Positions 1-64,000 of a stretch of 64,000 bases of DNA are shown in pieces (position 1 is the stretch's first letter; each line of letters opens with the position of its first letter). The position numbers were made by a program, and so were the translations under genes. Source of the stretch: Paeniglutamicibacter psychrophenolicus. GTDB lineage: Bacteria; Actinomycetota; Actinomycetes; Actinomycetales; Micrococcaceae. The notes beneath the pieces were generated by a model that was not told the DNA's origin, searched no databases, and saw only the letters and a program-made list of their open reading frames with translations. The stretch is taken from NCBI RefSeq assembly GCF_017876575.1, contig NZ_JAGIOE010000001.1, forward strand, positions 62,001 through 126,000. The letters run 5' to 3'.

Positions 1-36
1 GGTCTGGGCCTAATCCCCCCGATTGTTTTCCGGCCT

Positions 37-70
37 GTGGCCCGGAACCGGTTCCCCGGTTCCGGGCCAC
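37..70 (+). terminator. Perfect 15-bp hairpin, possible terminator of the gene left of the window
   Basis: Positions 37-51 and 56-70 are exact reverse complements with a 4-nt loop (52-55). The plus-strand exit is a short T-rich run (tctttgt), so it could terminate a plus-strand gene lying left of the window. No U-tract follows on the minus strand. It might also be a structured leader of the Rrf2 gene 160 bp downstream. Confidence 0.4.
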
Positions 71-230
71 CGGTCTTTGTACTGCTGTTCCCGGCATGGC
101 GACGCGGAGCAGGAACGCCAGGGGCCGCCAAACACGATCGAAGCGTTTGCTGGAGCAATGCCGGACGGGCACCGGCTGCCCGAGGTCTGGATCACGGCGC
201 AGGAATCCAACACCTGCGAGAATGGGACAC

Positions 231-668
231 GTGAAACTCAGCGCCTATGCAGACGTGTGCCTGCGCACCTTGATGTTTCTCGGCTCCCGTCGCGGCCAAC
301 AGGTCACCACCATGGACATCGCCGAGCAGATCGGCGTGCCCTACAACCACGTGGCCAAGGCCATCGTTGAGTTGCGCAACCGCGGCGCCCTGGACGTGGC
401 GCGCGGACGCTACGGCGGATCGCAGATCACCGGCCGCGGAATGGATCTGCGCGTGGGCACCTTGATGCGCGACCTCGATGTCCGCGAGGATGTTGTCGAC
501 TGCATCTCCGAGGCCGGGGTCCCCTGCCCGCTGCTTGCCGCGTGCAAGCTGCGCAGCGCCCTGCGCCGGGCCCGCGAGGCCTTCTACGCGGAGCTGGACC
601 TGCTCAGTGTCGAGGATCTCACCTCCGTTTCCACCAAGGCACCGCTTCCATTCCCCGCCATGCCCTGA
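231..668 (+). CDS. nsrR: Rrf2-family Fe-S repressor, NsrR type (nitric-oxide sensing)
   Basis: This 145-aa protein has the Rrf2 layout: an N-terminal winged helix opening KLSAYADVCLRTLMFLG, then a dimerisation helix carrying three cysteines spaced C-x7-C-x5-C (VVDC, GVPC, LAAC), as expected for an NsrR/IscR [Fe-S] cluster. The motif CKLRSALRRAREAF after the last Cys is typical of NsrR. The GTG at 231 gives the usual family N-terminus; an ATG at 222 would add three residues. NsrR represses NO-detoxification genes until NO damages the cluster. The next gene downstream is flavohaemoglobin, the classic NsrR target, with a strong palindrome in its promoter region. The Fe-S role is inferred from the Cys pattern. 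Confidence 0.85.
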   Translation: MKLSAYADVCLRTLMFLGSRRGQQVTTMDIAEQIGVPYNHVAKAIVELRNRGALDVARGRYGGSQITGRGMDLRVGTLMRDLDVREDVVDCISEAGVPCPLLAACKLRSALRRAREAFYAELDLLSVEDLTSVSTKAPLPFPAMP

Positions 669-797
669 CAGCCGCAACCCCGGGATTCAGGGCGTTGTAG
701 CGACTTCCGGCACGTTGCGCGGGCGCAAAGGCACGGCGGTTTGAGTCCCGAAATGACACCCTCCTGCACGAACTCGACGGGCCGATTTGCATCCAAC

Positions 798-814
798 TTC
801 TACGCCATGTAGAA
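798..814. promoter_or_regulatory. Inverted repeat TTCTAC-N5-GTAGAA upstream of hmp
   Basis: Six-base arms (798-803, 809-814) are separated by 5 nt. A -35-like TTGCAT at 787-792 lies 17 nt from a TAGAAA (810-815) that overlaps the right arm, so the repeat may sit on the hmp promoter. It has the same 5-nt spacer as the larger palindrome 12 bp downstream. Confidence 0.4.
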
Positions 815-825
815 ATGAAGTATCA

Positions 826-848
826 ATCTTGCATGACAGATGCAAGAT
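826..848. promoter_or_regulatory. 23-bp palindromic operator upstream of hmp, candidate NsrR site
   Basis: Perfect 9-bp arms ATCTTGCAT (826-834) and ATGCAAGAT (840-848) flank GACAG. The overall 23-bp size matches known NsrR operators (two 11-bp half-sites), and the arms share the ATGCA/AGAT core with the proteobacterial NsrR consensus. It lies 30 bp before the hmp start and just after the putative -10, where a repressor would block transcription. NsrR, encoded upstream, is the natural candidate ligand; this is inference from position and symmetry. Confidence 0.65.
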
Positions 849-878
849 AAGAGCCACCCTTCGTCAAGGAGCCACAAG

Positions 879-2060
879 ATGCTTTCCGAGAAGTCCCGCC
901 CGGTCATCGAAGCCACGCTGCCAATCATTGGTGAGCGCATCTCCCACATCACCCCGAAGTTCTACGACCGCCTGTTCGCCGCACACCCGGAACTCCTTGA
1001 CGGACTCTTCTCCCGCGCCAACCAGAAAAACGGTGCGCAGCAGCAGGCCCTTGCCGGCTCCATCGCGGCCTTCGCCACCCACCTGGTCAACAACCCCGGC
1101 ACCCTGCCCGAGGCGGTGCTCTCCCGCATCGCCCACAAGCACACCTCGCTGGGCATCGTCGAGGAGCAGTACCCGATCGTCTACGAGCACCTTTTCGCCG
1201 CCATCGCCGAAGACCTGGGCGAGGCGGTGACCCCCGAGGTCGCCGAGGCCTGGTCCGAGGTCTACTGGCTCATGGCCGACGCCTTGGTCAAGATCGAAAA
1301 GGGCCTCTACGCGCAGCAGGCCAACGACAAGATCTGGACAGACTGGAAGCTCGTGGCCAAGGAAGTCGCCGGAACCGGTTCGGTCACCTTCCGCTTCGTC
1401 CCTGCCGACGACACCCCGGTGACAGTGGCCAAGGCCGGCCAGTTCGTCTCGGTGCGGGTCCCGCTGCTGGACGGGGTGCGCCAGTGCCGCCAGTACACCC
1501 TCAGCGATTCGGTCACCTCCACGACCGAGCGCGTGATCACCACCAAGTTCGACGGCGGCGGCGAGGTTTCCCCGTTCATGCACCGGCACCTGGACGTCGG
1601 AGACGTCATCGAGCTTTCCAACCCGTACGGCGACCTGGTCATCGACACCACCGGCGCCCCGATCATCCTGGCCACCGCGGGCATCGGCTGCACCCCCAGC
1701 GCCTCCGCGCTGGCCACCCTCGCCGCCGCGGGCTCGGACCGCCAGGTCATGGTGCTGCACGCCGAGGCCAACGAGGATGCGTGGGCGCTCAAGGAGCAGA
1801 TGCTCGAATCCGTCGAGTCCCTGCCCAACGCCGAACTGAAGCTGTGGCTCGAGGACATCAACGCCAAGGCCGAAGGCACCGAAGCCACCGAGGGCTACAT
1901 GTCCCTGGCCAACCTGGAGCTGCCGGCCGATGCCCGGCTGTACCTGTGCGGACCGCTGCCGTTCATGCGCGCTGTCCGCTCGCAGGCCATCGATGCCGGC
2001 ATCCCCGCCACGAACATCCACTACGAGGTCTTCGGCCCCGACCTCTGGCTCGCAGCCTAA
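879..2060 (+). CDS. hmp: Flavohaemoglobin (nitric oxide dioxygenase)
   Basis: This 393-aa protein of standard length converts NO plus O2 and NAD(P)H to nitrate in the cytosol. Residues 1-~135 form the globin domain, with the proximal-His region HKHTSLGIVEEQYPIVYEHL. A ferredoxin-reductase FAD domain follows, with the flavin-binding RQYTLSDS, and then an NAD domain with the GIGCTPS loop and a C-terminal EVFGPDLW. The ATG at 879 has a good AAGGAG 8 nt upstream (865-870); the ATG at 840 lies inside the palindromic operator and is not used. Its pairing with nsrR implies NO-inducible expression. It ends in a strong bidirectional hairpin. Confidence 0.96.
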   Translation: MLSEKSRPVIEATLPIIGERISHITPKFYDRLFAAHPELLDGLFSRANQKNGAQQQALAGSIAAFATHLVNNPGTLPEAVLSRIAHKHTSLGIVEEQYPIVYEHLFAAIAEDLGEAVTPEVAEAWSEVYWLMADALVKIEKGLYAQQANDKIWTDWKLVAKEVAGTGSVTFRFVPADDTPVTVAKAGQFVSVRVPLLDGVRQCRQYTLSDSVTSTTERVITTKFDGGGEVSPFMHRHLDVGDVIELSNPYGDLVIDTTGAPIILATAGIGCTPSASALATLAAAGSDRQVMVLHAEANEDAWALKEQMLESVESLPNAELKLWLEDINAKAEGTEATEGYMSLANLELPADARLYLCGPLPFMRAVRSQAIDAGIPATNIHYEVFGPDLWLAA

Positions 2061-2118
2061 CGAACCGGAAGCCGCGGGTTCCGCGGCGATAGGCATATCA
2101 GCGGAACCCGCTTGGGGG

Positions 2119-2156
2119 GCGAAGGCCGCCACCGATGACTCGGTGGCGGCCTTCGC
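2119..2156. terminator. Bidirectional terminator between hmp and the double-AsnC gene
   Basis: A perfect 17-bp stem (2119-2135 / 2140-2156) with a TGAC loop is followed by gcttcgtttc on the plus strand. It serves the converging hmp and AsnC-type genes. A second 11-bp hairpin (2074-2084 / 2101-2111) lies just after the hmp stop. Confidence 0.85.
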
Positions 2157-2164
2157 GCTTCGTT

Positions 2165-3196
2165 TCAGTACCCCACGGGAACCACGTCACCAAAGGCTCC
2201 GGAATCGGTGATCCTTGCACCGTTGTATTTGAATGTCCTTAGGACGATCCGCCGGTCATCGATGGTCAGACCGGGAACGGCACGCAGGATCTTGCGCTCG
2301 ATGGCTAACAAATCGGCTGGGCTGTTAAGCCAGACCACCATGTGGATGTTGTGCGCGCCGGTCACAGCCATCATGATCCGGAGTTCCGGCATTTCAGCCC
2401 CGAGATCTCGGTCAATAAGAAGCATGGCCTCCGGCGTCATGGTTCCCCAAAACACGGCACTGACGTTGCGTCCCAGCCCGTGACGCACCAGGTCGCAGCG
2501 CACATTGATGAAGTTCCCTGTTATCAGCCGGTTAACGCGTCGGGCCGCGGCCGGCGCGGAGATTCCGGCGCGATCGCCAATTTCCCTGAAACCCATCCTC
2601 CCGTTGGTGCTCAAGGAACGCGCCACCTCGCGATCGGCTTCATCCATCACAACGTTGCGGTCTTCGCGAGCGGAACCGGCGCTAGAGGAAAGGCTTCGAA
2701 GCGTGCGCACCGCAGCCGCCGGCAATGCACGAAAATGCCATTTGCTGGCTTCCACCAACTGACCGGTCACCGTGCGCACCGAGTAGTGCAGCACTCCGTC
2801 CATGGACCCAATGGTGGTGATCAGGAAGTCCGCCAGTGAGCCCCCGGGTGCGGCAACCGTCACCAAGAGGTGAGCAGACCCTGCAATGAACTGGACGGTC
2901 ATGGCCCGGTGGTCCATGAAAAGTTCGTTAGCAACCTGCGTGACCTGGCTGTTTCTGCATGTCAGCTCGACGAATGCCATTTCCAGTTGCGTGGCACTGC
3001 CATGGCCCGGGGAGGTGGAGATGCGAGCCAGTCCGGCCTCCGCGATGCGGTCCCAGCGGCGTGAGAGTGTGGTTGCATGCACGTCCAGGACCTTCGACAG
3101 CTCGCTCCAGCTGGCTCGTGGTGCCAGCTGGAGGGCGTTGACGAGCTCCAGGTCACTTTCGGAGATGCCGGCTATTTTCTGCAAATTTTTTGCCAT
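2165..3196 (-). CDS. Lrp/AsnC regulator with two tandem AsnC units
   Basis: The 343-aa protein is about twice the usual Lrp/AsnC length. Unit 1 has an HTH starting SDLELVNALQLAPRASWSEL and a RAM-like effector domain. Unit 2 restarts near residue 190 with DEADREVARSLSTNGRMGF and IGDRAGISAPAAARRVNRL, followed by a second effector domain. It is divergent from the amidohydrolase/AbgT operon, which it probably controls in response to an amino-acid-like ligand. The ATG at 3196 is preceded by AGGA about 10 nt upstream; an ATG at 3214 has no ribosome site. A strong AAGGAG points instead to an out-of-frame ATG at 3230. A paralogue of identical architecture lies at 61874. Confidence 0.85.
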   Translation of the reverse strand: MAKNLQKIAGISESDLELVNALQLAPRASWSELSKVLDVHATTLSRRWDRIAEAGLARISTSPGHGSATQLEMAFVELTCRNSQVTQVANELFMDHRAMTVQFIAGSAHLLVTVAAPGGSLADFLITTIGSMDGVLHYSVRTVTGQLVEASKWHFRALPAAAVRTLRSLSSSAGSAREDRNVVMDEADREVARSLSTNGRMGFREIGDRAGISAPAAARRVNRLITGNFINVRCDLVRHGLGRNVSAVFWGTMTPEAMLLIDRDLGAEMPELRIMMAVTGAHNIHMVVWLNSPADLLAIERKILRAVPGLTIDDRRIVLRTFKYNGARITDSGAFGDVVPVGY

Positions 3197-3230
3197 AAAA
3201 TCTTTTTCCTGCATTCTGGAGAAAAGTCAT
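3153..3230 (-). other. Possible 25-codon leader peptide overlapping the AsnC start
   Basis: ATG at 3230 has the best ribosome-binding site in this intergenic region (AAGGAG, 6 nt spacing), but it opens a Lys/Arg/Phe-rich 25-codon frame, out of phase with the regulator, ending inside it at 3153. This could be a leader peptide whose translation affects regulator initiation, or a sign of an indel in the A/T-run-rich start region. There is no protein-level evidence. Confidence 0.25.
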
Positions 3231-3283
3231 GTCTGTCTCCTTACGTTTAGTTGAAATTATGACACAGCGCACATGGAGGAAAG

Positions 3284-4552
3284 TTGCAGCAGCTGCAAAC
3301 GGTATTTGAACACGTCACCCTTATCGATGGCACGGGGACTGCCCCGGCGGAAAGGCACACCGTAGTGGTGCGGGGCCGCAAGATCGAATGGGTTGGCCCG
3401 GATGCACTTGCACCGATCTTCGATACCGATGCTGTCCGCATTGACGGACGTGGACAGGTCCTTCTCCCGGGATTCATCGATTCCCACGTCCACTTGGCCA
3501 TGTCCGCAGGCCAGTTCAGCGGCACCGAAATGTTGCACCTGCCTCCACGTTTTGGCTACTACGCAGCGATTCCGCTGCTGCGCGCCACCCTTGACGCTGG
3601 GATCACCACCGTCCGGGACTTGGGCGGCATAGACATGGCAACCGAGGTGGCTGTCGAGCGTGGACTCGTCGAGGGACCGGAAATCATCTTCGCTTACCGT
3701 GCGCTGGGCCCCACTGGCGGCCACGGCGATTTCCGCACCTGCTGCGGCTTCAATCAGGGCTCCGCGATATCCCCGAACGGGGACATCGGGTTCCTGACCG
3801 ACGGGACGGATGAGGCTTTGCGCAATACCCGCGAGGTCATGCGCCTGGGCGGAAAGGTCATCAAGGTTATGGCCAGTGGCGGCGTGTGGTCCCCGCGCGA
3901 CACCCCATGGCACGACGGCCTGAACATCGCCGAAATGCGCACGGTGGTCGACGAGGCCGGAAGCCACGGCGTGCCCGTTGCCGCCCATGCCCAATCGGCT
4001 CGTTCCATTTCCAATGCCCTGGTCGCCGGCGTGCGAAGCATCGAGCACGGCTATGAGATCGATGAAAAGGCGATCGAGCTGATGCTCGACAAGGGCAGCT
4101 TCCTGGTGCCAACCCTCAGCACGGCAACGGTCCCGGCCGACCCGGCGACTGCAGCTTCCTACGCGGTTGAAAAGAAGCAACGCCTACAGAAAAGCCTCTA
4201 CGGCTGCGTTTCGAATGCCATATCCGCCGGAGTCAAGGTGGCCATGGGAACCGACGCAGGGATTTCCCCGCACGGCACCAACCTCACCGAGTTGGGTCTC
4301 CTCGTTGACTTCGGCATGACGCCGATGGACGCCCTGGTCGCCGGAACCCTCAACGCGGCACGGCTGCTGCAGTTGGAGGACCGGGTCGGCTCTGTCGAGG
4401 TCGGCAAGGAAGCGGACTTGGTCCTGACAAGTATTGACCCCATGACGTCCATCCATGCCCTGGCCAATGCCAAGAACATCGATCTCGTCATGGCCAAGGG
4501 GCGCATCGTCAAGGACAGCCGCGTCGGCGTGCCGGCAGGGGCCGTCGCATGA
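3284..4552 (+). CDS. Metal-dependent amidohydrolase (prolidase/imidazolonepropionase-like)
   Basis: A 422-aa amidohydrolase-superfamily protein. Metal ligands are visible in order: HVH in GFIDSHVHLAM (~residue 70), a lysine in GGKVIKVMASGG (~190), His in PVAAHAQS, His in SIEHGYEID, and Asp in AMGTDAGISPHGTN. The C-terminal NAARLLQLEDRVGSVEVGKEADLVL is typical of the Xaa-Pro dipeptidase-like/acyl-dipeptide subgroup. The start is TTG 3284 with GGAGGA only 3 nt upstream, so initiation may be weak. The stop overlaps the AbgT-type transporter start by 4 bp, indicating coupled hydrolysis and uptake of an amidated or peptidic substrate. The exact substrate cannot be read from sequence. Confidence 0.85.
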   Translation: MQQLQTVFEHVTLIDGTGTAPAERHTVVVRGRKIEWVGPDALAPIFDTDAVRIDGRGQVLLPGFIDSHVHLAMSAGQFSGTEMLHLPPRFGYYAAIPLLRATLDAGITTVRDLGGIDMATEVAVERGLVEGPEIIFAYRALGPTGGHGDFRTCCGFNQGSAISPNGDIGFLTDGTDEALRNTREVMRLGGKVIKVMASGGVWSPRDTPWHDGLNIAEMRTVVDEAGSHGVPVAAHAQSARSISNALVAGVRSIEHGYEIDEKAIELMLDKGSFLVPTLSTATVPADPATAASYAVEKKQRLQKSLYGCVSNAISAGVKVAMGTDAGISPHGTNLTELGLLVDFGMTPMDALVAGTLNAARLLQLEDRVGSVEVGKEADLVLTSIDPMTSIHALANAKNIDLVMAKGRIVKDSRVGVPAGAVA

Positions 4553-6120
4553 GCACCCTGATGAGCAAGAAGCCACCAACCAAACCCCGGGTCGGAAAGA
4601 AGAAATTCGGCGCAGGGGCACTGGACCATATCGAACGCGTTGGCAACAAGCTGCCCGAACCCTTCGCGCTATTTCTCTATCTTTTCCTGGCCATCGGGAT
4701 TATCTCCACCGTGGTTTCCTGGTTCAACGTGAGTACCACGCTGCCGGGAGCCGAGACACCGACATTGGTCAAGGGGCTTTTCACCGGCGAAGGCATCGTG
4801 TGGCTCATGACCACCGCCGTCCAGAACTTCATCGGGTTCCCGCCCTTGGGCGTTGTGGTCACCTTGTTGCTGGCGGTCGGTGTTGCCGAACGCACCGGGT
4901 TGTTGCTGGTCCTGGTCAAATCGACATTGGGCCGCGCCCCGGGTTGGGCGTTGCCGTACGTCATGGCTTTGGTGGCGTTGTGCGCCCACATCATGTCCGA
5001 TGCCTCGATCCTGGTAATCCCGCCCATCGCGGCCATGGTTTTCCGCGCCGCAGGGCGCAACCCCGTGGCCGGCCTGCTTGGGTCCTATGCCATCGGGCTG
5101 GCGGCATTCAGCTGCACCCCGTTCGTCACCTCCACGGATGCGTTGCTGGCAGGCATCTCCAATGCCGCAGCCGCTCCTGTCGCGGAGATGGTGCTGCCGG
5201 TGACGGCAGTGTCGAACCTGCTGCTGAACATCGTCTTGGCTGGCGTGCTGACGATCGCCGGCGGTCTGGTCATCGACAAGGTGCTCGAGCCACGGCTGAA
5301 CCGCGCCGGAGTGGGCGTGAATTCCATGGTCTCCGAGGACGCGAACACGGAAGTCACCGCCGCCGAGAAATCCGCACTGCGCTGGGCGGGGCTGGCGCTG
5401 TTGGCCGTCGTCGGCTTGGTCTTGGCCTTGTCTATTCCAGAGGGCGCACCGCTGCGCAACGAGGCCGGCGATTTCCTGCCCAAGTCGCCGCTGCTGAGTT
5501 CGGTCATTTTCATCGTGTTCTGCGTTTTGTTGGCACCGTCGATCGTCTATGGGGCACGTCTTCGATTGATCACCAATATCCAGTCCGTCGTGGAAATGAT
5601 GGGCCAGGCCGTAAAAGACGCAGTGTCCTTCATCATCGTGGCATTCATCCTCGCCCAGTTCCTGGCGTTGTTCACATGGTCCGGTCTTGCCTCATGGGTT
5701 GCGGTCAACGGGGCCCAGATGCTGAAGGACATGAACTTCACCGGTTACGGCGCCATCATCGCATTCATCGTCGTCGTCTCGATCCTAAACCTCCTGATCA
5801 GCTCGGGGTCTTCCTTGTGGACGCTGATTGCCGCCGTGTTCATCCCGATGTTCGCCCTGATCGGATACGAGGCCGGTTTCATCCAGTCGGCTTTCCGCGT
5901 CGGTGATTCCGCAACCCAGGTGTTGACTCCGCTGAATCCGTATCTGGTGGTTGTCCTTGGATTCCTGCGTAGATACGAGCCGGAAGCAGGCATCGGGTCC
6001 ATCATTGCCCGCCTTCTCCCGTTCACGCTGGTCTTCTGGGTGCTTTGGGTGCTGGTGTTGACCGTGTTCTTCCTGACCGGCACAGGCACAGGCCCTGGCA
6101 TGGACATCATGATCGGCTAG
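4549..6120 (+). CDS. AbgT-family transporter (p-aminobenzoyl-glutamate type)
   Basis: The 523-aa polytopic membrane protein has AbgT hallmarks: an N-terminus reading LDHIERVGNKLPEPFALFLYLFL, the segment MTTAVQNFIGFPPLGVVVTLLLAVGVAERTG (about residues 80-115), HIMSDASILVIPPIAA, and a C-terminal GDSATQVLTPLNPYLVV. Family members take up p-aminobenzoyl-glutamate or dipeptides, and some export sulfonamides. Translational coupling (ATGA) to the preceding amidohydrolase argues for import of a substrate that enzyme cleaves. An efficient hairpin follows the stop codon. Substrate specificity is an inference from context only. Confidence 0.9.
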   Translation: MSTLMSKKPPTKPRVGKKKFGAGALDHIERVGNKLPEPFALFLYLFLAIGIISTVVSWFNVSTTLPGAETPTLVKGLFTGEGIVWLMTTAVQNFIGFPPLGVVVTLLLAVGVAERTGLLLVLVKSTLGRAPGWALPYVMALVALCAHIMSDASILVIPPIAAMVFRAAGRNPVAGLLGSYAIGLAAFSCTPFVTSTDALLAGISNAAAAPVAEMVLPVTAVSNLLLNIVLAGVLTIAGGLVIDKVLEPRLNRAGVGVNSMVSEDANTEVTAAEKSALRWAGLALLAVVGLVLALSIPEGAPLRNEAGDFLPKSPLLSSVIFIVFCVLLAPSIVYGARLRLITNIQSVVEMMGQAVKDAVSFIIVAFILAQFLALFTWSGLASWVAVNGAQMLKDMNFTGYGAIIAFIVVVSILNLLISSGSSLWTLIAAVFIPMFALIGYEAGFIQSAFRVGDSATQVLTPLNPYLVVVLGFLRRYEPEAGIGSIIARLLPFTLVFWVLWVLVLTVFFLTGTGTGPGMDIMIG

Positions 6121-6145
6121 GGAACCCGTTTCCCGGGAGGCCGAG

Positions 6146-6189
6146 GGACCGGGGTCGTTGCAGGGAGCTTTCCGCAACGACTCCGGTCC
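6146..6189 (+). terminator. Terminator of the amidohydrolase-AbgT operon
   Basis: A 16-bp stem (6146-6161 / 6174-6189, one G-T pair) with a 12-nt loop is followed by ttctgttt on the plus strand. It separates the operon from the converging alpha/beta hydrolase gene. Confidence 0.8.
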
Positions 6190-6213
6190 TTCTGTTTCGC
6201 GCTTGCGTGCCGT

Positions 6214-7416
6214 CTACTGCCCTGGCTCCTGCAGCCGCGGGTGCGCGGTGCCCTTCTCGATCCAGGCGCGCACGGTGGCGTTGAAGAGGATCGGGTCCTC
6301 GATGTTCCACTGGTGGTGCATGCCGGCCGCGGTGCGGAACCGGGCCTGCGGCAGCGCGCGGGCCAAGGCCGGGAAGGACTTGGCCACCAGCTTGGGTTCC
6401 TTGCCGCCGGCAATCACGAGCACCGGGCCCTTGTAGTCCCCGAGCCTGGCAGGGACCCCTCCGGGGTCGACCTCGTCCATGATCGCGCGCATGTTGTCGG
6501 CGCGCAGCGCCGTGCCGTGCTCGGTGAACAGTTCCTTCTCGTCGGCGACCATGCCGTAGGCGCCGGCCTGGAAGCGCCAGTACCATTCGCTGCCGAACAG
6601 GCGCAGCTGCATCCGGCTCATGGTGCGCATCGAGGCCGAGACCCCGGCGGCCGGGACCCCGGAGATCAGCAGGGAATCAACCAGCTCCGGATGCCGGGCC
6701 AGCACGCGCAGTGCCACGACGCCACCCAGGGACAGGCCCACCAGGTGGGCACCGCCGTTGGAGACCTCATCGGCAATGACCGCGGCCACGTCGTCGGCGG
6801 CGCTGTCCAGTCCCGCCCAGTCCTCCTGGGAGCGGGCACCGAACCCCGGAAGGTGCGGGGTGAGCACCTCGTAGTCGCCAAAGGCGCGCACCTGGGGGTC
6901 CCAGGTCCAGTTGGCCACGTTTCCGCCGTGCAGGAACACGATGGTCTGGGCCGGCTTGCCGTCGCGGCGGGCACGCGTGGGCGCATGGAATTCCGGGTAC
7001 CCTCCCGGATCGCGCGGCCCTGCGGGCTTGGCCGGCACGGGGGCGGCTGCCGGTGCCGCCGGGGCTTGCGGCTCGGTGCGGGTGTGCGGGACGGCCGGCC
7101 GGGGTTGCCGTGGAGCCTTGGCCGGGCGCGCGGCCCTTTCCTTGGCGTGGGCCTGCTGTTGGCGCTCCGGGGACGCCTGGTCCGCCGGGCCGCCGGCCGG
7201 AACCTCGGTCCCTTCGTCTGAGGGCTTCGCCTCGTCCTTCGCGATGTCCTTGGGCGCTCGCTTCGGGATTGCCTGCGGGGCAGGCTTCTCGGCCTGCGAT
7301 GCCTTGCCTTCCCCGCCTGCCGGGGCGGGCTCGGTGTTCTCGTCGGACAGCGAGCGGTCCACGAATTCCTCGTCGGCTCCCGCGTCGCCGCCGGAGGCGT
7401 CCTCGTGCCGGCTCAT
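6214..7416 (-). CDS. Alpha/beta hydrolase with long disordered N-terminus
   Basis: This 400-aa protein has about 150 N-terminal residues rich in Ala/Pro/Glu/Lys with no visible signal peptide, then a canonical alpha/beta-hydrolase fold. Oxyanion motif IVFLHGGNVANWTW, nucleophile elbow HLVGLSLGGVVAL (Ser in GLSLGG), and a late His in GMHHQWNIED are visible. The start ATG at 7416 overlaps the PadR stop by 4 bp, so the two are translationally coupled and the hydrolase is probably part of the PadR regulon. A substrate cannot be assigned. The N-terminal extension is unusual for the family and may mediate binding or localisation. Confidence 0.8.
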   Translation of the reverse strand: MSRHEDASGGDAGADEEFVDRSLSDENTEPAPAGGEGKASQAEKPAPQAIPKRAPKDIAKDEAKPSDEGTEVPAGGPADQASPERQQQAHAKERAARPAKAPRQPRPAVPHTRTEPQAPAAPAAAPVPAKPAGPRDPGGYPEFHAPTRARRDGKPAQTIVFLHGGNVANWTWDPQVRAFGDYEVLTPHLPGFGARSQEDWAGLDSAADDVAAVIADEVSNGGAHLVGLSLGGVVALRVLARHPELVDSLLISGVPAAGVSASMRTMSRMQLRLFGSEWYWRFQAGAYGMVADEKELFTEHGTALRADNMRAIMDEVDPGGVPARLGDYKGPVLVIAGGKEPKLVAKSFPALARALPQARFRTAAGMHHQWNIEDPILFNATVRAWIEKGTAHPRLQEPGQ

Positions 7417-7940
7417 GGCAGGTACTCCGTCACGGCATCCAACCATTCAAGCTCGGCTGCCGCATGCCGGATTCCGTTGTCGAGGGTTGCCGCCATCAGG
7501 AAGCTGCGTCGGTCCGCTGCTGCTCGCATGTCAATGTCCTCACGCTGGGAGAGGTAGTCGTCCAGCACTTCCTGCGTGGCCTCGCGCCGGGCGCGGATCA
7601 GTTCCAGCACCGACTCCCGGTCGAGCTCGGCGGCAAAGAACACCCGGGCCAGGAACGGTTCTCGGGGAGTGTGCGCAGTGACCTCGCCGCCCAACCATTC
7701 CACCAGGGCCTCGCGCCCGGCATCGGTGATGTGGTGTTCCTGGCGGTCCGGGTAGTTCCGCTGGGCAACGGTGGTGACGGTGGCGTGCCCGTCCTTCACC
7801 AATTGGGCCAGGGTGCGGTAGATCTGCGCCTTGTCGGCATTCCAGAAGTGATTGATGGACGAGTCGAAGTGCTTCTTCAGTTCATACCCGGTCATGGGCG
7901 CCAAACTCAAGAGCCCGAGGATCAAACGCGCAAGAATCAT
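7413..7940 (-). CDS. PadR-family transcriptional regulator
   Basis: The 175-aa protein has the PadR winged helix at the N-terminus (ILGLLSLAPMTGYELKKHFDSS, then FWNADKAQIYRTLAQLVKDG) and a C-terminal Vir-type helical dimerisation domain, so it belongs to subfamily 1. ATG 7940 is chosen because AGGA lies about 8 nt upstream and the family starts directly at this hydrophobic helix; an upstream in-frame ATG at 7958 is less likely. A perfect 14-bp palindrome sits 17-30 bp upstream and could be its own operator. PadR proteins usually repress detoxification or efflux genes; the coupled target here is the alpha/beta hydrolase. Confidence 0.88.
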   Translation of the reverse strand: MILARLILGLLSLAPMTGYELKKHFDSSINHFWNADKAQIYRTLAQLVKDGHATVTTVAQRNYPDRQEHHITDAGREALVEWLGGEVTAHTPREPFLARVFFAAELDRESVLELIRARREATQEVLDDYLSQREDIDMRAAADRRSFLMAATLDNGIRHAAAELEWLDAVTEYLP

Positions 7941-7956
7941 GCTTTCATCCTGACAC

Positions 7957-7970
7957 ATCCCCTAGGGGAT
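7957..7970. promoter_or_regulatory. 14-bp perfect palindrome upstream of padR-like gene
   Basis: ATCCCCTAGGGGAT is fully self-complementary and lies just upstream of the PadR-family start. Its position fits an autoregulatory operator. PadR sites usually read ATGT-N8-ACAT, which this only partly resembles, so assignment to PadR is tentative. Confidence 0.4.
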
Positions 7971-8056
7971 TGTTCCAGCAGCCACGCATTTTGCTGTCGA
8001 AACCGTGCCCGACCACTGGCGATGAGGCCGCCGCCGGGCCCCTGGAAGGGGAAACG

Positions 8057-8126
8057 GAAGGGCCCCGCCTACCATCCTCCCCACCATCCCGTGACCGGGT
8101 GGCGGGTGATGGCAGCGGGGCCCTTC
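8057..8126 (-). terminator. Terminator downstream of pckG
   Basis: The outer arms GAAGGGCCCCGC (8057-8068) and GCGGGGCCCTTC (8115-8126) are perfect complements and enclose a second imperfect stem around 8090-8110. Reading the minus strand, the exit is cgtttcccc. It lies 25 bp after the pckG stop. Confidence 0.75.
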
Positions 8127-8150
8127 ACGAAGGTTGCAGCGCCAGGAAGC

Positions 8151-9980
8151 CTAGGCGCCCAAGCGCTCCTTCAGGCCTTCAAGCTCGGCACGCAGCGACG
8201 CGGGAAGCGCCTCGCCGAACTTGGCGTACCACTCCTGGATGCTGGCCAGCTCGGTGGCCCATTCGTCCTTGTCGACGACCACGGCGGCCTCGACGTCGGC
8301 CGGGGTCATGTCCAGACCGGTCAGGTCGATCGAGTCGCCGGTCGGCACGAAGCCGATCGGGGTCTCCACGGCCTCGGCCTTGCCCTCGATGCGATCGATG
8401 GCCCACTTCAGCACGCGGGAGTTGTCCCCGAACCCGGGCCAGGCGAACCCGCCGTCGGCGTCGCGGCGGAACCAGTTCACCAGGAAGATCTTGGGCAGGC
8501 GCGCCGGGTTGGCCTTGGACTCGATCGAGTCCCAGTGCTTCAGGTAGTCGCCGGCGTTGTAGCCGATGAAGGGAAGCATGGCCATCGGGTCGCGGCGGAC
8601 AACGCCCACGGCACCGGCTGCAGCGGCAGTGGTCTCCGAGGACAGGGTCGAACCCATGAAGATGCCATGGGCCCAGCTGCGGGCCTGGGTGACCAACGGG
8701 ATGGTGGTCTTGCGGCGGCCACCGAAGAGGATTGCGTGGATTTCCACGCCGTCGGGGCTGTAGTACTCCTGCGAGAGCATGTCGACCTGGTCGATCGGGG
8801 TGCAGAAGCGGGAGTTCGGGTGTGCCGCGACACGACCGGACTCGGGGGTCCAATCGTTGCCCAACCAGTCGGTCAGGTGCGCCGGGACCTCGTCCGTCAT
8901 GCCCTCCCACCACACGCCGCCTTCGTCGGTGAGTGCAACGTTGGTGAAGATCGAGTTGCCCTTGGTGATGGCGTTCATGGCGTTGGGGTTGTTTGACCAA
9001 CCGGTGCCCGGTGCCACGCCGAACAGGCCGTATTCCGGGTTGACGCCGCGAAGCTCGCCGTCCTTGCCAATGCGCATCCAGTTGATGTCATCGCCCAGGG
9101 TCTCGGCCTTCCATCCCTCGATGGTCGGATCCAGCAGGGCCAGGTTGGTCTTGCCGCAGGCAGACGGGAAGGCCCCGGCAATGTTGTAGCTCTTGCCTTC
9201 GGGGTTGGTCAGCTTGAGGATGAGCATGTGCTCGGCAAGCCAGCCCTCGTCGCGGGCCATCACCGAAGCGATGCGCAGCGCGTAGCACTTCTTGCCCAGC
9301 AGTGCGTTTCCGCCGTAGCCCGAGCCGTAGGACCAGATGGAGCGCTCTTCCGGGAAGTGCACGATCCACTTGTCTTCGTTGCATGGCCAGGCCACGTCCT
9401 GCTGTCCGGGGGCCAGCGGGGCGCCAACCGAGTGCAGCGCGGGGACGAAGAATGCGTCCTCTGCCTCGATCTGGCGCAGGACCTTGTCGCCGATGAGTGC
9501 CATGATGCGCATGGAGGCGACAACGTAGGCCGAGTCGGTGATTTCCACGCCGTACTGCGGCTGCTCGGCGTCGAGCGGGCCCATGACGAACGGAATGACG
9601 TACATGGTGCGGCCGCGCATGGCACCGTCGAAGAGGCCGGTAAGCATGGACTTCATCTTGACCGGGTTTTCCCAGTTGTTGGTGAAGCCGGCATCCTTCT
9701 CGTCTTCCGAGCAGATGAAGGTGCGTTCCTCGACGCGTGCGACATCCTTGGGGTCGGAGAACGCTGCGAAGGAGTTCGGGAACGAAGGATCCGTAAGGCG
9801 CTTCAGCGTGCCGGTTTCAACCAGCTCGGCGGTCAGGCGATCGTTTTCCTCCTGCGTGCCGTCTACCCAATAGACACGGTCAGGCTTCGTCAGTTCCGCG
9901 ATTTCCTGCACCCAAGCGGCTAGCTTTGCGTGCGTGGTCGGTGCTGCGTCGATGACCTTCTGGTCCGAGCTCTCGCTCAT
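8151..9980 (-). CDS. pckG: Phosphoenolpyruvate carboxykinase (GTP)
   Basis: The 609-aa protein matches GTP-dependent PEPCK in length and motifs: P-loop [15 protein letters not shown] near residue 280, the guanine/metal region [30 protein letters not shown], and [12 protein letters not shown]. It interconverts oxaloacetate and PEP with GTP, the first step of gluconeogenesis, in the cytosol. Start ATG 9980 is preferred because GGAGGG lies 7 nt upstream; two upstream in-frame ATGs (9986, 9995) are too close to or upstream of that site. It is transcribed alone, with its own terminator, from a 309-bp upstream region. Confidence 0.97.
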
Positions 9981-10289
9981 GTCCATTCCCTCCATTGGGC
10001 TGAATTTGCAATGATTCGATGCTATGGGGCGAATCCCGCGGGCCCCTGTGACTCAGATCGCCAAATATCCCCGCATGTGATTTAGCTTCAGCGAAAAGCC
10101 CGGCTTTCCGGGCCCCGCACTTTCCCCATCAAACCACAAAAGTGACGAAGGACACGTAGACCGGTACACTTCACGCAACGCGACAAGACAACTGCCCACC
10201 CGACGGTGCCCCGGATTTTGCGCGGACGGCAATCGTATGTATAGTTATTCGAGGTCGAACCGCAAGGTTGGTACCAAAAATTAGAATAT
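9981..10289. other. Non-coding region between pckG and tRNA-Arg
   Basis: It carries the ribosome site and presumably the promoter of pckG on the minus strand, a small GC hairpin (10098-10103 / 10108-10113), and at its right end the tRNA-Arg promoter. No convincing gene or riboswitch-like architecture was seen. Confidence 0.5.
10218..10256 (+). promoter_or_regulatory. tRNA-Arg promoter, copy 1
   Basis: TTGCGC (10218-10223), a 16-nt spacer and TATAGT (10240-10245) form a plausible promoter. The 22-bp block 10235-10256 is repeated exactly before the second tRNA-Arg gene, while the flanks differ, which supports it being functional. Confidence 0.6.
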
Positions 10290-10366
<77 letters not shown>

Positions 10367-10369
10367 ACA

Positions 10370-10399
10370 AGAAAGGCCACGAGAAATCGTGGCCTTTCT
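10370..10399. terminator. Bidirectional terminator, tRNA-Arg / LtrA
   Basis: A perfect 13-bp stem (10370-10382 / 10387-10399) with a GAAA tetraloop sits 3 bp after the tRNA. It has pyrimidine-rich exits on both strands, so it also serves the converging LtrA-type gene. Confidence 0.85.
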
Positions 10400-10416
10400 G
10401 CTTTCTCCCACCCCCC

Positions 10417-11598
10417 CTATCGGCGGGCATACCAGTGGGCTCCAAGTGAACCGCCGATGACATCCAAGGCGAGCAGGGCCAGGGCAACGAATCCCACGGT
10501 TGCCCACGCTTGCAGCCCTCCGGTCAACAGACAGGCCAGCGTAGGCAACAGCACGGCCAGCCCGAACAAGACGGCAACGCGGCCAACCCTGCGCCCAAGC
10601 CGCAATCCGATCACCGCATTGCACAGGTAAAAACCGCAAACACCCACGGCGAGCAACGTCCGGGCGCTTCCGGACAGCGGAATCACCGGATGGGCCACTG
10701 CGATGCCGACGGCCGCGGCGATGAGCGTGAGCGAGGCAACGGCAATGAACGGAAAGTACATGACGACATCGCGCATTGCCGAATAGGAACCGGCCCGCCT
10801 GGCGGCATCGAGTCCGGACGCCGTCCGGGGAACTCCTCCGCGAAAGAACGCGCGGGCCAGCAGGGCACAGGCAAGGAAACCGCAAAGCGCCGCGGCCGCA
10901 CCGCCGACGGTCGGATGCCGGGCCAGGCCGGTTACGCCCAGATAGACGGCCTCGCCGATCACGATGACAACAAACAGCCCGATACGCTCAAGCAAATGCG
11001 AAATGGAGACTTGTTCGTACACTTCGAAGGCGAATCCGCGGCGAAGCACCAACAGGATCATTTCTGCGCCAACCGCCGCAGCCCACAGCAGATAGCGGTA
11101 GGGCGTCTCCACCGCTATCGACCCCACCCACAGCGCGGCGGTGGCGAGGTTGTACCCAAGCGGGCGCCACAGCGGAACCTCCACGAGCCTTGCCCTGTAC
11201 GGGATGAGCCAGATGAGCAGCAACACCAGCCGGATCCACGCAGCCCCGGATGCATACAGCCACCCATATTCCTCGATTCCGCTGGCCATGGCTATCGCCA
11301 TGGCCGCGGGGCCGGGCATGGCCGCCACCACGAACACGCCCATGGACGGATATCGGCTTCCATAGAGGTTGTTGGAGATCATCAGGTTGACCCAGGCCCA
11401 CCACAAGGGGAAGAACAGCAGCACGAACTCGATCACCACCCACAGGTGCGGGCCTTCCTCAAGGGCCTGGGCGGAGATGGCGATGACTGCAACAAAGACC
11501 AGGTCAAAGAAGAGCTCGTACCAGTCCACGGGTCTCTCGTCCCGATCCGGCCGTTCGTGTGCGGGGCTGCCCGGCAAGGCGGGATCGGCAGTGGACAT
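10417..11598 (-). CDS. LtrA-family (low temperature requirement A) membrane protein
   Basis: A 393-aa polytopic membrane protein with around a dozen hydrophobic segments. The N-terminus carries the LtrA signature VDWYELFFDLVFVAVI after a short soluble segment, followed by WWAWVNLMISNNLYG and a mid-protein HLLERIGLFVVIVIGEAV, all characteristic of the family. The biochemical role is unknown; the name comes from a Listeria locus needed for growth in the cold. Start ATG 11598 has AAGGAG 10 nt upstream, so I exclude the 29-residue Arg-rich extension. It sits alone between two identical tRNA-Arg genes on the opposite strand. Confidence 0.88.
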   Translation of the reverse strand: MSTADPALPGSPAHERPDRDERPVDWYELFFDLVFVAVIAISAQALEEGPHLWVVIEFVLLFFPLWWAWVNLMISNNLYGSRYPSMGVFVVAAMPGPAAMAIAMASGIEEYGWLYASGAAWIRLVLLLIWLIPYRARLVEVPLWRPLGYNLATAALWVGSIAVETPYRYLLWAAAVGAEMILLVLRRGFAFEVYEQVSISHLLERIGLFVVIVIGEAVYLGVTGLARHPTVGGAAAALCGFLACALLARAFFRGGVPRTASGLDAARRAGSYSAMRDVVMYFPFIAVASLTLIAAAVGIAVAHPVIPLSGSARTLLAVGVCGFYLCNAVIGLRLGRRVGRVAVLFGLAVLLPTLACLLTGGLQAWATVGFVALALLALDVIGGSLGAHWYARR

Positions 11599-11809
11599 CG
11601 GACCCGTTCTCCTTCCGCACTTGCGCGGCCGGCCCGGGCGGGCGACGGGAAGTGCACCAGGGCTGCCGGCGTTGACGGTTCCCATTATGGGCGCGCGACC
11701 GAACCCGCGCTAGGTTTGGGCCGCGGCGATGGTGCCTGGGTGAGAGGCAGGACGGAAAACCAACTCCCCGCACCGGGGCGTGAGCTAGCGCACGATTCGC
11801 TTTCCTGAA

Positions 11810-11849
11810 TCGACCAGCCAGCCAAAGGTATGTATAGTTATTCGAGGTC
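11810..11849 (+). promoter_or_regulatory. tRNA-Arg promoter, copy 2
   Basis: TCGACC (11810-11815), a 17-nt spacer and TATAGT (11833-11838). The block 11828-11849 is identical to 10235-10256 before the first copy, whereas the -35 regions differ. Confidence 0.6.
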
Positions 11850-11879
11850 AAGCCGTGAGGCGGGGCAACAACAAAATAT

Positions 11880-11953
<74 letters not shown>

Positions 11954-11961
11954 CACATCGC

Positions 11962-11995
11962 ACAAGAGCCGCAATCGAAAGATTGCGGCTCTTGT
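11962..11995. terminator. Terminator after tRNA-Arg copy 2
   Basis: A perfect 15-bp stem (11962-11976 / 11981-11995) with a GAAA loop is followed by cgttttccc. It is also placed to terminate the converging lipase-like gene. Confidence 0.88.
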
Positions 11996-12020
11996 CGTTT
12001 TCCCACAGGTTCCCGCCCGG

Positions 12021-12791
12021 CTAGCCTTCGCCATCGCCCAAGGACGCCACGGCCTCCTCGACGGCAGCCAGCACGAGAGGATCTCCCAGCGTGCGGAAAT
12101 GCCCCGCCACCGGAAGTCGCACGTTTGTTGCCCCGGCGAGCGCACTTCCTCCCGGGATATGCGGGTCGAATTGGGCAAAGATGGAAACGATCCTGTTGTT
12201 GACGTTTTGCTGTGCCTGCAGCGACAGCAGGACCGCATCCCGGGGAGAAAATTGGCGCAATGTGCGGGAAAACAGATATCGGGCATAAACGGATCCGCCA
12301 AACGGGGTGCCAACGGCAACAAGGCCCCTGATCCGGGCCGTCTCCCCCGCGGTGGATCCATGTGGCTCCTGCAGCAGCCCGTCGAGCATCGCATGCTTGC
12401 CAATCAGCCCTCCCTTGCTATGCGCCAGCAAGATGCATTGCCCAATCCCGTGGACCTCGCAAAGCTCCCGAAGGCGCCGCCGCACCAGCTGCGCGGATTC
12501 GGGAACCGAAAGCTTGTTGGCCCCGAGTTCCGGGACCGCGTACACGCGGTACCCGGCCCCGTTCAGGCGCAGTGCCGCAGGTTCCAGGAACCTCCAGGTC
12601 TCATAGACGCCGGGCAGCAACACGATGGCGGGGAGCCTCGGGTCTCCGCTATTGAACGATTCCGGGCTCCGGCGACGGACCACGGACCGCATCTGCCGCC
12701 ATCCGGCGTAGGCATAGTCCAGTGCCCACCACCAGGGGCGTGCCAGTGGACCGGGCCCATCCCCGCCTCCACGGCGCCGGACCGATTCCAT
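12021..12791 (-). CDS. Lipase/esterase-like alpha/beta hydrolase
   Basis: This 256-aa protein has an alpha/beta-hydrolase core: PAIVLLPGVYETWRFLEP as the oxyanion strand-loop, nucleophile elbow CILLAHSKGGLIG (Ser in AHSKGG), and a candidate catalytic His in PVAGHFRTLGDP near the C-terminus. AHSKGG instead of GHSxGG is seen in PGAP1/lipase-class-2-like hydrolases. There is no signal peptide, although a Trp-rich segment near residue 20 could associate with membrane. It lies 3 bp downstream of the lactonase gene and is probably co-transcribed with it. The substrate is not predictable. Confidence 0.75.
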   Translation of the reverse strand: MESVRRRGGGDGPGPLARPWWWALDYAYAGWRQMRSVVRRRSPESFNSGDPRLPAIVLLPGVYETWRFLEPAALRLNGAGYRVYAVPELGANKLSVPESAQLVRRRLRELCEVHGIGQCILLAHSKGGLIGKHAMLDGLLQEPHGSTAGETARIRGLVAVGTPFGGSVYARYLFSRTLRQFSPRDAVLLSLQAQQNVNNRIVSIFAQFDPHIPGGSALAGATNVRLPVAGHFRTLGDPLVLAAVEEAVASLGDGEG

Positions 12792-12794
12792 GCC

Positions 12795-13820
12795 TCAGTT
12801 TGTCACTTGCGCGGCGATGCAGGTGGGGCTTTCCAACGCCAGGGAGCTGAGGCGCCGGCTGGGCAACCCGTCCGCGGAGTCCAGCCCGATGGCCTCGATG
12901 GTGTTCGAGAGCTGGTTGGCCACCAAGAGGGAGTTGCCGACGTGCACGTGGTGCCGGGGCCACTCCCCCGCGCACGGGGCACTGCCCAGGAAGACCGGGC
13001 GCCCGGCGTTCAGCCCCAGCACGGCCATTACCCGGGCGCCCCGGACCCCGATGTAGAGCCTGTTGGTGGGCAGGTCCAACGATATCTCCGCCGGGAAATG
13101 CTCGCCGGCCCGGATCGACTCGCCCAGGGCGCTCCGAGAGACTTCCCGGTAGTCCCCGGCGGCATCGGCGCCCAGCGCGATGACCTCGGCACTGTGTTCG
13201 GTGACTACATAGATGAGCCCCGAGGGATGCTCCACCAGGTGGCGCGGGCCGTCCCCCTTGCGCAACGCGACCTGCTGGCGGAGTTGCAGCTCCCCGTCGA
13301 CCAGGTCCCAGATCCGCACCGAATCGTGGCCCAGGTCGGTGGTGATGACCCGGCCCGAGCGCAGCACCGTGCTTTGGTGCGACCGCGAGGCGCGCCTTTC
13401 GTGCCCGGGCACGGCGAAGGGGTCGACCGAGGCCGGGGCCGTGGACGGTTCCGCCAGGGACCCGTCGAGGTTGATCGGGTAGGCCAGCACCTTCCCGTCC
13501 CCGTAGCAGCTGGCAACCAGTGCCCCTGCGGCAGCGGCAACGGCCAGGTGGCACACCAGGTCCCCGGCCGGCACGGGCCTGCCTAGGGGTTCGAGCCGAT
13601 CCCTGCCGATGATGCTGTAGGCAGCGACCTCTCCGCGGTGTTCGAGCGCCGCATAAAGCACAGGCAGCTTCGGGTGGGTTGCCAGCCACGAGGGCGAATC
13701 GGCGGCGTGGGCCAGGCCCAGGTCGTTCAGCACGCCGTTGCGGATCCCGATGGCCCGGATGCCCAGGCTTGTTCCGCCGCCGTCGGGCGAATAGCCTCCG
13801 ACCCAAAACCTCTTGTCCAT
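12795..13820 (-). CDS. Lactonase-family seven-bladed beta-propeller (6-phosphogluconolactonase-like)
   Basis: A 341-aa cytosolic protein of the YbhE/lactonase family: N-terminus FWVGGYSPDGG, repeating propeller blades, and the conserved GDGPRHLVEHPSGLIYVV and WPRHHVHVGNSLLVANQLSNTI blocks that line the active site in 6-phosphogluconolactonases. Blade motifs are clear, but specificity may be for other lactones. Start ATG 13820 has GGAGGA about 8 nt upstream; 30 upstream residues in the same frame are Arg-rich and excluded. It is the promoter-proximal gene of a two-gene unit with the lipase-like hydrolase. Confidence 0.85.
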   Translation of the reverse strand: MDKRFWVGGYSPDGGGTSLGIRAIGIRNGVLNDLGLAHAADSPSWLATHPKLPVLYAALEHRGEVAAYSIIGRDRLEPLGRPVPAGDLVCHLAVAAAAGALVASCYGDGKVLAYPINLDGSLAEPSTAPASVDPFAVPGHERRASRSHQSTVLRSGRVITTDLGHDSVRIWDLVDGELQLRQQVALRKGDGPRHLVEHPSGLIYVVTEHSAEVIALGADAAGDYREVSRSALGESIRAGEHFPAEISLDLPTNRLYIGVRGARVMAVLGLNAGRPVFLGSAPCAGEWPRHHVHVGNSLLVANQLSNTIEAIGLDSADGLPSRRLSSLALESPTCIAAQVTN

Positions 13821-13945
13821 ACCTCCAATCCTCCCCCGCCGCCCCTCCCGCGTGGTGGTCAGCGATGAAATGTTGCCCGATCGTGTCGTTGGTCCCGTCT
13901 TGCGCCACACACCGAGGTGGGGAATCCAACATCCATACTATTTGT

Positions 13946-13959
13946 ACTGACCAGTCAGT
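13946..13959. promoter_or_regulatory. TetR-type operator before the YhgE operon
   Basis: ACTGAC-CA-GTCAGT, with 6-bp arms, is the typical TetR/AcrR-like palindrome. It lies 19 bp before the GTG start of the first gene. The operon's third gene encodes a TetR protein, so autorepression of the whole unit is the simplest reading. Confidence 0.7.
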
Positions 13960-13977
13960 TTGGTTTACGCTTTAGCT

Positions 13978-14853
13978 GTGCTCATCGCCGATAACCTGGC
14001 CATTGCCGGACGCCACCTGCCCCTGCTGAACCCCACAAGCCTCGCCGTTGCGCGCGGCGAACTCCTGCTGGTGGCGGCCGAGCCCCAGCCCACCCGCACC
14101 GCGCTGGCCCTGGGGCTCAGCGCGCGCATGCGACCCGGCAAGGGCACCGTGAGCTGGTCCGGGACCACCGCCCTGCGTTCGGTGCGGCGCATCAGCGCGC
14201 TGGTCGACTCCCCGGAAATCAACGAACCCGAGGCGCACCTGAAGGTCCGTGACCTCGTGGCCGAGGACCTGGCGCTGCAGCCCGGCCCGATCTGGCGGCG
14301 CAGCGGCATCGACGCCTGGATGAGGAAGCACGGCATGGATTCGCTGGCCAACCAATGGCTCGACGCCATTGACCCGCTCGAGCGCCTCACGCTGCTCACC
14401 CACCTGGCCCTCGAGGACCGCTCCATCGAGCTGCTGGTCTTCGACTCCCCCGACCGCCACGGCATCCCCGAGGACGATTGGACCCGCTACCTTCATTCCG
14501 TGGCCACCTCCCGCCGTTCACCGGCAGTGGTCGCCGTGGTCCAACGCATCCCGGAAAACTGGGACGGCTCCAGTGCACACGCGGGCCAGGTGCAGGAAAA
14601 GCCGGCGGTGGCCCAGGAACAGCCACCCGCACATGCGACCGAATCCGGGCCGCGCTCCGGAACGGCGGCCGCTCCCGTCGAGGTTTCGGGGAACGCGCCG
14701 GCCCCGGCATTGCCCGCCCCCGAAGAAACCCCGGTTCCCGAGGCCTCGCCTTCACGGCAGGAGCCCGACATCGCGCCCGCGGACGAACCCGCAACCGACA
14801 CCGATTCGGCCGAAACCACCTTGCCCTTGAGTGCACCGAAGGAAAATTCATGA
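13978..14853 (+). CDS. ABC-ATPase-like protein lacking Walker A, partner of YhgE/Pip protein
   Basis: A 291-aa protein whose first ~190 residues follow an ABC ATP-binding subunit in outline: an early strand LAVARGELLLVAAEPQPTRTAL where the P-loop should be, GKGTVSWSG after it, and ELLVFDSPDR at the Walker B position. The GxxGxGKS/T motif is absent, so ATP hydrolysis is doubtful. The C-terminal ~100 residues are Pro/Ala/Glu-rich and disordered. GTG 13978 is preferred because it follows the TetR operator closely. It overlaps the YhgE gene by 4 bp, and such degenerate ABC-like genes recur beside actinobacterial YhgE/Pip genes. Confidence 0.6.
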   Translation: MLIADNLAIAGRHLPLLNPTSLAVARGELLLVAAEPQPTRTALALGLSARMRPGKGTVSWSGTTALRSVRRISALVDSPEINEPEAHLKVRDLVAEDLALQPGPIWRRSGIDAWMRKHGMDSLANQWLDAIDPLERLTLLTHLALEDRSIELLVFDSPDRHGIPEDDWTRYLHSVATSRRSPAVVAVVQRIPENWDGSSAHAGQVQEKPAVAQEQPPAHATESGPRSGTAAAPVEVSGNAPAPALPAPEETPVPEASPSRQEPDIAPADEPATDTDSAETTLPLSAPKENS

Positions 14854-17168
14854 CCACGTTGCGCCTCGCCCTGTCCGAACTCAAGCGCATGACCTCCGGG
14901 GCCCTGCCCCGGATCGCAATCATCGCCATGTGCCTGGTTCCGCTGCTCTACGGAGCCCTGTACCTCTACGCGAACTGGGACCCGTACGCGCACCTGGACA
15001 ACGTCAAGGCCGCCATCGTGAACCTCGATACGGGCTCCACCAAGGACGGCAAGGAACTGCAGGTCGGAGACGACGTCACCAAGGAATTGCTGCAGGACGG
15101 CACCTTCGGCTGGACGGTGGTTGCTTCCGAGGACGCGGCCAACGCCGGGGTCGCCTCCGGCGACTATGCATTCTCCATGACCATCCCGAAGGACTTCTCG
15201 GCGAACCTTGCCTCCCCGGGCGACTTCGAAAAGGCCAGGCAGGCCATCTTGAAGATCACCACCAACGACGCCAACAACTACATGGTCGGCACCTTCGCCG
15301 ACAAGCTCGCCGGACAGGTCCACAACACCGTGGCCAAGGAGGTCGGCACACAGACCGCCGACGCCCTGCTGTCCGGTTTCTCCGACATCCACTCGTCCAT
15401 GGCCAAGGCCGCGGACGGCGCCGGGGAACTGCACACCGGGACCGTCAAGCTCTCCGACGGGGTCACCACGCTGGCCGACGGCGTGGGGAGCCTGCAGGAC
15501 GGGGCCATCAAGCTCGACACCGGTGCCGCGGACCTTGCGGACGGAGCCGACACCCTGCACGAGGGGACCGGCACCCTGGTGGCCGGGCAGAAGAAACTGG
15601 TTTCCGGGACCGACAAGCTCGCCGACGGCGCCGATGCCCTCGCGGCGGGCACCTCCGAGCTGAACACGGGGCTGGGCGAACTGAAGTCCAAGACCTCCTC
15701 GCTTCCGGCCAAGACGGCGCAGCTCGATGGCGGGGCGCAAAAAGCCGCCGATGCCTCCAAGAAGCTTTCCTCCGGTGCCGCCCAGGTCGCTGCCGGCAAC
15801 AAGGCCCTGGATGACAAGGTCACGCAGGCGGCCGACACCCTCACGGCCCTGGAGAAGGATGCCGAGAGCCGCATTGATTCGGCCACCGACACGTTGGATG
15901 CCCGGCTGGACACCTTGGTGAAGGACGGGGTCCTCACCCGGGACCAGGCACAGAAGCTCCGCAGCGACGTCAAGGACGCCGCCGCCTCCAGCGGCGTGGC
16001 CAACCAGGTCGCCGACACCAGGAAGCAGCTGACCACCGCCCGATCGCAGATCTCCGCGCTCGCCGACGGGTCGGCCCAGGTCGCCGCGGGTGCCAGGGAA
16101 CTCTCCGGCGGGCTGAGGACCCTCGCAGACGGAACCCACCAGCTGGCCGGGGCCATGCCCGCACTGAAGACGGGCATCCGGGATGCCGCTGCCGGCGCGT
16201 CCAAGCTCAACGGCGGCGCCCACACCCTGGCCACCGGGGCAGGCACCCTGGCCGACGGGCAGCACGACGCACTGGCCGGGGCCACGAAGCTCGACTCCGG
16301 CGCCGGATCGCTGGCCGAGGGTGCCGACACCCTGCACGCGGGCACCTCCTCGTTGGTTTCCGGGGTCGGCGAGCTGCGCGAGGGCGTGGGCGAGCTGGGC
16401 GACGGCGCCACCGAATTACGCGACGGCTCCGGGGAGCTGTCCACCAAGCTGGCCGACGGCACCGACGAGGTGCCCAACCCGGATGCCGCGGCCCGCGAGC
16501 AGGTCTCCTCGGTCATCGGGGACCCCGTGGACATTGCCCGCACCGACCAGGCCAAGGCCGGGGTGTACGGCGAGGGACTGGCCCCGTTCTTCATGACCCT
16601 TGCCATCTGGATCGGTGCCTTCATCCTGGTGCAGATCATGCGCCCCATCACCAAGCGCGCGCTGGCCTCCAACGCCGCGAACTGGAAGATCGCCATCGGC
16701 GGCTGGCTGCCGTTCCTGGGCATCTCGATGCTCCAGGGCACCATCCTCTACGCCGTGGTGCTCTACGGACTGGGCCTGGACACCGCCCACCCGTGGATGA
16801 CCTGGGGGCTGTTCCTGCTGGCCTCCATGGCGTTCACCGCGATCATCCAGGGCATCTGTGCGCTGGCAGGGACCCCGGGAAAGATGGTGGTGTTGGTGCT
16901 GATGGTGCTGCAGCTGGTCTCCTCCGGCGGCACCTTCCCGTGGGAAACCACCCCCGAGGCGCTGCACGTGGCGCACCGCTGGCTGCCCATGGGGCACGTG
17001 GTCACGGGCCTGCGCCACCTGATGTACGGGGCCGACCTTTCGGTGCTCGGACCCATCGTGGCGGGCCTCATCGGCTACACCGTGCTGGGCCTGGTGGCCA
17101 GCACCGTGGCGGTACGATTGCATAAGACCTGGTCCCTGAAAACCCTGCATCCGGAGCTGAGCGCATGA
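14850..17168 (+). CDS. YhgE/Pip-family membrane protein (ABC-2-like exporter component)
   Basis: The 772-aa protein starts with the YhgE/Pip N-terminal segment (LALSELKRM, then one TM helix IAIIAMCLVPLLYGALYLYAN and WDPYAHLDNVKAAIVNLD). A roughly 450-residue extracytoplasmic stalk follows, made of degenerate heptad-like repeats of the form GxxxLxDGxxxL. The C-terminus holds about five TM helices of ABC-2 permease type. Relatives include the phage infection protein Pip and the type VII secretion-linked EsaA. The start is ATG 14850 with AAGGAAA upstream. It overlaps its neighbours by 4 bp on both sides and is controlled with them by the downstream TetR. Confidence 0.9.
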   Translation: MTTLRLALSELKRMTSGALPRIAIIAMCLVPLLYGALYLYANWDPYAHLDNVKAAIVNLDTGSTKDGKELQVGDDVTKELLQDGTFGWTVVASEDAANAGVASGDYAFSMTIPKDFSANLASPGDFEKARQAILKITTNDANNYMVGTFADKLAGQVHNTVAKEVGTQTADALLSGFSDIHSSMAKAADGAGELHTGTVKLSDGVTTLADGVGSLQDGAIKLDTGAADLADGADTLHEGTGTLVAGQKKLVSGTDKLADGADALAAGTSELNTGLGELKSKTSSLPAKTAQLDGGAQKAADASKKLSSGAAQVAAGNKALDDKVTQAADTLTALEKDAESRIDSATDTLDARLDTLVKDGVLTRDQAQKLRSDVKDAAASSGVANQVADTRKQLTTARSQISALADGSAQVAAGARELSGGLRTLADGTHQLAGAMPALKTGIRDAAAGASKLNGGAHTLATGAGTLADGQHDALAGATKLDSGAGSLAEGADTLHAGTSSLVSGVGELREGVGELGDGATELRDGSGELSTKLADGTDEVPNPDAAAREQVSSVIGDPVDIARTDQAKAGVYGEGLAPFFMTLAIWIGAFILVQIMRPITKRALASNAANWKIAIGGWLPFLGISMLQGTILYAVVLYGLGLDTAHPWMTWGLFLLASMAFTAIIQGICALAGTPGKMVVLVLMVLQLVSSGGTFPWETTPEALHVAHRWLPMGHVVTGLRHLMYGADLSVLGPIVAGLIGYTVLGLVASTVAVRLHKTWSLKTLHPELSA

Positions 17169-17773
17169 GTGAACCAAGCGCCCCGCGCACCCGCGTGCGG
17201 GCCACCGATTCGAAGCACCGCCTGTTCACCGCCTCCATGGAGCTGATCGGTGCGCGCGGGCACCACGAGGTGAGCGTAGATGAGATCGCCAAGGCCGCCG
17301 GGGTCTCCAAGGGCACGGTCTACTACAATTTCGGTTCCAAGTCCGAGCTGATCGGCGAGCTGTTGAACTACGGGGCTGCGATCCTCTTTGAGCGCTTCGA
17401 GCGGGCCGCCGAGGTCCCCGACGCCGCCGACGGCTTGCGGCTGATGATCGCCGACGCCCTGGAATTCATTGCCGAATACCCGTCGTTTGCGCAGCTGTGG
17501 ATCTCCGAGCAATGGCAGGCCGACAGCGACTGGGCCGCCGCGCTGGCCACGCTGCGCCACGAGGTGATCGCCCTGGTGCGCAACGCCCTGGCCCGGATGG
17601 CCGCGGACGGCCCGCCGGCCCGCCTCGCACCGGCGGTGGACCTGGGCACCCTGGCCACCGCGATCTTCGGTGCGGCACTGATCCTGGGACGGGACCGGCT
17701 GGTGTTCCACCCCGAACGCAGCGTCGAAAGCTGCGTGGAGGCGGTCATGGCCTTCACCGCGCCGCTGCGCTGA
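17165..17773 (+). CDS. TetR/AcrR-family regulator
   Basis: The 202-aa protein has a TetR HTH near residues 20-65 (LIGARGHHEVSVDEIAKAAGVSKGTVYYNFGSKSELIGELL) and a helical ligand-binding domain containing FAQLWISEQWQ. It is the last gene of the operon, overlapping YhgE by 4 bp, and the palindrome at 13946 before the first gene is the likely binding site. The probable role is sensing a compound handled by the YhgE complex and derepressing the unit. The ligand is unknown. Confidence 0.9.
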   Translation: MSEPSAPRTRVRATDSKHRLFTASMELIGARGHHEVSVDEIAKAAGVSKGTVYYNFGSKSELIGELLNYGAAILFERFERAAEVPDAADGLRLMIADALEFIAEYPSFAQLWISEQWQADSDWAAALATLRHEVIALVRNALARMAADGPPARLAPAVDLGTLATAIFGAALILGRDRLVFHPERSVESCVEAVMAFTAPLR

Positions 17774-17792
17774 GTCCCCAAGCGGTTTCCCT

Positions 17793-19508
17793 TCAGGCCG
17801 CCGGCCCGTCCAGGTCCCATTCCCGGTAGCCGGAGCACCATGCGGCATCGGAGCCGACGATCACCACGCCGCGGTAGGACTGCAGCATGGCCTCCAGCTC
17901 GCGCCGGGCAGCGGCGTCGAGGTGGGAGTCGATCTCGTTGAGCAGCAGCAGCTCCGGGGAGCCGAGCATCGCGCGGGCGACCATGAGCCCGGCGCGTTGG
18001 GCGGCATCCAGCGGCATCCCGCCGCGGCGCAAAAGCGTGGTTTCCCCGTGTTCCAGCGAAGCTGCGTCGAGCCCCAGCCGCGCGGCCAGCGCCAGCGCCT
18101 TGGCGGGGCTTGCCTCGGGCCGGCGGTAGCGCAGGGCCCGAAGGACGGTTCCGCGCTCGGGCACCATGGAGGCGAAGGCCGCGCCGATGAGCCGGCGGCG
18201 TTTCTTCTCCGCAACGGCCGCGGGCACCACCCCTGCCACCACGTAGCCGGCACCCCGTCCTGCTGCATCTTCCCCCAGGTCCCCGAGGATCGGGCCTCCG
18301 GCGGTGCGTGCCGTGGCGAGCATGCCGAACAGTTCCCCGCGGGCCCGCGCGTCAGCACCAACCATCCGGATCCGGTCCCCGGGCTTGGCGTCCAGCTCCG
18401 GGACGGGCCTGCCGTCGAGTTCCACCCCGCGCAGCCACACCCCGGAGATTCGCGAGGCCTGGATCTCGGCGGCGGCCCGAGTCGCTCCCGGGCGCAGCCG
18501 GGGGTCGGCCGACAGCGTGCCTTCTTCTGCCAGCAGCGGGGCAATGATCCGGGAGGCAGCCCGGTAGTTCTGCCGGTACTCCACGATGCGCCCCCATTCG
18601 CCCACCGGGGCAGCGCACAGCCCCAGCAGCGTCAGGGCCGTGGCGATGTGCCCGGGGCCCAGGGCCGCGGTCCGCGAGACCAGCACCACCACGGCGGTGG
18701 CCAGCAGCGGCATGCCCAGTGAACAGGCGCGAAGCACCGCGGCCAGCCGGGCCCGTGCCACCGCGGCGTCCACGACCCTGTTGCCGCTGGCTTCCACCCG
18801 TGACAGCTCGCGGGACACGCCGCCGGCGGCGACCACGGCGGAGGACGCGGCGACGGTGTCGGCGATGCGCGCGGCCAGGTTTCCGCGGTGCCGGCGCAGG
18901 GTCCGGGCCCGCTCGTAGGCGGGGCGGGCCAGGAGCAGCAGGACGCCGGCCAGCACCAGCACTGGAACCCCCAGGGCCAGGGCCAGGGCCGGGTGGAGGG
19001 CGAAGAGCCCGGCCATGGAGATGAGCACCAGCGGGATGCCGGCCAGCAGCGGGGCGATGCCCTGGGCTACCCAGTTGCGCACCGAGGAGAGGTCGTTGCT
19101 GGCCCGCGCCACGGTGATGCCCACCGAGGGCACCTTGGGGGCCAGCAGGGAGTGGGAGATCAGCGACAGGCGCAGCTGCGCCACGTAGTGCTGCCCCAGC
19201 TTTTCGGCAAGCACGCGTTCGGAGTAGCGGCCGGCGCCCAGCAGCAGGATCAGTGCCCCGATGCCCGTGGCCAGCGGCAGCACCGCTGCCCCGGTCACCA
19301 GTGCGCCGACCAGCAGTGCGATGGCCACCCCGAGGGCTCCGCAGCCGGTGGCCAGGGCCAGCAGCGCAAGGAACAGCCCGCGGCGCTTGCCGGTGACCAG
19401 CTTCGGCAGGCGCGGGGCCGGTCCCCGGTCCGCGGGGGCCGGAACGATGCCCAGCGGCGCCGTGGCCGGGGCCCGGCGGTCCTCCATCAGTGCGTCGTGG
19501 CCGCTCAC
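17793..19508 (-). CDS. ABC transporter-like protein with degenerate nucleotide-binding domain
   Basis: A 571-aa fused ABC half-transporter. Residues ~40-330 form a six-helix exporter-type membrane domain (RRGLFLALLALATG, AGIPLVLISMAGLFALHP, MPLLATAVVVLVSR). The NBD is badly eroded: the Walker A position reads VGADARARGELFG without GK(S/T), the signature region reads RGGMPLDAAQRAGLMVARAML, and Walker B reads ELLLLNEID with Asn for Asp. Hydrolysis by this domain is unlikely. GTG 19508 overlaps the upstream P-loop gene by 4 bp (GTGA) and is chosen for coupling; ATG 19487 is the alternative. CydC-like exporters have the nearest topology. Confidence 0.7.
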   Translation of the reverse strand: MSGHDALMEDRRAPATAPLGIVPAPADRGPAPRLPKLVTGKRRGLFLALLALATGCGALGVAIALLVGALVTGAAVLPLATGIGALILLLGAGRYSERVLAEKLGQHYVAQLRLSLISHSLLAPKVPSVGITVARASNDLSSVRNWVAQGIAPLLAGIPLVLISMAGLFALHPALALALGVPVLVLAGVLLLLARPAYERARTLRRHRGNLAARIADTVAASSAVVAAGGVSRELSRVEASGNRVVDAAVARARLAAVLRACSLGMPLLATAVVVLVSRTAALGPGHIATALTLLGLCAAPVGEWGRIVEYRQNYRAASRIIAPLLAEEGTLSADPRLRPGATRAAAEIQASRISGVWLRGVELDGRPVPELDAKPGDRIRMVGADARARGELFGMLATARTAGGPILGDLGEDAAGRGAGYVVAGVVPAAVAEKKRRRLIGAAFASMVPERGTVLRALRYRRPEASPAKALALAARLGLDAASLEHGETTLLRRGGMPLDAAQRAGLMVARAMLGSPELLLLNEIDSHLDAAARRELEAMLQSYRGVVIVGSDAAWCSGYREWDLDGPAA

Positions 19509-20659
19509 AGCGAGTCGGCGCGCACCGGGACCAGGGCGGTGGCGACCTCGGGGTTGCACAGGGAGTAGGTGTCGATGACCGGGACCTCAAGCTGGGCCGC
19601 GGCTTCCGCGGTGGCCAGCGGGGAGGCGGTGAGCAGGCCGGAGACAGCGGCAACCGGCACCCCGGCATCCTGCAGCACGTCCAGCCCGGCACGGGCACCC
19701 AATGCGTCCTGGGCGGAGAACACCACGGTGTCCACGCAGGCGGCGAAGAGCGGGTCGCGCAGCAGCCTGGAGGTCTCGCCCTGGTACAGGCCGTCGGCGA
19801 TCTCGATGACGACCACGTCGGCGCCGGAGGCGGCCTGCTCGTCGATCATCGCGGCCAGCAGGTCGCGGACCTGCTCGTAGGCGAGCTTGAAGGTGGTGGG
19901 GTAGCCGAAGTCGGTGAAGTCGCAGACCGGGAACGCGCCGGCGTCGATGAACAGGTTCGGGTCGTTGCCGGCCCCGGTGCCGGTGGCCTTGCCCGCCGCC
20001 ACGTGCAGCCCGGCGTTGGCCAGCCCGTTGACCAGGCAGCCCAGCGTGGTGGACTTGCCCGAGTTCATCGAGGTGCCCAGCACCGCAATGACCGGAGGGC
20101 GCGGGGCGCCCACGGCGCGGACCACGGCCAGCGACGGGGTGCCGACCTGCAGCGGGGCGAAGTCGCGCAGGTTCACCACGCCGTCCTTGGTGGCGAGCAG
20201 GCCTACCGGTTCGATCGCGGTGGCCGCGTCGATCGAGGCGTGCATTTCGGTGACGTATCCGGCCAGCCCGCCGCCTGCCACCAGGTGGCAGGGCTCCAGG
20301 GTCTCGGGCACGTGGGCCAGGAACTGGTCCGGGGCGTAGCGGTTGCCGTAGGCGACCATGATCTCCTGGCCGACGAACATCAGCTGGCGCCGGGAGACCG
20401 GGGATTCGAGGCGGGTGTGCTTGCCGATTTCGGCGACACGGGCGATGACCACGTCCCCGGGCTGCGGGTGCACATCCGCACCGGCGATCAGGTGGAAGTC
20501 CTCGGGTCGCTTGGAGAACTCGGTGGCCACGAAGCGGGTCGTGTAGGCGGCACGGATCTCCAGCGCCCGCCGGGCCCCGAGCTGCAGGTGGCGCAATTGG
20601 CCTTCGTCGGCCGGGGCTGCATCGATGGTGCGGGTTTCAAGGCTGGGGCTGATGCTCAT
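19505..20659 (-). CDS. P-loop NTPase of unknown function (DUF1611/CobQ-like domain)
   Basis: This 384-aa soluble protein has a conserved N-terminal half (HLQLGARRALEIRAAYTTRFVATEF, HTRLESPVSRRQLMFVGQEIMVAYGNRYAPDQF). In the C-terminal half is an intact Walker A, PVIAVLGTSMNSGKSTTLG (about residue 200), followed by DVVVIEIADGLYQGET at the Walker B/switch position. The fold resembles DUF1611 and CobQ/MobB-type P-loop enzymes, but I do not recognise the specific family. ATG 20659 has AAAGGA 8 nt upstream. It is coupled to an ABC protein that has lost its own Walker A, which suggests functional pairing. Confidence 0.6.
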   Translation of the reverse strand: MSISPSLETRTIDAAPADEGQLRHLQLGARRALEIRAAYTTRFVATEFSKRPEDFHLIAGADVHPQPGDVVIARVAEIGKHTRLESPVSRRQLMFVGQEIMVAYGNRYAPDQFLAHVPETLEPCHLVAGGGLAGYVTEMHASIDAATAIEPVGLLATKDGVVNLRDFAPLQVGTPSLAVVRAVGAPRPPVIAVLGTSMNSGKSTTLGCLVNGLANAGLHVAAGKATGTGAGNDPNLFIDAGAFPVCDFTDFGYPTTFKLAYEQVRDLLAAMIDEQAASGADVVVIEIADGLYQGETSRLLRDPLFAACVDTVVFSAQDALGARAGLDVLQDAGVPVAAVSGLLTASPLATAEAAAQLEVPVIDTYSLCNPEVATALVPVRADSL

Positions 20660-20896
20660 GGGGACAATCCTTTTCAATGCCGGGAATCAGGTGCCGCGCT
20701 GCCGCGGCCGCAAGCCTTGGGTGCTTGCGTTGTTCCAAGTCAAAGGCCTCAAAGTTAGCAAAGGATGAACATTCCATGAGGGCGTTCTCATAATCGGTCC
20801 ATCCGCTCTCATGTTCGCGGTGGAACGGTGCGGAAACCCGGGGTTTGGACCCTCCCCAAACTCTCATCGAAGTATTTATGGCACCTGCGCGGTGCC

Positions 20897-21418
20897 TCAG
20901 CGCGGGACCACGAATTCGGTGACCCTCATGTCCCTTCCGTCGATTTCCGCCCACGACTTCTCGGTCTGCAGCACGGCGAGTCCCAGCGTCGGGTAGTTCA
21001 TGGCCAGCTCGTAGACCGCTTCCTCGTCCGAGTCTGCCGAGGCCAGGCGCATGGCCAGTTCCTGCAGCACCGGCTGGTGCCCAATGACCAGCAGCGTGGT
21101 GACGGTGTCGGGTGTTTCGTTGATGATGGCGCACAACCTGGTGCTCGAGGCGCCGTAGATGCGCGAGTCCATGTAGGGCGTGGGGGCCTTTTCGCCCAGC
21201 TCGCTGATGACCCACGCGCAGGTGGCGCGGGTCCGCTGGGCATCGGAGAGCACGATGTAGTCGGGGACCACGTCGTGCTCGCGCAGCCAGGCACCGGCGG
21301 CGGGCGCCTCGCGGTTGCCGCGGGCGGCCAGCGGCCGGTCATGGTCGGACACACCCAGCGGGTAGTCACTCTTGGCATGGCGCAGCAACACGAGTCGCTT
21401 CAGGTGGTGGTCACTCAT
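20897..21418 (-). CDS. SixA-like histidine phosphatase
   Basis: The 173-aa protein belongs to the histidine-phosphatase superfamily. The catalytic RHAKSDYP lies at residues 13-20, DRPLAARGNREA follows, SDAQRTRATC comes mid-protein and the second catalytic His is in VIGHQPVLQ. RHAKSD rather than RHG is characteristic of SixA phosphohistidine phosphatases, which dephosphorylate HPt or PTS histidines. No HPt partner is adjacent. It is monocistronic, with a 237-bp gap to the P-loop gene that shows no additional convincing gene. Confidence 0.85.
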   Translation of the reverse strand: MSDHHLKRLVLLRHAKSDYPLGVSDHDRPLAARGNREAPAAGAWLREHDVVPDYIVLSDAQRTRATCAWVISELGEKAPTPYMDSRIYGASSTRLCAIINETPDTVTTLLVIGHQPVLQELAMRLASADSDEEAVYELAMNYPTLGLAVLQTEKSWAEIDGRDMRVTEFVVPR

Positions 21419-21976
21419 GTTCCCAAGCTTAAGCCGCTTTGGTCATTGCAGCACCCCGCGCTGCGCGCCGCCGGCCCCGGGTGGATCGTGAAAGCGTGGA
21501 ATATCAAACATCAAGTCTTGGGTTGTCTCCGCAGCGGCCTGCATTTGCCAGGTTTAGTCCGGTTGGTGCTTGGCCAGGTGTGGTCGCGGTGGGTTTTGTG
21601 CGTTCCCGATCCAGCAGCGAGAGGAACCACAGCGGATCAGGGGCGATGTCACCGCCGTCTCTGCTGCCCAGGATGGTGATTGCGCAGTCGAGACAGCCCG
21701 TGTTCCAGGGAACGATGGTAGCAACGGGAAAATTCAGCCCGCTAGCGCTGGTGTTCGAGGACCTATAGCGGATCCCTGAATCGATTCCGGGTTCCAGCGG
21801 AGGAGTGACGCGGGCCAACCTGTACTGGTGGATCTCGTACAGGTTGGCCCTCGACTTCGACAGGACCCGGGGCGAGGAGCCCGGGAGCTCGGCAACCAAG
21901 CCTTCGTATGGTTTATCCGGCCATATCCGTATCCGGTCAGGGCCGGCGGACGATTCGGCACGTCGCGCGGCTACGC
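21419..21976. other. Gene-poor stretch with 14-bp inverted repeat (left edge of putative island)
   Basis: No frame here has recognisable motifs or a good ribosome site. It contains a perfect inverted repeat, GGGCCAACCTGTAC (21812-21825) / GTACAGGTTGGCCC (21837-21850), with an 11-nt loop and no T-run on either side. The stretch separates the SixA gene from the substrate-binding lipoprotein, where the catabolic region starts. It could be a degraded gene or element boundary. Confidence 0.4.
21812..21850. repeat. 14-bp perfect inverted repeat
   Basis: Arms 21812-21825 and 21837-21850 are exact reverse complements with an 11-nt loop. They could form a hairpin terminating the SBP gene (which ends at 21977 on the minus strand), but no T-run follows. 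No nearby partner copy was seen. Confidence 0.6.
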
Positions 21977-23092
21977 CTATGCCCGCGCAAATTCGGGTAC
22001 CAGCGATTCATACACGATGTCACCCTTCTGGACGCTGCCAAAACGCTCGGCAAGTATTGCCATGTGTTCAACGGTTTCCTTCTTGGCCTTGAACATCGGC
22101 TGAATCCTCGGGGCAATGGCCGTGGCGTAGTGCTCGATGTATGCCGCAGCGATTTCAGGTGCCTTGCCACCGAGTCCGGTGGTGTTCAGCAGGTCGGCTG
22201 CAGCCTTTTGGTTATCGATGATCCACTTATTGGCGTCTTCCTGGCACGCCAGCCAGTTCTGGACGAGCTCCGGCTGCTGCAACGCCATTTCCTCGCGGAC
22301 ACCGATCGCAAGTACCGCCTGGTTGCGCATAATATCGGGCACATTCTGCTCCGCGAAATCAATGATGATGCTCCCGCCGGCTTCCTGGGCAGCAAAGCGA
22401 GTCGAGGTCCACTGGACGGTGACGTAGGCATCGATGCGATTCTGCTGCAGGTTCGTGATCCCCTGGGCGGTGGTACCGACGCCCAGCACCGTCACGTCGC
22501 CGTATTTCATTCCGGCCGTCTCGAGGGCGAGCTTCAGCTGCAGGTCACTGCCCGAACCAACGCTCGTAACGCCGACTTTCTTTCCCTTCAGCGACTGCAT
22601 CTTGTCCTCAAAGCTCGCATCGGCACCCGGAGCCTTGAAATCCTTGCCGCCGACGATTCCGTAGGAAGTCTCCGCGGTGCGGAAACCGATGAGCACCGGA
22701 CGCTTACCCTTGGTGCTGTTCGCATGGGTCGCCATCAACAGCATCGAATCGGAGGCGTTCCCGTCGAGGGCGCCTGCCACCATCAGCTGGAACGATTGGA
22801 CGCCGCTTTGCGGGGTCAGGTGCTTGGGAGTGTCCAGGCCGTGCCTGCCATAGTCCTTGTTGGCCAGATTGACGGTATCAAGAAAATAGGAATCCCCGGG
22901 GAAAGATCCAACCGAGAATTTAGTGAGGCCCTTGGTGGCTTCGGCCCCTCCCCCGCAGGCCGCCAGCAACGGGACGGAGCCAAGCGCGGCAGCGCCAAGT
23001 CCGACATACCGTAACAGCGATCGGCGCGAGACTTCGTAGCCCAACATCCGCGGATCCCCAAAAGTCGTTCCGTTTTTCCTTGACTCAAACAT
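21977..23092 (-). CDS. ABC substrate-binding lipoprotein (NitT/TauT/SsuA type), solitary
   Basis: The 371-aa protein carries an N-terminal export signal with a twin-arginine SRRSLLRYVGLGAAALG and a lipobox LLAACGGG, so it is probably Tat-exported and lipid-anchored. The mature part is a type-2 periplasmic-binding fold of the SsuA/TauA/THI5 kind (LKGKKVGVTSVGSGSD, GITNLQQNRIDAYVTVQW). ATG 23092 has GAGGAG 5 nt upstream. No permease or ATPase gene is adjacent, so it either serves a distant transporter or is an orphan. Its position beside the Baeyer-Villiger cluster suggests uptake of a related substrate, which is inference only. Confidence 0.85.
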   Translation of the reverse strand: MFESRKNGTTFGDPRMLGYEVSRRSLLRYVGLGAAALGSVPLLAACGGGAEATKGLTKFSVGSFPGDSYFLDTVNLANKDYGRHGLDTPKHLTPQSGVQSFQLMVAGALDGNASDSMLLMATHANSTKGKRPVLIGFRTAETSYGIVGGKDFKAPGADASFEDKMQSLKGKKVGVTSVGSGSDLQLKLALETAGMKYGDVTVLGVGTTAQGITNLQQNRIDAYVTVQWTSTRFAAQEAGGSIIIDFAEQNVPDIMRNQAVLAIGVREEMALQQPELVQNWLACQEDANKWIIDNQKAAADLLNTTGLGGKAPEIAAAYIEHYATAIAPRIQPMFKAKKETVEHMAILAERFGSVQKGDIVYESLVPEFARA

Positions 23093-23270
23093 TCCTACTC
23101 CTCAGTGGTTGATTGGTACTTGGTGCTCTATTGGTGCGATGTGTAAAACCTTGGTTGCCCTCGGGCCCCTGCGTACCCCGCGACTGTTGACCCTGTGGCT
23201 GCTCCCACGGCAAGCCGTCGATGTGCAGCTGGCCAGCCAGCCAGAGGGCCCCGCGGCCCCCGGGGAAGGA

Positions 23271-24878
23271 CTATTTGATCAAGAATCCTTCATAGTCGCG
23301 GGCGGCAATGTCTTCACAGTGCGCCCGGTACGTTCCGACACCGCCGACGTAGGGCATGAACACCCGAGGCTTGCCCGGAACGTTTGCGCCCAGGTACCAG
23401 GAGTTGGCGCTTGGGAACAGGGTTTTTTCCGAAAGCTCGCGGACATGCTCAACCCATTCGTCCTCTGCGACGGTGTTGGCCTCGGAACTAGCGCATCCCC
23501 GCTCAGCCAGGTAAGACAAGTGCTCGGCGATCCACTCGACGTGCTGCTCAATGGAGGTGACCATGTTGCTCAGCACGCTGGGGCTGCCGGGTCCGGCAAT
23601 TGTGAACATGTTGGGGAAACCGGCAACCGCAAGGCCCAGGTAGGTGCGGGCTCCCGCGTCCCAGTGTTCACGCAATGAGGCGCCGCCGCGTCCACGGATA
23701 TCCATGCGGAGCATGGCTCCGGTCATGGCATCGAAACCGGTGGCCACGACGATCGTATCCAGCTCAAAGTGCTTGCCGGCCGTCTGGATTCCACGGGCCG
23801 TGATTTCCTGGATCGGGTCGCTCTTGACGTCTACAAGATCTACGTTGTCCCTGTTATAGGTCGCGTAGTAGTCGGTGTCGACGCAGATGCGTTTTGCGGT
23901 GATCGGGTGGTCCTGGGGCTTGAGGAGTTCCGCGATTTTCGGGTCATCCACCATTTCGTCGATCTTGCCCCGGACGAACGTGGCAAGTGCGTCGTTGGAT
24001 TCCTTGTTCCGGATGAGGTCATTGAAGCAGGAAGAGATCCTGAATCCACCCTTGGGCCAGTGGTGCTCAAAGATCCGCTGGCGCTCTTCCGCGCTGACCT
24101 CCATGGCCGACTGGTCGCGCCTTTGGTATGGAATGCCCATGGTCGTGTGTCGGGAGCGTTCACGCAGTGCCGGGTAATCGGCCTTGATTCCCTTGACCCA
24201 CTCCTGGTCAATCGGTCCGTTGAAGGCGGGAACCGAGAAGTTCGGGGTCCGCTGGAAGACCTGGAGGTTCTCGGCCTGCGAGGCAATCACCGGGATTGCC
24301 TGGATGCCCGAAGAACCGGTTCCGATAACCCCGACGCGCTGGCCGGTGAAGTCGACCTCTTCGTGAGGCCACATTCCCGTGTGCAACAAGTTGCCCTCGA
24401 ACGATTCAAGACCCGGGATATCCGGCATGCGGGCCGAGGACAGGCAACCGGTCGCCATGACGCAGTACCTAGCACGAGTCACCTGGCCGCCCTCCGGCCC
24501 GACGGTGGTCACCGTCCAGACATCGGAAACCTCGTCGAAAATCGCGGATACTGCCGTCGTTTCGAAGGAAATGTCCTTCCGGAGATCGAAGCGATCGGCC
24601 ACATGGTTAAGGTAGCGAAGCAGTTCAGGCTGCGCGGGGTAACGTTCGGTCCATTCCCATTCCTGTTCCAGGTCCGCATCAAAGGAGTATGAGTAGTAGG
24701 GGCTTTCAACATCGCAGCGGGCACCCGGGTACCGGTTCCAGTACCAGGTACCACCCACGCCGTCGCCCTTTTCGAGGGCCACGGCCTCCATGCCGATTCC
24801 CCGAAGCTTATGGAGCATGTATAGACCGGAGAATCCGGCGCCAACAACCAATACATCGACTTCATCTGGCAAACGCAC
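23271..24878 (-). CDS. Baeyer-Villiger monooxygenase (FAD, NADPH)
   Basis: The 535-aa class B flavoprotein has the N-terminal FAD site VVGAGFSGLYMLHKL, the BVMO fingerprint FxGxxxHxxxWP realised as FEGNLLHTGMWP (~residue 165), a second Rossmann GxGxxG as GVIGTGSSGIQAIP for NADPH, and the ATGFDAMTG motif near the C-terminal third. Size and motifs match cyclohexanone/phenylacetone-type enzymes that insert oxygen next to a ketone to give an ester or lactone. GTG 24878 is preferred (GTGAGG 6 nt upstream); GTG 24890 would overlap the esterase stop. It lies immediately downstream of the esterase expected to hydrolyse its product. Confidence 0.93.
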   Translation of the reverse strand: MRLPDEVDVLVVGAGFSGLYMLHKLRGIGMEAVALEKGDGVGGTWYWNRYPGARCDVESPYYSYSFDADLEQEWEWTERYPAQPELLRYLNHVADRFDLRKDISFETTAVSAIFDEVSDVWTVTTVGPEGGQVTRARYCVMATGCLSSARMPDIPGLESFEGNLLHTGMWPHEEVDFTGQRVGVIGTGSSGIQAIPVIASQAENLQVFQRTPNFSVPAFNGPIDQEWVKGIKADYPALRERSRHTTMGIPYQRRDQSAMEVSAEERQRIFEHHWPKGGFRISSCFNDLIRNKESNDALATFVRGKIDEMVDDPKIAELLKPQDHPITAKRICVDTDYYATYNRDNVDLVDVKSDPIQEITARGIQTAGKHFELDTIVVATGFDAMTGAMLRMDIRGRGGASLREHWDAGARTYLGLAVAGFPNMFTIAGPGSPSVLSNMVTSIEQHVEWIAEHLSYLAERGCASSEANTVAEDEWVEHVRELSEKTLFPSANSWYLGANVPGKPRVFMPYVGGVGTYRAHCEDIAARDYEGFLIK

Positions 24879-24879
24879 G

Positions 24880-25824
24880 TTAGGCCTCACTTTCTACTTT
24901 TTCGTTTTCGCTGATGCGACTCGCAATCAGTTCTGTCACTTCTAAACTTGCTGGCAGTATTCCCACCATTTGAATAAACCCATGCATTTGTCCCTGCCAC
25001 CGGTGCAACTCGACGTCGACACCGGCTGCTGACAGCGCACGCGCGTAGTGCTCTCCCTCATCACGAAGCACGTCATGCTCCGCGGTAATGATTAGTGCCG
25101 GGGGAAGCCCGGAAAGATCTTCGCGTTTGAGCGGTGAAGCCTCCGGGTGGCTCCGCCCGAAAGGATCTTGCAGGTAGTGCCCCCAGAAGTACTCCATGGC
25201 TTCCACCGGAAGCAGCGTCTGGTTCTCCGGCGCAAGGTAGCTCGGCCGAGTCAGATCGTGGTCCACCACCGGATAGATCAGGATCTGGCCGGCGAGCTTG
25301 CCCACCCCGGTGTCCCGGGAACGGTGCGCCACGACGGCTGCCAGGTTTCCACCCGCGCTGTCGCCAGCAACATACATGGCTGCCTCGGGTGCGGCCACGA
25401 CTTCACGGTTTTCAACCATCCATTCAAAAGCCGCCCACGAATCGTCGACAGGTACCGGGAAGGGGTGTTCCGGAGCCTTTCTGTATTCGGCCATGACGAT
25501 CGTGGCACCCGAGCTTTTGGCCAGGTTACGTGCCATCGAATCGTGCGAGTCGAGACCCCCGAGAACCCAACCGCCGCCGTGAAGGTACAGCACCACGGAC
25601 CTCGGAGTCAGGCTCGGCTTGTGGATGCGCATCCGGATCTCCGCATCCGGCGCCACAGAAAGAAGGAGGTCACGCGTCTCTTCAAGCTCGGGACCGGGCG
25701 CTGCCAACGCACCTCGGGCGGAAGTCTGACGCCTCGCTTCGACCGGGCTAAGCGAGTGGAACGGAACCGCTTCCGAATTTTGTGCTGCGCGCAAAAGTGC
25801 GGTTGTCGCTTCATCGAGGGCCAT
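24880..25824 (-). CDS. HSL-family carboxylesterase (alpha/beta hydrolase)
   Basis: The 314-aa hormone-sensitive-lipase-type esterase has the oxyanion motif LYLHGGGWVLGG, nucleophile AGDSAGGNLAA, Asp in ITAEHDVLRDEG, and His in GQMHGFIQM. ATG 25824 has GAAGGA 7 nt upstream. It is followed after 1 nt by the Baeyer-Villiger monooxygenase, making an ester-forming and ester-cleaving pair. Its promoter faces the GntR gene, and the GAATGCA-N3-TGCATTC operator lies 74 bp upstream of the start. The likely role is hydrolysis of the ester or lactone produced from a ketone. Confidence 0.92.
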   Translation of the reverse strand: MALDEATTALLRAAQNSEAVPFHSLSPVEARRQTSARGALAAPGPELEETRDLLLSVAPDAEIRMRIHKPSLTPRSVVLYLHGGGWVLGGLDSHDSMARNLAKSSGATIVMAEYRKAPEHPFPVPVDDSWAAFEWMVENREVVAAPEAAMYVAGDSAGGNLAAVVAHRSRDTGVGKLAGQILIYPVVDHDLTRPSYLAPENQTLLPVEAMEYFWGHYLQDPFGRSHPEASPLKREDLSGLPPALIITAEHDVLRDEGEHYARALSAAGVDVELHRWQGQMHGFIQMVGILPASLEVTELIASRISENEKVESEA

Positions 25825-25897
25825 GGAGAAGTCCTTCAAGTTCAGTGAGTGGATGGGGTGCAGCTCGATTCAAAGTGAACCTTGTCACAACAGCCTA

Positions 25898-25914
25898 GAA
25901 TGCATGATGCATTC
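25898..25914. promoter_or_regulatory. GntR operator copy 1 (GAATGCA-TGA-TGCATTC)
   Basis: A perfect palindrome, extending to 9-bp arms at 25897-25915. It lies in the divergent region between the esterase and gntR genes. The same 7-3-7 motif recurs before the aldehyde dehydrogenase at 27886, which marks both as sites for one regulator, most simply the adjacent GntR protein. Confidence 0.8.
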
Positions 25915-26026
25915 TTTTCTAGTGCTTTGAGGAAAAACTTGTTTCCTTGCCAGCTCTGTCCGAAATCCGGAATAAGCTTTATGATGATCGGCTCCACCCG
26001 CACCCCCGACTCAGGAGAAGGCACCC

Positions 26027-26701
26027 ATGACAACCGGGCCAAACAACTTCGTCGCACCAGCGACTCTCGGCGAAGCCGTTGCCGCGCAGCTCAGGAGTGA
26101 GATCGCCACGGGTACGCTCCCTCCGGGAGCACCCGTGAGGGATGCGGAAATTGCCGCGAGGCTGGGCGTCAGCATCACCCCGGTTCGAGAATCAATTGCG
26201 GTTCTCATCTCAGAAGGACTGATCGACGTCCTGCCCAACAAGCGCCGGCAGGTCACAACCCTCACCCAGCGCCAGGCGGAAGAACTCATGGATGCGTTGG
26301 GCGCACTTCTCACAATCGGGCTATACAGGATTGACGGAAAAACCCAAGACATCGAGCCCTTGCGAAAAATCATGCTGAAAATTGGCGAGGGCATTGCGCA
26401 TCCCGAGACACGCCCACCCGAGGGTGGTCCTGTCACGCAAATGGTCAACGAGATATTCGCACTCGCCGGCAATTCGGAACTGCGAGCACTGTCCCAGGGT
26501 CTCGTGATCCGCAGTAGCGCCAGGATCTCCCTTTACCCGTACAAACACCTTGCACCCCTCTGGAATGCCGCATTTACGGAAATAGCTGAATTGCTTCCCG
26601 ACACCAAGGCGGCCGCCGTCAAGGTCTCCGAATTCTTTGAGCTGCTGGTGGCCACAATGTCCACCGAGCGGACTCCGGATCAGGTGGTCACGTTGGCCTA
26701 G
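26027..26701 (+). CDS. GntR-family (FCD/FadR-type) regulator of the ketone cluster
   Basis: The 224-aa protein has an N-terminal GntR winged helix (LGEAVAAQLRSEIATGTLPPGAPVRDAEIAARLGVSITPVRESIAVLISEGLI) and a short helical FCD-like effector domain. AGGAG lies about 10 nt before ATG 26027. It is divergent from the esterase-BVMO operon and upstream of the alcohol dehydrogenase; two identical operator motifs flank this unit. It probably represses the catabolic genes until a pathway intermediate binds. Confidence 0.88.
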   Translation: MTTGPNNFVAPATLGEAVAAQLRSEIATGTLPPGAPVRDAEIAARLGVSITPVRESIAVLISEGLIDVLPNKRRQVTTLTQRQAEELMDALGALLTIGLYRIDGKTQDIEPLRKIMLKIGEGIAHPETRPPEGGPVTQMVNEIFALAGNSELRALSQGLVIRSSARISLYPYKHLAPLWNAAFTEIAELLPDTKAAAVKVSEFFELLVATMSTERTPDQVVTLA

Positions 26702-26814
26702 CGCCACATCCTCCGAAAGATCCTCGGCAAAATTGTCGCTCTAGACAGAACCGTGAAATTCATGTCATGGTTTTGAGCGTGGCAGAAGTCACGCCAATAC
26801 CCCGAGGAGTTCCA

Positions 26815-27879
26815 TTGAAGTCTTTCGCTGCGTTCACTGCCGATCAGTCCATCCGTGAAGTTGAGTCGGAAACCCCTTCACCGGCAGGAAAAGAAGTTCT
26901 TTTACGAATTACCCACAGTGGAGTTTGCCATTCAGATATCCATGCGCGACAAGGTCATTTTGATCTTGGTAGCCGTGGAAAAATGTCACTCGCCGCTCGC
27001 GGAATGGGTGAAAGCATCGTCATGGGTCACGAGATTGTCGGCGAGGTAGTGGCCGTCGGCGGGGACGTTGTCGACAAGAAAGTCGGAGACCGACTGCTCG
27101 TATACCCGTGGCTTGGATGCGGCGAATGCACGCGATGCCTGGACGGCCGGGAAAATGCTTGCACGCGCTCGCGAACCATTGGCGGGCAGCTGCCCGGCGG
27201 ATACGCCGACCATGTCCTGGTTCCCAACGAAAAGTACTTGCTGGATATTAACGGGCTGGACCCATCGTGGGCAGCGACGCTGGCATGCTCAGGCGTCACC
27301 TCCTTCTCGGCCATCAACAAGGTCCTCCCGCTGCCCCCGGAAGCACCAATTGCCGTTATCGGTGCCGGCGGCGTCGGCCTGAGCGCCATTGCAATCCTCA
27401 CGGCAATGGGCCACCGGAATACGATCGCTCTTGACTTGAATACGGCCAATCTTGAACTCGCTGCGGCCGCCGGCGCAACCCACACATTTTTGATGGACTC
27501 GGAGAGCAGCAGGGCAACCGTGGTTGATGCTCTCGGCTTTTCCCCCGATGCAATCATCGATTTTGTCAACAATTCGCAGACTTCAACCTTGGGGTTCGAT
27601 TGGATCGTGAAGGGCGGAATCATGGTCCAGGTCGGTCTCTTTGGAGGGGAGCTGGTTGTCCCAACAACCCTGCTGGCCATGAAGATGATCACCCTTCGAG
27701 GGAGCTTCGTGGGCAACCTTGGCGAGCTGACCGAATTGGTTGAATTGGCGAAATCGGGGCAGCTTCCCCAAGCACCGGTGAGCTTCGGCCCACTGTCGGA
27801 AGATGGCGTGCGCAACGCCCTGGACGCCCTGGAAGCCCGTCTGGTGTCCGGTCGCGTAGTTCTTGTTGCCAACAATTAA
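26815..27879 (+). CDS. Zinc-dependent alcohol dehydrogenase
   Basis: The 354-aa medium-chain dehydrogenase has catalytic zinc ligands Cys in SGVCHSDIH and His in MGHEIVGEVV, the structural-zinc cluster GCGECTRCLDGRENAC, and the nucleotide-binding loop VIGAGGVGLSAIAIL. The start is taken as TTG 26815, preceded by GAGGAG at 6 nt, giving the usual N-terminus MKSFAAF; ATG 26767 has no ribosome site. Expected role: oxidise a secondary alcohol to the ketone used by the Baeyer-Villiger enzyme, or oxidise the released alcohol. It follows gntR on the same strand. Confidence 0.9.
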   Translation: MKSFAAFTADQSIREVESETPSPAGKEVLLRITHSGVCHSDIHARQGHFDLGSRGKMSLAARGMGESIVMGHEIVGEVVAVGGDVVDKKVGDRLLVYPWLGCGECTRCLDGRENACTRSRTIGGQLPGGYADHVLVPNEKYLLDINGLDPSWAATLACSGVTSFSAINKVLPLPPEAPIAVIGAGGVGLSAIAILTAMGHRNTIALDLNTANLELAAAAGATHTFLMDSESSRATVVDALGFSPDAIIDFVNNSQTSTLGFDWIVKGGIMVQVGLFGGELVVPTTLLAMKMITLRGSFVGNLGELTELVELAKSGQLPQAPVSFGPLSEDGVRNALDALEARLVSGRVVLVANN

Positions 27880-27885
27880 CACAAA

Positions 27886-27902
27886 GAATGCATTCTGCAT
27901 TC
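27886..27902. promoter_or_regulatory. GntR operator copy 2 (GAATGCA-TTC-TGCATTC)
   Basis: It has the same arms and spacing as 25898-25914, differing only in the 3-nt spacer. It lies 70 bp before the aldehyde dehydrogenase start, immediately after the alcohol dehydrogenase stop, implying a separately regulated promoter for the former. Confidence 0.78.
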
Positions 27903-27971
27903 ATAATAGGACCCGCGTGTCTCGCCGCACTCTAGCAGTTGCCACCGCCCCGCTAAGGAGAAACCCAAGTC

Positions 27972-29348
27972 ATGTACCGCTCAACCAATCCCGCCACCGG
28001 CCTCATCGAGGCAGAATTCCCAACACTCACGCCCGAGCAGATTGCACAGGCTGCAGAACAATCATCGACCGCGTACAAGTCCTGGCAAGAGGTCCCAGTC
28101 AATCGCCGCGCAGAGATCATCCTCAACGTCGCGAATATTGTTGAAGGCAGGGCCGAAGAGCTCTCCGAAATAATCACGCGAGAAATGGGAAAACCAATCT
28201 CGCAGTCTCGTGGAGAAATTTCAATTGTTGCTTCCATTTGTCGCTACTACGGCGACAACGCCCAGGAACTACTAGCAGATGAGAAACTGAACCCGGCCAG
28301 CGGCGACCATGCCATCGTACGAACCAGTCCGATCGGCCCGATTCTGGGAATCATGCCTTGGAACTTTCCATTCTATCAAGTTGCTCGGTTCGCTATTCCT
28401 AATCTGTTGCTTGGAAATACCATTCTTTTGAAGCACGCAAGCAATTGCCCGCAAGCTGCAATCGCTTTTGATGAGATTCTTCACGAGGCAGGGGTCCCTG
28501 CGGACGCCTACATCAACCTCTTGGCTTCATCCCACGACATTGATGACTTGATTGCTTCACCGCACGTCCAGGGAGTATCGCTCACGGGCTCCGAGAAAGC
28601 CGGGGCGGCCGTCGCCGCCCAAGCCGGCAAACACCTGAAGAAGGTGGTCCTGGAACTCGGTGGATCCGATCCGCTCATCGTCCTCGATTCGGAAAAGCTA
28701 TCTTCGACCGTCAAGCTGGCACTGCGCGGCCGGTTCGCGAACGCCGGTCAGGCCTGTGTCTCGTCCAAACGCATGATCGTGCTGGATCACGTGTTTGATG
28801 AGTTCTCCGCTGCCTTCTCTACCGCAGCTTCTTCCATCACGCCGGGCGATCCCATGGACGCGTCGACGTTCCTGGGTCCGCTCTACTCGGCCGAAGCGCG
28901 AGAGGAAATCATGGAAATCGTCAACGACGCACTGGACCGCGGCGCCGAACTGCTTGTCGGAGGGGAATCCGTCGGGGATTCGGACGCGTTCATGAGTCCC
29001 GTTGTCTTGACCGGCGTTACCCCCGAAATGCGTGCATTCCGGGAGGAAATCTTCGGGCCGGTGGCGGTTCTACACCGCGCCCGGGATACGGAACATGCGA
29101 TCGAGCTGGCAAACGATTCCGATTTCGGTTTAGGTGCCGCCATCTTTGGTTCAAATGCGGCCGAGGCAAACGCCGTTGCCGATCGCCTCGAAGCCGGCAT
29201 GGTGGTCATCAACGGCATCGCCGGAACCCAGGCGGATCTTCCGTTTGGAGGGATCAAGCGCTCGGGTATCGGCCGTGAACTGGGCCAGTACGGAATCGAT
29301 GAGTTCTCCAACAAGAAGCTGATCCGAGTGCCGGCACCAGCTGTCTAA
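27972..29348 (+). CDS. NAD(P)-dependent aldehyde dehydrogenase (succinate-semialdehyde dehydrogenase-like)
   Basis: The 458-aa ALDH has the oxyanion Asn in IMPWNFPFYQVARF, general base Glu in LELGGSDPLIV, catalytic Cys in FANAGQACVSSKR, and EEIFGPVAVLHRA. The length and GSDP/ACVSSKR variants match the short GabD1-type subgroup. AAGGAG lies about 11 nt before ATG 27972. It is preceded by the second GntR operator, so it belongs to the same regulon and probably oxidises an aldehyde derived from the ester-cleavage alcohol. Several stretches are A/T-richer than the chromosomal neighbours, consistent with acquisition. Confidence 0.92.
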   Translation: MYRSTNPATGLIEAEFPTLTPEQIAQAAEQSSTAYKSWQEVPVNRRAEIILNVANIVEGRAEELSEIITREMGKPISQSRGEISIVASICRYYGDNAQELLADEKLNPASGDHAIVRTSPIGPILGIMPWNFPFYQVARFAIPNLLLGNTILLKHASNCPQAAIAFDEILHEAGVPADAYINLLASSHDIDDLIASPHVQGVSLTGSEKAGAAVAAQAGKHLKKVVLELGGSDPLIVLDSEKLSSTVKLALRGRFANAGQACVSSKRMIVLDHVFDEFSAAFSTAASSITPGDPMDASTFLGPLYSAEAREEIMEIVNDALDRGAELLVGGESVGDSDAFMSPVVLTGVTPEMRAFREEIFGPVAVLHRARDTEHAIELANDSDFGLGAAIFGSNAAEANAVADRLEAGMVVINGIAGTQADLPFGGIKRSGIGRELGQYGIDEFSNKKLIRVPAPAV

Positions 29349-30516
29349 TCCCGACACCACCTACCGGGAATTTTCTGCGATCGCTCGAGTGACCCTTTGA
29401 CATCCTGCGTTTCGCGACGCCGGAGCCGGTCCGTGATGGTCGTGGCGGGCTCCTTTCCTGGTATCAATTTTCCATGACATGCCGGGAGGCCGTTGATTTC
29501 GTGATTTTCTCGGGATCGGCGGTCTGCCCGGTTTCGGGCGTGCCATCACAACCACGTCGTTGACCAGGGCATAGGGTTCCGCTGCGACTCCGCCATCGCG
29601 GCGGTCACCTTGGTCGTGCTCCAGCAATCCGGCTGCAGTCAGGACCGTTGCTGCCGGATAACGAACCGAGTTTGATCCGCGCGTTGATTGCTGCCGTTTA
29701 GATCGGCAATGCCATGCTTTTGCTGAACCTGCCATTGGCCGGAGTCCATAAGGCTCTGGATTCCTCCCACCTACTTCTAGACGACTGATTCCAAGGGATC
29801 TACGGCCGCAGGCACTCAATGAGAGCAGTGGGTGCCGGACGGCCCCCCGGCTGCCCCAGATTGCCATAGTCCGTGCAAGGCGGCGCCCTAGCACCCACAC
29901 GGTGACCCGGGCAATGGTGCGCCCACCATGGGCGTCGAGGTCCAGCCGGCTCTTGTGGGTTACGTTGATTGACTCGACGATCTGCTTCAACTGTTTCAGA
30001 AAGTCGCTGACGAGCGGGCTTCACCGGGACGATGCCGGACTTGGCGAAGCCCGCTTCCAAGGCCTTGCCAAGCAGTTCCCGGTCGCCGCCACCGGCAACC
30101 TCCGGACGGGCCCTCAAAAGGTTTCCACTGGTGCCGCAAAAGTGTCCGGGTCGTTGTCCATCGGAACTTTTCAGGTTCGAATGGTCGGTATTGCATCTCG
30201 AGTCTGAGCACCCTTGCCCACACAGTCACTCTTTGGAACCAATCCTCAGTCGCGCATCGTGCTATTCGCCCTGCTTGACGCGTACAACATCAAGAGCGCA
30301 GGGTTCGTTGTCGGGGTGCTGCTGGCGTTGGTCCTGCGGTGACAATTCCCTGGTCCCCTCCCCGGAGATCCTTTGGGCCAGTACATCGTTCCTCCCTGCA
30401 GCGACGTTGAGCCCGGCTCGGGTGTCGTCGTGAGACCGAGGTGTGGCATGGAACAGGCTGGATAGCACTCGTTCCGGGCCTGGCATGATTTCTGCACAGC
30501 GCCGCACCGCTTAATG
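29349..30516. other. Long non-coding stretch, right edge of putative island
   Basis: About 1.17 kb without an intact gene. The middle (29810-30117, minus strand) is a decayed transposase. The parts on either side show frequent stops and no motif I recognise. It separates the GntR-controlled catabolic cluster from the conserved two-component region. Confidence 0.6.
29810..30117 (-). pseudogene. Decayed DDE transposase fragment (IS relic)
   Basis: Two minus-strand frames joined by a frameshift near 29985 resemble the C-terminus of a common actinobacterial DDE transposase. The first gives DRELLGKALEAGFAKSGIVPVKPA. The second gives KQIVESINVTHKSRLDLDAHGG, continuing into RTIARVTVWVLGRRLA and then AIW. 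The pattern IES-N/F-T-K-LDLE-HGGRT-V-A-IW is what I remember from such enzymes; the family name (IS982-like) is tentative. The N-terminal catalytic part and both inverted-repeat ends are not recognisable. Confidence 0.55.
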
Positions 30517-30560
30517 CAGTTGGGGGCTTGCACGGCAAATGCCGCGCAAGCCCCCAACTG
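30517..30560. terminator. Long hairpin downstream of the winged-helix gene
   Basis: A 15-bp perfect outer stem (30517-30531 / 30546-30560) continues through one mismatch into a 4-bp inner stem with an AAAT loop. No T-run is present on either strand. It lies 14 bp beyond the stop of the converging winged-helix gene and is probably its terminator. Confidence 0.7.
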
Positions 30561-30574
30561 GGATAAAACGAAAT

Positions 30575-31372
30575 TTATATGGTGTATTCCGGGGCGGCCC
30601 AGACGACGACCTCGGGGTGCTCGTAGAAGCGGTAGCCCTGGCCGCGCACGGTGCGCACGGTGTTGGCCAGACGGCCCAGCTTGGAGCGCAGGCGACGGAT
30701 GTGCACGTCGATGGTGCGCTCGTTCGGGACCTCTTCGGCGTTGCGCCACAGGTTGGTGAGCAGCTCGTCGCGGCCCACGGTGCGGGTGCCGTTCTCCACC
30801 AGGTAGTTCAGCAGCTCGAATTCCTTGAACGTGAGGTTCAGGGTCTCGCCGTCAAGGTGCACCTCGCGGCGGGACAGGTCGATCAGCACGCCGGAGGGGC
30901 GCGGTGCCGTGGGGCGGGCATCGACGCGCGGGCGGCGGTTGACCGTGGGGTCCCCCAGTGCCTGGCGCACGACGTCGATGTTTTCGCCCTGGGCGCTGGC
31001 CGGGGCCAGTGCGACGGCGGCATGGGTCTGCGCTTCGGGGGAAAGCGTGGCCAGGAAGGCGCGGACCTGGGTTGCCAGCTTGCCCAGCGAGGTTCCCTGC
31101 GCCTGGGCCACCGACTCGTCAAGACCTACATAGAGCACGAAACCGCGTGCGGTGGTGTCGCCTGCCACCGGCTGCGGGCCGGGGCTTCCGCTGGGAGCCA
31201 CAATGGGGGTCGGAGCAGTCATCGGTCGAGTCTCGTGGGCCGCCGGGACCGCATGGAGCTGGCGATAGCCGGCAGGGGTGTAGCCGCCTGGAGCAGTGTT
31301 GCGCTGCGCTGCCGCGGCGCGGGACTGGGCGTTGCGGATTGAGACATGGACGTATCCGGACGTTACCGACAT
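30575..31372 (-). CDS. OmpR-type winged-helix regulator without a receiver domain
   Basis: In this 265-aa protein the last ~105 residues are an OmpR/PhoB DNA-binding domain (GVLIDLSRREVHLDGETLNLTFKEFELLNYLVENG, RTIDVHIRRLRSKLG, RTVRGQGYRFYEH). The N-terminus is not a phospho-receiver: residues 1-60 are Ala/Pro-rich and 70-130 form a small domain (GFVLYVGLDESVAQAQG to GENIDVVRQALGDP) with no DD/D/K set. It should therefore act without a cognate kinase. Upstream lies an unusually structured leader, and the neighbouring divergent operon is a complete two-component system. The likely role is transcriptional control with unknown input. Confidence 0.85.
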   Translation of the reverse strand: MSVTSGYVHVSIRNAQSRAAAAQRNTAPGGYTPAGYRQLHAVPAAHETRPMTAPTPIVAPSGSPGPQPVAGDTTARGFVLYVGLDESVAQAQGTSLGKLATQVRAFLATLSPEAQTHAAVALAPASAQGENIDVVRQALGDPTVNRRPRVDARPTAPRPSGVLIDLSRREVHLDGETLNLTFKEFELLNYLVENGTRTVGRDELLTNLWRNAEEVPNERTIDVHIRRLRSKLGRLANTVRTVRGQGYRFYEHPEVVVWAAPEYTI

Positions 31373-31474
31373 GCTTCTTTACCTCTAACTCGTGTGAATG
31401 CCACGGAATGGCGCGAATACCTAGGTGCTCCGCTTGCCTCGCCGGTGCGAGGGGCGGGAGCGATGCGAGTGTCA

Positions 31475-31573
31475 CTGAGCGTCGAAAGGGTTCCGACGCT
31501 CAGCTGGGCATTCGACAATGACACTGGCGATGAGTCATCGCCACGCCTTCAAAAAGGCTCCGAGGTGTCATTG
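31475..31573 (-). promoter_or_regulatory. Structured leader, possible cis-acting RNA
   Basis: The outer stem CAATGACAC/GTGTCATTG (31516-31524 / 31565-31573) encloses an 8-9 bp hairpin TGGCGATGA-G-TCATCGCCA (31525-31543) and a 5-bp hairpin (31545-31549 / 31554-31558), forming a three-way junction. An independent 10-bp hairpin (31475-31484 / 31494-31503) lies between it and the winged-helix start at 31372. If transcribed on the minus strand this is the 5' UTR of that regulator. No known riboswitch motif was recognised. The 19-bp palindrome could alternatively be a protein operator. Confidence 0.45.
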
Positions 31574-31657
31574 CTGCGCTATTCACAAACACTAGTTTCC
31601 TCGTAATATAAGGAACCCGCAAGTAACAAACTTCGATAGTGTCCACCATGTGAGACA

Positions 31658-31669
31658 TCAAGCGCTTGA
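31658..31669. promoter_or_regulatory. 12-bp perfect palindrome TCAAGCGCTTGA
   Basis: A self-complementary site in the divergent region, about 290 bp upstream of the response regulator start and on the far side of the structured leader from the winged-helix gene. Possibly a regulator binding site; no second copy was noticed in the window. Confidence 0.3.
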
Positions 31670-31960
31670 AGTGACGATCATCACATTGTGCAGATGTGTG
31701 ATGTGGTGGCCGCTGGCCATGCGGTATGCCCTGTCATTTCCCATCGGGCAAGCAATCTGATCAATGCTCCCCATCCCTACCGCCGATGCGGCCAGACTTA
31801 CACCCGTAGCGGGCTCCAAGCAACGGCCCCGCCAGGCATTGGCGCCGCAGCCACCGGACCCACGGCGATCACAGGCCGTAGGCTGGATGCACCATGCCTC
31901 ACAGCCCGCGCACAGCCGGGCCACAGGGCCGGCCTACACCCCGGAGGGAAAGTTAGAAAC

Positions 31961-32701
31961 ATGCCAAGCTCCCGATTTTCTCCTACGCAACTGCCCCGAC
32001 TGACCCACCCGGACGGCACCGCCATCAAGGTGCTGGTCGTCGACGACGAACCCTCGCTGGCCGAACTGGTCTCGATGGGCACCCGCATGCTGGGTTGGGA
32101 AGCCACAGTGGCGCATGACGGGCCCTCGGCGGTGGAAGCAGCCCGCAAGTCGACACCCGACGTCCTGGTGCTCGACTGGATGCTGCCGGGTTTCGAGGGC
32201 CCGGAGGTCCTGCGCAAGGTCCGCACCTTCCTCCCCGAGGTCCCGGTGCTCTTCCTGACCGCCAAGGACGCGGTGGAGGACCGCATCGAGGGACTGGGCA
32301 TCGGCGCCGACGACTACGTCGCCAAGCCCTTCAGCCTCGAAGAGGTGCTGCTGCGGCTGCACAAGCTCGTGGAACGCTCCGGCGCCACCGCCGCAGACAG
32401 CGCCGAACTGGTGGTCGGCGACCTGGTGCTGAACTCCGACTCCCACGATGTCACCCGCGCCGGGGTTCCCATCAACCTCACCGCCACCGAGTTCGACCTG
32501 CTCTCCTACCTGATGGTCAACGCACGCCGCGTGGTCTCCAAGACCCAGATCCTGGACAACGTCTGGCACTACGACTTCGGCGGCCAGGCCAACATCGTCG
32601 AGCTCTACATTTCCTACCTGCGCAAGAAGATCGAGGCCGACGGCCCGGCCATGATCCACACGGTGCGCGGGGCCGGGTACATGCTCAAGCCCGCGTCATG
32701 A
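31961..32701 (+). CDS. OmpR-family response regulator
   Basis: The 246-aa protein has a receiver domain from residue 23 (VLVVDDEPSLAELV, phospho-acceptor Asp in DVLVLDWMLPGFEG, Thr in LFLTAKD, Lys in YVAKPFSLEE) and a C-terminal OmpR/PhoB winged helix (LTATEFDLLSYLMVNARRVVSKTQIL, IVELYISYLRKKIE, TVRGAGYML). The sequence resembles the MprA/TcrA-like group of actinobacterial regulators. ATG 31961 follows a GGAGGG about 13 nt upstream. It overlaps the histidine kinase by 4 bp, forming a complete two-component system. Confidence 0.95.
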   Translation: MPSSRFSPTQLPRLTHPDGTAIKVLVVDDEPSLAELVSMGTRMLGWEATVAHDGPSAVEAARKSTPDVLVLDWMLPGFEGPEVLRKVRTFLPEVPVLFLTAKDAVEDRIEGLGIGADDYVAKPFSLEEVLLRLHKLVERSGATAADSAELVVGDLVLNSDSHDVTRAGVPINLTATEFDLLSYLMVNARRVVSKTQILDNVWHYDFGGQANIVELYISYLRKKIEADGPAMIHTVRGAGYMLKPAS

Positions 32702-34350
32702 GCCAGCCCGCACGCCCGTTGCTGCCACACGACGCACCGGAACCGCAGCCGGCCGAAGCGGCCCGGCCCGATGCCGGGGACGCAGAGGCTGCCTCGGCCC
32801 TCGAGGCAGCCTCGTCCGAACCGGGAGAGCCCGGGCAGGAAGCCGTACAGGTTCCGCTCAGCGCTCGGCTGAGGCAGCGCTTCGGCCGGCTCACCCTGCA
32901 ACGCAAGCTGCTGCTGGCCCTCATCGGGTCACTCGCATTGATCTGCGCCGTCATCGGGCTGCTGTTGAATGCCGGCATGCGCCAGGCCATGGCGTCGCAG
33001 CTGCACGAACAGTTGGACTTCGCTTCCGAACGCGCCGCAACCTACTCCGCGCAAAACGGACGCGACGCGTCATCCGGCCCGCTTTTCGCCCCCGGCCAGG
33101 CCTCCGGAACGCTCAATGCCCGGCTCGTCCCCGGCTACCTGATCTCCGGGGCCGTGCTCGACTCCAAGACCGGAGACCGCAAGGACATCACCGACGCGGA
33201 CGTGCTGCCGTTGTCCTCCGTCAAGGTCGATGCCCCGCCAGTGGTCAAGCACCTGAGCATCGGCGACTACCTGCTCTCGGCCCAGAAGGACCCCGGATCC
33301 GGAGGCGTCCTGATCACCGGGCTGCCGTTGGCTCCCAACGAGCGGACCCTGGCCGCGTTGGGCATCCTGACGCTGACCATTTCGCTGGCCGGGGTGATCG
33401 CCATCGGCCTGGTCGGTTCGATGATCATCCGCCGCTCGCTGGCCCCGCTGCAGCGGGTCTCCGCCGTGGCTTCCTCGGTGGCCAACGCCGAACTCGAATC
33501 CGGCACCGCCGCGCTGGAGGCACGGGTTGCCCCCCGCGATTCGATCCCCGGCACCGAATCCGGCGAGGTGGGCAGGGCGTTGAACGCCCTGCTGGACAAC
33601 GTGGGCTCTGCCTTCGCGGTGCGCGAGGCCTCTGAGGCACAAATGCGCCAATTCGTTGCCGACGCGTCGCACGAGCTGCGCACCCCGCTCTCGGCCATCC
33701 GCGGCTACACCGAACTGATCAGCGCCACCGAGCATTTCTCCGACGACGGGCAACGATCGCTGAACCGCGTGCTGGAACAGAGCACCCGGATGAGCTCCCT
33801 GGTGGAGAACCTGCTGCTGCTGGCCCGGCTCGACGAGAAGCACCACGTCAAAAAGGCCCCGGTGGACCTGGGGAAATTGGCGGCCGAAATCACCGAGGAC
33901 TTTGCCATCACCGCCCCGACCCACCACTGGATCCCCAAGGTCCCGGACACCCCGCTGACGGTCTCGGGCGACGCCTCCGCGCTGCGCCGGGTCATCACCA
34001 ACCTGCTGGCCAACGCCCGCAAGCACACCTCCGAGGGCAACACCGTCACGGTCTCCGTCACCCGCGATGCGGCCACGCACCAGGCGGTGCTGCGGGTTGC
34101 CGACACCGGGGAAGGCATCGCACCGGACTTCCTGCCGCTGGTGTTCAAGCGTTTCACCCGCGCCGATGCGGCGCGCTCCGGCGCCGACGGCACCACCGGG
34201 CTGGGACTGCCGATCGCCAAGGCCATCGTGGAGTCGCACGACGGATCCATCGATGTCACCTCGGCCCCGGGGAACACGGTTTTCGAGGTGCGCCTGCCGC
34301 TTCCGCTGGTGGTCCCGCCCAAGCCCTCGACCCCGCCGAAGCCTGCCTGA
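32698..34350 (+). CDS. Sensor histidine kinase
   Basis: The 550-aa membrane kinase has a Pro/Glu-rich cytosolic N-tail (~65 residues), TM1 at LLLALIGSLALICAVIGLLL, an extracytoplasmic sensor of ~190 residues, TM2 at LTISLAGVIAIGLVGSMIIRR and a HAMP linker. The H-box DASHELRTPLSAIRGY is followed by N-box NLLANARKHTSEGN, G1 VADTGEGIAPD, F-box VFKRFTRAD and G2 GTTGLGLPIAKAI. It autophosphorylates on the H-box His and passes phosphate to the preceding response regulator. The sensor domain gives no clue to its stimulus. A terminator follows at 34371. Confidence 0.95.
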   Translation: MSQPARPLLPHDAPEPQPAEAARPDAGDAEAASALEAASSEPGEPGQEAVQVPLSARLRQRFGRLTLQRKLLLALIGSLALICAVIGLLLNAGMRQAMASQLHEQLDFASERAATYSAQNGRDASSGPLFAPGQASGTLNARLVPGYLISGAVLDSKTGDRKDITDADVLPLSSVKVDAPPVVKHLSIGDYLLSAQKDPGSGGVLITGLPLAPNERTLAALGILTLTISLAGVIAIGLVGSMIIRRSLAPLQRVSAVASSVANAELESGTAALEARVAPRDSIPGTESGEVGRALNALLDNVGSAFAVREASEAQMRQFVADASHELRTPLSAIRGYTELISATEHFSDDGQRSLNRVLEQSTRMSSLVENLLLLARLDEKHHVKKAPVDLGKLAAEITEDFAITAPTHHWIPKVPDTPLTVSGDASALRRVITNLLANARKHTSEGNTVTVSVTRDAATHQAVLRVADTGEGIAPDFLPLVFKRFTRADAARSGADGTTGLGLPIAKAIVESHDGSIDVTSAPGNTVFEVRLPLPLVVPPKPSTPPKPA

Positions 34351-34370
34351 GCCCGCCCCCCAACACAAAC

Positions 34371-34410
34371 GCCGCCGCGGATCGGGACCCTTGATCCCAT
34401 CCGCGGCGGC
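34371..34410. terminator. Terminator between the kinase and upp
   Basis: A 12-bp perfect GC-rich stem (34371-34382 / 34399-34410) has an additional GGGA/TCCC pairing in the loop. It lies between converging genes. Confidence 0.8.
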
Positions 34411-34430
34411 GCCGCAAGTACGTGTTGTTG

Positions 34431-35069
34431 TTAGTGGGCCACGCCGTAGAGGCGGTCTCCGGCATCGCCCAGGCCGGGAACGATGTAGGCGTTCTCGTCC
34501 AGCTTCTCGTCCAGGGCACCCAGGACCAGGTGGACCTTCTCGTTGTCCCCGTAGGCCTGCTCCAGGCGGGCCAGTCCCTCGGGGGCCGCGATCAGGCAGA
34601 TGCAGGTGACGTCGGCTGCGCCGCGGTCGAAGAGGAACTTGATCGATTCGATCAGTGTGCCGCCGGTTGCAAGCATCGGGTCCAGCACGAAGACCTGGCG
34701 ACCGGTCAGGTCCGAGGGAAGCCGCTCGGCGTAGGTGATGATGTCCAGGGTTTCCTCGTTGCGGGCCATGCCCAGGAAGCCGACCTCGGCGGTCGGGACC
34801 AGGCGGGTCATGCCCTCGAGCATGCCCAGGCCGGCGCGCAGGATCGGCACCACGAGCGGGGTCGGCTTGGCGAAGGCGATGCCGGTGGTCGTTGCCACCG
34901 GGGTCTCGACCTGGATCTGGACGGTCTTGACCTCGCGCGTTGCCTCATAGGCCAGCAGGGTCACCAACTCATCGGTCAGCTGCCGGAAAACCGGCGACGG
35001 GGTGTTCTTGTCTCGAAGGACCGATACCTTGTGGGCCACCAACGGGTGGTCAATTACCTGTACGCGCAT
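34431..35069 (-). CDS. upp: Uracil phosphoribosyltransferase
   Basis: The 212-aa protein is full length for UPRT: N-terminus [20 protein letters not shown], conserved PVLRAG-like [18 protein letters not shown]-binding loop [14 protein letters not shown], and the C-terminal uracil-binding segment [16 protein letters not shown]. It converts uracil plus PRPP to UMP in pyrimidine salvage. The open frame runs on upstream without homology; the ATG at 35069 gives the canonical start. It is transcribed towards the two-component operon. Confidence 0.97.
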
Positions 35070-35220
35070 GCACCAAAATCTACCAGCCGAATGTGCCCGT
35101 TTGCCGGTTTTCGCATTCCGGCTTCGGGTGATTCCCGCCATTGACCAACCTTTGGGCCGGGAGGAGAATGGGCCGCAGACCGGGCCGGCCTGCGGCCCGG
35201 AGAAACATGAAGCTGGCACC

Positions 35221-36630
35221 ATGGAAATCACCCACCCGCTTCCGGCATCCGCGTTACGGTCGCTGTCGGCGTCACTGCACGGAATGCTCTTCACCGCCGC
35301 CGATCCCGAATACGCAGAGAGCCGCACCGTTTGGAACGCCATGATCGACAGGCACCCCCTGTTGGTGGTTCGCGCCGCCGACGTTGCCGACGTGTCTCTC
35401 GCGCTGGCCTTCGCCCGGGAGCATGGATTGCCGTTGGCGGTTCGATCCGGCGGGCACAACGTGGCGGGGTTCGGCACCGTCGAGCACGGCTTGGTGCTGG
35501 ACATGCGCGCCCTGAACACCGTGCACGTGGATGCCGCGGAGCAACGGGTGAGGGTCGGCGGAGGCGCGCTCCTGGGTGAACTCGACCGCGCGACCAGCAC
35601 CCACGGGCTGGCGGTCCCCGTCGGCGTCGTCTCGAAAACCGGCGTGGCCGGACTGTGTCTCGGCGGTGGCTTCGGCTGGCTCACCCGGCCCCTCGGACTG
35701 ACCGTTGACAGCCTCTTGGCGGCGGACCTTGTCACCCCGGAGGGCGAGGTGATCCACACCGACGCCACCACCAACCCCGACCTGCTCTGGGGTCTCACCG
35801 GCGGGGGCGGAAACTTCGGGGTCGTCACCGAGTTCACGTTCAAGGCCCACCCGCTGCCGGAAACCCTCTACGCCGGGAACCTGATCTACCGCCCCGAACA
35901 GTGGAAGCATGCCCTGCACGCCGTGCGTGACTGGTCCTCCAGGCTCCCGGACCAGATGACGGTCATCGTCACGGCCATGGTGCCGCCGCCCGAGTGGGAG
36001 CTGGGCACCAGCAGCGTGCTCATCGTCGGATTCCTCTGGGCGGATCCGGACCATGCGACCGGCGCCGCTTGCGTGGAGGAATTCCTCGCAAATGCGCCCA
36101 CCGACGAACAGGACATCTCCCCCGTTTCATGGCCCGACTGGCAGTCCGTGGTGGACGAGATGTTCCCCAAGGGCGTGCGCGCCTACTGGAAGAACACTGC
36201 ACTGGACGACCTCTCGGACGAGGCCATCAATGTGTTCACTGCCCGAGCGCGGCAACTCGACTGGCCGGGCATGGGCTTCGACATCCACGTCATGGGCGGT
36301 GCCATGGGACGAATCCGCCCGGAAGCAACGGCATTCGAAGACCGAAGCTCCCCGTTCTGGCTGAACATCTACGGCTTCTGGAACGGCAAGGAACTCGACG
36401 ACCACCACATTGCCTTCATCCGCGGCTTCCACCATGAGATGCAACCCTTCACTCACGGCGGGGAGTACGTGAATTTCTCAAGCAGCGATGAACACGTGCC
36501 CGGTGGCTTCGATCTACTCGGCCTCTACGGGGCCGAAAAGCTCGCCAAACTCACGACGCTCAAACGCCGCTACGACCCTCACAACAGGCTTCGCCTGAAC
36601 CACAACATCGTCCTGCCGAGCACCGGATAG
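35221..36630 (+). CDS. FAD-linked oxidase (berberine-bridge-enzyme-like, PCMH type)
   Basis: The 469-aa protein has a PCMH FAD-binding domain with [15 protein letters not shown] (His that usually carries 8-alpha-histidyl FAD), [42 protein letters not shown], and [19 protein letters not shown]. The C-terminus ends in the BBE signature [15 protein letters not shown]. There is no signal peptide, so it is probably cytosolic. Members oxidise sugars, alcohols or alkaloid-like compounds with O2; the substrate here is unknown. ATG 35221 is chosen because homology starts there. It is monocistronic, divergent from upp. Confidence 0.9.
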
Positions 36631-36697
36631 CCGCACCCGCCGGCAGCTGGTTGCCGCATTCCGGTGCAGACGGCATCGAGGGCGCCTACACCGGAAC

Positions 36698-36703
36698 TAG
36701 ACT
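36698..36703 (+). promoter_or_regulatory. -10 box TAGACT 7 nt before tadA, leaderless start
   Basis: TAGACT fits the actinobacterial TANNNT -10 element, and only 7 nt separate it from the GTG, leaving no room for a Shine-Dalgarno. This suggests a leaderless tadA mRNA. The -35 is not obvious. Confidence 0.45.
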
Positions 36704-36710
36704 TGGCCGG

Positions 36711-37199
36711 GTGATTCCCGAACAACCCAGCCACCGCGACCTCATGGACCTGGCCCTCGCCGAGGCCAAGGCGGCCTTGGCCACCGGCGACGTTCCCATC
36801 GGCGCGGTCGTCATCGGCCCCGATTCAAAGGTGCTGTCCACCGGCCGCAACGAGCGCGAGGCGCACGGGGACCCCACGGCCCATGCGGAGCTCGTGGCCA
36901 TCCGCGCCGCGGCCCAGGCCCTGCGTGATGCCGGGCGCGGGGACGGGTGGAGGCTGGAGGACTGCACCCTGGTGGTCACCCTCGAGCCCTGCGCCATGTG
37001 CGCCGGGGCCATCGTGCTCGCGCGCATCCCGAAAGTCGTCTTCGGCGCCTGGGACGAGAAGGCCGGTGCCGTCGGTTCGGTGTTCGACATCCTTCGCGAA
37101 CCGCGGCTGAACCACTGGGTCGAGGTCTACCCAGGGGTCCGCGAGGAAGAATGCGCCGCGCTGCTCAGCGATTTCTTCCGCGCCCGGCGCCGCGACTGA
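36711..37199 (+). CDS. tadA: tRNA-specific adenosine deaminase
   Basis: The 162-aa zinc deaminase has ligand and catalytic motifs GDPTAHAELVAIR (HAE) and LEPCAMCAGAIV (PCxxC), plus the C-terminal tRNA-contacting LLSDFFRARR. It converts A34 to inosine in tRNA-Arg(ACG), both copies of which are in this window. GTG 36711 seems to be a leaderless start; ATG 36744 inside is possible but would truncate the first helix. It converges with the HTH_42 gene. Confidence 0.93.
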   Translation: MIPEQPSHRDLMDLALAEAKAALATGDVPIGAVVIGPDSKVLSTGRNEREAHGDPTAHAELVAIRAAAQALRDAGRGDGWRLEDCTLVVTLEPCAMCAGAIVLARIPKVVFGAWDEKAGAVGSVFDILREPRLNHWVEVYPGVREEECAALLSDFFRARRRD

Positions 37200-37214
37200 T
37201 CCGCACCCGCCGCC

Positions 37215-38453
37215 CTACCCGGCGCGCAGCGCGTCGAGCCTGGCAATGTTCTTGGCCCTCGACTTCGGCGAATCCAGGGAAAACGACCTGAAATCGCCGA
37301 GGTCCCCGGTGATCCACTCCCCAGTGAGCGCGATGCGTGCAAGCACGGCGGCGCTCGCCGGCTCGAACGTCCACCAGGCGACCCGGGCGTTTTCCGGGTC
37401 GTACTGCCACAGCCCGATGATGCGCCCGCGATCCAGGATCGGATGGTCCGAGAGGTCGGCGGCCAGCGCCGAGCCGCTCATCCCCTCCACGGCCTTGGCC
37501 CCGGCTTCATCGAACAGGTCGGCCGAGTTCCGGCGCAACAGCACCAACGAGTCGGAGCCCGAGAGCAGCTGGATGTCTTCACCCGCGGGAGCCTCGAATC
37601 CGGCCAGCTCGTTCACGTCATGCGGCAGCATCCACAGCACCTCGCCCGCAGCGGTGGGAACCTGAACGGCCCCGGCTGCCGCCAACGCCTTCTTGGACTG
37701 GGCCACGGTGAATGCCGTGAACCAGCGGACCTGACCCAGAGTGGCGCCTCCGGTCCAGCCAAGGAACCGCTCGAGCATGCGCGCCCTGACTGCTTCGTCG
37801 TCTTCCCCGCTGCCATCCAGCTCCCAGGCCACATAGGAGTAGCGCTGCTGGTCCAGCCGGCCGTTCACCGGCACCCGGCGGATCCGTCCGTCCGCCTGCA
37901 GCAGCCCGAGCGCGGCCGGCAATGTGGTGGAGGCACCCTTCTTCTTGCCTTCCTCGCCCATGTTGCGGACCCTGTCCCCCAGGACCTTCTTGAGGCCCTG
38001 CGGGTCCAGTGCTTCCTCTGCGGTTCCCCGGGCGTCGCGCAGGACCTGCAGGATGTCTTGCGCCAATGCCTCGATTTCCGCCCGCTTCACGCCCAGGCGT
38101 TCGAGCACCTTCACGGAGGCCTCGGCCGAGGCGTGGCCCAGTTGCAGCCCCCAGGCGTAGTCCGCGGCCGGCAACACGTAGGTGCAGCCCCGGGCAGTCG
38201 GCAGCTCATGGATTTCCCGGGAGGCGGCGGCCGCGTCGACATCGGCCCGGGGCATGCCGGTCCGGGAGAAAAGCGTCAGGTAGATGTTGGCCCCGCCGAT
38301 CGACCGAGCCCAGCCCACCCGGTCCAGGATCTCTGCCGCTCCCTTGGATGCCAGCGAACCGTCAAGGCCCTGGCGGTGCCAGGACCAGGCACGAAGCAAC
38401 TGCGGGTCCAGGTTCTCCGGCGGGATCTGCGTCATTTCATTCAGCGTCGTCAT
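37215..38453 (-). CDS. Winged-helix DNA-binding domain protein (HTH_42 / AlkZ-like)
   Basis: A 412-aa protein of the HTH_42 family. Recognisable blocks are LRAWSWHRQGLDGS near the N-terminus, ARGCTYVLPAADYAWGLQLG, GRLDQQRYSYVAWELDGSG, FLGWTGGATLGQVRWFTAFT, and LSDHPILDRGRIIGLWQYDPENARVAWWTFEP. Relatives include AlkZ/YcaQ, glycosylases that unhook interstrand crosslinks, but many actinobacterial members are uncharacterised and the catalytic QxQ-type motif is not evident here. DNA binding is likely and enzymatic activity unproven. It is monocistronic. Confidence 0.8.
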   Translation of the reverse strand: MTTLNEMTQIPPENLDPQLLRAWSWHRQGLDGSLASKGAAEILDRVGWARSIGGANIYLTLFSRTGMPRADVDAAAASREIHELPTARGCTYVLPAADYAWGLQLGHASAEASVKVLERLGVKRAEIEALAQDILQVLRDARGTAEEALDPQGLKKVLGDRVRNMGEEGKKKGASTTLPAALGLLQADGRIRRVPVNGRLDQQRYSYVAWELDGSGEDDEAVRARMLERFLGWTGGATLGQVRWFTAFTVAQSKKALAAAGAVQVPTAAGEVLWMLPHDVNELAGFEAPAGEDIQLLSGSDSLVLLRRNSADLFDEAGAKAVEGMSGSALAADLSDHPILDRGRIIGLWQYDPENARVAWWTFEPASAAVLARIALTGEWITGDLGDFRSFSLDSPKSRAKNIARLDALRAG

Positions 38454-38523
38454 GGGTACATTGTGCCTTCATGGATCCCACGTTTTTGCTGTGGACCATT
38501 CTTCCGATAGAGTATTCAGGTCT

Positions 38524-38614
38524 GGAGACGTGTCCGAGCGGCCGAAGGTGCAACACTCGAAATGTTGTGTACGGTAACCCCGTACCGAGGGTTCAAATCC
38601 CTCCGTCTCCGCCA
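38524..38614 (+). tRNA. tRNA-Ser(CGA)
   Basis: A class II tRNA of 91 nt: acceptor GGAGACG / CGTCTCC, anticodon stem CAACA-loop-TGTTG with CGA in the loop, a long variable arm (GTACGGTAACCCCGTAC), and T-arm GGTTCAAATCC. Discriminator G and encoded CCA fit serine identity. It decodes UCG. Confidence 0.98.
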
Positions 38615-38619
38615 GATTG

Positions 38620-38660
38620 AAGGCCTCAGATCCCTTATGAACAAAGGGATCTGAGGCCTT
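38620..38660 (+). terminator. Terminator of tRNA-Ser
   Basis: A perfect 17-bp stem (38620-38636 / 38644-38660) with a 7-nt loop runs into a T-tract (38659-38663). Confidence 0.92.
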
Positions 38661-38875
38661 TTTCATGCCCGGGAACCAGCTGCCGGGGCCCCGCTTCGGG
38701 CTCGCGCCCCTGAGGCGCGCCGTCATGCAAGCCCTTGCACTTCCCCTGCAGCCGCGGTCGGCATTGCCGCAGACGCGAACCGCGAAAGATTCCCCCTTGC
38801 GCCCGTGCATTGCGCAGGGCACGCCTTTCCGGCATCCAGGAAAGTCGCACGGGCACGCCTGCTTGCAAGGCGGCG

Positions 38876-39610
38876 TCAGGAATGCGGCCGCATCAGCGGT
38901 GGATTGAGCACCGCCCGGACCGGTTCGCCAGCCGCGGAACGGGCTTCCGCCGCGAGCCGGAAGAGCGCTGCGGGGCGGCCCGCGTCGCCCGTGGTCATCC
39001 GCCCCGTGTCCTCAAGGAAACCGGGGTTTCCCGTGGCCTTGCGGTGGAAGTTCCGGGGATCCAGGCGGGTGCCCCATACCGCTTCATACACGGCCCGCAG
39101 CTGCGCGATGGTGAACTCCTCCCCGCAAAAAGCCGCCCCCAGCGGCGAGTACTCGAGTTTTGACCTTGCCCGCTCCACTGCGTCGACCAGGATGCGGGCA
39201 TGGTCGAACGCCAGATGCCTTTCCCCCGCCAGGACATCGCCGACCGGGCACCAGGCAGCCTGCTCGGCGTCGCTCCCGGCAGACAAGACGGGAAAGTCGG
39301 GCGCAAGCAGCAGGTGGGCCACGGTGAGCACATCCCCTCGCGGGTCGCGCCCCTGCGGCCCATAGCTCTGCAGCTGCTCCAGGTGCCCCGGCACCTGCTC
39401 GACCCCGGTTTCCTCCGCCAGTTCGCGGATCGCGGCCTCCCCCAGGCCCTCTCCGGCCAGCACGAATCCTCCCGGCAGCGCGAGCCGGCCGCGGAACGGC
39501 TCGATGAGGCGCGTGATGAGCAGGACGTTCAGGACATCGTCGCGGACGGTGAGGGCGACGATGTCCACCGTCACCGGGAAGCGCTGGAGCGCGGAAGGGA
39601 AATCGGCCAT
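38876..39610 (-). CDS. NrtR-like Nudix regulator (Nudix domain plus winged helix)
   Basis: This 244-aa protein has an N-terminal Nudix domain with an intact box, G-x5-E-x7-REL-x-EE-x-GV (GGFVLAGEGLGEAAIRELAEETGV), and a C-terminal winged-helix half (EYSPLGAAFCGEEFTIAQLRAVYEAVWGTRLDPRNFHRKATGNPGFLEDTGR). This two-domain layout defines NrtR, the ADP-ribose-responsive repressor of NAD metabolism genes; the C-terminal FHRKxxxxPGFLEDTG block is typical. Because the Nudix box is complete it may also hydrolyse ADP-ribose. It is divergent from an SPFH/NAD-kinase-like operon with two matching operators in between. ATG 39610 is used; an upstream in-frame start lies inside operator 1. Confidence 0.85.
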   Translation of the reverse strand: MADFPSALQRFPVTVDIVALTVRDDVLNVLLITRLIEPFRGRLALPGGFVLAGEGLGEAAIRELAEETGVEQVPGHLEQLQSYGPQGRDPRGDVLTVAHLLLAPDFPVLSAGSDAEQAAWCPVGDVLAGERHLAFDHARILVDAVERARSKLEYSPLGAAFCGEEFTIAQLRAVYEAVWGTRLDPRNFHRKATGNPGFLEDTGRMTTGDAGRPAALFRLAAEARSAAGEPVRAVLNPPLMRPHS

Positions 39611-39627
39611 GCACCCATCATAAATAC

Positions 39628-39648
39628 TTATCGTCACCTTGACAATAA
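39628..39648. promoter_or_regulatory. NrtR-type operator 1
   Basis: TTATCGTC-N5-GACAATAA, 21 bp with one mismatch in the arms. It overlaps the -35 box of the plus-strand promoter and lies 18 bp before the Nudix start, so a bound repressor could control both directions. Confidence 0.75.
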
Positions 39649-39668
39649 ACACGAAAGCTCCCTATGCT
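39639..39668 (+). promoter_or_regulatory. Near-consensus sigma-A promoter of the SPFH operon
   Basis: TTGACA (39639-39644), an 18-nt spacer and TATGCT (39663-39668). The -35 lies within operator 1 and the -10 is 4 bp upstream of operator 2, so the promoter is bracketed by the twin sites. Confidence 0.75.
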
Positions 39669-39672
39669 TTTC

Positions 39673-39693
39673 TTATCGTCAATCAGACGATAA
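39673..39693. promoter_or_regulatory. NrtR-type operator 2
   Basis: TTATCGTC-N5-GACGATAA, 21 bp with perfect arms (9-bp arms at 39672-39694). It has the same arm length and spacing as operator 1, giving the consensus TTATCGTC-N5-GACRATAA, and lies over the expected transcription start. Confidence 0.82.
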
Positions 39694-39721
39694 GTTGCAA
39701 AGGTTGAGGAGCGACCCCATC

Positions 39722-40741
39722 ATGGCCACCATCAAGAACTACCCCTGGATCAGCCACTTCCTGGGCAGCCCCACCGGTTACGTCGTCCACCTGCAAAAGG
39801 GTGCCATCAGGCACCGGGGTGTGGGCCAGGCATTCTGGTTCCGGCCGGCGGCATCCGTGCTGAGCGAGGTCCCCGTCGACGACCAGGAACTGCCCACGCT
39901 CTTCCACGCCATCACCCGCGACCACCAGGACGTCAGCGTCCAGGCCAACGTCACCTACCGCTTCGTGGACCCGGTTTCCGTGGCCAGCCGGCTCGACTTC
40001 GGCCTCCAGCAGGCAGGCCCGGCAACGTCCGGCGGCAAGGAGCAGGTGGCCACCATCATCGGCCAGCTCTGCCAGAGCCACGCGATCGACCACATCGCCA
40101 CCACCACGCTCGCCCAGTCGCTGGAACGCGGGGTCAGCGAGCTGCGCCAGATCCTCACCGAGGCCCTCGGCACGGACGCCCGGCTGGCGTCCACCGGCAT
40201 CGAGATCCTCGGCGTGCAGGTCCTCGCCGTCCGTCCGGAGTCAGAGGTCGAACGGGCCCTGCAGACACCGGTCCGCGAACACCTGCAGGCCGAGGCCGAC
40301 CGGGCCGTTTACGAACGCCGGGCGGTCGCGGTCGAACGCGAGCGGACGATCTCGGAGAACGAGATGGCCAGCAAGATCGAGCTGGCCTCCCGGCGCGAAA
40401 GCCTCGTGGCCCAGGAGGGGGCCAACGCCAGGCGCGAGGCCGAGGAGCAGGCCGCTGCCGGCCTCATCCAAGCCAATGCGGAAGCCGAACGCCGGGGCAT
40501 CGGCGCCACCGCCGAGGCCAACCACGTCCGTCTGGTGGGCGAGGCGGAAGCGGCACGGGAAGCCGCCGCCATGGAGGTCTACCGGGGCATGGACCAGTCC
40601 ACCTTGCTGGCAGTGGCCTTCCGCGAGGCCGCCGGATCGCTGCCGAACATCGGGAACCTGACGGTCACCCCGGACCTGCTCAGCGGGGCCCTGGCCGGGT
40701 TGTTCCGGGAACCGGGCGCCTCGGCCGCAGACGGAAAGTAG
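39722..40741 (+). CDS. SPFH/Band-7 domain protein in NrtR-linked cassette
   Basis: The 339-aa protein has an N-terminal SPFH/Band-7 domain (residues ~10-190, including RHRGVGQAFWFRPAASVLSEVPVDDQE and VTYRFVDPVSVASRLDFGL). A long Ala/Glu/Arg coiled coil (~200-295, EAERRGIGATAEANHVRLVGEAEAAREAAA) follows, then a short C-tail. No TM or signal segment precedes the SPFH domain, so membrane association, if any, is peripheral. GAGGAG lies about 10 nt upstream of ATG 39722. It is the first gene of an operon with an NAD-kinase-like protein, driven by the promoter between the twin operators. SPFH proteins form oligomeric scaffolds; the role here is unknown. Confidence 0.85.
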   Translation: MATIKNYPWISHFLGSPTGYVVHLQKGAIRHRGVGQAFWFRPAASVLSEVPVDDQELPTLFHAITRDHQDVSVQANVTYRFVDPVSVASRLDFGLQQAGPATSGGKEQVATIIGQLCQSHAIDHIATTTLAQSLERGVSELRQILTEALGTDARLASTGIEILGVQVLAVRPESEVERALQTPVREHLQAEADRAVYERRAVAVERERTISENEMASKIELASRRESLVAQEGANARREAEEQAAAGLIQANAEAERRGIGATAEANHVRLVGEAEAAREAAAMEVYRGMDQSTLLAVAFREAAGSLPNIGNLTVTPDLLSGALAGLFREPGASAADGK

Positions 40742-40749
40742 GCCCGGCC

Positions 40750-41649
40750 ATGGCAACACCTCGCCTCGTCATCGTCCATCGGCGCACCGAACTGGCCCAA
40801 TTGCTGGACCGGCACGCCACCGTGGGCCAGGCTGAGTTCTTTCTCCGCACCCGCGGCCGAACCATGGCCGCCGTCCAGGAACGCCACGAGCTGCTCGGCG
40901 CGGCCCTGGCAACGGTCCGCGCCGCGGTCCAGCCCGACTGGCGCCTCGCTGAGGTGGAACGGGAGGACCTGAACAGGTTCATGTTCGCGGCCGAGGACAT
41001 CATCGCCGTGGTGGGCCAGGACGGGCTCGTGGCCAATGCGGCCAAGTACCTCGCCGGCCAGCCTGTCATCGGGATCGACCCGGAACCGGGAATGAATCCG
41101 GGCGTACTGGTCCGGCACACCGCCGCGGATGCCGCACGGTTGCTGCGGGGCCTCGCCCCGGGCAACGGAGGCCCGCTGCCGTTGCCCTGCCGGGAACTGT
41201 CCATGGTGAGGGCCAGGCTCGACGACGGACAGGAACTGTCGGGACTCAACGAGATTTTCATCGGGCACCGGGCCCACCAGTCGGCCCGCTACCGGCTCAC
41301 GACATCCAACGGCCGAACCGAGCATCAGTCGTCGTCCGGTCTCATCGTTTCCACCGGGACGGGCGCCACCGGATGGTGCGCCTCCATCGCGCAGGACCGC
41401 GGCGGTCGCACCCTGCCGGCCCCCACGGACCGGCGCCTGGCCTGGTTTGTCCGCGAAGCCTGGCCCTCCCCAGTCACCGGCACGTCCCTGACCGAAGGCG
41501 TGCTGGAGGCGGACGAACCGCTTCGCCTCACCGTGGCGTCGGACCAACTGGTGGTGTTTGGCGACGGTATGGAGCAGGACCGACTGACCGCCTCGTGGGG
41601 GCAGGAAATCAGCGTCGAACTGGGCCGCCGGCCACTGCGGCTGGCGTAG
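40750..41649 (+). CDS. NAD-kinase-like protein
   Basis: The 299-aa protein resembles NAD kinase. DIIAVVGQDGLVANAAKYL stands at the GGDGT position (the second Gly is Gln), SGLNEIFIGHRAHQSARYRL at the NE motif, and SSSGLIVSTGTGATGWCASIA at the glycine-rich TPTGSTAY motif. The Asp of GQDG and the NE pair are retained, so NAD(P) binding is likely, but the substitution and changed TPTGS motif make kinase activity uncertain. It starts 8 bp after the SPFH gene. Control by an NrtR-like Nudix protein fits a role in NAD(P) metabolism. Confidence 0.75.
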   Translation: MATPRLVIVHRRTELAQLLDRHATVGQAEFFLRTRGRTMAAVQERHELLGAALATVRAAVQPDWRLAEVEREDLNRFMFAAEDIIAVVGQDGLVANAAKYLAGQPVIGIDPEPGMNPGVLVRHTAADAARLLRGLAPGNGGPLPLPCRELSMVRARLDDGQELSGLNEIFIGHRAHQSARYRLTTSNGRTEHQSSSGLIVSTGTGATGWCASIAQDRGGRTLPAPTDRRLAWFVREAWPSPVTGTSLTEGVLEADEPLRLTVASDQLVVFGDGMEQDRLTASWGQEISVELGRRPLRLA

Positions 41650-41786
41650 CGCCGTCGCCGGAGGCAACGGAAACGTCGACAACTCCAGCCCCGGGGACAG
41701 CAAATGCCTCCACGGCGCGGAACTCTTGCTGGGCCTCCGGGCGGCCGCGCGCGGCTGGGGCGTTTACGACCGGCGTTCGTTCCGGT

Positions 41787-42560
41787 TCAGGCCTTTCGGC
41801 CCCCGGCCAACCACGTCTCAAAGGTCGTGGAATCCCGGGGGACCGCCGCCGACGGCAACAGCCCGCCGTTCATCACCTTCACTCCCGGAACCGGGACGCC
41901 AATGACCGTGGCGTGCGGCCCGCCGTTGCGGGAGGCCGCGTTGTTCCGGGAGACCAGGCGCGCCAGGCTCGCCATATTCCGCGGTTCGGGCCCGGCCAGC
42001 TCGAGGCCGGCCGGTGCGTTCTTTCCCGCTTCGACCGCGGAGAGCACCAGCCTGGCCACGGCGTCGGCAGCCACCGGTTGGCTGTCCATGTGGGGCACCA
42101 CCGCAACCGGGCCGATCGTGAGTTGTTCGATCATGGTTTCGGCCTGCTCGAACCATTGGGTGGAGCGCACGATCGTCGTGGGAACCTTCGCGTTTTGGTA
42201 ACGCGCCTCCTGTGCCGCCTTGCCGCGGTAGTAGCCCATGTGCTTGTTGACCTCGGGCTTGCGGGCATTGATGATCGAGACACACACCAAGTGCTTGACT
42301 TGTTCCTGCTCGGCGGTGCGGATGATGTTCCTGGCCGTGGTTTCATAGAAATCAGTGGCGGTTTCGGCATTGGTGGTGATCACGTTCAGGCAGTCCACGA
42401 CCGCGTCGGCGCCGCGCATCGCCGCCGCCAGGCCAAACCCCGTGTAGGCGTCGACCCCGGTTCTCCGGCCGGCCGACACCGCCTCGTGGCCGGCTTCCTG
42501 CAGCAGGTGCACGACCCGCTTGCCCATGTTTCCGTTGCCGCCGAGAACGATCACCTTCAT
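41787..42560 (-). CDS. NmrA-like NAD(P)-binding reductase/sensor
   Basis: The 257-aa atypical short-chain dehydrogenase has the N-terminal nucleotide motif VIVLGGNGNMGKRVVHLL (GxxGxxG), AVVDCLNVITTN, and VCVSIINARKPEVNKHMGYYRGKAAQE, which keeps a YYRGK element. Family members are NAD(P)H-dependent quinone/ether reductases or redox sensors without catalysis. It is monocistronic, converging with the NAD-kinase-like operon across a 137-bp gap in which I see no gene. Confidence 0.85.
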   Translation of the reverse strand: MKVIVLGGNGNMGKRVVHLLQEAGHEAVSAGRRTGVDAYTGFGLAAAMRGADAVVDCLNVITTNAETATDFYETTARNIIRTAEQEQVKHLVCVSIINARKPEVNKHMGYYRGKAAQEARYQNAKVPTTIVRSTQWFEQAETMIEQLTIGPVAVVPHMDSQPVAADAVARLVLSAVEAGKNAPAGLELAGPEPRNMASLARLVSRNNAASRNGGPHATVIGVPVPGVKVMNGGLLPSAAVPRDSTTFETWLAGGRKA

Positions 42561-42651
42561 GCAATTCAGCGTACGCCTGATACACCGGTTGGTTCGAGGG
42601 AATCGGCAGGCATTGGCCTCCGCAGCCCGGGTTGATACTTGCGGGAAGCGC

Positions 42652-43356
42652 CTAAACGTTCAGCCACCTGTGCCGGCGCCGGTTCTTGAGAACCACGAAG
42701 TGGTGCAGCGCGATCACCACCGTGGCCCAGCAGCCGCCAATGAGCAGCCCTCCGGCCACGTCGCTGAGCCAGTGGTGGCCCAGGTAGATCCGGCTCCAGC
42801 CCACGCCGAGGGCAAAGCACCCCAGCGCACACAGCGCCAGGATGCGGGCAAGCCGCGTCCGCAGGACCAGGAACGCCAGGTAGCCAACGACGGACAGGAT
42901 CGCGACGGCATTGAGCGTGTGCCCGCTGGGGAAGGAGAATGAGGCCGGAACCGGCGGCAAGGCTTCCGCCAGCGGCGGCCGGGCCCGGCCCAGGGTGCTC
43001 TTCAACACGATCGTCAGCGCCACCGAGCCGGCTGCCGTCGCCGCGACCAGCGCACCGGGCCACGCGCTTCTGGTGCGCCAGGAGAACAGGGCGATGAGGC
43101 ACAGCGAAATGATGCTCATGCCCAGGGTGTCCCCCGCGATGGTGAAGCACCAGGCGACCGCCGTGGCGGCCGGGCTCCGGTGGCCCACCATCCATTCGAG
43201 CACCGGGATGTCCCAGGCATCGGGGACTCCCCCAACCCGGACCGAAACCCAGAGGCGGCGTGCCACCGCAAAAAGACCCAACACGAGGGCAAGGACAAAG
43301 ACCATGATCGAACCGGCGCGTTGCCCGCTCTTGCCGGGACGGCGCGGTGAATTCAT
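42652..43356 (-). CDS. PAP2-family membrane phosphatase
   Basis: The 234-aa protein has about six TM helices and all three PAP2 motifs: KSTLGRARPP (KxxxxxxRP), SFSFPSGHT (PSGH) and SRIYLGHHWLSDV (SRxxxxxHxxxD). It dephosphorylates a lipid phosphate or pyrophosphate (phosphatidate or undecaprenyl-pyrophosphate type) on the outer membrane face. ATG 43356 matches the family N-terminus; the upstream in-frame extension reads through the rlmH promoter region. Divergent from rlmH. Confidence 0.92.
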   Translation of the reverse strand: MNSPRRPGKSGQRAGSIMVFVLALVLGLFAVARRLWVSVRVGGVPDAWDIPVLEWMVGHRSPAATAVAWCFTIAGDTLGMSIISLCLIALFSWRTRSAWPGALVAATAAGSVALTIVLKSTLGRARPPLAEALPPVPASFSFPSGHTLNAVAILSVVGYLAFLVLRTRLARILALCALGCFALGVGWSRIYLGHHWLSDVAGGLLIGGCWATVVIALHHFVVLKNRRRHRWLNV

Positions 43357-43456
43357 GTAAGCCAGCCTAGCGTTCACACCTTGGCTTGGTTCGAGGGGGG
43401 GCACCCGGCCTTCGCGCATGCCCGAGGGGCGGGCAGCCATGCGGGAAGATGGAAGC

Positions 43457-43915
43457 ATGACAATCCGCGTGCTGGCCATCGGCAAGAAACACGAATCCTG
43501 GGTGACCGAGGGCATCGAACGCTACGAAAAGCGCATGAAAAAGCCCTTCGACATCAAATGGCAGCTGCTCCCCCACTCCTCGCGCGAGGGGGATGCGGCC
43601 CGCACCGAGGAATCCGAACGGATCCTGGCCAAGGTCGAGGCGAGGGACTTCCTGGTGCTGCTGGACGAGCGCGGCAAGAACATCGATTCCCCCGCGCTGG
43701 CCACGACCCTGCAGCGGCCCTTCGACACCTCGCGGAACATCACCGTGGTGATCGGCGGCGCCTACGGCGTTGACGCGTCGGTGCACGAACGGGCGGATTT
43801 CACCTGGAGCCTGTCCAAGCTGGTCTTCCCGCACCAATTGGTGCGGCTGATCCTCACCGAGCAGCTCTACCGCGCCCAGGAAATCTCCGGAGGCGGGAAG
43901 TACCACCATGTCTGA
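43457..43915 (+). CDS. rlmH: 23S rRNA (pseudouridine1915-N3)-methyltransferase
   Basis: The 152-aa SPOUT methyltransferase has N-terminus MTIRVLAIGKKHESWV, SAM-binding knot motifs FLVLLDERGKN and VVIGGAYGVDASV, and the C-terminal hallmark LYRAQEISGGGKYHH. It methylates pseudouridine 1915 in helix 69 of 23S rRNA. ATG 43457 is the canonical start. It overlaps the next gene by 8 bp. Confidence 0.97.
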   Translation: MTIRVLAIGKKHESWVTEGIERYEKRMKKPFDIKWQLLPHSSREGDAARTEESERILAKVEARDFLVLLDERGKNIDSPALATTLQRPFDTSRNITVVIGGAYGVDASVHERADFTWSLSKLVFPHQLVRLILTEQLYRAQEISGGGKYHHV

Positions 43916-44384
43916 CGCGCCATACGGCACCACTCGGCCCGCCAGGGAGAACCTGCAGCCGGTGGTGAATCGACTGTGGTGGTATGTGCCGGTGGCCTGT
44001 GCGGCTTCCATGCTCCTGCTGATCTGCGTGGTGGACCCGTCCATGGCCGGGGCACCATGGTGGGAACTGGATGAGGAAGGGCTGTGGGTGGCGCTGGCAT
44101 TTCCGTTGGCTCCATGGTTCATCTGCGCGGCCCTGGCGGTGCTGGTCGGCTTCACGACCGGGTCGCGAACGGCCATCGCCCTGATGTCGCTGCTGTCGCT
44201 GGCCTCCGGGATCATCCCCGCCTTGATCTGGACCCTGCTGCTGCACGACGTGTTCCCGGACTCGGGACCGCTGCGGCTGTCAATGGCCGTACCCGCGCTC
44301 GCGGGCGCCGCGCTGCTGGCCTTGCTGGCCGGGCTGGGCCTCGGGCACACCGTGCGCGCCGCCCGCCGTATCGGTGCCGCCTGA
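43908..44384 (+). CDS. Hypothetical four-helix membrane protein
   Basis: The 158-aa protein has about four hydrophobic segments: VPVACAASMLLLICVV, ALAFPLAPWFICAALAVLVG, ALMSLLSLASGIIPALIWTLLL and VPALAGAALLALLAGLGLG. It starts inside the end of rlmH (8-bp overlap) and ends 55 bp before lhr, so it is probably co-transcribed with rlmH. I recognise no family. Confidence 0.7.
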   Translation: MSDAPYGTTRPARENLQPVVNRLWWYVPVACAASMLLLICVVDPSMAGAPWWELDEEGLWVALAFPLAPWFICAALAVLVGFTTGSRTAIALMSLLSLASGIIPALIWTLLLHDVFPDSGPLRLSMAVPALAGAALLALLAGLGLGHTVRAARRIGAA

Positions 44385-44439
44385 CGGTGTTCCCGCGGCC
44401 GAACCCGAATTGACGCCTCGAACGTTTACGCTGGGATCG

Positions 44440-47400
44440 ATGGCTAAGAATGTTGAGGCGGCGCACGTCCTTGAGCGGTTCACCCCCGCGACGCGCGCCT
44501 GGTTCGAGGGAGCCTTTGCCGCGCCGACCCCCGCCCAGATCGGGGCCTGGGACGCGATCTCCACCGGCCAACATGCCCTGGTCGTTGCACCCACCGGTTC
44601 CGGCAAGACGCTCTCGGCGTTCCTCTGGGCGCTGGACTCGTTCGCCCGCACCGCCACCGAGATCCTGGACCCGGCGCTGCCGGGCCTGGAAACCGCGGGT
44701 TCGCCCGGGGCCACGGACAAAAAGACGGTAACGCCCGGCGGCACCAAGGTGCTCTACATTTCCCCGCTCAAGGCCCTGGGCGTTGACGTGGAGCGGAACC
44801 TGCGCGCCCCGCTGGTGGGCATCAAGGCCACCGCCGCGCACCTGGGCCTGGCGGTCCCGCAGGTGTCGGTGGGCGTGCGCTCCGGGGACACCCCTGCCAA
44901 CGAGCGCCGCAAGCTGGTGACCAACCCGCCGGACATCCTGATCACCACCCCCGAATCCCTCTACCTGATGCTCACCTCCCGGGCCCGCGAGTCCCTGGTT
45001 GGCGTGCACACCGTGATCATCGACGAGGTGCACGCGGTGGCCGGGACCAAGCGCGGCGCCCACTTGGCCCTGTCCCTGGAACGCCTGGACGTCCTGCTGC
45101 CGTCCCCCGCCCAGCGCATCGGGCTCTCGGCCACCGTCGAGCCGCGCGACGAGGTGGCCCGCTTCCTGGGCGGCACCGCCCCGGTGAGCATCATCGCCCC
45201 GGCCATCACCAAGACCTGGGAACTGAGCGTGCGGGTACCGGTCGAGGACATGACCGACCTGCCCGCCGCCGCTGCCGCCCACGACCTGGGACCGGGTTCC
45301 GGGCTGGCCCCGCAGGCCAGCATCTGGCCGCACGTCGAGGAGCAGATCGTCGATCTGATCGAGGCGAACCGCTCCACCATCGTCTTTGCCAACTCCCGCC
45401 GGCTGGCCGAGCGGCTGACCGGGCGCCTCAACGAGATCCACGAAACCCGCCTCACCGGGACCGCCTCCGGGGCAGGCTTCGCCCCCAACGGGATCGGTTC
45501 CACCGGCGCGGAGATGACGGCCGGGACGCCCATGGCCCGGGTGCAGCCGGGAACCGGGATGCCCGCGGCCATGATGGCCCAGGCCGGAACCACCGCCACC
45601 AGCACCCCCGATCCCGGGGACGGGGCCGTGGCGCCGCTGGCCCGCGCCCACCACGGTTCGGTGTCCAAGGAGACCCGGGCCAACATCGAGGACGACCTCA
45701 AGACCGGGGTGCTGCGCGCCGTGGTCGCCACCAGCTCCCTGGAACTGGGCATCGACATGGGCCTGGTGGACCTGGTGATCCAGGTCGAATCCCCGCCCTC
45801 GGTCGCCTCGGGCCTGCAGCGCGTGGGCCGGGCCGGGCACCAGGTCGGGGAAACCTCCATCGGCGCCTTCTTCCCCAAGCACCGGGCCGACCTGCTGTCC
45901 ACCGCACTGACCGTCTCGCGGATGCGCGAGGGGAAGATCGAGAAGCTGCACATCCCGGCCAACCCGCTGGACGTCCTGGCGCAGCAGACCCTGGCCGCCT
46001 GCGCGCTTCAGGACCTGGGCGTGGAGGCCTGGTTCGAGACCGTGCGGCGTTCGGCCCCCTACGCCTCGCTGCCGCGCGCCGCGTTCACCGCGACCCTTGA
46101 AATGCTGGCCGGCAAGTACCCCTCGGACGAGTTCGCGCAGCTGCGCCCGCGCCTGGTCTGGGACCGGGATGCCGGGGTGCTCACCGGCCGGCCCGGCGCC
46201 CAGCGCCTGGCGGTCATCAGCGGCGGGACCATCCCGGACCGCGGGCTCTTCGGCGTGTACCTGGCCGGGGCGGAGGATTCCGGGGCCAAGGGCGGGCGCC
46301 GGGTCGGGGAGCTCGACGAGGAAATGGTCTATGAATCCCGGGTCGGTGACGTCTTTGCCCTCGGGGCCACCAGCTGGAAGATCGAGGACATCACCCACGA
46401 CCGGGTGCTGGTCTCCCCCGCGTTCGGACAGCCGGGCAAGCTGCCCTTCTGGAAGGGCGACACCCAGGGGCGGCCCGTGGAACTCGGCGCCGCGCTGGGC
46501 GCCTTCACCGCCCGGCTGGCCAACGCCACCGAGGAGGCGGCCCGCACGGAGCTGGAGGGCATCGGCCTGGATGCCTTCGCCGCCGGGAACCTGCGCAACT
46601 ACCTCGGCGCGCAGGCCCAGGCCACCTCCGTGGTGCCCAGCGACAAGACCCTGCTCATCGAACGCTTCGTGGACGAGCTCGGGGACTGGCGGGTCATCCT
46701 GCATTCGCCCTTCGGGCTGCCGGTCCACGCGCCCTGGGCGCTTGCAGTCGGGGCGCGGCTGCACGAACGCTACGGGCTGGACGGGTCCGCGATGGCCGCG
46801 GACGACGGGATCGTGCTGCGCGTCCCGGCGATGGACGACGAGCCTCCCGGGGCCGAGCTGTTCGCCTTCGAGCCCGAGGAGATCGAGGACCTGGTCACCG
46901 CGCAGGTGGGCAACTCCGCCCTGTTCGCCTCGCGCTTCCGCGAATGCGCGGCCCGGGCCCTGCTGCTGCCGCGCACCGACCCGTCCAAGCGCACCCCGCT
47001 GTGGCAGCAGCGCCAACGCAGCAAGCAGCTGCTGGACGTGGCCCGGAAGTACCCGGACTTCCCGATCATCCTGGAAACCGTGCGCGAGTGCCTCAACGAC
47101 GTCTACGACCTGCCCGCACTCAAGTCCCTGCTGGCCGGCATCACCTCCCGCGCCATCGCGGTGCGCGAGGTCGCCACCCGCACGCCATCCCCCTTCGCCC
47201 AGTCCCTGCTCTTCGGCTATGTCGCCCAGTTCCTCTACGAGGGCGACTCGCCGCTGGCCGAACGCCGCGCCGCGGCCCTGTCCCTGGACCCGGCGCTGCT
47301 CAACGAGCTGCTGGGCCGCACGGAGCTGCGCGAGCTGCTCGACGCCCAGGTCATCACCCGCACGCAGGAGCAGCTGCAGCGCACCGCCGAGGACCGCAAG

Positions 47401-49308
47401 CTGGCGGGGCTCGAGGGCGCCGCCGATTTGCTGCGGATGCTCGGCCCGCTGGACGCCGAGGCCGTGGCGGCCAGGCTGCGCCCCGAATCCGGGGACGAAA
47501 CCGAGGCCGATGCCCTTCAGGCCGCGGCCGGGCACCTGGCCGCGCTGGTGCACGCCAACCGGGCGCTCGCCGTGCGACTGGGCGGCCGGGAGGTGTTCGC
47601 TGCCATCGAGGATGCCCCGCGGCTGCGCGACGGGCTCGGGGTGCCGCTGCCGCACGGGGTGCCGCTGGCCTTCATCGAACCCGTCGCCGACCCGGTGGGC
47701 GATTTGGTCTCCCGTTTCGCCCGCACCCACGGCCCGTTCACCGCGGGCGACGTCGCGGCCGCGCTGGGCCTGGGCGTCGCGGTGGTGCTCTCGGTGCTCG
47801 AACGCCTGGTGGCCGATTCGCGGGTGATGGCCGGGGCGTTCCGGCCCGCCGAAATGCTTTCCGGGCTCCCGGCGGCCGGGGCGAGCGCCACCGAGTATTG
47901 CGATGCGTCGGTGCTGCGGATGATCCGCACCCGGTCGCTGGCGGCGTTGCGCGCCGAGGTCGAGCCCGTGGACCAACAGACCTTCGCCCGCTTCCTGCCC
48001 GGTTGGCAGGGCATCGGTGCGGGGCTGCGCGGCATCGACGGTGTGCTGGCCGTGGTGGAGCAGCTGGCCGGGGTGCCTGTCCCCGCCTCCGCGCTGGAGT
48101 CCTACGTGCTGCCGGCCCGCGTGCGGGACTACCAGCCATGGATGCTCGACGAGCTCATGAGCGCCGGGGAGGTGCTGGTCTCCGGGGCCGGGGCGCTGGC
48201 CGGGACCGACGGCTGGATCGCCCTGCACACGGCCGAAAACGCGCCGCTGAGCCTGCCGCTGCCCGACACCTCCGAGCTGGGTCCGCTGGCCGCCCGGCTG
48301 CATGCGGTGCTGGGTTCCTCCGGCGCCTACTTCGTGCCGCAGCTGGCCGGGTTGCTGGCCCGCGACCCGGGCGAACCGGGTCCGGAGCCCGCGGGCACCG
48401 CGGTGCTCGAGGCCCTGTGGGAACTGTTCTGGGCCTCGGCCGTCTCCCCGGACACGCTGGCACCGATCCGCCAGCTGGTCTCCGGGGGCAAGAGCGCGCA
48501 CCGCCTTCCCGCTCCGGCCCCCCGGGCGCGCACCGCCCGGCTGGGGCGCATGGCCATGCTGCGCGCTTCGAACCCCGGGGGCCCCGTCGAGCTGGCCGGA
48601 CGCCGCCCGCTACCGGAGTCGGCCACCGGGCGCTGGGCGGCGCTGCCGGCGCCGCTGAACGACCCCACCATCCGGGCGCACGCGGCCGCGGAGTTCCTGC
48701 TGGAGCGCTACGGGGTGGTGACCCGCGGCTCGGTCGCCGCCGAGGCGGTGCCCGGGGGCTTCGGGCAGCTCTACAGGGTGCTCGGGAGGCTCGAGGAGGC
48801 CGGGCACACCCGCCGCGGCTACTTCGTCGAGCGGTTGGGCGCCGCCCAGTTCTCCACCTCCGCGACCATCGACCGGCTGCGCACCCTGGTACGGGAGCCG
48901 GGGCACGGGCAATTGCCCACCGCCCTGGGGCTGGCCGCCACCGACCCGGCCAACCCGTACGGGGCGGCGCTGGGCTGGCCCGAGTCCGCCGGCGGGCACC
49001 GGCCCGGGCGCAAGGCCGGGGCCCTGGTGGTGCTGCTGGACGGGGCCCTGGCCCTGTATGTGGAACGCGGCGGCAAGACGGTGCTGGGCTTTGGCGCGCT
49101 GGCCCCGGACACCGAATCCTCCGGTGCCGCAACGGAAGTGCTCGATGCGGTGGCCGTGGAACTGGTGGCGGTGCTGCGCCGGGCCGGGACGGTGAAGCTG
49201 GGAATCGAGAAGGTCAACGGCTCCCCCGTCAACGACTCGCCGCTCGGGGCGGCGCTGCGCCGCGCCGGGTTCTATTCGACCCCTAGTGGACTGCGGTTTA
49301 GGAGCTAG
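44440..49308 (+). CDS. lhr: Lhr-type ATP-dependent helicase (long form)
   Basis: The 1,622-aa superfamily-2 helicase matches the long Lhr form. Motif I is VVAPTGSGKTLSAF (~residue 50), Ia YISPLKALGVDVERNL, II VIIDEVHAVAGTKRGAH, III GLSATVEP, IV/V VFANSRRLAERL and TSSLELGIDMG, and VI GLQRVGRAGHQ. Winged-helix and Lhr-core regions and the ~800-residue C-terminal extension (Lhr-CTD) follow. It is a 3'-5' ssDNA translocase and RNA:DNA helicase linked to DNA-damage responses. A 60-70-residue Gly/Ala/Thr-rich insert (~residues 340-405) is unusual. It is followed by a Nei2-type glycosylase, an arrangement also known in mycobacteria. Confidence 0.95.
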   Translation: MAKNVEAAHVLERFTPATRAWFEGAFAAPTPAQIGAWDAISTGQHALVVAPTGSGKTLSAFLWALDSFARTATEILDPALPGLETAGSPGATDKKTVTPGGTKVLYISPLKALGVDVERNLRAPLVGIKATAAHLGLAVPQVSVGVRSGDTPANERRKLVTNPPDILITTPESLYLMLTSRARESLVGVHTVIIDEVHAVAGTKRGAHLALSLERLDVLLPSPAQRIGLSATVEPRDEVARFLGGTAPVSIIAPAITKTWELSVRVPVEDMTDLPAAAAAHDLGPGSGLAPQASIWPHVEEQIVDLIEANRSTIVFANSRRLAERLTGRLNEIHETRLTGTASGAGFAPNGIGSTGAEMTAGTPMARVQPGTGMPAAMMAQAGTTATSTPDPGDGAVAPLARAHHGSVSKETRANIEDDLKTGVLRAVVATSSLELGIDMGLVDLVIQVESPPSVASGLQRVGRAGHQVGETSIGAFFPKHRADLLSTALTVSRMREGKIEKLHIPANPLDVLAQQTLAACALQDLGVEAWFETVRRSAPYASLPRAAFTATLEMLAGKYPSDEFAQLRPRLVWDRDAGVLTGRPGAQRLAVISGGTIPDRGLFGVYLAGAEDSGAKGGRRVGELDEEMVYESRVGDVFALGATSWKIEDITHDRVLVSPAFGQPGKLPFWKGDTQGRPVELGAALGAFTARLANATEEAARTELEGIGLDAFAAGNLRNYLGAQAQATSVVPSDKTLLIERFVDELGDWRVILHSPFGLPVHAPWALAVGARLHERYGLDGSAMAADDGIVLRVPAMDDEPPGAELFAFEPEEIEDLVTAQVGNSALFASRFRECAARALLLPRTDPSKRTPLWQQRQRSKQLLDVARKYPDFPIILETVRECLNDVYDLPALKSLLAGITSRAIAVREVATRTPSPFAQSLLFGYVAQFLYEGDSPLAERRAAALSLDPALLNELLGRTELRELLDAQVITRTQEQLQRTAEDRKLAGLEGAADLLRMLGPLDAEAVAARLRPESGDETEADALQAAAGHLAALVHANRALAVRLGGREVFAAIEDAPRLRDGLGVPLPHGVPLAFIEPVADPVGDLVSRFARTHGPFTAGDVAAALGLGVAVVLSVLERLVADSRVMAGAFRPAEMLSGLPAAGASATEYCDASVLRMIRTRSLAALRAEVEPVDQQTFARFLPGWQGIGAGLRGIDGVLAVVEQLAGVPVPASALESYVLPARVRDYQPWMLDELMSAGEVLVSGAGALAGTDGWIALHTAENAPLSLPLPDTSELGPLAARLHAVLGSSGAYFVPQLAGLLARDPGEPGPEPAGTAVLEALWELFWASAVSPDTLAPIRQLVSGGKSAHRLPAPAPRARTARLGRMAMLRASNPGGPVELAGRRPLPESATGRWAALPAPLNDPTIRAHAAAEFLLERYGVVTRGSVAAEAVPGGFGQLYRVLGRLEEAGHTRRGYFVERLGAAQFSTSATIDRLRTLVREPGHGQLPTALGLAATDPANPYGAALGWPESAGGHRPGRKAGALVVLLDGALALYVERGGKTVLGFGALAPDTESSGAATEVLDAVAVELVAVLRRAGTVKLGIEKVNGSPVNDSPLGAALRRAGFYSTPSGLRFRS

Positions 49309-49329
49309 GAATTTGGGTCATTTTCGCCC

Positions 49330-49348
49330 GCCGGTGCCCGGCACCGGC
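49330..49348. other. GC palindrome after lhr, possible terminator
   Basis: GCCGGTGCC-C-GGCACCGGC, 9-bp arms around one base, 22 bp after the lhr stop. It could form a tight hairpin, but no T-run follows. A second repeat, AGGTGAC-N4-GTCACCT, lies at 49355-49372 before the glycosylase gene. Confidence 0.4.
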
Positions 49349-49421
49349 TAGGCTAGGTGACTAGGGTCACCTGAATACTTGGGCAGGTGAACCCCGTCTA
49401 GCGAGTTAGGTGGTTTTGGCG

Positions 49422-50255
49422 ATGCCCGAAGGGGACACAGTTTTTCGCACGGCCCGGCGACTGGAGGCGGCACTGGGGGGCAAGGCGTTGAGCCTGAGCG
49501 ACTTCAGGGTGCCCGCCCACGCGACGTTGTCGCTGGTGGATTGGATGGTCGAATCCGTCGTCTCGCGCGGCAAGCACCTGCTGATCCGCACCCGCCCGCC
49601 GTCGCGGGTCTCCGCCCCTCCGCTGAGCATCCACTCGCACCTGCTCATGGAGGGCCACTGGGACGTCTACGCCACCGGCGAGCGCTGGCGGTCCCCGGCG
49701 TTCAAGGCCCGTGCTGTGCTGGGCAACCCGGCCTTCACAGCGGTGGGCTTCGAGCTCGGGTTCCTGCACGTGCTGCGCACCACCGACGAGGTCGAGGTCA
49801 TCGGGCATCTGGGCCCCGACCCGCTGGGGCACTCCTGGGACCCGGCCGAGGCGGTGCGCCGGCTGCTTGCTGCCCCCGAACGGCCCATCGGCCTGGCGCT
49901 GCTTGACCAGCGGCTGATCTGCGGGCTGGGCAACGTGTACCGCTCCGAGCTGCTCTTTGTGGCACGGGTGCACCCGCGCACCCCGGTGGGCGAGGTCGAG
50001 GACCTGGGCCACCTGGTGGACCTGGCGCACCGGCTGCTGAACGCCAACAAGGACCGCGCCCGGCGGGTGACCACCGGGGCCGATGGGATGAACCCCTACT
50101 GGGTCTACGGCCGCGCCGGGCAGGCGTGCCTGCGCTGCGGGGAACCGCTGCAGAAGGAATCGCTGGCCGAATCCACGCGCAGCGCCGAACGCGACGTGTT
50201 TTTCTGCGCCTCCTGCCAGGGCTCCTACGTGCCTTCCGGGGAAGGGGCGCGCTAG
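49422..50255 (+). CDS. Fpg/Nei-family DNA glycosylase, Nei2 type
   Basis: The 277-aa protein begins MPEGDTVFRTARRL, where Pro2 is the Schiff-base nucleophile and Glu3 the acid, so ATG 49422 is fixed. SIHSHLLMEGHW and the H2TH segment LLDQRLICGLGNVYRSELLF are present, and the C-terminal zinc finger is complete (CLRCGEPLQ, FFCASCQGSY). The variant matches mycobacterial Nei2, acting on oxidised pyrimidines in base-excision repair. It directly follows lhr, suggesting a conserved repair pair. Confidence 0.94.
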   Translation: MPEGDTVFRTARRLEAALGGKALSLSDFRVPAHATLSLVDWMVESVVSRGKHLLIRTRPPSRVSAPPLSIHSHLLMEGHWDVYATGERWRSPAFKARAVLGNPAFTAVGFELGFLHVLRTTDEVEVIGHLGPDPLGHSWDPAEAVRRLLAAPERPIGLALLDQRLICGLGNVYRSELLFVARVHPRTPVGEVEDLGHLVDLAHRLLNANKDRARRVTTGADGMNPYWVYGRAGQACLRCGEPLQKESLAESTRSAERDVFFCASCQGSYVPSGEGAR

Positions 50256-50313
50256 GAACCCGAACGGGCCAGGGCGGCCGACGAGGCCATGCACGCGTGA
50301 AAGACTGGTGTGC

Positions 50314-51393
50314 ATGGCCATGATCTCTCCCCTGCCCGTGCGCAACGGCGTCAATGCAACCCGCCTGCGCGTGCCCTCCGGCGGCCAGTGGGCCACGGTG
50401 TGCGACTACATGCTGCACCGCTTCGGGCACGTCGACGCGGCGGGCATCACCCGGCGCTTCCGCAACGGCGAGGTGGTCGGCATCGACGGGGTCGTGCTCG
50501 ACGAGCACACCCCGCTGGGCGGCCACGAGTTCATTTGGTACTACCGCAACCTGCCGGCCGAGGAACCCATCCCCTTCACCGAGACGATCCTGCACCACGA
50601 CGAGCACCTGCTGGTCATCGACAAGCCGCACTTCCTGCCCACCACCCCGGGCGGGCGCTTCATCCAGGAATCGGCACTGGTGCGGCTGCGCAACCGGACC
50701 GGCAACCCGGAGCTGATCCCCATGCACCGGTTGGACCGGGCCACCGCGGGGATCCTGCTCTTTTCCACCAACCCCGTCACGCGCGGCGCCTACCAGACGC
50801 TCTTCGAGCGCCGCGAGATCTCCAAGACCTACGAGGCCGTCTCCGCGCTCGAGCCGGTGGCAGGACGCCCGGCCGGCGAGGTGCTGGGCACCGGCGGGCT
50901 GGGCGGAAGCGCCGAGGAACGCAGCGGCAACGCGGTCGACGGGACTGCGGGGCCGGGAAACCACCTGCTGGCCCCGGACGAACTGAAGGCCCGGCTCGAT
51001 GCGCTGGCCGCCGACCCGCTGGTGTACCGGAACCGGATGAGCAAGATCAAGGGGCAGCTGCGCTCGCTGGTCGAGGAGGGCGATCCCAACGCCGAATCCC
51101 TGATCGAGCTGCTGGGCACCGGCACCTCGGCCGGGCACTTTGCCGGGACGAAGGTGGCCAGGTTCAGGCTGAGCCCGCACTCGGGCAAGACCCACCAGTT
51201 GCGCGTGCACCTTGCCGGCCTGGGCCTGGGGATCCTCAACGACCCGTTCTACCCCACGCTGCTGGACCTGGCCCCCGACGACTATGCGCGCCCGCTGCAA
51301 CTGCTGGCCCGCAGCATTTCCTTCAACGACCCGATCACCGGGCTCCCGGTAAGCTACACCTCGAAGCTGGAACTGGCCGAATCCCCCGCCTGA
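50314..51393 (+). CDS. RluA-family pseudouridine synthase
   Basis: The 359-aa protein has the catalytic HRLDRATAGILLFS motif (Asp in HRLDR), LLVIDKPHFLPTTPGG before it, and GKTHQLRVHLAGLGLGILNDPFYP after it, with an N-terminal S4-like segment. The RluA/TruC-type family isomerises uridine in rRNA or tRNA; the exact target is not assignable. An insert of about 50 residues (~195-245) enlarges it relative to minimal members. An AAGACT box 7 nt before ATG 50314 suggests a leaderless start. Confidence 0.9.
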   Translation: MAMISPLPVRNGVNATRLRVPSGGQWATVCDYMLHRFGHVDAAGITRRFRNGEVVGIDGVVLDEHTPLGGHEFIWYYRNLPAEEPIPFTETILHHDEHLLVIDKPHFLPTTPGGRFIQESALVRLRNRTGNPELIPMHRLDRATAGILLFSTNPVTRGAYQTLFERREISKTYEAVSALEPVAGRPAGEVLGTGGLGGSAEERSGNAVDGTAGPGNHLLAPDELKARLDALAADPLVYRNRMSKIKGQLRSLVEEGDPNAESLIELLGTGTSAGHFAGTKVARFRLSPHSGKTHQLRVHLAGLGLGILNDPFYPTLLDLAPDDYARPLQLLARSISFNDPITGLPVSYTSKLELAESPA

Positions 51394-51570
51394 GGCCAGG
51401 CAAGCGGCCCATGCCTCCCGCCTCCGGGGCGGCGTTCATGGCGCAACTCACCCTCGGCGCCCGGGTGTGCGGGCGTGGGAATCGGGCATCCTCTCGGCGT
51501 TGTTCGGTACGCTGGTAGCCATCCGATGGGCCGGTGCACCACGGGCAGCGCGGCGAAGAAGGGGCTGAAC

Positions 51571-53367
51571 ATGAGCAATTCCAATACCAGGACCTCCGCC
51601 GGGTCAAAGAAAACACCCAACGCGGCCCCGGAACGCCCTGCCAAGGCACCGGCACCGGGCAAGGATCCGGCCGCCTCCGGCACCACACCGGTGAAGAGCC
51701 CCACTGCACCCGAAGCCGAAGCCCCCAAGTCCACGGAACCGACGCCGCCCGGCCCGACCGACCTGGTCCGTGCCGCCGAGGATTCCGCACCGGTTGCCGG
51801 CACCGACCGGGTCTCGGAGCGCATCGCCCACCCGGTTCCCCACCACATCGTTCCCGAGCCCGGCTCCGTCGACGAGGTGCTCAAGTCCCCCGAGGCACCG
51901 GCCGCAGAAGAGTCCCCGCTGCGCCACCTGACCGACAAGCACGCGGCCAAGGCAGCGGACGAGCAGCCCGTACGAACGGTTTCCGGCGGTTTCTCCGGAA
52001 TCAACAACTGGCTCGATTCGATGCCCGAACCCGATTGGGAACGTCTGGGCGACAAGATCTATGCGGCTCCCACGACCTTCAAGGCCCGTTGGCAGCAACG
52101 GCGCGTTGAACGGGCCAAGGCCGCCGAACTCAAGGAACAAAACCGGTTGCTCGAGGTCGCCCGCGCCGAGGCGAAGGCCGAGGCCGCCAAGCGCGAGGCC
52201 GTGCGCCTGGCCCACCAGGCCAAGCTGGATGCCGCAGCACACCGGGCCGCCGAGGCGCGGATCGTTGCCCAGGCGCAGGCCGAGGCCCGCACCCGGGCCG
52301 CCGAAGCTGCCCGGAACAAGCCAATGGATCCGCCCCCCGTAGTGCTTTCGGCCCCCGTGGTGCCCGAGGTTGACCAGTCTCCGGAAGCCGAGGTGGCGAT
52401 TGCCGGCGAGGGGACCCCGGTGGCCTGGGTTCCGACCCCGCAGGTGGATCCGGAGCAGCTGGCCGCGCTGGTCGCCAGCGCCAAGGCCGCAATCGACCAC
52501 CAGCAGGCCACCGCCGAGCCGGTGTACGTGGCCCCCTACGCCCTGCCCGAATTCGAACCCAATCCGGCCGAGAAACCGACGGACCTGCGCCGCAGGATCG
52601 CCGGCAGCGCCGCCGCACTGGCGGCAGCGGCCCTGTCGCTGGCCACCTTGGATACGCTGTCCTCCGGCAGGGTCGAGTCGCTGGGCTCCAATTACTCGAT
52701 GCTGTCCCTGGCCCCCACCGCGCACCTGGTCTGGCCAGTCATCTTCATCTGGGCCCTTTTGGGTGCCGCCTACTCGTGGGCACCCTCGCAACGTTCCGCG
52801 GTGCGCCAGCGCGTGGTCGGCTATCCGTTTGCGCTGGCCTGTGCCGCCTCCGGGCTGTGGATGCTCAGCGCCCTGAACGATTGGCTGTTCCCGGCCCTCG
52901 TGTGCGCCGCGGCCAGCTGCTGGTTCCTGTTCACCGCGATGCGCGGGCTGAACGACAAGACCGCCCGCACCCGGCGCGAACGCATGCTCACCGACGCCCC
53001 CGTCAGCCTGATGACCGGCTTCAGCCTGGTCGTGCTGGCATCGACCTTCACCAGCATGCTGGCGTCCTGGGGCGCCGGCGGCGGGGTGGGCATCTGGATC
53101 GCCACGCTGCTGGTGCCCGCGGCGGGCTACGCGGCCATGGCGCTGTCGATGACCGAACGCGGGCGCATCATCCTGGCCATCGGCTTTGGCTGGGGCATGT
53201 TTTGGGTCCTGGTGCCCCGGGTGCTGGGGACCAGCAACTCCATCTGGGTCGCCATCCTCGCCGGCATGGCCGGGTTCGTGGTCCTGCTGGCCACCGAGAA
53301 CCGGCGCTACCAGATCCACCATGCCGAGCACCGGGCCGCCCGCGGCAAGTCCACCGACTTTTCCTGA
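51571..53367 (+). CDS. Large membrane protein with disordered/coiled-coil N-terminal half
   Basis: In this 598-aa protein residues 1-130 are Pro/Ala/Lys-rich and disordered. Residues ~150-165 contain a conserved-looking SGINNWLDSMPEPDWERLGD, and ~175-255 form a charged Ala/Glu/Arg coiled coil. The C-terminal ~270 residues hold about eight hydrophobic helices (ALAAAALSLATLDTL, AHLVWPVIFIWALLGAAYSW, FALACAASGLWML and others). GAAGGGG precedes ATG 51571. I recognise no domain family. The architecture suggests a scaffold or stress-related membrane factor, which is speculation. Confidence 0.75.
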   Translation: MSNSNTRTSAGSKKTPNAAPERPAKAPAPGKDPAASGTTPVKSPTAPEAEAPKSTEPTPPGPTDLVRAAEDSAPVAGTDRVSERIAHPVPHHIVPEPGSVDEVLKSPEAPAAEESPLRHLTDKHAAKAADEQPVRTVSGGFSGINNWLDSMPEPDWERLGDKIYAAPTTFKARWQQRRVERAKAAELKEQNRLLEVARAEAKAEAAKREAVRLAHQAKLDAAAHRAAEARIVAQAQAEARTRAAEAARNKPMDPPPVVLSAPVVPEVDQSPEAEVAIAGEGTPVAWVPTPQVDPEQLAALVASAKAAIDHQQATAEPVYVAPYALPEFEPNPAEKPTDLRRRIAGSAAALAAAALSLATLDTLSSGRVESLGSNYSMLSLAPTAHLVWPVIFIWALLGAAYSWAPSQRSAVRQRVVGYPFALACAASGLWMLSALNDWLFPALVCAAASCWFLFTAMRGLNDKTARTRRERMLTDAPVSLMTGFSLVVLASTFTSMLASWGAGGGVGIWIATLLVPAAGYAAMALSMTERGRIILAIGFGWGMFWVLVPRVLGTSNSIWVAILAGMAGFVVLLATENRRYQIHHAEHRAARGKSTDFS

Positions 53368-53383
53368 CCTTCAGGGCCCGGGG

Positions 53384-53692
53384 TCAGGGGCGCCGCAGCG
53401 CGATCCAGCGTCCCTTGGTGCGGCGCAACACCACCAGCTTTTCGGTCACCGCCACGTTTTCCACCGCGGCGCGCATGGCCGCCGCCGAGGAAACGGCACG
53501 CGCATCCGGGTTCCCGTCCTCTTCCACGGTGTAGCGCACCGTGATGCGCGGGACCCCGGCCACCACATCGAGCTGGTTCGCATCCACGTGGTGGCCGCTT
53601 GCCAGCGAGGCCACCGCGGCGTCCATGACCGCTTCGGGCACGTGCCCGGGCCGCAGCCCCATGATGTTCAATTGCGCGCGATAGGAAGGCAT
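53384..53692 (-). CDS. Small conserved-looking protein of unknown function
   Basis: The 102-aa protein opens MPSYRAQLNIMGLRPGHVPEAVMDAAVASL and has an alternating beta/alpha pattern ending VAVTEKLVVLRRTKGRW, consistent with a small compact alpha/beta fold. Codon use is like its neighbours (GC-rich third positions), supporting a real gene. It converges with the membrane protein gene and is divergent from the DUF1684 gene. No family recognised. Confidence 0.6.
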   Translation of the reverse strand: MPSYRAQLNIMGLRPGHVPEAVMDAAVASLASGHHVDANQLDVVAGVPRITVRYTVEEDGNPDARAVSSAAAMRAAVENVAVTEKLVVLRRTKGRWIALRRP

Positions 53693-53778
53693 GGCATCAA
53701 GCGTAGCTGCGGGATCCGGGTGCCGTCGCCGCGCCGCGGGCCGGGCCCCGGCTGGCGCAAAGGTGGGACACTGAAATC

Positions 53779-54555
53779 ATGAGTGCAGCAGAAGAATTCA
53801 CGCAGTGGCGCCGGATGCGCAACGAGGGCCTGGCCGTCCCCTTCGGGTGGCTCTCGCTGAGCAGCTACCAATGGCTCCCCGCGGATCCCGGGCACCTGGA
53901 CCTGGTCCCCGGCGCCTGGAGCGCCGACGCATCCGGGGCGAGGGCCGGCTTCGCGGCAGCCGACATGGTCACCACCCCGGACGGCGACCCGGTGTCCGGG
54001 ACCCTGTCCAAGTCCATGCACGAGGACGAGTCGATGCACTTCGTCCGCCACGGCGACACCCTGGTGGAGCTGGGGGTGCGCGGCGGACGCTACATGATCC
54101 GCACCCGCGAGCGCACCCACCCGCGGCTGAAGGCCTTCTCCGGGGTCCCGGTCTTCGACCACGATGCGCACTTCGTCGTGGCCGGGCGCTTCACGCCCTT
54201 CCACGCCCCGAAGGTGGTGCCGATCGACAGCTTCCGCCCCGACACCACGCTGAAGGCCGAGCTGGTCGGCGAGGTCGAGTTCACGCTCGCCGGACACGCC
54301 GCCTCCCTGGCCGCGACCCAGAACGCCGACGGCGCGCTGACCCTGGCCTTCCGGGACACGACCAACGGGGAGCAGACCGCGCCCTGGCGCTTCGTCACGG
54401 TCCCGGCCCCCGGTGCCGACGGGTCGGTCACGATCGATTTCAACCGCACGCTGAACTACCCCATGGCCTTCTCGCCCTTCGCGGTGTGCCCCGCCCCGGT
54501 GCCGGGCAACCGGCTCGGGTTCGCGGTGCGCGCCGGGGAAAAGCAGCCGCACTAA
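53779..54555 (+). CDS. DUF1684 family protein
   Basis: The 258-aa protein shows DUF1684 blocks: FTQWRRMRNEGLAVPFGWLSLSSYQWL near the N-terminus, RYMIRTRERTHPRLKAFSGVPVF mid-protein, and the C-terminal FNRTLNYPMAFSPFAVCPAPVPGNRL with its conserved asparagines and cysteine. The biochemical function of the family is unknown; the fold is predicted to be beta-rich and cytosolic. It is monocistronic. Confidence 0.88.
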   Translation: MSAAEEFTQWRRMRNEGLAVPFGWLSLSSYQWLPADPGHLDLVPGAWSADASGARAGFAAADMVTTPDGDPVSGTLSKSMHEDESMHFVRHGDTLVELGVRGGRYMIRTRERTHPRLKAFSGVPVFDHDAHFVVAGRFTPFHAPKVVPIDSFRPDTTLKAELVGEVEFTLAGHAASLAATQNADGALTLAFRDTTNGEQTAPWRFVTVPAPGADGSVTIDFNRTLNYPMAFSPFAVCPAPVPGNRLGFAVRAGEKQPH

Positions 54556-54595
54556 ACCTGCGTGGCAACGTCTTGGGCGTTGCTCTGGGTGCTTC

Positions 54596-55375
54596 CTACT
54601 TCGGGCCCATGCGGATGGCGCCGTCCAGGCGGATGGTTTCGCCGTTGAGCATCTGGTTGGCCACGATGTGTTCCACCAGGGCCGCGTATTCCGCCGGCTT
54701 GCCCAGCCGTGCCGGGTGCGGAACCTGAGCGCCCAGCGAGGCCTGTGCCTCGGCGGAAAGCGAGGCCATCATCGGGGTCTCGAAGATGCCCGGTGCGATG
54801 GTCATGACCCGGATGAAGTGGCGGGCCAGTTCCCGGGCCAGCGGCAGCGTCATCGAGGCCACCGCGCCCTTGGACGCGGCGTAGGCGGGCTGGCCGACCT
54901 GCCCGTCGAAGGCGGCGACCGAGGCGGTGTTGATGATGACCCCGCGTTCTTGCGTGCCGGTGGCCGGGTCCACGAGCGGTTCGGTCGCTGCCATGGCCTC
55001 GGCCGCCAGGCGCACCACATTGAAGGTGCCGGTGAGGTTGATGGCAATGACCTTCTCGAAGGTGGACAGCGGCAGCACGCCCTCCCTGCCCAGCACCTTT
55101 CCCGGGGTGGCGACCCCGGCGCAGTTGACCACGATGCGCAGGTTCCCAAGTTCCCCGGCAGCGGCAATGGCTGCCTGGACCTGGACCTCGTCGGTGACAT
55201 CTGCGGCCACGAACCTGGCCCGCTCCCCCAGCGCGGCTGCGGCTGCGTCGCCCTGGGATGAAGGCAGGTCCACCAGCACCACGCGGGCTCCTGCGTCGTA
55301 AAGCACCCGGGCGGTGGCGGCCCCGAGGCCCGAGGCGCCCCCGGTGACCAGTGCGACTGAATCGGTGATGAGCAT
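54596..55375 (-). CDS. Short-chain dehydrogenase (3-hydroxyacyl-CoA dehydrogenase type-2-like)
   Basis: The 259-aa classical SDR has [15 protein letters not shown] (TGxxxGxG), [13 protein letters not shown] (NAG-like), catalytic Ser/Tyr/Lys in [23 protein letters not shown], and [11 protein letters not shown]. The sequence, including [11 protein letters not shown] at the end, closely follows HSD17B10-type 3-hydroxyacyl-CoA dehydrogenases acting in beta-oxidation of branched acyl-CoAs. ATG 55375 has AAGGGAA 7 nt upstream. It stands alone; a near-palindrome lies 44 bp upstream. Confidence 0.9.
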
Positions 55376-55418
55376 GCTGGGATTCCCTTCAACGGTGTTG
55401 CCGGCGGCCACCAATTGG

Positions 55419-55434
55419 GTTAGTGGCCATTAAC
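55419..55434. promoter_or_regulatory. Near-palindrome GTTAGTGG-CCATTAAC upstream of the SDR gene
   Basis: A 16-bp inverted repeat with one mismatched pair, overlapping a GGCCAC-N11-GTGGCC repeat (55407-55429). It lies in the promoter region between the SDR gene and the divergent amidotransferase; the binding protein is unknown. Confidence 0.35.
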
Positions 55435-55521
55435 TCACTCCAGCGTAGGCGAGCGGGCCACGAGACAGAAGGGGTGGTGCGACAGTCTTTGCGGCCGGGA
55501 CAGGGGACGTAGACTGCTGAA

Positions 55522-56268
55522 ATGGGGCGCTTCATCTTGATTTCCACGCGGGAACACGACCTGGCCACCTCCGACGAGGTGCGCGGGGTGCTGGCCGCCA
55601 GCGGGCTGGCTGCCGATTCCCTGCGGGTCATTCGGCTCGACCGCGAGCCGCTGGGCCCGATCGACGGGCTGGGGCTGGAAGACTGCCCGGGCATCATCCT
55701 GGGCGGCAGCCCGTTCAACGCCTCGGACCATCCCTCGGTCAAATCCGCGACGCAGAAACGCTGCGAGGCGGATCTGTCCCGATTGCTCGATGTGCTGGTG
55801 GCCGAGGACTTCCCGTTCCTGGGCGCCTGCTACGGAGTCGGCACGCTGGGAACCCACCAGGGCGGGACGATCGACACCCACTATGGCGAGCCCGTGGGCA
55901 CCTCCCGCATCCGGCTGACCCACGAGGGGCGGATCGATCCGTTGCTGGCGGGGCTTCCCGAGGAATTCGACGCCTTCGTGGGCCACAAGGAAGCGGTCTC
56001 CGTGCTCCCCGCCTCGGCGGTCCTGCTGGCGGACTCCGCGGCCTGTCCCGTGCAGATGTTCCGCATCAAGACCAACCTGTACGCCACGCAGTTCCATCCC
56101 GAGCTTGACCCGATGGGGTTGGCCCAGCGCATCCTGATCTACCGGGATGCCGGCTACTTCCCGCCGCACGAGGCGCAGCGCCTGCACGATGCGGCCCTGG
56201 GCTCCCGCGTGGAGTGGCCCGCACTGATCCTGCGCAACTTCGTGCAGCGCTACGGGGCCGAAAGCTAG
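55522..56268 (+). CDS. Class I glutamine amidotransferase-like protein
   Basis: The 248-aa single-domain GATase has the nucleophile elbow FPFLGACYGVGTLG (Cys in GACYG), GIILGGSPFNASD, and the catalytic His-Glu in LYATQFHPELDP. It resembles stand-alone GMP-synthase-like amidotransferase domains with unknown acceptor. A TAGACT box 6 nt before ATG 55522 suggests a leaderless transcript. It overlaps the converging YdeI-like gene by 4 bp at the 3' end. Confidence 0.87.
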   Translation: MGRFILISTREHDLATSDEVRGVLAASGLAADSLRVIRLDREPLGPIDGLGLEDCPGIILGGSPFNASDHPSVKSATQKRCEADLSRLLDVLVAEDFPFLGACYGVGTLGTHQGGTIDTHYGEPVGTSRIRLTHEGRIDPLLAGLPEEFDAFVGHKEAVSVLPASAVLLADSAACPVQMFRIKTNLYATQFHPELDPMGLAQRILIYRDAGYFPPHEAQRLHDAALGSRVEWPALILRNFVQRYGAES

Positions 56269-56786
56269 ACGATCCCCTGCCCGGCATCGAGCCGGGCCAC
56301 GTAGTCGGCGATCTTTTTCCGCCGGGTCTCGGCCCCCTTGACGGTGTGCAACCTGTAGTAGATGGCGAAGCGCTCGCTGGCACCGAGGGTTGCCAGCGTT
56401 TCACGTGCCCGGGGAGATCCGGACACCGCCTCGAGGAAATCGGCGGGAAGCTGCGCCGATGCCTGCCCCGCATAGGCGTCGTCCCACCTCCCGGCGGCCT
56501 CCAGCCGCTGGATGTGTTCCACGTTCCTGGCAGACCACTTGCTGCGCGCGGTGCGCGGGGTGAACCTATTGGTAAAGCTGTGCTCGTCGCGCCCGTTGCG
56601 CTGGCCGTCGATCCAGCCGAAGCACAGCGCCTCGTCCAGCGCCTGGGCGTAGGTCAGCTCCGTGACGGTGCCGCCCTTCTTGTGCAGCACCAGGCGCACC
56701 CCGGGATGGTCCAGGTGGTGTTCGGCCAGCCACCGGCGCCAGGCCGCGGCGTCGGGGAGCAAGAGTTCTTCCAACAGGATTGCCAT
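56265..56786 (-). CDS. YdeI/OmpD-associated family protein
   Basis: The 173-aa protein carries the YdeI-like blocks WLAEHHLDHPGVRLVLHKKG, LTYAQALDEALCFGWIDGQRNGRDEHSFTNRFTPRTARSKWSARNVEHIQRL and, near the C-terminus, SGSPRARETLATLGASERFAIYYRL. The family is linked to stress and bacteriocin or peptide protection in other bacteria; the mechanism is unclear. ATG 56786 or 56795 could start it. Confidence 0.88.
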   Translation of the reverse strand: MAILLEELLLPDAAAWRRWLAEHHLDHPGVRLVLHKKGGTVTELTYAQALDEALCFGWIDGQRNGRDEHSFTNRFTPRTARSKWSARNVEHIQRLEAAGRWDDAYAGQASAQLPADFLEAVSGSPRARETLATLGASERFAIYYRLHTVKGAETRRKKIADYVARLDAGQGIV

Positions 56787-56848
56787 GGAACCCATCCCAC
56801 CACGCCAAGGTGCGTTGGCGCCACCGCCGGCACCCCTTCACAAATAAT

Positions 56849-56864
56849 TGCTAACTTGCTAGCA
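56849..56864. promoter_or_regulatory. Palindrome TGCTA-N6-TAGCA before the RHH gene
   Basis: A 16-bp partial palindrome lies 9-24 bp upstream of the small ribbon-helix-helix-like gene. It also reads as tandem TTGCTA repeats spaced by 8, a layout typical of MetJ/Arc-type (RHH) operators. The likely function is autoregulation. Confidence 0.5.
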
Positions 56865-56872
56865 TCCATTGC

Positions 56873-57031
56873 ATGGCAACGAACGAGGACGCACCAAGTC
56901 CCAAAATCCAGTTCAACATCTACCTGCCCGCCGCCCTGGTGCGCCGGGTGAAGCATGCCGCCATCGACGACCAGGCAAGCCTTTCCGCGTTCGTCGAAAA
57001 GGCGCTGGAACACTACCTGGAGGATCACTGA
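56873..57031 (+). CDS. Small ribbon-helix-helix-like (CopG-type) protein
   Basis: The 52-aa protein has the pattern of an RHH DNA-binding unit: strand [17 protein letters not shown] followed by helix [21 protein letters not shown]. Such proteins bind palindromic or repeated sites as dimers; one overlaps the promoter here. Its stop codon shares one base with the ATG of the next gene (TGATG), coupling the two like a toxin-antitoxin or regulator-enzyme pair. The frame is short but coherent. Confidence 0.65.
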
Positions 57032-57786
57032 TGCTGCGCGTCCGCCCCACCGTCCACACCCCGCACCCCGAGGCCTGGGCATTGCTGCTCGGCGAGATGG
57101 GGCTGGGCGAAATCACCCCGCCACCTGCCACCGGTGCCCCGTCCGGGACCGCGCAACGCTGCTTTGCCGCAGACTCCGGGCGCATCCTGCTGCAGGAATC
57201 CGCCAAGCCGGGCACCGAGCTGGTCTTCGAGGTGCGCGACCTGGAAAAATTCGCCCAATGGACCATCGCGGACGGGACCCCGGTGGACCTGCGGACCGCG
57301 GCCGACGGCAGCACCGCGCTGGCGCACATCACCGCCCCGGACGGCCTGGAATTCACCGCGCTGGGCGTCGATGCCGCGGTGGACGCCGGCACACCCCGGT
57401 TCCCGCAGGACACCGAAACCCCGCGGCCCGGGACGCTGGCCGTGCTGGCGCTGTGGAACACCCCCGACGTGCCCGGCGCATCATCCACCCTGGCGAACAT
57501 CGGGGCCAAGCCGGACACCACTTCCAACGGCGGCGCCTGGGCGCAGTACCGGGCCAAGCACGGCGGCTTTGTCGCCGCACATGCCGGGGCAAGCCGCGGG
57601 ATCGAGCTGTCCCTCGAATATTCCGGGAAGCTGGAAGCACTGGCGGACCGGCTGTCTTCCGCCGGCATCGAGGCGCAGCTGGTTGACGAGGCCTACGGGC
57701 GCACGCTGCTGGTGGAGCATCCCGACGGCGCCCAGCTGTGGATCAACGAACGCCAGCAGGACCTGTACGGATACTCGCGCCACTGA
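57031..57786 (+). CDS. VOC/glyoxalase-like protein coupled to RHH protein
   Basis: The 251-aa protein is composed of two vicinal-oxygen-chelate-like modules: residues 1-120 (HTPHPEAWALLLGEMGLGE, ELVFEVRDLEKFAQWTIADG, EFTALGVDA) and 130-251 (LAVLALWNTPDVPG, GIELSLEYSGKLEALADRLSSAG, TLLVEHPDGAQLWINERQQDLYGY). Metal ligands are not clearly conserved, so it may bind rather than transform ligand. GGAGGA lies 7 nt upstream of ATG 57031, within the preceding gene. The partner RHH protein suggests co-regulation. Confidence 0.7.
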   Translation: MLRVRPTVHTPHPEAWALLLGEMGLGEITPPPATGAPSGTAQRCFAADSGRILLQESAKPGTELVFEVRDLEKFAQWTIADGTPVDLRTAADGSTALAHITAPDGLEFTALGVDAAVDAGTPRFPQDTETPRPGTLAVLALWNTPDVPGASSTLANIGAKPDTTSNGGAWAQYRAKHGGFVAAHAGASRGIELSLEYSGKLEALADRLSSAGIEAQLVDEAYGRTLLVEHPDGAQLWINERQQDLYGYSRH

Positions 57787-57859
57787 TGCACCCGAGGTGG
57801 GGAGCGGGTTCCGGGATGCTTCGGGAATAGCCCGGGCCGTGCACGGGTTGGCACCACAC

Positions 57860-58969
57860 ATGAGCAAACTCTTTACGCCGGTCACCCTGGCCGCCCCGGC
57901 GGGCCCCGGCCTGGACCTGCGCAACCGCACTGTGCTGGCCCCGATGTGCCAGTACTCCGTCACCAACCACGACGGGGTGCCGCACGCCTGGCACCTGGCA
58001 CACCTCGGAGCCCGGGCCGCCGGCGGATTCGGGCTGGTGTTCACCGAGGCCACCGCCGTGACCGCCGCGGGCCGGATCAGCGACGCGGACACCGGCATCT
58101 GGAACGATGCCCAGGGAAGCGCCTGGGCACCGATCGTCGACTTCATCCATTCCCAGGGCGCGGCCGCCGGTATCCAGCTGGCGCATGCCGGAGCCAAGGC
58201 CTCCACCCACCCGTGGCTGCCGGGACCCATTGCAGCCGGGGAGACCGGGAACCTGCCGGTGCCTGGCCGCGGCTGGGAAACCGACGGCCCCTCGGCCTCC
58301 GACGCCTTCGGGCTGGCCCCGGCCACCGCAATGTCCACCGGGCAGATCGCCGACTCGGTCCGGGACTGGGCCGAGGCCGCAACACGCGCCGATGCGGCCG
58401 GATTCGATGTCGCCCAGATCCACGCTGCCCACGGGTACCTGGTCCACGAGTTCCTTTCCCCGCTGACCAACACCCGCACCGATGCATACGGCGGAAGCTT
58501 CGAGAACCGCACCCGCTACGCCCGCGAGGTCATCGCCGCGGTGCGCGCCGCCTGGCCGGCGCACAAGCCGCTGGCGATCCGCTTCTCCGGGGACGACTGG
58601 GTGGCCGGCGGGTGGCGGATCGCCGACACCGTGCGCTTTGCCGCCGAGGCCTTCGAGTTGGGGGTCAGCGCCTTCGACCTCTCCAGCGCCGGGATCGGCA
58701 AGTACCACGGGCCCTCCGGCCCGGGCTTCCAGGTGCCGCTGGCCGCGGCCGTGAAGGAGGCGGTGCCCGAGGCCTTCGTGACCGCCGTGGGCATGATCAA
58801 CGATCCCTCGCAGGCCGAGCAGGTGCTGGTCACCGGCGCCGCCGACGGGGTCTCGATCGGCCGTGCGGCGCTGAAGAATCCGAACTGGCCGGCGGTTGCC
58901 GCAGCCGCACTGGGCTCGGTCCGCGACGCGGTGCCCTTCGCCCCGCAATACTGGCGCGCCCACTGGTAG
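57860..58969 (+). CDS. Old Yellow Enzyme-family NADH:flavin oxidoreductase (YqjM class)
   Basis: The 369-aa FMN-dependent TIM barrel has the thermophilic-like/YqjM Cys in RTVLAPMCQYSV, active-site pair in VAQIHAAHGYLVHEFLSP, NTRTDAYGGSFENRTRYA, and GAADGVSIGRAAL for phosphate binding. It reduces activated C=C bonds of enones or nitro compounds, usually in xenobiotic or oxidative-stress defence. Start ATG 57860. It is followed by a long hairpin terminator. Confidence 0.93.
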   Translation: MSKLFTPVTLAAPAGPGLDLRNRTVLAPMCQYSVTNHDGVPHAWHLAHLGARAAGGFGLVFTEATAVTAAGRISDADTGIWNDAQGSAWAPIVDFIHSQGAAAGIQLAHAGAKASTHPWLPGPIAAGETGNLPVPGRGWETDGPSASDAFGLAPATAMSTGQIADSVRDWAEAATRADAAGFDVAQIHAAHGYLVHEFLSPLTNTRTDAYGGSFENRTRYAREVIAAVRAAWPAHKPLAIRFSGDDWVAGGWRIADTVRFAAEAFELGVSAFDLSSAGIGKYHGPSGPGFQVPLAAAVKEAVPEAFVTAVGMINDPSQAEQVLVTGAADGVSIGRAALKNPNWPAVAAAALGSVRDAVPFAPQYWRAHW

Positions 58970-58979
58970 GAGCGCCGGG

Positions 58980-59037
58980 AACGTGCAAGGGCGCGGACCC
59001 TCCGGTTTGTCCCGGATGGCCCGCGCCCTTGCACGTT
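58980..59037. terminator. Bidirectional terminator, OYE / MHS transporter
   Basis: A perfect 17-bp stem (58980-58996 / 59021-59037) has a 24-nt loop that itself contains complementary CCGG blocks. It lies between converging genes. Confidence 0.8.
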
Positions 59038-59063
59038 GGTGCCGAAAGTCGGTTGCGCGGGCC

Positions 59064-60437
59064 TTAGCCGCGCAGGTCCTTGCCCACCGATTCTGGCAAC
59101 TTGTAGACGGTGACCGCCGTGATCAGCAGCAGCACGATGGCGTAGACCGCGAAGACCGTTCCTCCGACGGAGTGCCCGAACCAGGCGTTGAAGCCGGCCT
59201 GCAGGAAGGCCGCGGTGCCGCCGAACGCCGCCACGCAGATGGCGTACGGGATGGCCACGCCGATGGTGCGGATGGCGGTGGGGAAAAGCTCGGCGTACAC
59301 GGCCGGAACGATTGAGGCGGAGGCCGCAATGAAGACGAGCATCACCGACATGGCGATGAACAACTGCCACGCCTCGCCGCGGACCAGGGAGGACATCGGG
59401 AACTGCATGACAGCGGCTCCCAGGGCCGAGATCAGCAGGACCGGGCGGCGGCCGATGCGGTCCGAAAGCTTGCCCCAGAACGGCAGCACTGCCATGAACA
59501 CCAGGTTGGCGGCGACGCCGGTCCACAGCGCGGTGGCCGGATCCATCTTCATGTTGGCGATCGCGTAGGCGGGGGTCGAAACGCTCCAGATGTAGTAGAC
59601 CACCGTCAGCCCGACGGTCAGGCCGATGACCTGAAGCGCCTGGCGCCAGTTGGCCATGATCTGCGAGAAGACCGAGGGCCCGGACGTGCCGTGTGCGGCC
59701 TTGGCCGACTTCTGTTCCTCGAACTGCTTGGTCTCCTTCAACCGCGAACGCATGATCAGGGTGTACAGGCCCATGAGCGCACCGACGGCGAAGGGGATGC
59801 GCCAGCCGAAGGCGCCCATCTGTTCCTTGCTCAGGGTCACGGTCAGGATCGCGCCGAGCAGGGTGCCGACCACGATGCCGGCGGTGCCGGAGAAGTACAT
59901 CAGCGTGGAGTAGAACCCGCGCTTCGGGGCCGGGGCCACCTCGGCGAGGTAGGTCTGCGCGCTGGGCATCTCGCCGCCGTGGGCCAGGCCCTGCAGCAGC
60001 CGGGCCACCAGCAGGATCAGCGAGGCGCCGGCTCCGATGCTGGAATAGGTCGGGGTGATCGCGATGATCAGCGAACCTACCGAGGCCAGGCCCACGGCCA
60101 TGGTCATGGCGGCCTTGCGGCCGACCTTGTCACCGATCAGGCCGAAGAAGGCCCCGCCGAAGGGGCGGGCGACGAATCCGACGGCGAAGATCGCCATGGT
60201 CGCCAGGAAAGCGGAAGTCGGGTCGGCCTTGGAGAAGAGCTGGCCGGAGATGAAGGAGGCGAACGTGGCGTAGATGGCCCAGTCGAACCACTCCACGGCG
60301 TTGCCCGCGCCGATGCCCAGCAGGGTCTTGAAGGTGGACTGGCCGGGTGTCCCGTGCGGGGACGGTGCCGCTGCGTGCTGGGGACGGACGGTGGCCTGGG
60401 GGCTGCCGGCCGGAGCCAGCTGTTCCTTGATGCTCAT
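59064..60437 (-). CDS. MHS-family metabolite:proton symporter (MFS)
   Basis: The 457-aa MFS transporter has 12 predicted TM helices. MHS features: a start at IGAGNAVEWFDWAIYATFASF, motif A GLIGDKVGRKAAM in the first cytoplasmic loop, ARLLQGLAHGGEMPSAQTYLAEVAP, and the repeat GKLSDRIGRRPVL in the second half. The family imports organic acids or zwitterions (ProP/KgtP/ShiA-like). It lies 41 bp downstream of the M20 amidohydrolase on the same strand, suggesting uptake of that enzyme's substrate. Confidence 0.92.
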   Translation of the reverse strand: MSIKEQLAPAGSPQATVRPQHAAAPSPHGTPGQSTFKTLLGIGAGNAVEWFDWAIYATFASFISGQLFSKADPTSAFLATMAIFAVGFVARPFGGAFFGLIGDKVGRKAAMTMAVGLASVGSLIIAITPTYSSIGAGASLILLVARLLQGLAHGGEMPSAQTYLAEVAPAPKRGFYSTLMYFSGTAGIVVGTLLGAILTVTLSKEQMGAFGWRIPFAVGALMGLYTLIMRSRLKETKQFEEQKSAKAAHGTSGPSVFSQIMANWRQALQVIGLTVGLTVVYYIWSVSTPAYAIANMKMDPATALWTGVAANLVFMAVLPFWGKLSDRIGRRPVLLISALGAAVMQFPMSSLVRGEAWQLFIAMSVMLVFIAASASIVPAVYAELFPTAIRTIGVAIPYAICVAAFGGTAAFLQAGFNAWFGHSVGGTVFAVYAIVLLLITAVTVYKLPESVGKDLRG

Positions 60438-60478
60438 GGGGAGGGTTCCTGGATTCTGTGTGGGAGGGGGAACGGGGA

Positions 60479-61714
60479 TTAGCGTGTTGCCAGGGAAGCG
60501 AGCTTGGCGGTGGCCAGCTGCGTGTAGAGCGCGGTACCGCGACCCAACACCGAATCATCGAAACGTGCGTACGGGGAGTGGTTGTACTCCGCCGCACCCA
60601 CGTCCACGCCGGGGGTCAGCGCGGACAGGAAAACAAAGGCACCGGGAACCTCGTTGAGCACCCGGGAGAAATCCTCGGATCCGGCCAGCGGGCTGGCCAT
60701 GGTGGTGAAGGAATCGGTGCCGAAAAGCTCGCGCACCGCATCGGCGGCGAAATGGGTCTCGGCCTCGGCGTTGATGGTGGTGGGGTACTCGGTGCGGTAC
60801 TGCACCTCGACCTCCAACCCGTGGGCCAGTGCGATCCCCTGCAGCAACGCGGGGACCGAAGCCTGCAGCTTCTCGTGCGCGGCATGGCTGAAGGAGCGGA
60901 TGGTCGCCTCGAAGTAGGCGGTTTCGGGGATGATGTTGCGCACCGTCCCGGCCCGCAGCACGCCCACGGAGATGACCACGGGATCAAAGATGTCGAACTG
61001 GCGGGTGACCATGATCTGCAGTGCCGTGACCATTTCCGCGGCAGCGGTGACCGGGTCCTTGGCGGCAAAGGGTGCCGAGCCGTGCCCGCCCGCACCGCGC
61101 ACCGTCACGAACAACCCGTCGGATGCGCTCATCATGGCTCCGGGCTTCGCGGTGAAAACCCCGGTGGAACCCATCGCGCTCATGACGTGCAGGCCGAAGG
61201 CCGCGTCGACCTTCTTGCCGCTGGCCTCCAGCACGCCCTCGCGCACCATGTGGCTCGCCCCGTCCCAGCCTTCCTCGCCGGGCTGGAACATCAGGACCAC
61301 GTCGCCGGGCAGGGACTCGCGGCGCTCGGCCAGCAGCGTGGCGGCACCTGCCAGCATCGCGGTGTGCAGGTCGTGGCCGCAGGCATGCATGGTGTCCCCG
61401 GTTCGCGAGGAAAACTCGACACCCGATTTCTCGGTCAGCGGCAGCCCGTCCATGTCCCCGCGCAGCAGCACCGCCGGGCGCTCGCCGGCAGGGGCGTTCG
61501 ATGCCCCGCCGCGCAGCACCGCTGTCACCGAGGTGAGGTCGGTGCCGAGGGTAATCTCGTACCCGATGGGCTCGAGCCATTGCAGCACGCGTTCCTGGGT
61601 GCGCGGCAGTTGCAGCCCGGTTTCGGGCTCGCGGTGCAGCGCATGGCGCAGGTTCATGATCTCGGGTTCGAGTTCGCGTGCGTCCTGCAGGATTGCGGTG
61701 GTGGCGGTGCTCAT
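60479..61714 (-). CDS. M20-family amidohydrolase (hippurate/N-acyl-amino-acid hydrolase-like)
   Basis: The 411-aa M20D peptidase has the metal-binding and catalytic series VLLRGDMDGLPLTE, MHACGHDLHTAMLAGAA, FQPGEEGWDGASHM, a dimerisation domain (GGHGSAPFAAKDPVTAAA), and EYNHSPYARFDDSVLG. It cleaves N-acyl or amide bonds of an amino-acid conjugate. ATG 61714 fits the family N-terminus; the 18 upstream residues are excluded. It is co-oriented with the MHS transporter and divergent from the double-AsnC regulator, with a 12-bp palindrome between. Confidence 0.92.
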   Translation of the reverse strand: MSTATTAILQDARELEPEIMNLRHALHREPETGLQLPRTQERVLQWLEPIGYEITLGTDLTSVTAVLRGGASNAPAGERPAVLLRGDMDGLPLTEKSGVEFSSRTGDTMHACGHDLHTAMLAGAATLLAERRESLPGDVVLMFQPGEEGWDGASHMVREGVLEASGKKVDAAFGLHVMSAMGSTGVFTAKPGAMMSASDGLFVTVRGAGGHGSAPFAAKDPVTAAAEMVTALQIMVTRQFDIFDPVVISVGVLRAGTVRNIIPETAYFEATIRSFSHAAHEKLQASVPALLQGIALAHGLEVEVQYRTEYPTTINAEAETHFAADAVRELFGTDSFTTMASPLAGSEDFSRVLNEVPGAFVFLSALTPGVDVGAAEYNHSPYARFDDSVLGRGTALYTQLATAKLASLATR

Positions 61715-61745
61715 GCCGTGTGGTCTCTTCCCGGGTCTGCCCGCC

Positions 61746-61757
61746 CACCAATTGGTG
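61746..61757. promoter_or_regulatory. 12-bp palindrome CACCAATTGGTG between M20 and AsnC genes
   Basis: Perfectly self-complementary, 32 bp from the M20 start and 117 bp from the AsnC start, in the divergent promoter region. A plausible site for the adjacent AsnC-type regulator; a related CCACCAATTGG occurs near 55409. Confidence 0.45.
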
Positions 61758-61873
61758 AGCCGTGTCACTATCGATCGTGGGGCACGGGCAGGATAATGGA
61801 GGAAGATTCACAGATAATTGCGCAAGGCGGCCTTCAAACCGCGAAAATGTGCGCGGATGACAAAAGGGGCTTC

Positions 61874-62860
61874 ATGGAACTGCCGGTCGAGGACCTTCAG
61901 CTGGTCCACGCGCTGCAAATCGCGCCGCGCGCCAGCTGGTCCGAACTCGGGGCAATCCTCGGAAGGCATCCCGCGACACTCTCAGCCCGCTGGACCCGTT
62001 TGCGCGAGGATCGCATGGCCTGGATCCTGGGGCACCTGGGCGGCTATCCCGACCAGCATTGCACCGCATTCATCGAGGTGGTGGCCGATCCGGCGCACAT
62101 CGAGGAGGCGCGCGTGGATTTGTGCGCGATCTCCGAGGTGTTGACGGTCGATGACGCGACCAGCAGTGCCGACTTCCGGCTGACCTGCCTGGCCGCGGAT
62201 TGGTTGACCATGGCCCGCCAGGTGTTGCCAAGCATCAAGGCCGCCCGCGGCGTCCAGCGCACCAAGGTCTCGCTGTGCACCAAGCTCTATTCCACGGGCA
62301 ACGCGTGGCGCCTGGATGTGCTCTCCCCCGCACAGCAGTCCCAGATCCAGCGGCTGGCCCACCCGCCGGTTGCGCAACCAACCCTGATCCCCGACTCGTT
62401 CTGGCCCATGTTGCGGGTGTTGATGCGCGATGGGCGTGCCACCGCAGCGGAGATTTCCCAGGCCACCGGACAGCATCCGTCCACCACGGGCAGGGCCCTG
62501 AAGACCGCGTTGGAGACCGGGATGGTGACCCTGCGCTGCGAACTGGCTAGCCACTACACGGGCTACCCGCTGACGGTGCAGTGGTTCGCGAAGGTTCCGG
62601 CCGGCTCGGCGGATGCCGTGGCCACCTTTCTGCGGGAGCACCGCACGCTGCGGCTGTGTGCCTCCACCACCGGGGCGGCGAACATGACCTTCATGATGCA
62701 GATGCGCACCCCTGCGGACATCGCCGACCTCGAGGCCCGGCTGGCGGCACGGGTCCCGGGAGTCGACATCCTGGAGGCGAGCGTGGGCGTGCATTCCTTC
62801 AAGCGCATGGGCTGGATGCTGGATCCGGACGGCAGGCCGACCGGGGTGGTCGTGACCTGA
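61874..62860 (+). CDS. Lrp/AsnC regulator with two tandem AsnC units (paralogue)
   Basis: The 328-aa protein has the same two-unit layout as the gene at 2165. Unit 1 begins EDLQLVHALQIAPRASWSELG, matching 9 of 10 residues of the paralogue in the LQxAPRASWSEL block; unit 2 begins near residue 165 with SFWPMLRVLMRDGRATAAEISQATGQHPSTTGRAL. ATG 61874 has AAGGGG 5-6 nt upstream; in-frame upstream ATGs (61796, 61847) lack ribosome sites. It is divergent from the M20/MHS operon, which it probably regulates in response to the imported substrate or the released amino acid. Confidence 0.87.
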   Translation: MELPVEDLQLVHALQIAPRASWSELGAILGRHPATLSARWTRLREDRMAWILGHLGGYPDQHCTAFIEVVADPAHIEEARVDLCAISEVLTVDDATSSADFRLTCLAADWLTMARQVLPSIKAARGVQRTKVSLCTKLYSTGNAWRLDVLSPAQQSQIQRLAHPPVAQPTLIPDSFWPMLRVLMRDGRATAAEISQATGQHPSTTGRALKTALETGMVTLRCELASHYTGYPLTVQWFAKVPAGSADAVATFLREHRTLRLCASTTGAANMTFMMQMRTPADIADLEARLAARVPGVDILEASVGVHSFKRMGWMLDPDGRPTGVVVT

Positions 62861-62888
62861 CCTGCGTCGGAAAGACGCCCTTAACAAC

Positions 62889-62936
62889 GATTCCCCCCGT
62901 CATCCGCCCCCCTCAGGGGGAAATGGCGGGGGAATC
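62889..62936. terminator. Terminator between the AsnC gene and the exporter
   Basis: A 9-bp stem GATTCCCCC/GGGGGAATC (62889-62897 / 62928-62936) extends inward through a bulge, with a second C5/G5 hairpin (62907-62920) at its tip. It lies between converging genes. Confidence 0.7.
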
Positions 62937-62962
62937 GCCCAACCTACACCGGGCGAAAGGTG

Positions 62963-64000
62963 CTAGTGCGCGTGCACCTCGGCCTCGGCAGGCTCTTCGG
63001 CCTTGGACAGGAAGAAGGCAATGACGACCATGCCCGCGGCGCAGATCGAGGCCACCGTGAATCCGGCGGAGAACCCGTTGATCTGGGCCTGGATCGGATC
63101 GATCCCGGCCGCAGCCCCGGCACCGATGCGCGAGGCCAGAACACCAACCAACAGGGCGGTGCCTGCCGCGCCACCGAGCTGCTGCAAGGTGGAGAGCACG
63201 GCCGAGCCGTGGGAGTGCAGCGAATGCGGCAGCGGGTTCAGCGCGGTGGTGAAGGCCGGGGTGAAGATCAGCGCCAGCGCCAGCGACATGGTCAGGTGCA
63301 ACCCGATGATCACGCCGATGGCGGTCTCGGCACCCAGCAGGCGCGAGTAGCCGAACAGCACCAGGGTCAGGATCACGGCACCGGGGATCATCAGCGGGCG
63401 CGGGCCCACCTTGTCGAAGATCCGGCCCACGAACGGTGCCAGCAGGCCCATGAGCAGCCCACCGGGCAGCAGCATCAACCCGGTGGCCAGGGTGTCGAGC
63501 CCACGCACGTTCTGCAGGTACATCGGCAGCAGGATGATGACCCCGAACAGCGCCACCATCGCGAGCACCATCAGCGACAGCGACAGCGTGAATGGCCTGT
63601 AGGTGAAGGTGCGCAGGTCAAGCAGCGCGTGGTCCTTCTTTTGCAGGCGCAGCTGCAGCATCGTGAAGACCACCAATGCCATCACCGCAACCACGAGAAT
63701 GACCAGTGTCTCGGCATCCAGCCCGTTGGCCGAGAGCCTGCTGAGCCCGAAGACCAGCCCGCCGAAGCCGGGGATCGAAAGGATCACCGACGGGATCGAC
63801 AGCGGCATCTTTGACGCCTCGGCGACCTTGTTCAACCGCGGTGCGCCGATGAGCAGGGCGGCCAGCGCGATGGGGGCGACGATCAGGAACATGAAGCGCC
63901 ACGACAGCGAGTGCAGGATCAGTCCCGAGATCGTCGGGCCGATGGCCGGGGCCACGGAAATCACGATCGACACGTTGCCCATGATGACCCCGCGTCGTGC
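62963..64000 (-). CDS. DHA2-type multidrug MFS exporter (partial, 5' end outside window)
   Basis: At least 345 residues of an EmrB/QacA-like 14-TM exporter; the reading frame stays open through the right end of the window. Visible are the motif C region NVSIVISVAPAIGPTISGLILHSLSWRFMFLI (APxxGPxxGG-like), a central LDLRTFTYRPFTLSLSLM, LLPMYLQNVRGLDTLATGLMLLPGGLLMG, and VGRIFDKVGPRPLM in the late loop. Members export drugs with proton antiport. The stop at 62963 follows a His/Glu-rich tail (AEAEVHAH). Regulation cannot be judged without the upstream part. Confidence 0.92.
   Translation of the reverse strand, partial: ARRGVIMGNVSIVISVAPAIGPTISGLILHSLSWRFMFLIVAPIALAALLIGAPRLNKVAEASKMPLSIPSVILSIPGFGGLVFGLSRLSANGLDAETLVILVVAVMALVVFTMLQLRLQKKDHALLDLRTFTYRPFTLSLSLMVLAMVALFGVIILLPMYLQNVRGLDTLATGLMLLPGGLLMGLLAPFVGRIFDKVGPRPLMIPGAVILTLVLFGYSRLLGAETAIGVIIGLHLTMSLALALIFTPAFTTALNPLPHSLHSHGSAVLSTLQQLGGAAGTALLVGVLASRIGAGAAAGIDPIQAQINGFSAGFTVASICAAGMVVIAFFLSKAEEPAEAEVHAH

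What the first reader, a model, noticed from the sequence alone, without database searches (positions are those of the whole stretch)
38876..41649. NrtR-like Nudix regulator, SPFH protein and NAD-kinase-like protein form an operator-bracketed cassette
Seen: a Nudix/winged-helix protein is divergent from an SPFH-coiled-coil gene and a gene with altered NAD-kinase motifs (GQDG for GGDG). Between them two 21-bp palindromes share the consensus TTATCGTC-N5-GACRATAA and bracket a near-consensus promoter (TTGACA-18-TATGCT). Known: NrtR proteins repress NAD-metabolism genes and respond to ADP-ribose. Inferred: a membrane- or scaffold-linked NAD(P) response module, possibly stress- or defence-related, that I do not recognise as a described system. 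An SPFH protein under NAD control is unusual.
Basis: partly seen in the sequence, partly recalled or inferred. Interest (0 to 1): 0.75.

Follow-up and report, generated by a model that had tools for sequence, protein, structure and literature searches.

The report
NAD-responsive SPFH–kinase-fold gene module
A conserved bacterial gene module puts a scaffold-type protein and an unusual relative of NAD kinase under a switch that belongs to the regulators of NAD metabolism, which suggests an undescribed way for bacteria to respond when NAD is broken down.

Summary
An NrtR-type Nudix/winged-helix gene (38876-39610, -) is divergent from an SPFH gene (39722-40741) and an NAD-kinase-fold gene (40750-41649), with two 21-bp palindromes between. 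In the own 4.9-Mb genome no other site has two or fewer mismatches. Genes and twin operators are conserved: two good sites in 84 of 90 loci against 0 of 9000 shuffles, spaced 33-34 or 44-45 bp in 83 of the 84. In seven actinobacterial genomes nrtR lies elsewhere and carries the same operator; a related site precedes nadA in the five loci fetched. That ties operator, regulator and NAD synthesis together. The same gene order occurs on Rhizobium and gammaproteobacterial plasmids. GQDG is a family signature, not a defect. The SPFH protein has no predicted membrane helix, so 'membrane-linked' is not supported. Defence is unproven: only weak PADLOC matches, and the kinase gene was not found in phages or viral contigs. 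I propose an ADP-ribose-induced NAD-repair module in which an SPFH ring carries an NADK2-like enzyme. Regulation is well supported by comparison; the chemistry is inferred. Ten text searches, seen mostly as listings, showed no description.

The parts
38876..39610 (-). NrtR-type regulator: Nudix domain with an intact Nudix box plus winged helix
   Evidence: Pfam NUDIX 4e-16 and NrtR_WHD 7e-16; Nudix box by pattern in 79 of 83 homologues, four of the 83 being duplicate records
39617..39645 (-). predicted promoter of the regulator, TTGTCA-17-TATGAT, -35 inside operator 1
   Evidence: consensus scan
39628..39648 (.). operator 1, 21-bp palindrome TTATCGTC-N5-GACAATAA, contains the predicted -35 boxes of both divergent promoters
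   Evidence: found together with operator 2 in 84 of 90 loci
39639..39668 (+). predicted promoter of the SPFH-kinase operon, TTGACA-18-TATGCT
   Evidence: consensus scan
39673..39693 (.). operator 2, 21-bp palindrome TTATCGTC-N5-GACGATAA, 45 bp from operator 1, over the expected start site
39722..40741 (+). SPFH (Band 7) protein, 339 aa, with a 116-residue predicted helix and no predicted transmembrane segment
   Evidence: Pfam Band_7 3e-15; AlphaFold2 pLDDT 83.7; hydropathy
40750..41649 (+). NAD-kinase-fold protein, 299 aa, GQDGLVAN family related to NADK2
   Evidence: AlphaFold2 pLDDT 93.4; Foldseek top hit human NADK2, 4e-17; profile against PDB sequences, NADK2 7e-16

Best explanation
It is a self-contained NAD-response module. 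Shown here by comparison: an NrtR-type repressor, its twin operator, and a tightly coupled SPFH-kinase-fold pair are inherited together. Follows from the NrtR family: the repressor sits on the operators while NAD is intact and lets go when its Nudix domain binds ADP-ribose, a product of NAD breakdown. Because operator 1 holds the predicted -35 boxes of both divergent promoters, one bound repressor could shut off the regulator and the operon together. Inferred: the SPFH protein builds a soluble ring or cage, the kinase-fold protein works together with it, and the pair converts or protects the dinucleotide pool, most likely by phosphorylating NAD(H) or an ADP-ribose-type nucleotide. In most actinobacterial members the regulator's Nudix box is intact, so it may also hydrolyse the inducer and reset the switch.
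For: Gene set: of 98 loci, 96 have the SPFH gene next to the kinase-fold gene and 83 have the regulator; without four duplicate records, 94, 92 and 79. The two loci without SPFH hold damaged kinase genes: L043 is in two frames with a stop, L083 lacks the first 72 residues. In 396 genomes of the phylum, 13 of 13 with the kinase also have the SPFH gene and 13 of 14 the reverse; the exception ends at a contig end. Outside the Arthrobacter-like loci no other neighbour family recurs in more than 8 of 59 loci. Distances between the three proteins correlate at r 0.91-0.95 over 75 loci. Operators: two sites of at least 12/16 in 84 of 90 loci, 0 of 9000 shuffles, 0 of 90 in-gene controls; spacing 33-34 in 46, 36 in 1, 44-45 in 37, about one helical turn apart. 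In 7 of 7 genus-g9 genomes with the cassette, nrtR lies elsewhere and carries the operator just upstream; G171, without the cassette, does too. Same-type site by nadA in 5 of 5 loci fetched, of eight g9 genomes with such a site. NAD loss derepresses an NrtR target in Pseudomonas (PMC11535050, passages). The GQDG Asp is kept in 67 of 67, the following Asn-Glu/Asp in 67 of 67 (that these are catalytic motifs of NAD kinases is recalled).
Against: No activity, binding or expression has been measured. Sequence similarity to NAD kinases is weak and Pfam's cut-off is not reached. The own genome also has a canonical NAD kinase, so a second one is not obviously needed. The Nudix box is degenerate in the three proteobacterial regulators aligned, so the hydrolase step is not general. 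Six of 90 loci lack two good operators, and G214 has neither a neighbouring regulator nor good sites. Two loci with an intact kinase gene, L048 and L054, have a stop inside the SPFH frame, which speaks against strict dependence unless these are sequencing errors. The own-genome nadA lies beside a second NrtR, so the nadA link is seen only in relatives. Shared species history adds to the distance correlation, and many loci are close kin.
Confidence: 0.5

Rival explanations
1. Conflict module: the cassette counters NAD depletion or ADP-ribosylation caused by phages, toxins or the cell's own abortive-infection NADases. The switch fires on ADP-ribose, and the SPFH assembly plus enzyme restores NAD or sequesters the products.
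For: Patchy distribution (full or partial in 24 of 295 family genomes; 7 of 15 in the genus, one broken), presence on plasmids (64 of 72,556 records), changing neighbours; Nudix-HTH regulators are reported for ADP-ribosylglycohydrolase conflict systems (PMC9503650, section 3.8).
Against: Only weak PADLOC matches (0.0045, 0.017); no PHROG match for SPFH or kinase; kinase gene not found in phages or viral contigs; 7 of the 8 genus-g9 genomes listed have it, though that call left 363 genomes without a match unlisted.
Confidence: 0.2
2. The kinase-fold protein is catalytically dead and acts as an NAD(P)-binding sensor or lid for the SPFH assembly, which does the work (membrane or protein quality control).
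For: The second Gly of GGDG is Gln or Pro in all 67 aligned members and the next position, usually Thr in NAD kinases (recalled), is Leu; close pairing with SPFH.
Against: The motif Asp, the Asn of NE/D and the G, T and W of the GTGATGW stretch are invariant in 67 members and in the 12-member cross-phylum alignment, which is unusual for a dead enzyme.
Confidence: 0.2
3. Ordinary NAD homeostasis: the cassette is a second NAD kinase in an NAD regulon that shifts NAD to NADP(H), and the SPFH protein is a passive stabiliser.
For: Same-type operator at nadA in genus g9; fold closest to NADK2.
Against: Does not explain the regular SPFH partner, the altered GQDG signature or the plasmid spread.
Confidence: 0.3
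4. The palindromes are sites of an unrelated regulator and the Nudix protein is a bystander.
For: No binding data.
Against: The operator stands just upstream of the displaced nrtR gene in 8 of 8 genus-g9 genomes searched; 84 of 90 loci keep both sites.
Confidence: 0.04

Closest known systems
NrtR regulons of NAD synthesis (Mycobacterium smegmatis NrtR-nadABC)
   Same: Nudix plus winged-helix repressor next to its target with a palindromic operator; own genome has such a second NrtR beside nadA
   Different: Target is an SPFH-kinase pair; operator TTATCGTC-N5-GACRATAA instead of GTTTTCGA-N7-TCGAAAAC (PMC6800001, passages); Nudix box intact here, degenerate there
Mitochondrial NAD kinase 2 (NADK2) and bacterial PpnK
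   Same: Overall fold (Foldseek TM-score about 0.7 to NADK2), Asp of the GGDG-type motif and NE/D motif (motif names recalled)
   Different: GQDGL in place of GGDGT, distinct conserved stretches (VREAWPS, GH.SHQSARY), usually paired with SPFH, below Pfam cut-off
SPFH proteins HflK, stomatin, erlin, flotillin and the vault shoulder
   Same: SPFH domain followed by a very long helix (whole-chain TM-scores only 0.3-0.5)
   Different: No predicted membrane segment; neighbour is a kinase-fold gene in 96 of 98 loci counted from the kinase side
ADP-ribosylglycohydrolase conflict systems with Nudix-HTH regulators
   Same: Same kind of regulator; one g9 genome has such a pair with a related operator (L192)
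   Different: No glycohydrolase, phosphatase or chaperone among the three genes (system as described in PMC9503650, section 3.8)

Membership tests
NrtR regulators | Nudix domain followed by NrtR winged helix | tested here: met
   both Pfam models above cut-off; PDB 3gz5 over 219 residues, 2e-28
NrtR regulators | NCBIfam equivalog for the ADP-ribose-responsive repressor above cut-off | tested here: not met
   109.8 bits against a cut-off of 400; related but not that equivalog
NrtR regulators | palindromic operator in its own promoter region | tested here: met
   84 of 90 loci have the twin sites; binding itself not tested. The own-genome second NrtR has a site sharing the GTC-N5-GAC core; that this core is a family trait is my reading
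NrtR regulators | release from DNA by ADP-ribose | not testable with these tools
   needs a binding assay
NAD kinase (PF01513) | score above the curated cut-off | tested here: not met
   14.8 against 25.5 bits; 23 of 67 members match at E 0.1 or better, best 0.0012
NAD kinase (PF01513) | NAD kinase fold | tested here: met
   AlphaFold2 pLDDT 93.4 and Foldseek 4e-17 to NADK2
NAD kinase (PF01513) | GGDG motif (recalled as defining) | tested here: not met
   GQDG in 59 and GPDG in 8 of 67; Asp kept in all
NAD kinase (PF01513) | phosphorylation of NAD | not testable with these tools
   needs an assay
SPFH/Band 7 | SPFH domain | tested here: met
   Band_7 57 bits against 23.6; Foldseek HflK 3e-12
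SPFH/Band 7 | membrane anchor of HflK/stomatin type | tested here: not met
   highest 19-residue hydropathy 1.16 in the window protein; 2 of 94 homologues reach 1.6
Known anti-phage system | clear match to a PADLOC component | tested here: not met
   only weak matches, 0.0045 (SPFH) and 0.017 (regulator), none for the kinase

The most novel reading that the evidence does not exclude
A bacterial cage-and-enzyme answer to NAD destruction: a soluble SPFH assembly that binds ADP-ribose or NAD, as the shoulder of the eukaryotic vault (an SPFH domain) is reported to do (preprint PMC13174449, section 13), and holds a kinase-fold enzyme with a new substrate, switched on by the ADP-ribose made when NAD is consumed. 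If so, the link between SPFH cages and NAD breakdown products is old and not special to the vault.
Probability: 0.2. Interest if true: 0.88.

Novelty: new variant of a known kind. Interest (0 to 1): 0.68.

Why it matters
NrtR is known for controlling genes that make or recycle NAD. Here a regulator of that kind faces a scaffold-type protein and an enzyme-fold protein of unknown chemistry, in an arrangement kept from actinobacteria to rhizobia and gammaproteobacteria; a spirochaete plasmid has the SPFH-kinase pair without the adjacent divergent regulator. That makes it directly testable whether SPFH assemblies take part in NAD metabolism, and offers a family of NADK2-like proteins with its own active-site signature for assay. 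If the chemistry is a new phosphorylation of NAD or ADP-ribose, it would add a step to how cells survive NAD loss.

Tried and rejected
Membrane-linked module: rejected on hydropathy and the model. Defence-island gene: no clear support but not excluded. A fourth conserved gene: none found; outside the Arthrobacter-like loci the widest neighbour family is in 8 of 59 loci, and the widest of all in 11 of 94 (my gene calling there is crude). Chance palindromes: rejected. Sporosarcina as a real Bacillota member: that locus (L076) is 66.7% G+C and 73% identical to the window protein, so I treat it as likely contamination or recent transfer and count no phylum for it, though it stayed in the counts and alignments. 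Vault-specific homology: Foldseek ranks HflK and stomatin above the vault, so the vault is an analogy. Rodionov 2008 papers are not held; that survey or the RegPrecise database may list part of this regulon, which I could not check.

Text searches. The two that asked for SPFH with Nudix and NrtR or NAD kinase returned no paper. The others returned 1 to 860 papers, of which I saw a listing of at most 25; passages or sections of eight papers were looked at. So 'not described' means not seen in these.

Limits of the counts: the 80 loci are the best of 299 relatives, so they lean to close kin. L038, L039, L040 and L042 duplicate other records; they were dropped and the distance test, but not and the hydropathy count. 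Alignments use the window protein plus 66 of 91 usable kinase, 54 of 86 SPFH and 33 of 78 regulator loci; SPFH frames with a stop (L031 beyond the gene end, L048, L054) were left out there. The palindrome motif used for the proteobacterial loci was drawn from those loci, so its shuffle counts are flattering.
Full report
What is there. The window lies in a 4.9-Mb genome (G000:C1:62001-126000); the closest named records by the kinase-fold protein are Paeniglutamicibacter and Arthrobacter. At 38876-39610 (minus) lies a Nudix/winged-helix protein; at 39722-40741 and 40750-41649 (plus) lie an SPFH protein and an NAD-kinase-fold protein, 8 bp apart. In relatives the distance runs from a 4-base overlap to 10 bp in 93 of 96 loci, so the pair looks like one operon.

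Operators and promoters. Palindromes at 39628-39648 and 39673-39693 are the only places in the genome with two or fewer mismatches. A promoter scan finds two sites in 3.2 kb where 0.2 are expected, one on each strand, both with the -35 box inside palindrome 1. Palindrome 2 begins just after the -10 of the SPFH promoter. One repressor at palindrome 1 could therefore block both genes; this is inference from the layout.

Conservation of the gene set. The kinase-fold gene is in 13 of 396 sampled genomes of the phylum, own genome included, 7 of 15 of the genus including one broken copy, and 24 of 295 of the family, three of these as partial matches. The SPFH gene is in 14 of the 396; 13 overlap, and the fourteenth (G211) stops at a contig end with a divergent regulator in place. 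A scan of species genomes gave 299 relatives, of which the best 80 were kept. In the 98 loci examined, 96 have SPFH beside the kinase and 83 have the regulator, divergent except in L037 (94, 92 and 79 without duplicates). The two loci without SPFH hold damaged kinase genes: in G404 the remnant sits next to a tRNA-Ser of the same anticodon as the one by the cassette in the window, which looks like loss of regulator and SPFH followed by decay of the kinase. Against a strict pairing, L048 and L054 have a stop inside the SPFH frame but an open kinase gene. Outside the Arthrobacter-like loci no further gene family is near the cassette in more than 8 of 59 loci. Pairwise distances of the three proteins correlate at 0.91 to 0.95 over 75 loci, as expected of genes inherited together, though shared species history also contributes.

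Conservation of the operators. With the window's motif, 84 of 90 loci have two sites matching at least 12 of 16 positions within 150 bp upstream of SPFH; none of 9000 shuffled regions and none of 90 in-gene controls do. Spacing falls in two classes, 33-34 bp (46 loci) and 44-45 bp (37), with one locus at 36; the classes differ by about one turn of the helix. In the class consensus TTGAC lies in the right arm of operator 1. In the short class the -10 would fall inside the left arm of operator 2 (TATCGT at a spacer of 18; my reading of the consensus). The six exceptions are L027, L036, L037, L086, L112 and L117.

The operator follows the regulator. In seven genus-g9 genomes (unnamed, Streptomyces by my inference) no nrtR lies beside the cassette, yet operator sites remain upstream of SPFH. 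A search of those genomes finds the nrtR orthologue (61-63% identical) elsewhere, on the same contig 88-150 kb away in four of them, and a pattern search finds the operator just upstream of it in all seven, and in G171, which lacks the cassette. Separation of regulator and target with retention of the site at both places is strong comparative evidence that this regulator binds this site.

Link to NAD synthesis. The same pattern search shows a second-order site (two mismatches) in all eight g9 genomes. In the five I fetched it lies by the start of nadA, identified with Pfam. In L198 the longest open frame starts before the site; the start conserved in the others lies after it. Reversed-pattern controls gave 0-2 matches per strand and genome, so a single two-mismatch site is not beyond chance; the repeat at the same gene is what counts. 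The printed sequences of G107 and G193 show a further, weaker copy 34-35 bp upstream, the geometry of the cassette (counted by eye). So in these relatives the regulator's set appears to be itself, nadA and the SPFH-kinase pair. In the window's own genome nadA lies beside a separate NrtR with a degenerate Nudix box, and the site upstream of that gene shares the GTC-N5-GAC core.

Spread beyond actinobacteria. In 72,556 plasmid records, 64 encode the kinase-fold protein, 42 of them in Rhizobium. I read 12 of the 64. All 12 have SPFH sequence directly upstream (cut short in L207), and eight have a divergent Nudix regulator; L205, L206 and L207 showed none, and L202 (Treponema) has one about 4 kb away in the same direction. 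The kinase-fold proteins are 36-38% identical to the window's in Moraxella, Rhizobium, Treponema and Providencia. Promoter regions of the seven proteobacterial loci tested carry variants of the palindrome, TTAGTGTC-N5-GACACTAA-like: clear in Moraxella and Providencia, weaker in Methylomonas and Rhizobium (motif drawn from these loci).

The regulator. Most actinobacterial regulators keep the full Nudix box (79 of 83 by pattern; 33 or 34 of 34 at the key positions). Mycobacterium NrtR has a degenerate box and showed no hydrolase activity (PMC6800001, passages). The three proteobacterial cassette regulators aligned are degenerate. The actinobacterial ones may therefore be both switch and ADP-ribose hydrolase; this is inference.

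The kinase-fold protein. AlphaFold2 gives pLDDT 93.4; the nearest solved structures are human NADK2 and bacterial NAD kinases, and a profile search agrees. It stays below Pfam's cut-off. GQDGLVAN is unchanged in all 12 members of a three-phylum alignment; within 67 aligned members Q is replaced by P in 8. The Asp of the motif and the Asn of NE/D never vary. The genome also has an ordinary NAD kinase with GGDGS (recognised by its motifs).

The SPFH protein. The model shows an SPFH domain and a 116-residue helix, pLDDT 83.7 but pTM 0.51, with a poorly predicted C-terminus. No membrane segment is apparent. Foldseek ranks HflK, stomatin and erlin first, then flotillin and the vault, with whole-chain TM-scores of 0.3-0.5. 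A preprint reports ADP-ribose bound in the vault shoulder and cites earlier binding of NAD and ADP there (PMC13174449, abstract and section 13); that the shoulder is an SPFH homologue is stated in PMC13347060 (passages). I use this as an analogy only.

Mechanism. Best reading: ADP-ribose from NAD breakdown releases the repressor, and the SPFH assembly and its kinase-fold partner are made to repair or protect the dinucleotide pool. The logic has a precedent: a toxin that consumes NAD derepresses an NrtR target in Pseudomonas (PMC11535050, passages). Shown by comparison: gene set, operators, regulator-site link, nadA link in relatives. Predicted: folds. Inferred: ligand, assembly, substrate.

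Standing. Ten full-text searches showed no description of the pair (mostly capped listings); the library lacks the 2008 NrtR survey, so part of the regulon may be listed there. I rate it a new variant of a known kind: a known regulator class with an undescribed target module.

Counts and scopes were mended after (spacing exception, phage and viral searches limited to the kinase, stops in two SPFH frames, coverage of the text searches).

Noticed in passing
L192:6851-8649 (genome G246): Another NrtR paralogue next to an ADP-ribosylglycohydrolase gene, with a related palindrome TTATAGTCGTGCTGACTATAA just upstream; fits the reported ADP-ribosylglycohydrolase conflict systems.
   Followed up: partly
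L200:4094-8841 (Moraxella osloensis plasmid) and L207: The cassette, whole in L200 and cut short in L207, sits directly beside tetR(H)-tet(H), so it may travel with that segment.
   Followed up: partly
L185:6070 and L185:12509 (genome G023): Two perfect copies of the operator 6.4 kb apart near genes whose role I did not determine.
   Followed up: no
L043:8070-8890 (genome G404) and window 38524-38614: The cassette and a decayed remnant both lie beside a tRNA-Ser(CGA) gene.
   Followed up: partly
L048:9358-9711: A second, partial copy of the kinase-fold gene about 2.5 kb downstream of the intact one; a similar partial copy is in G553.
   Followed up: no
L048 and L054, SPFH gene: A stop codon inside the SPFH frame (codons 140 and 118) although the kinase gene is open; sequencing error or early decay.
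   Followed up: no
L076: A record named Sporosarcina carries the cassette at 66.7% G+C, likely contamination by an Arthrobacter relative.
   Followed up: partly
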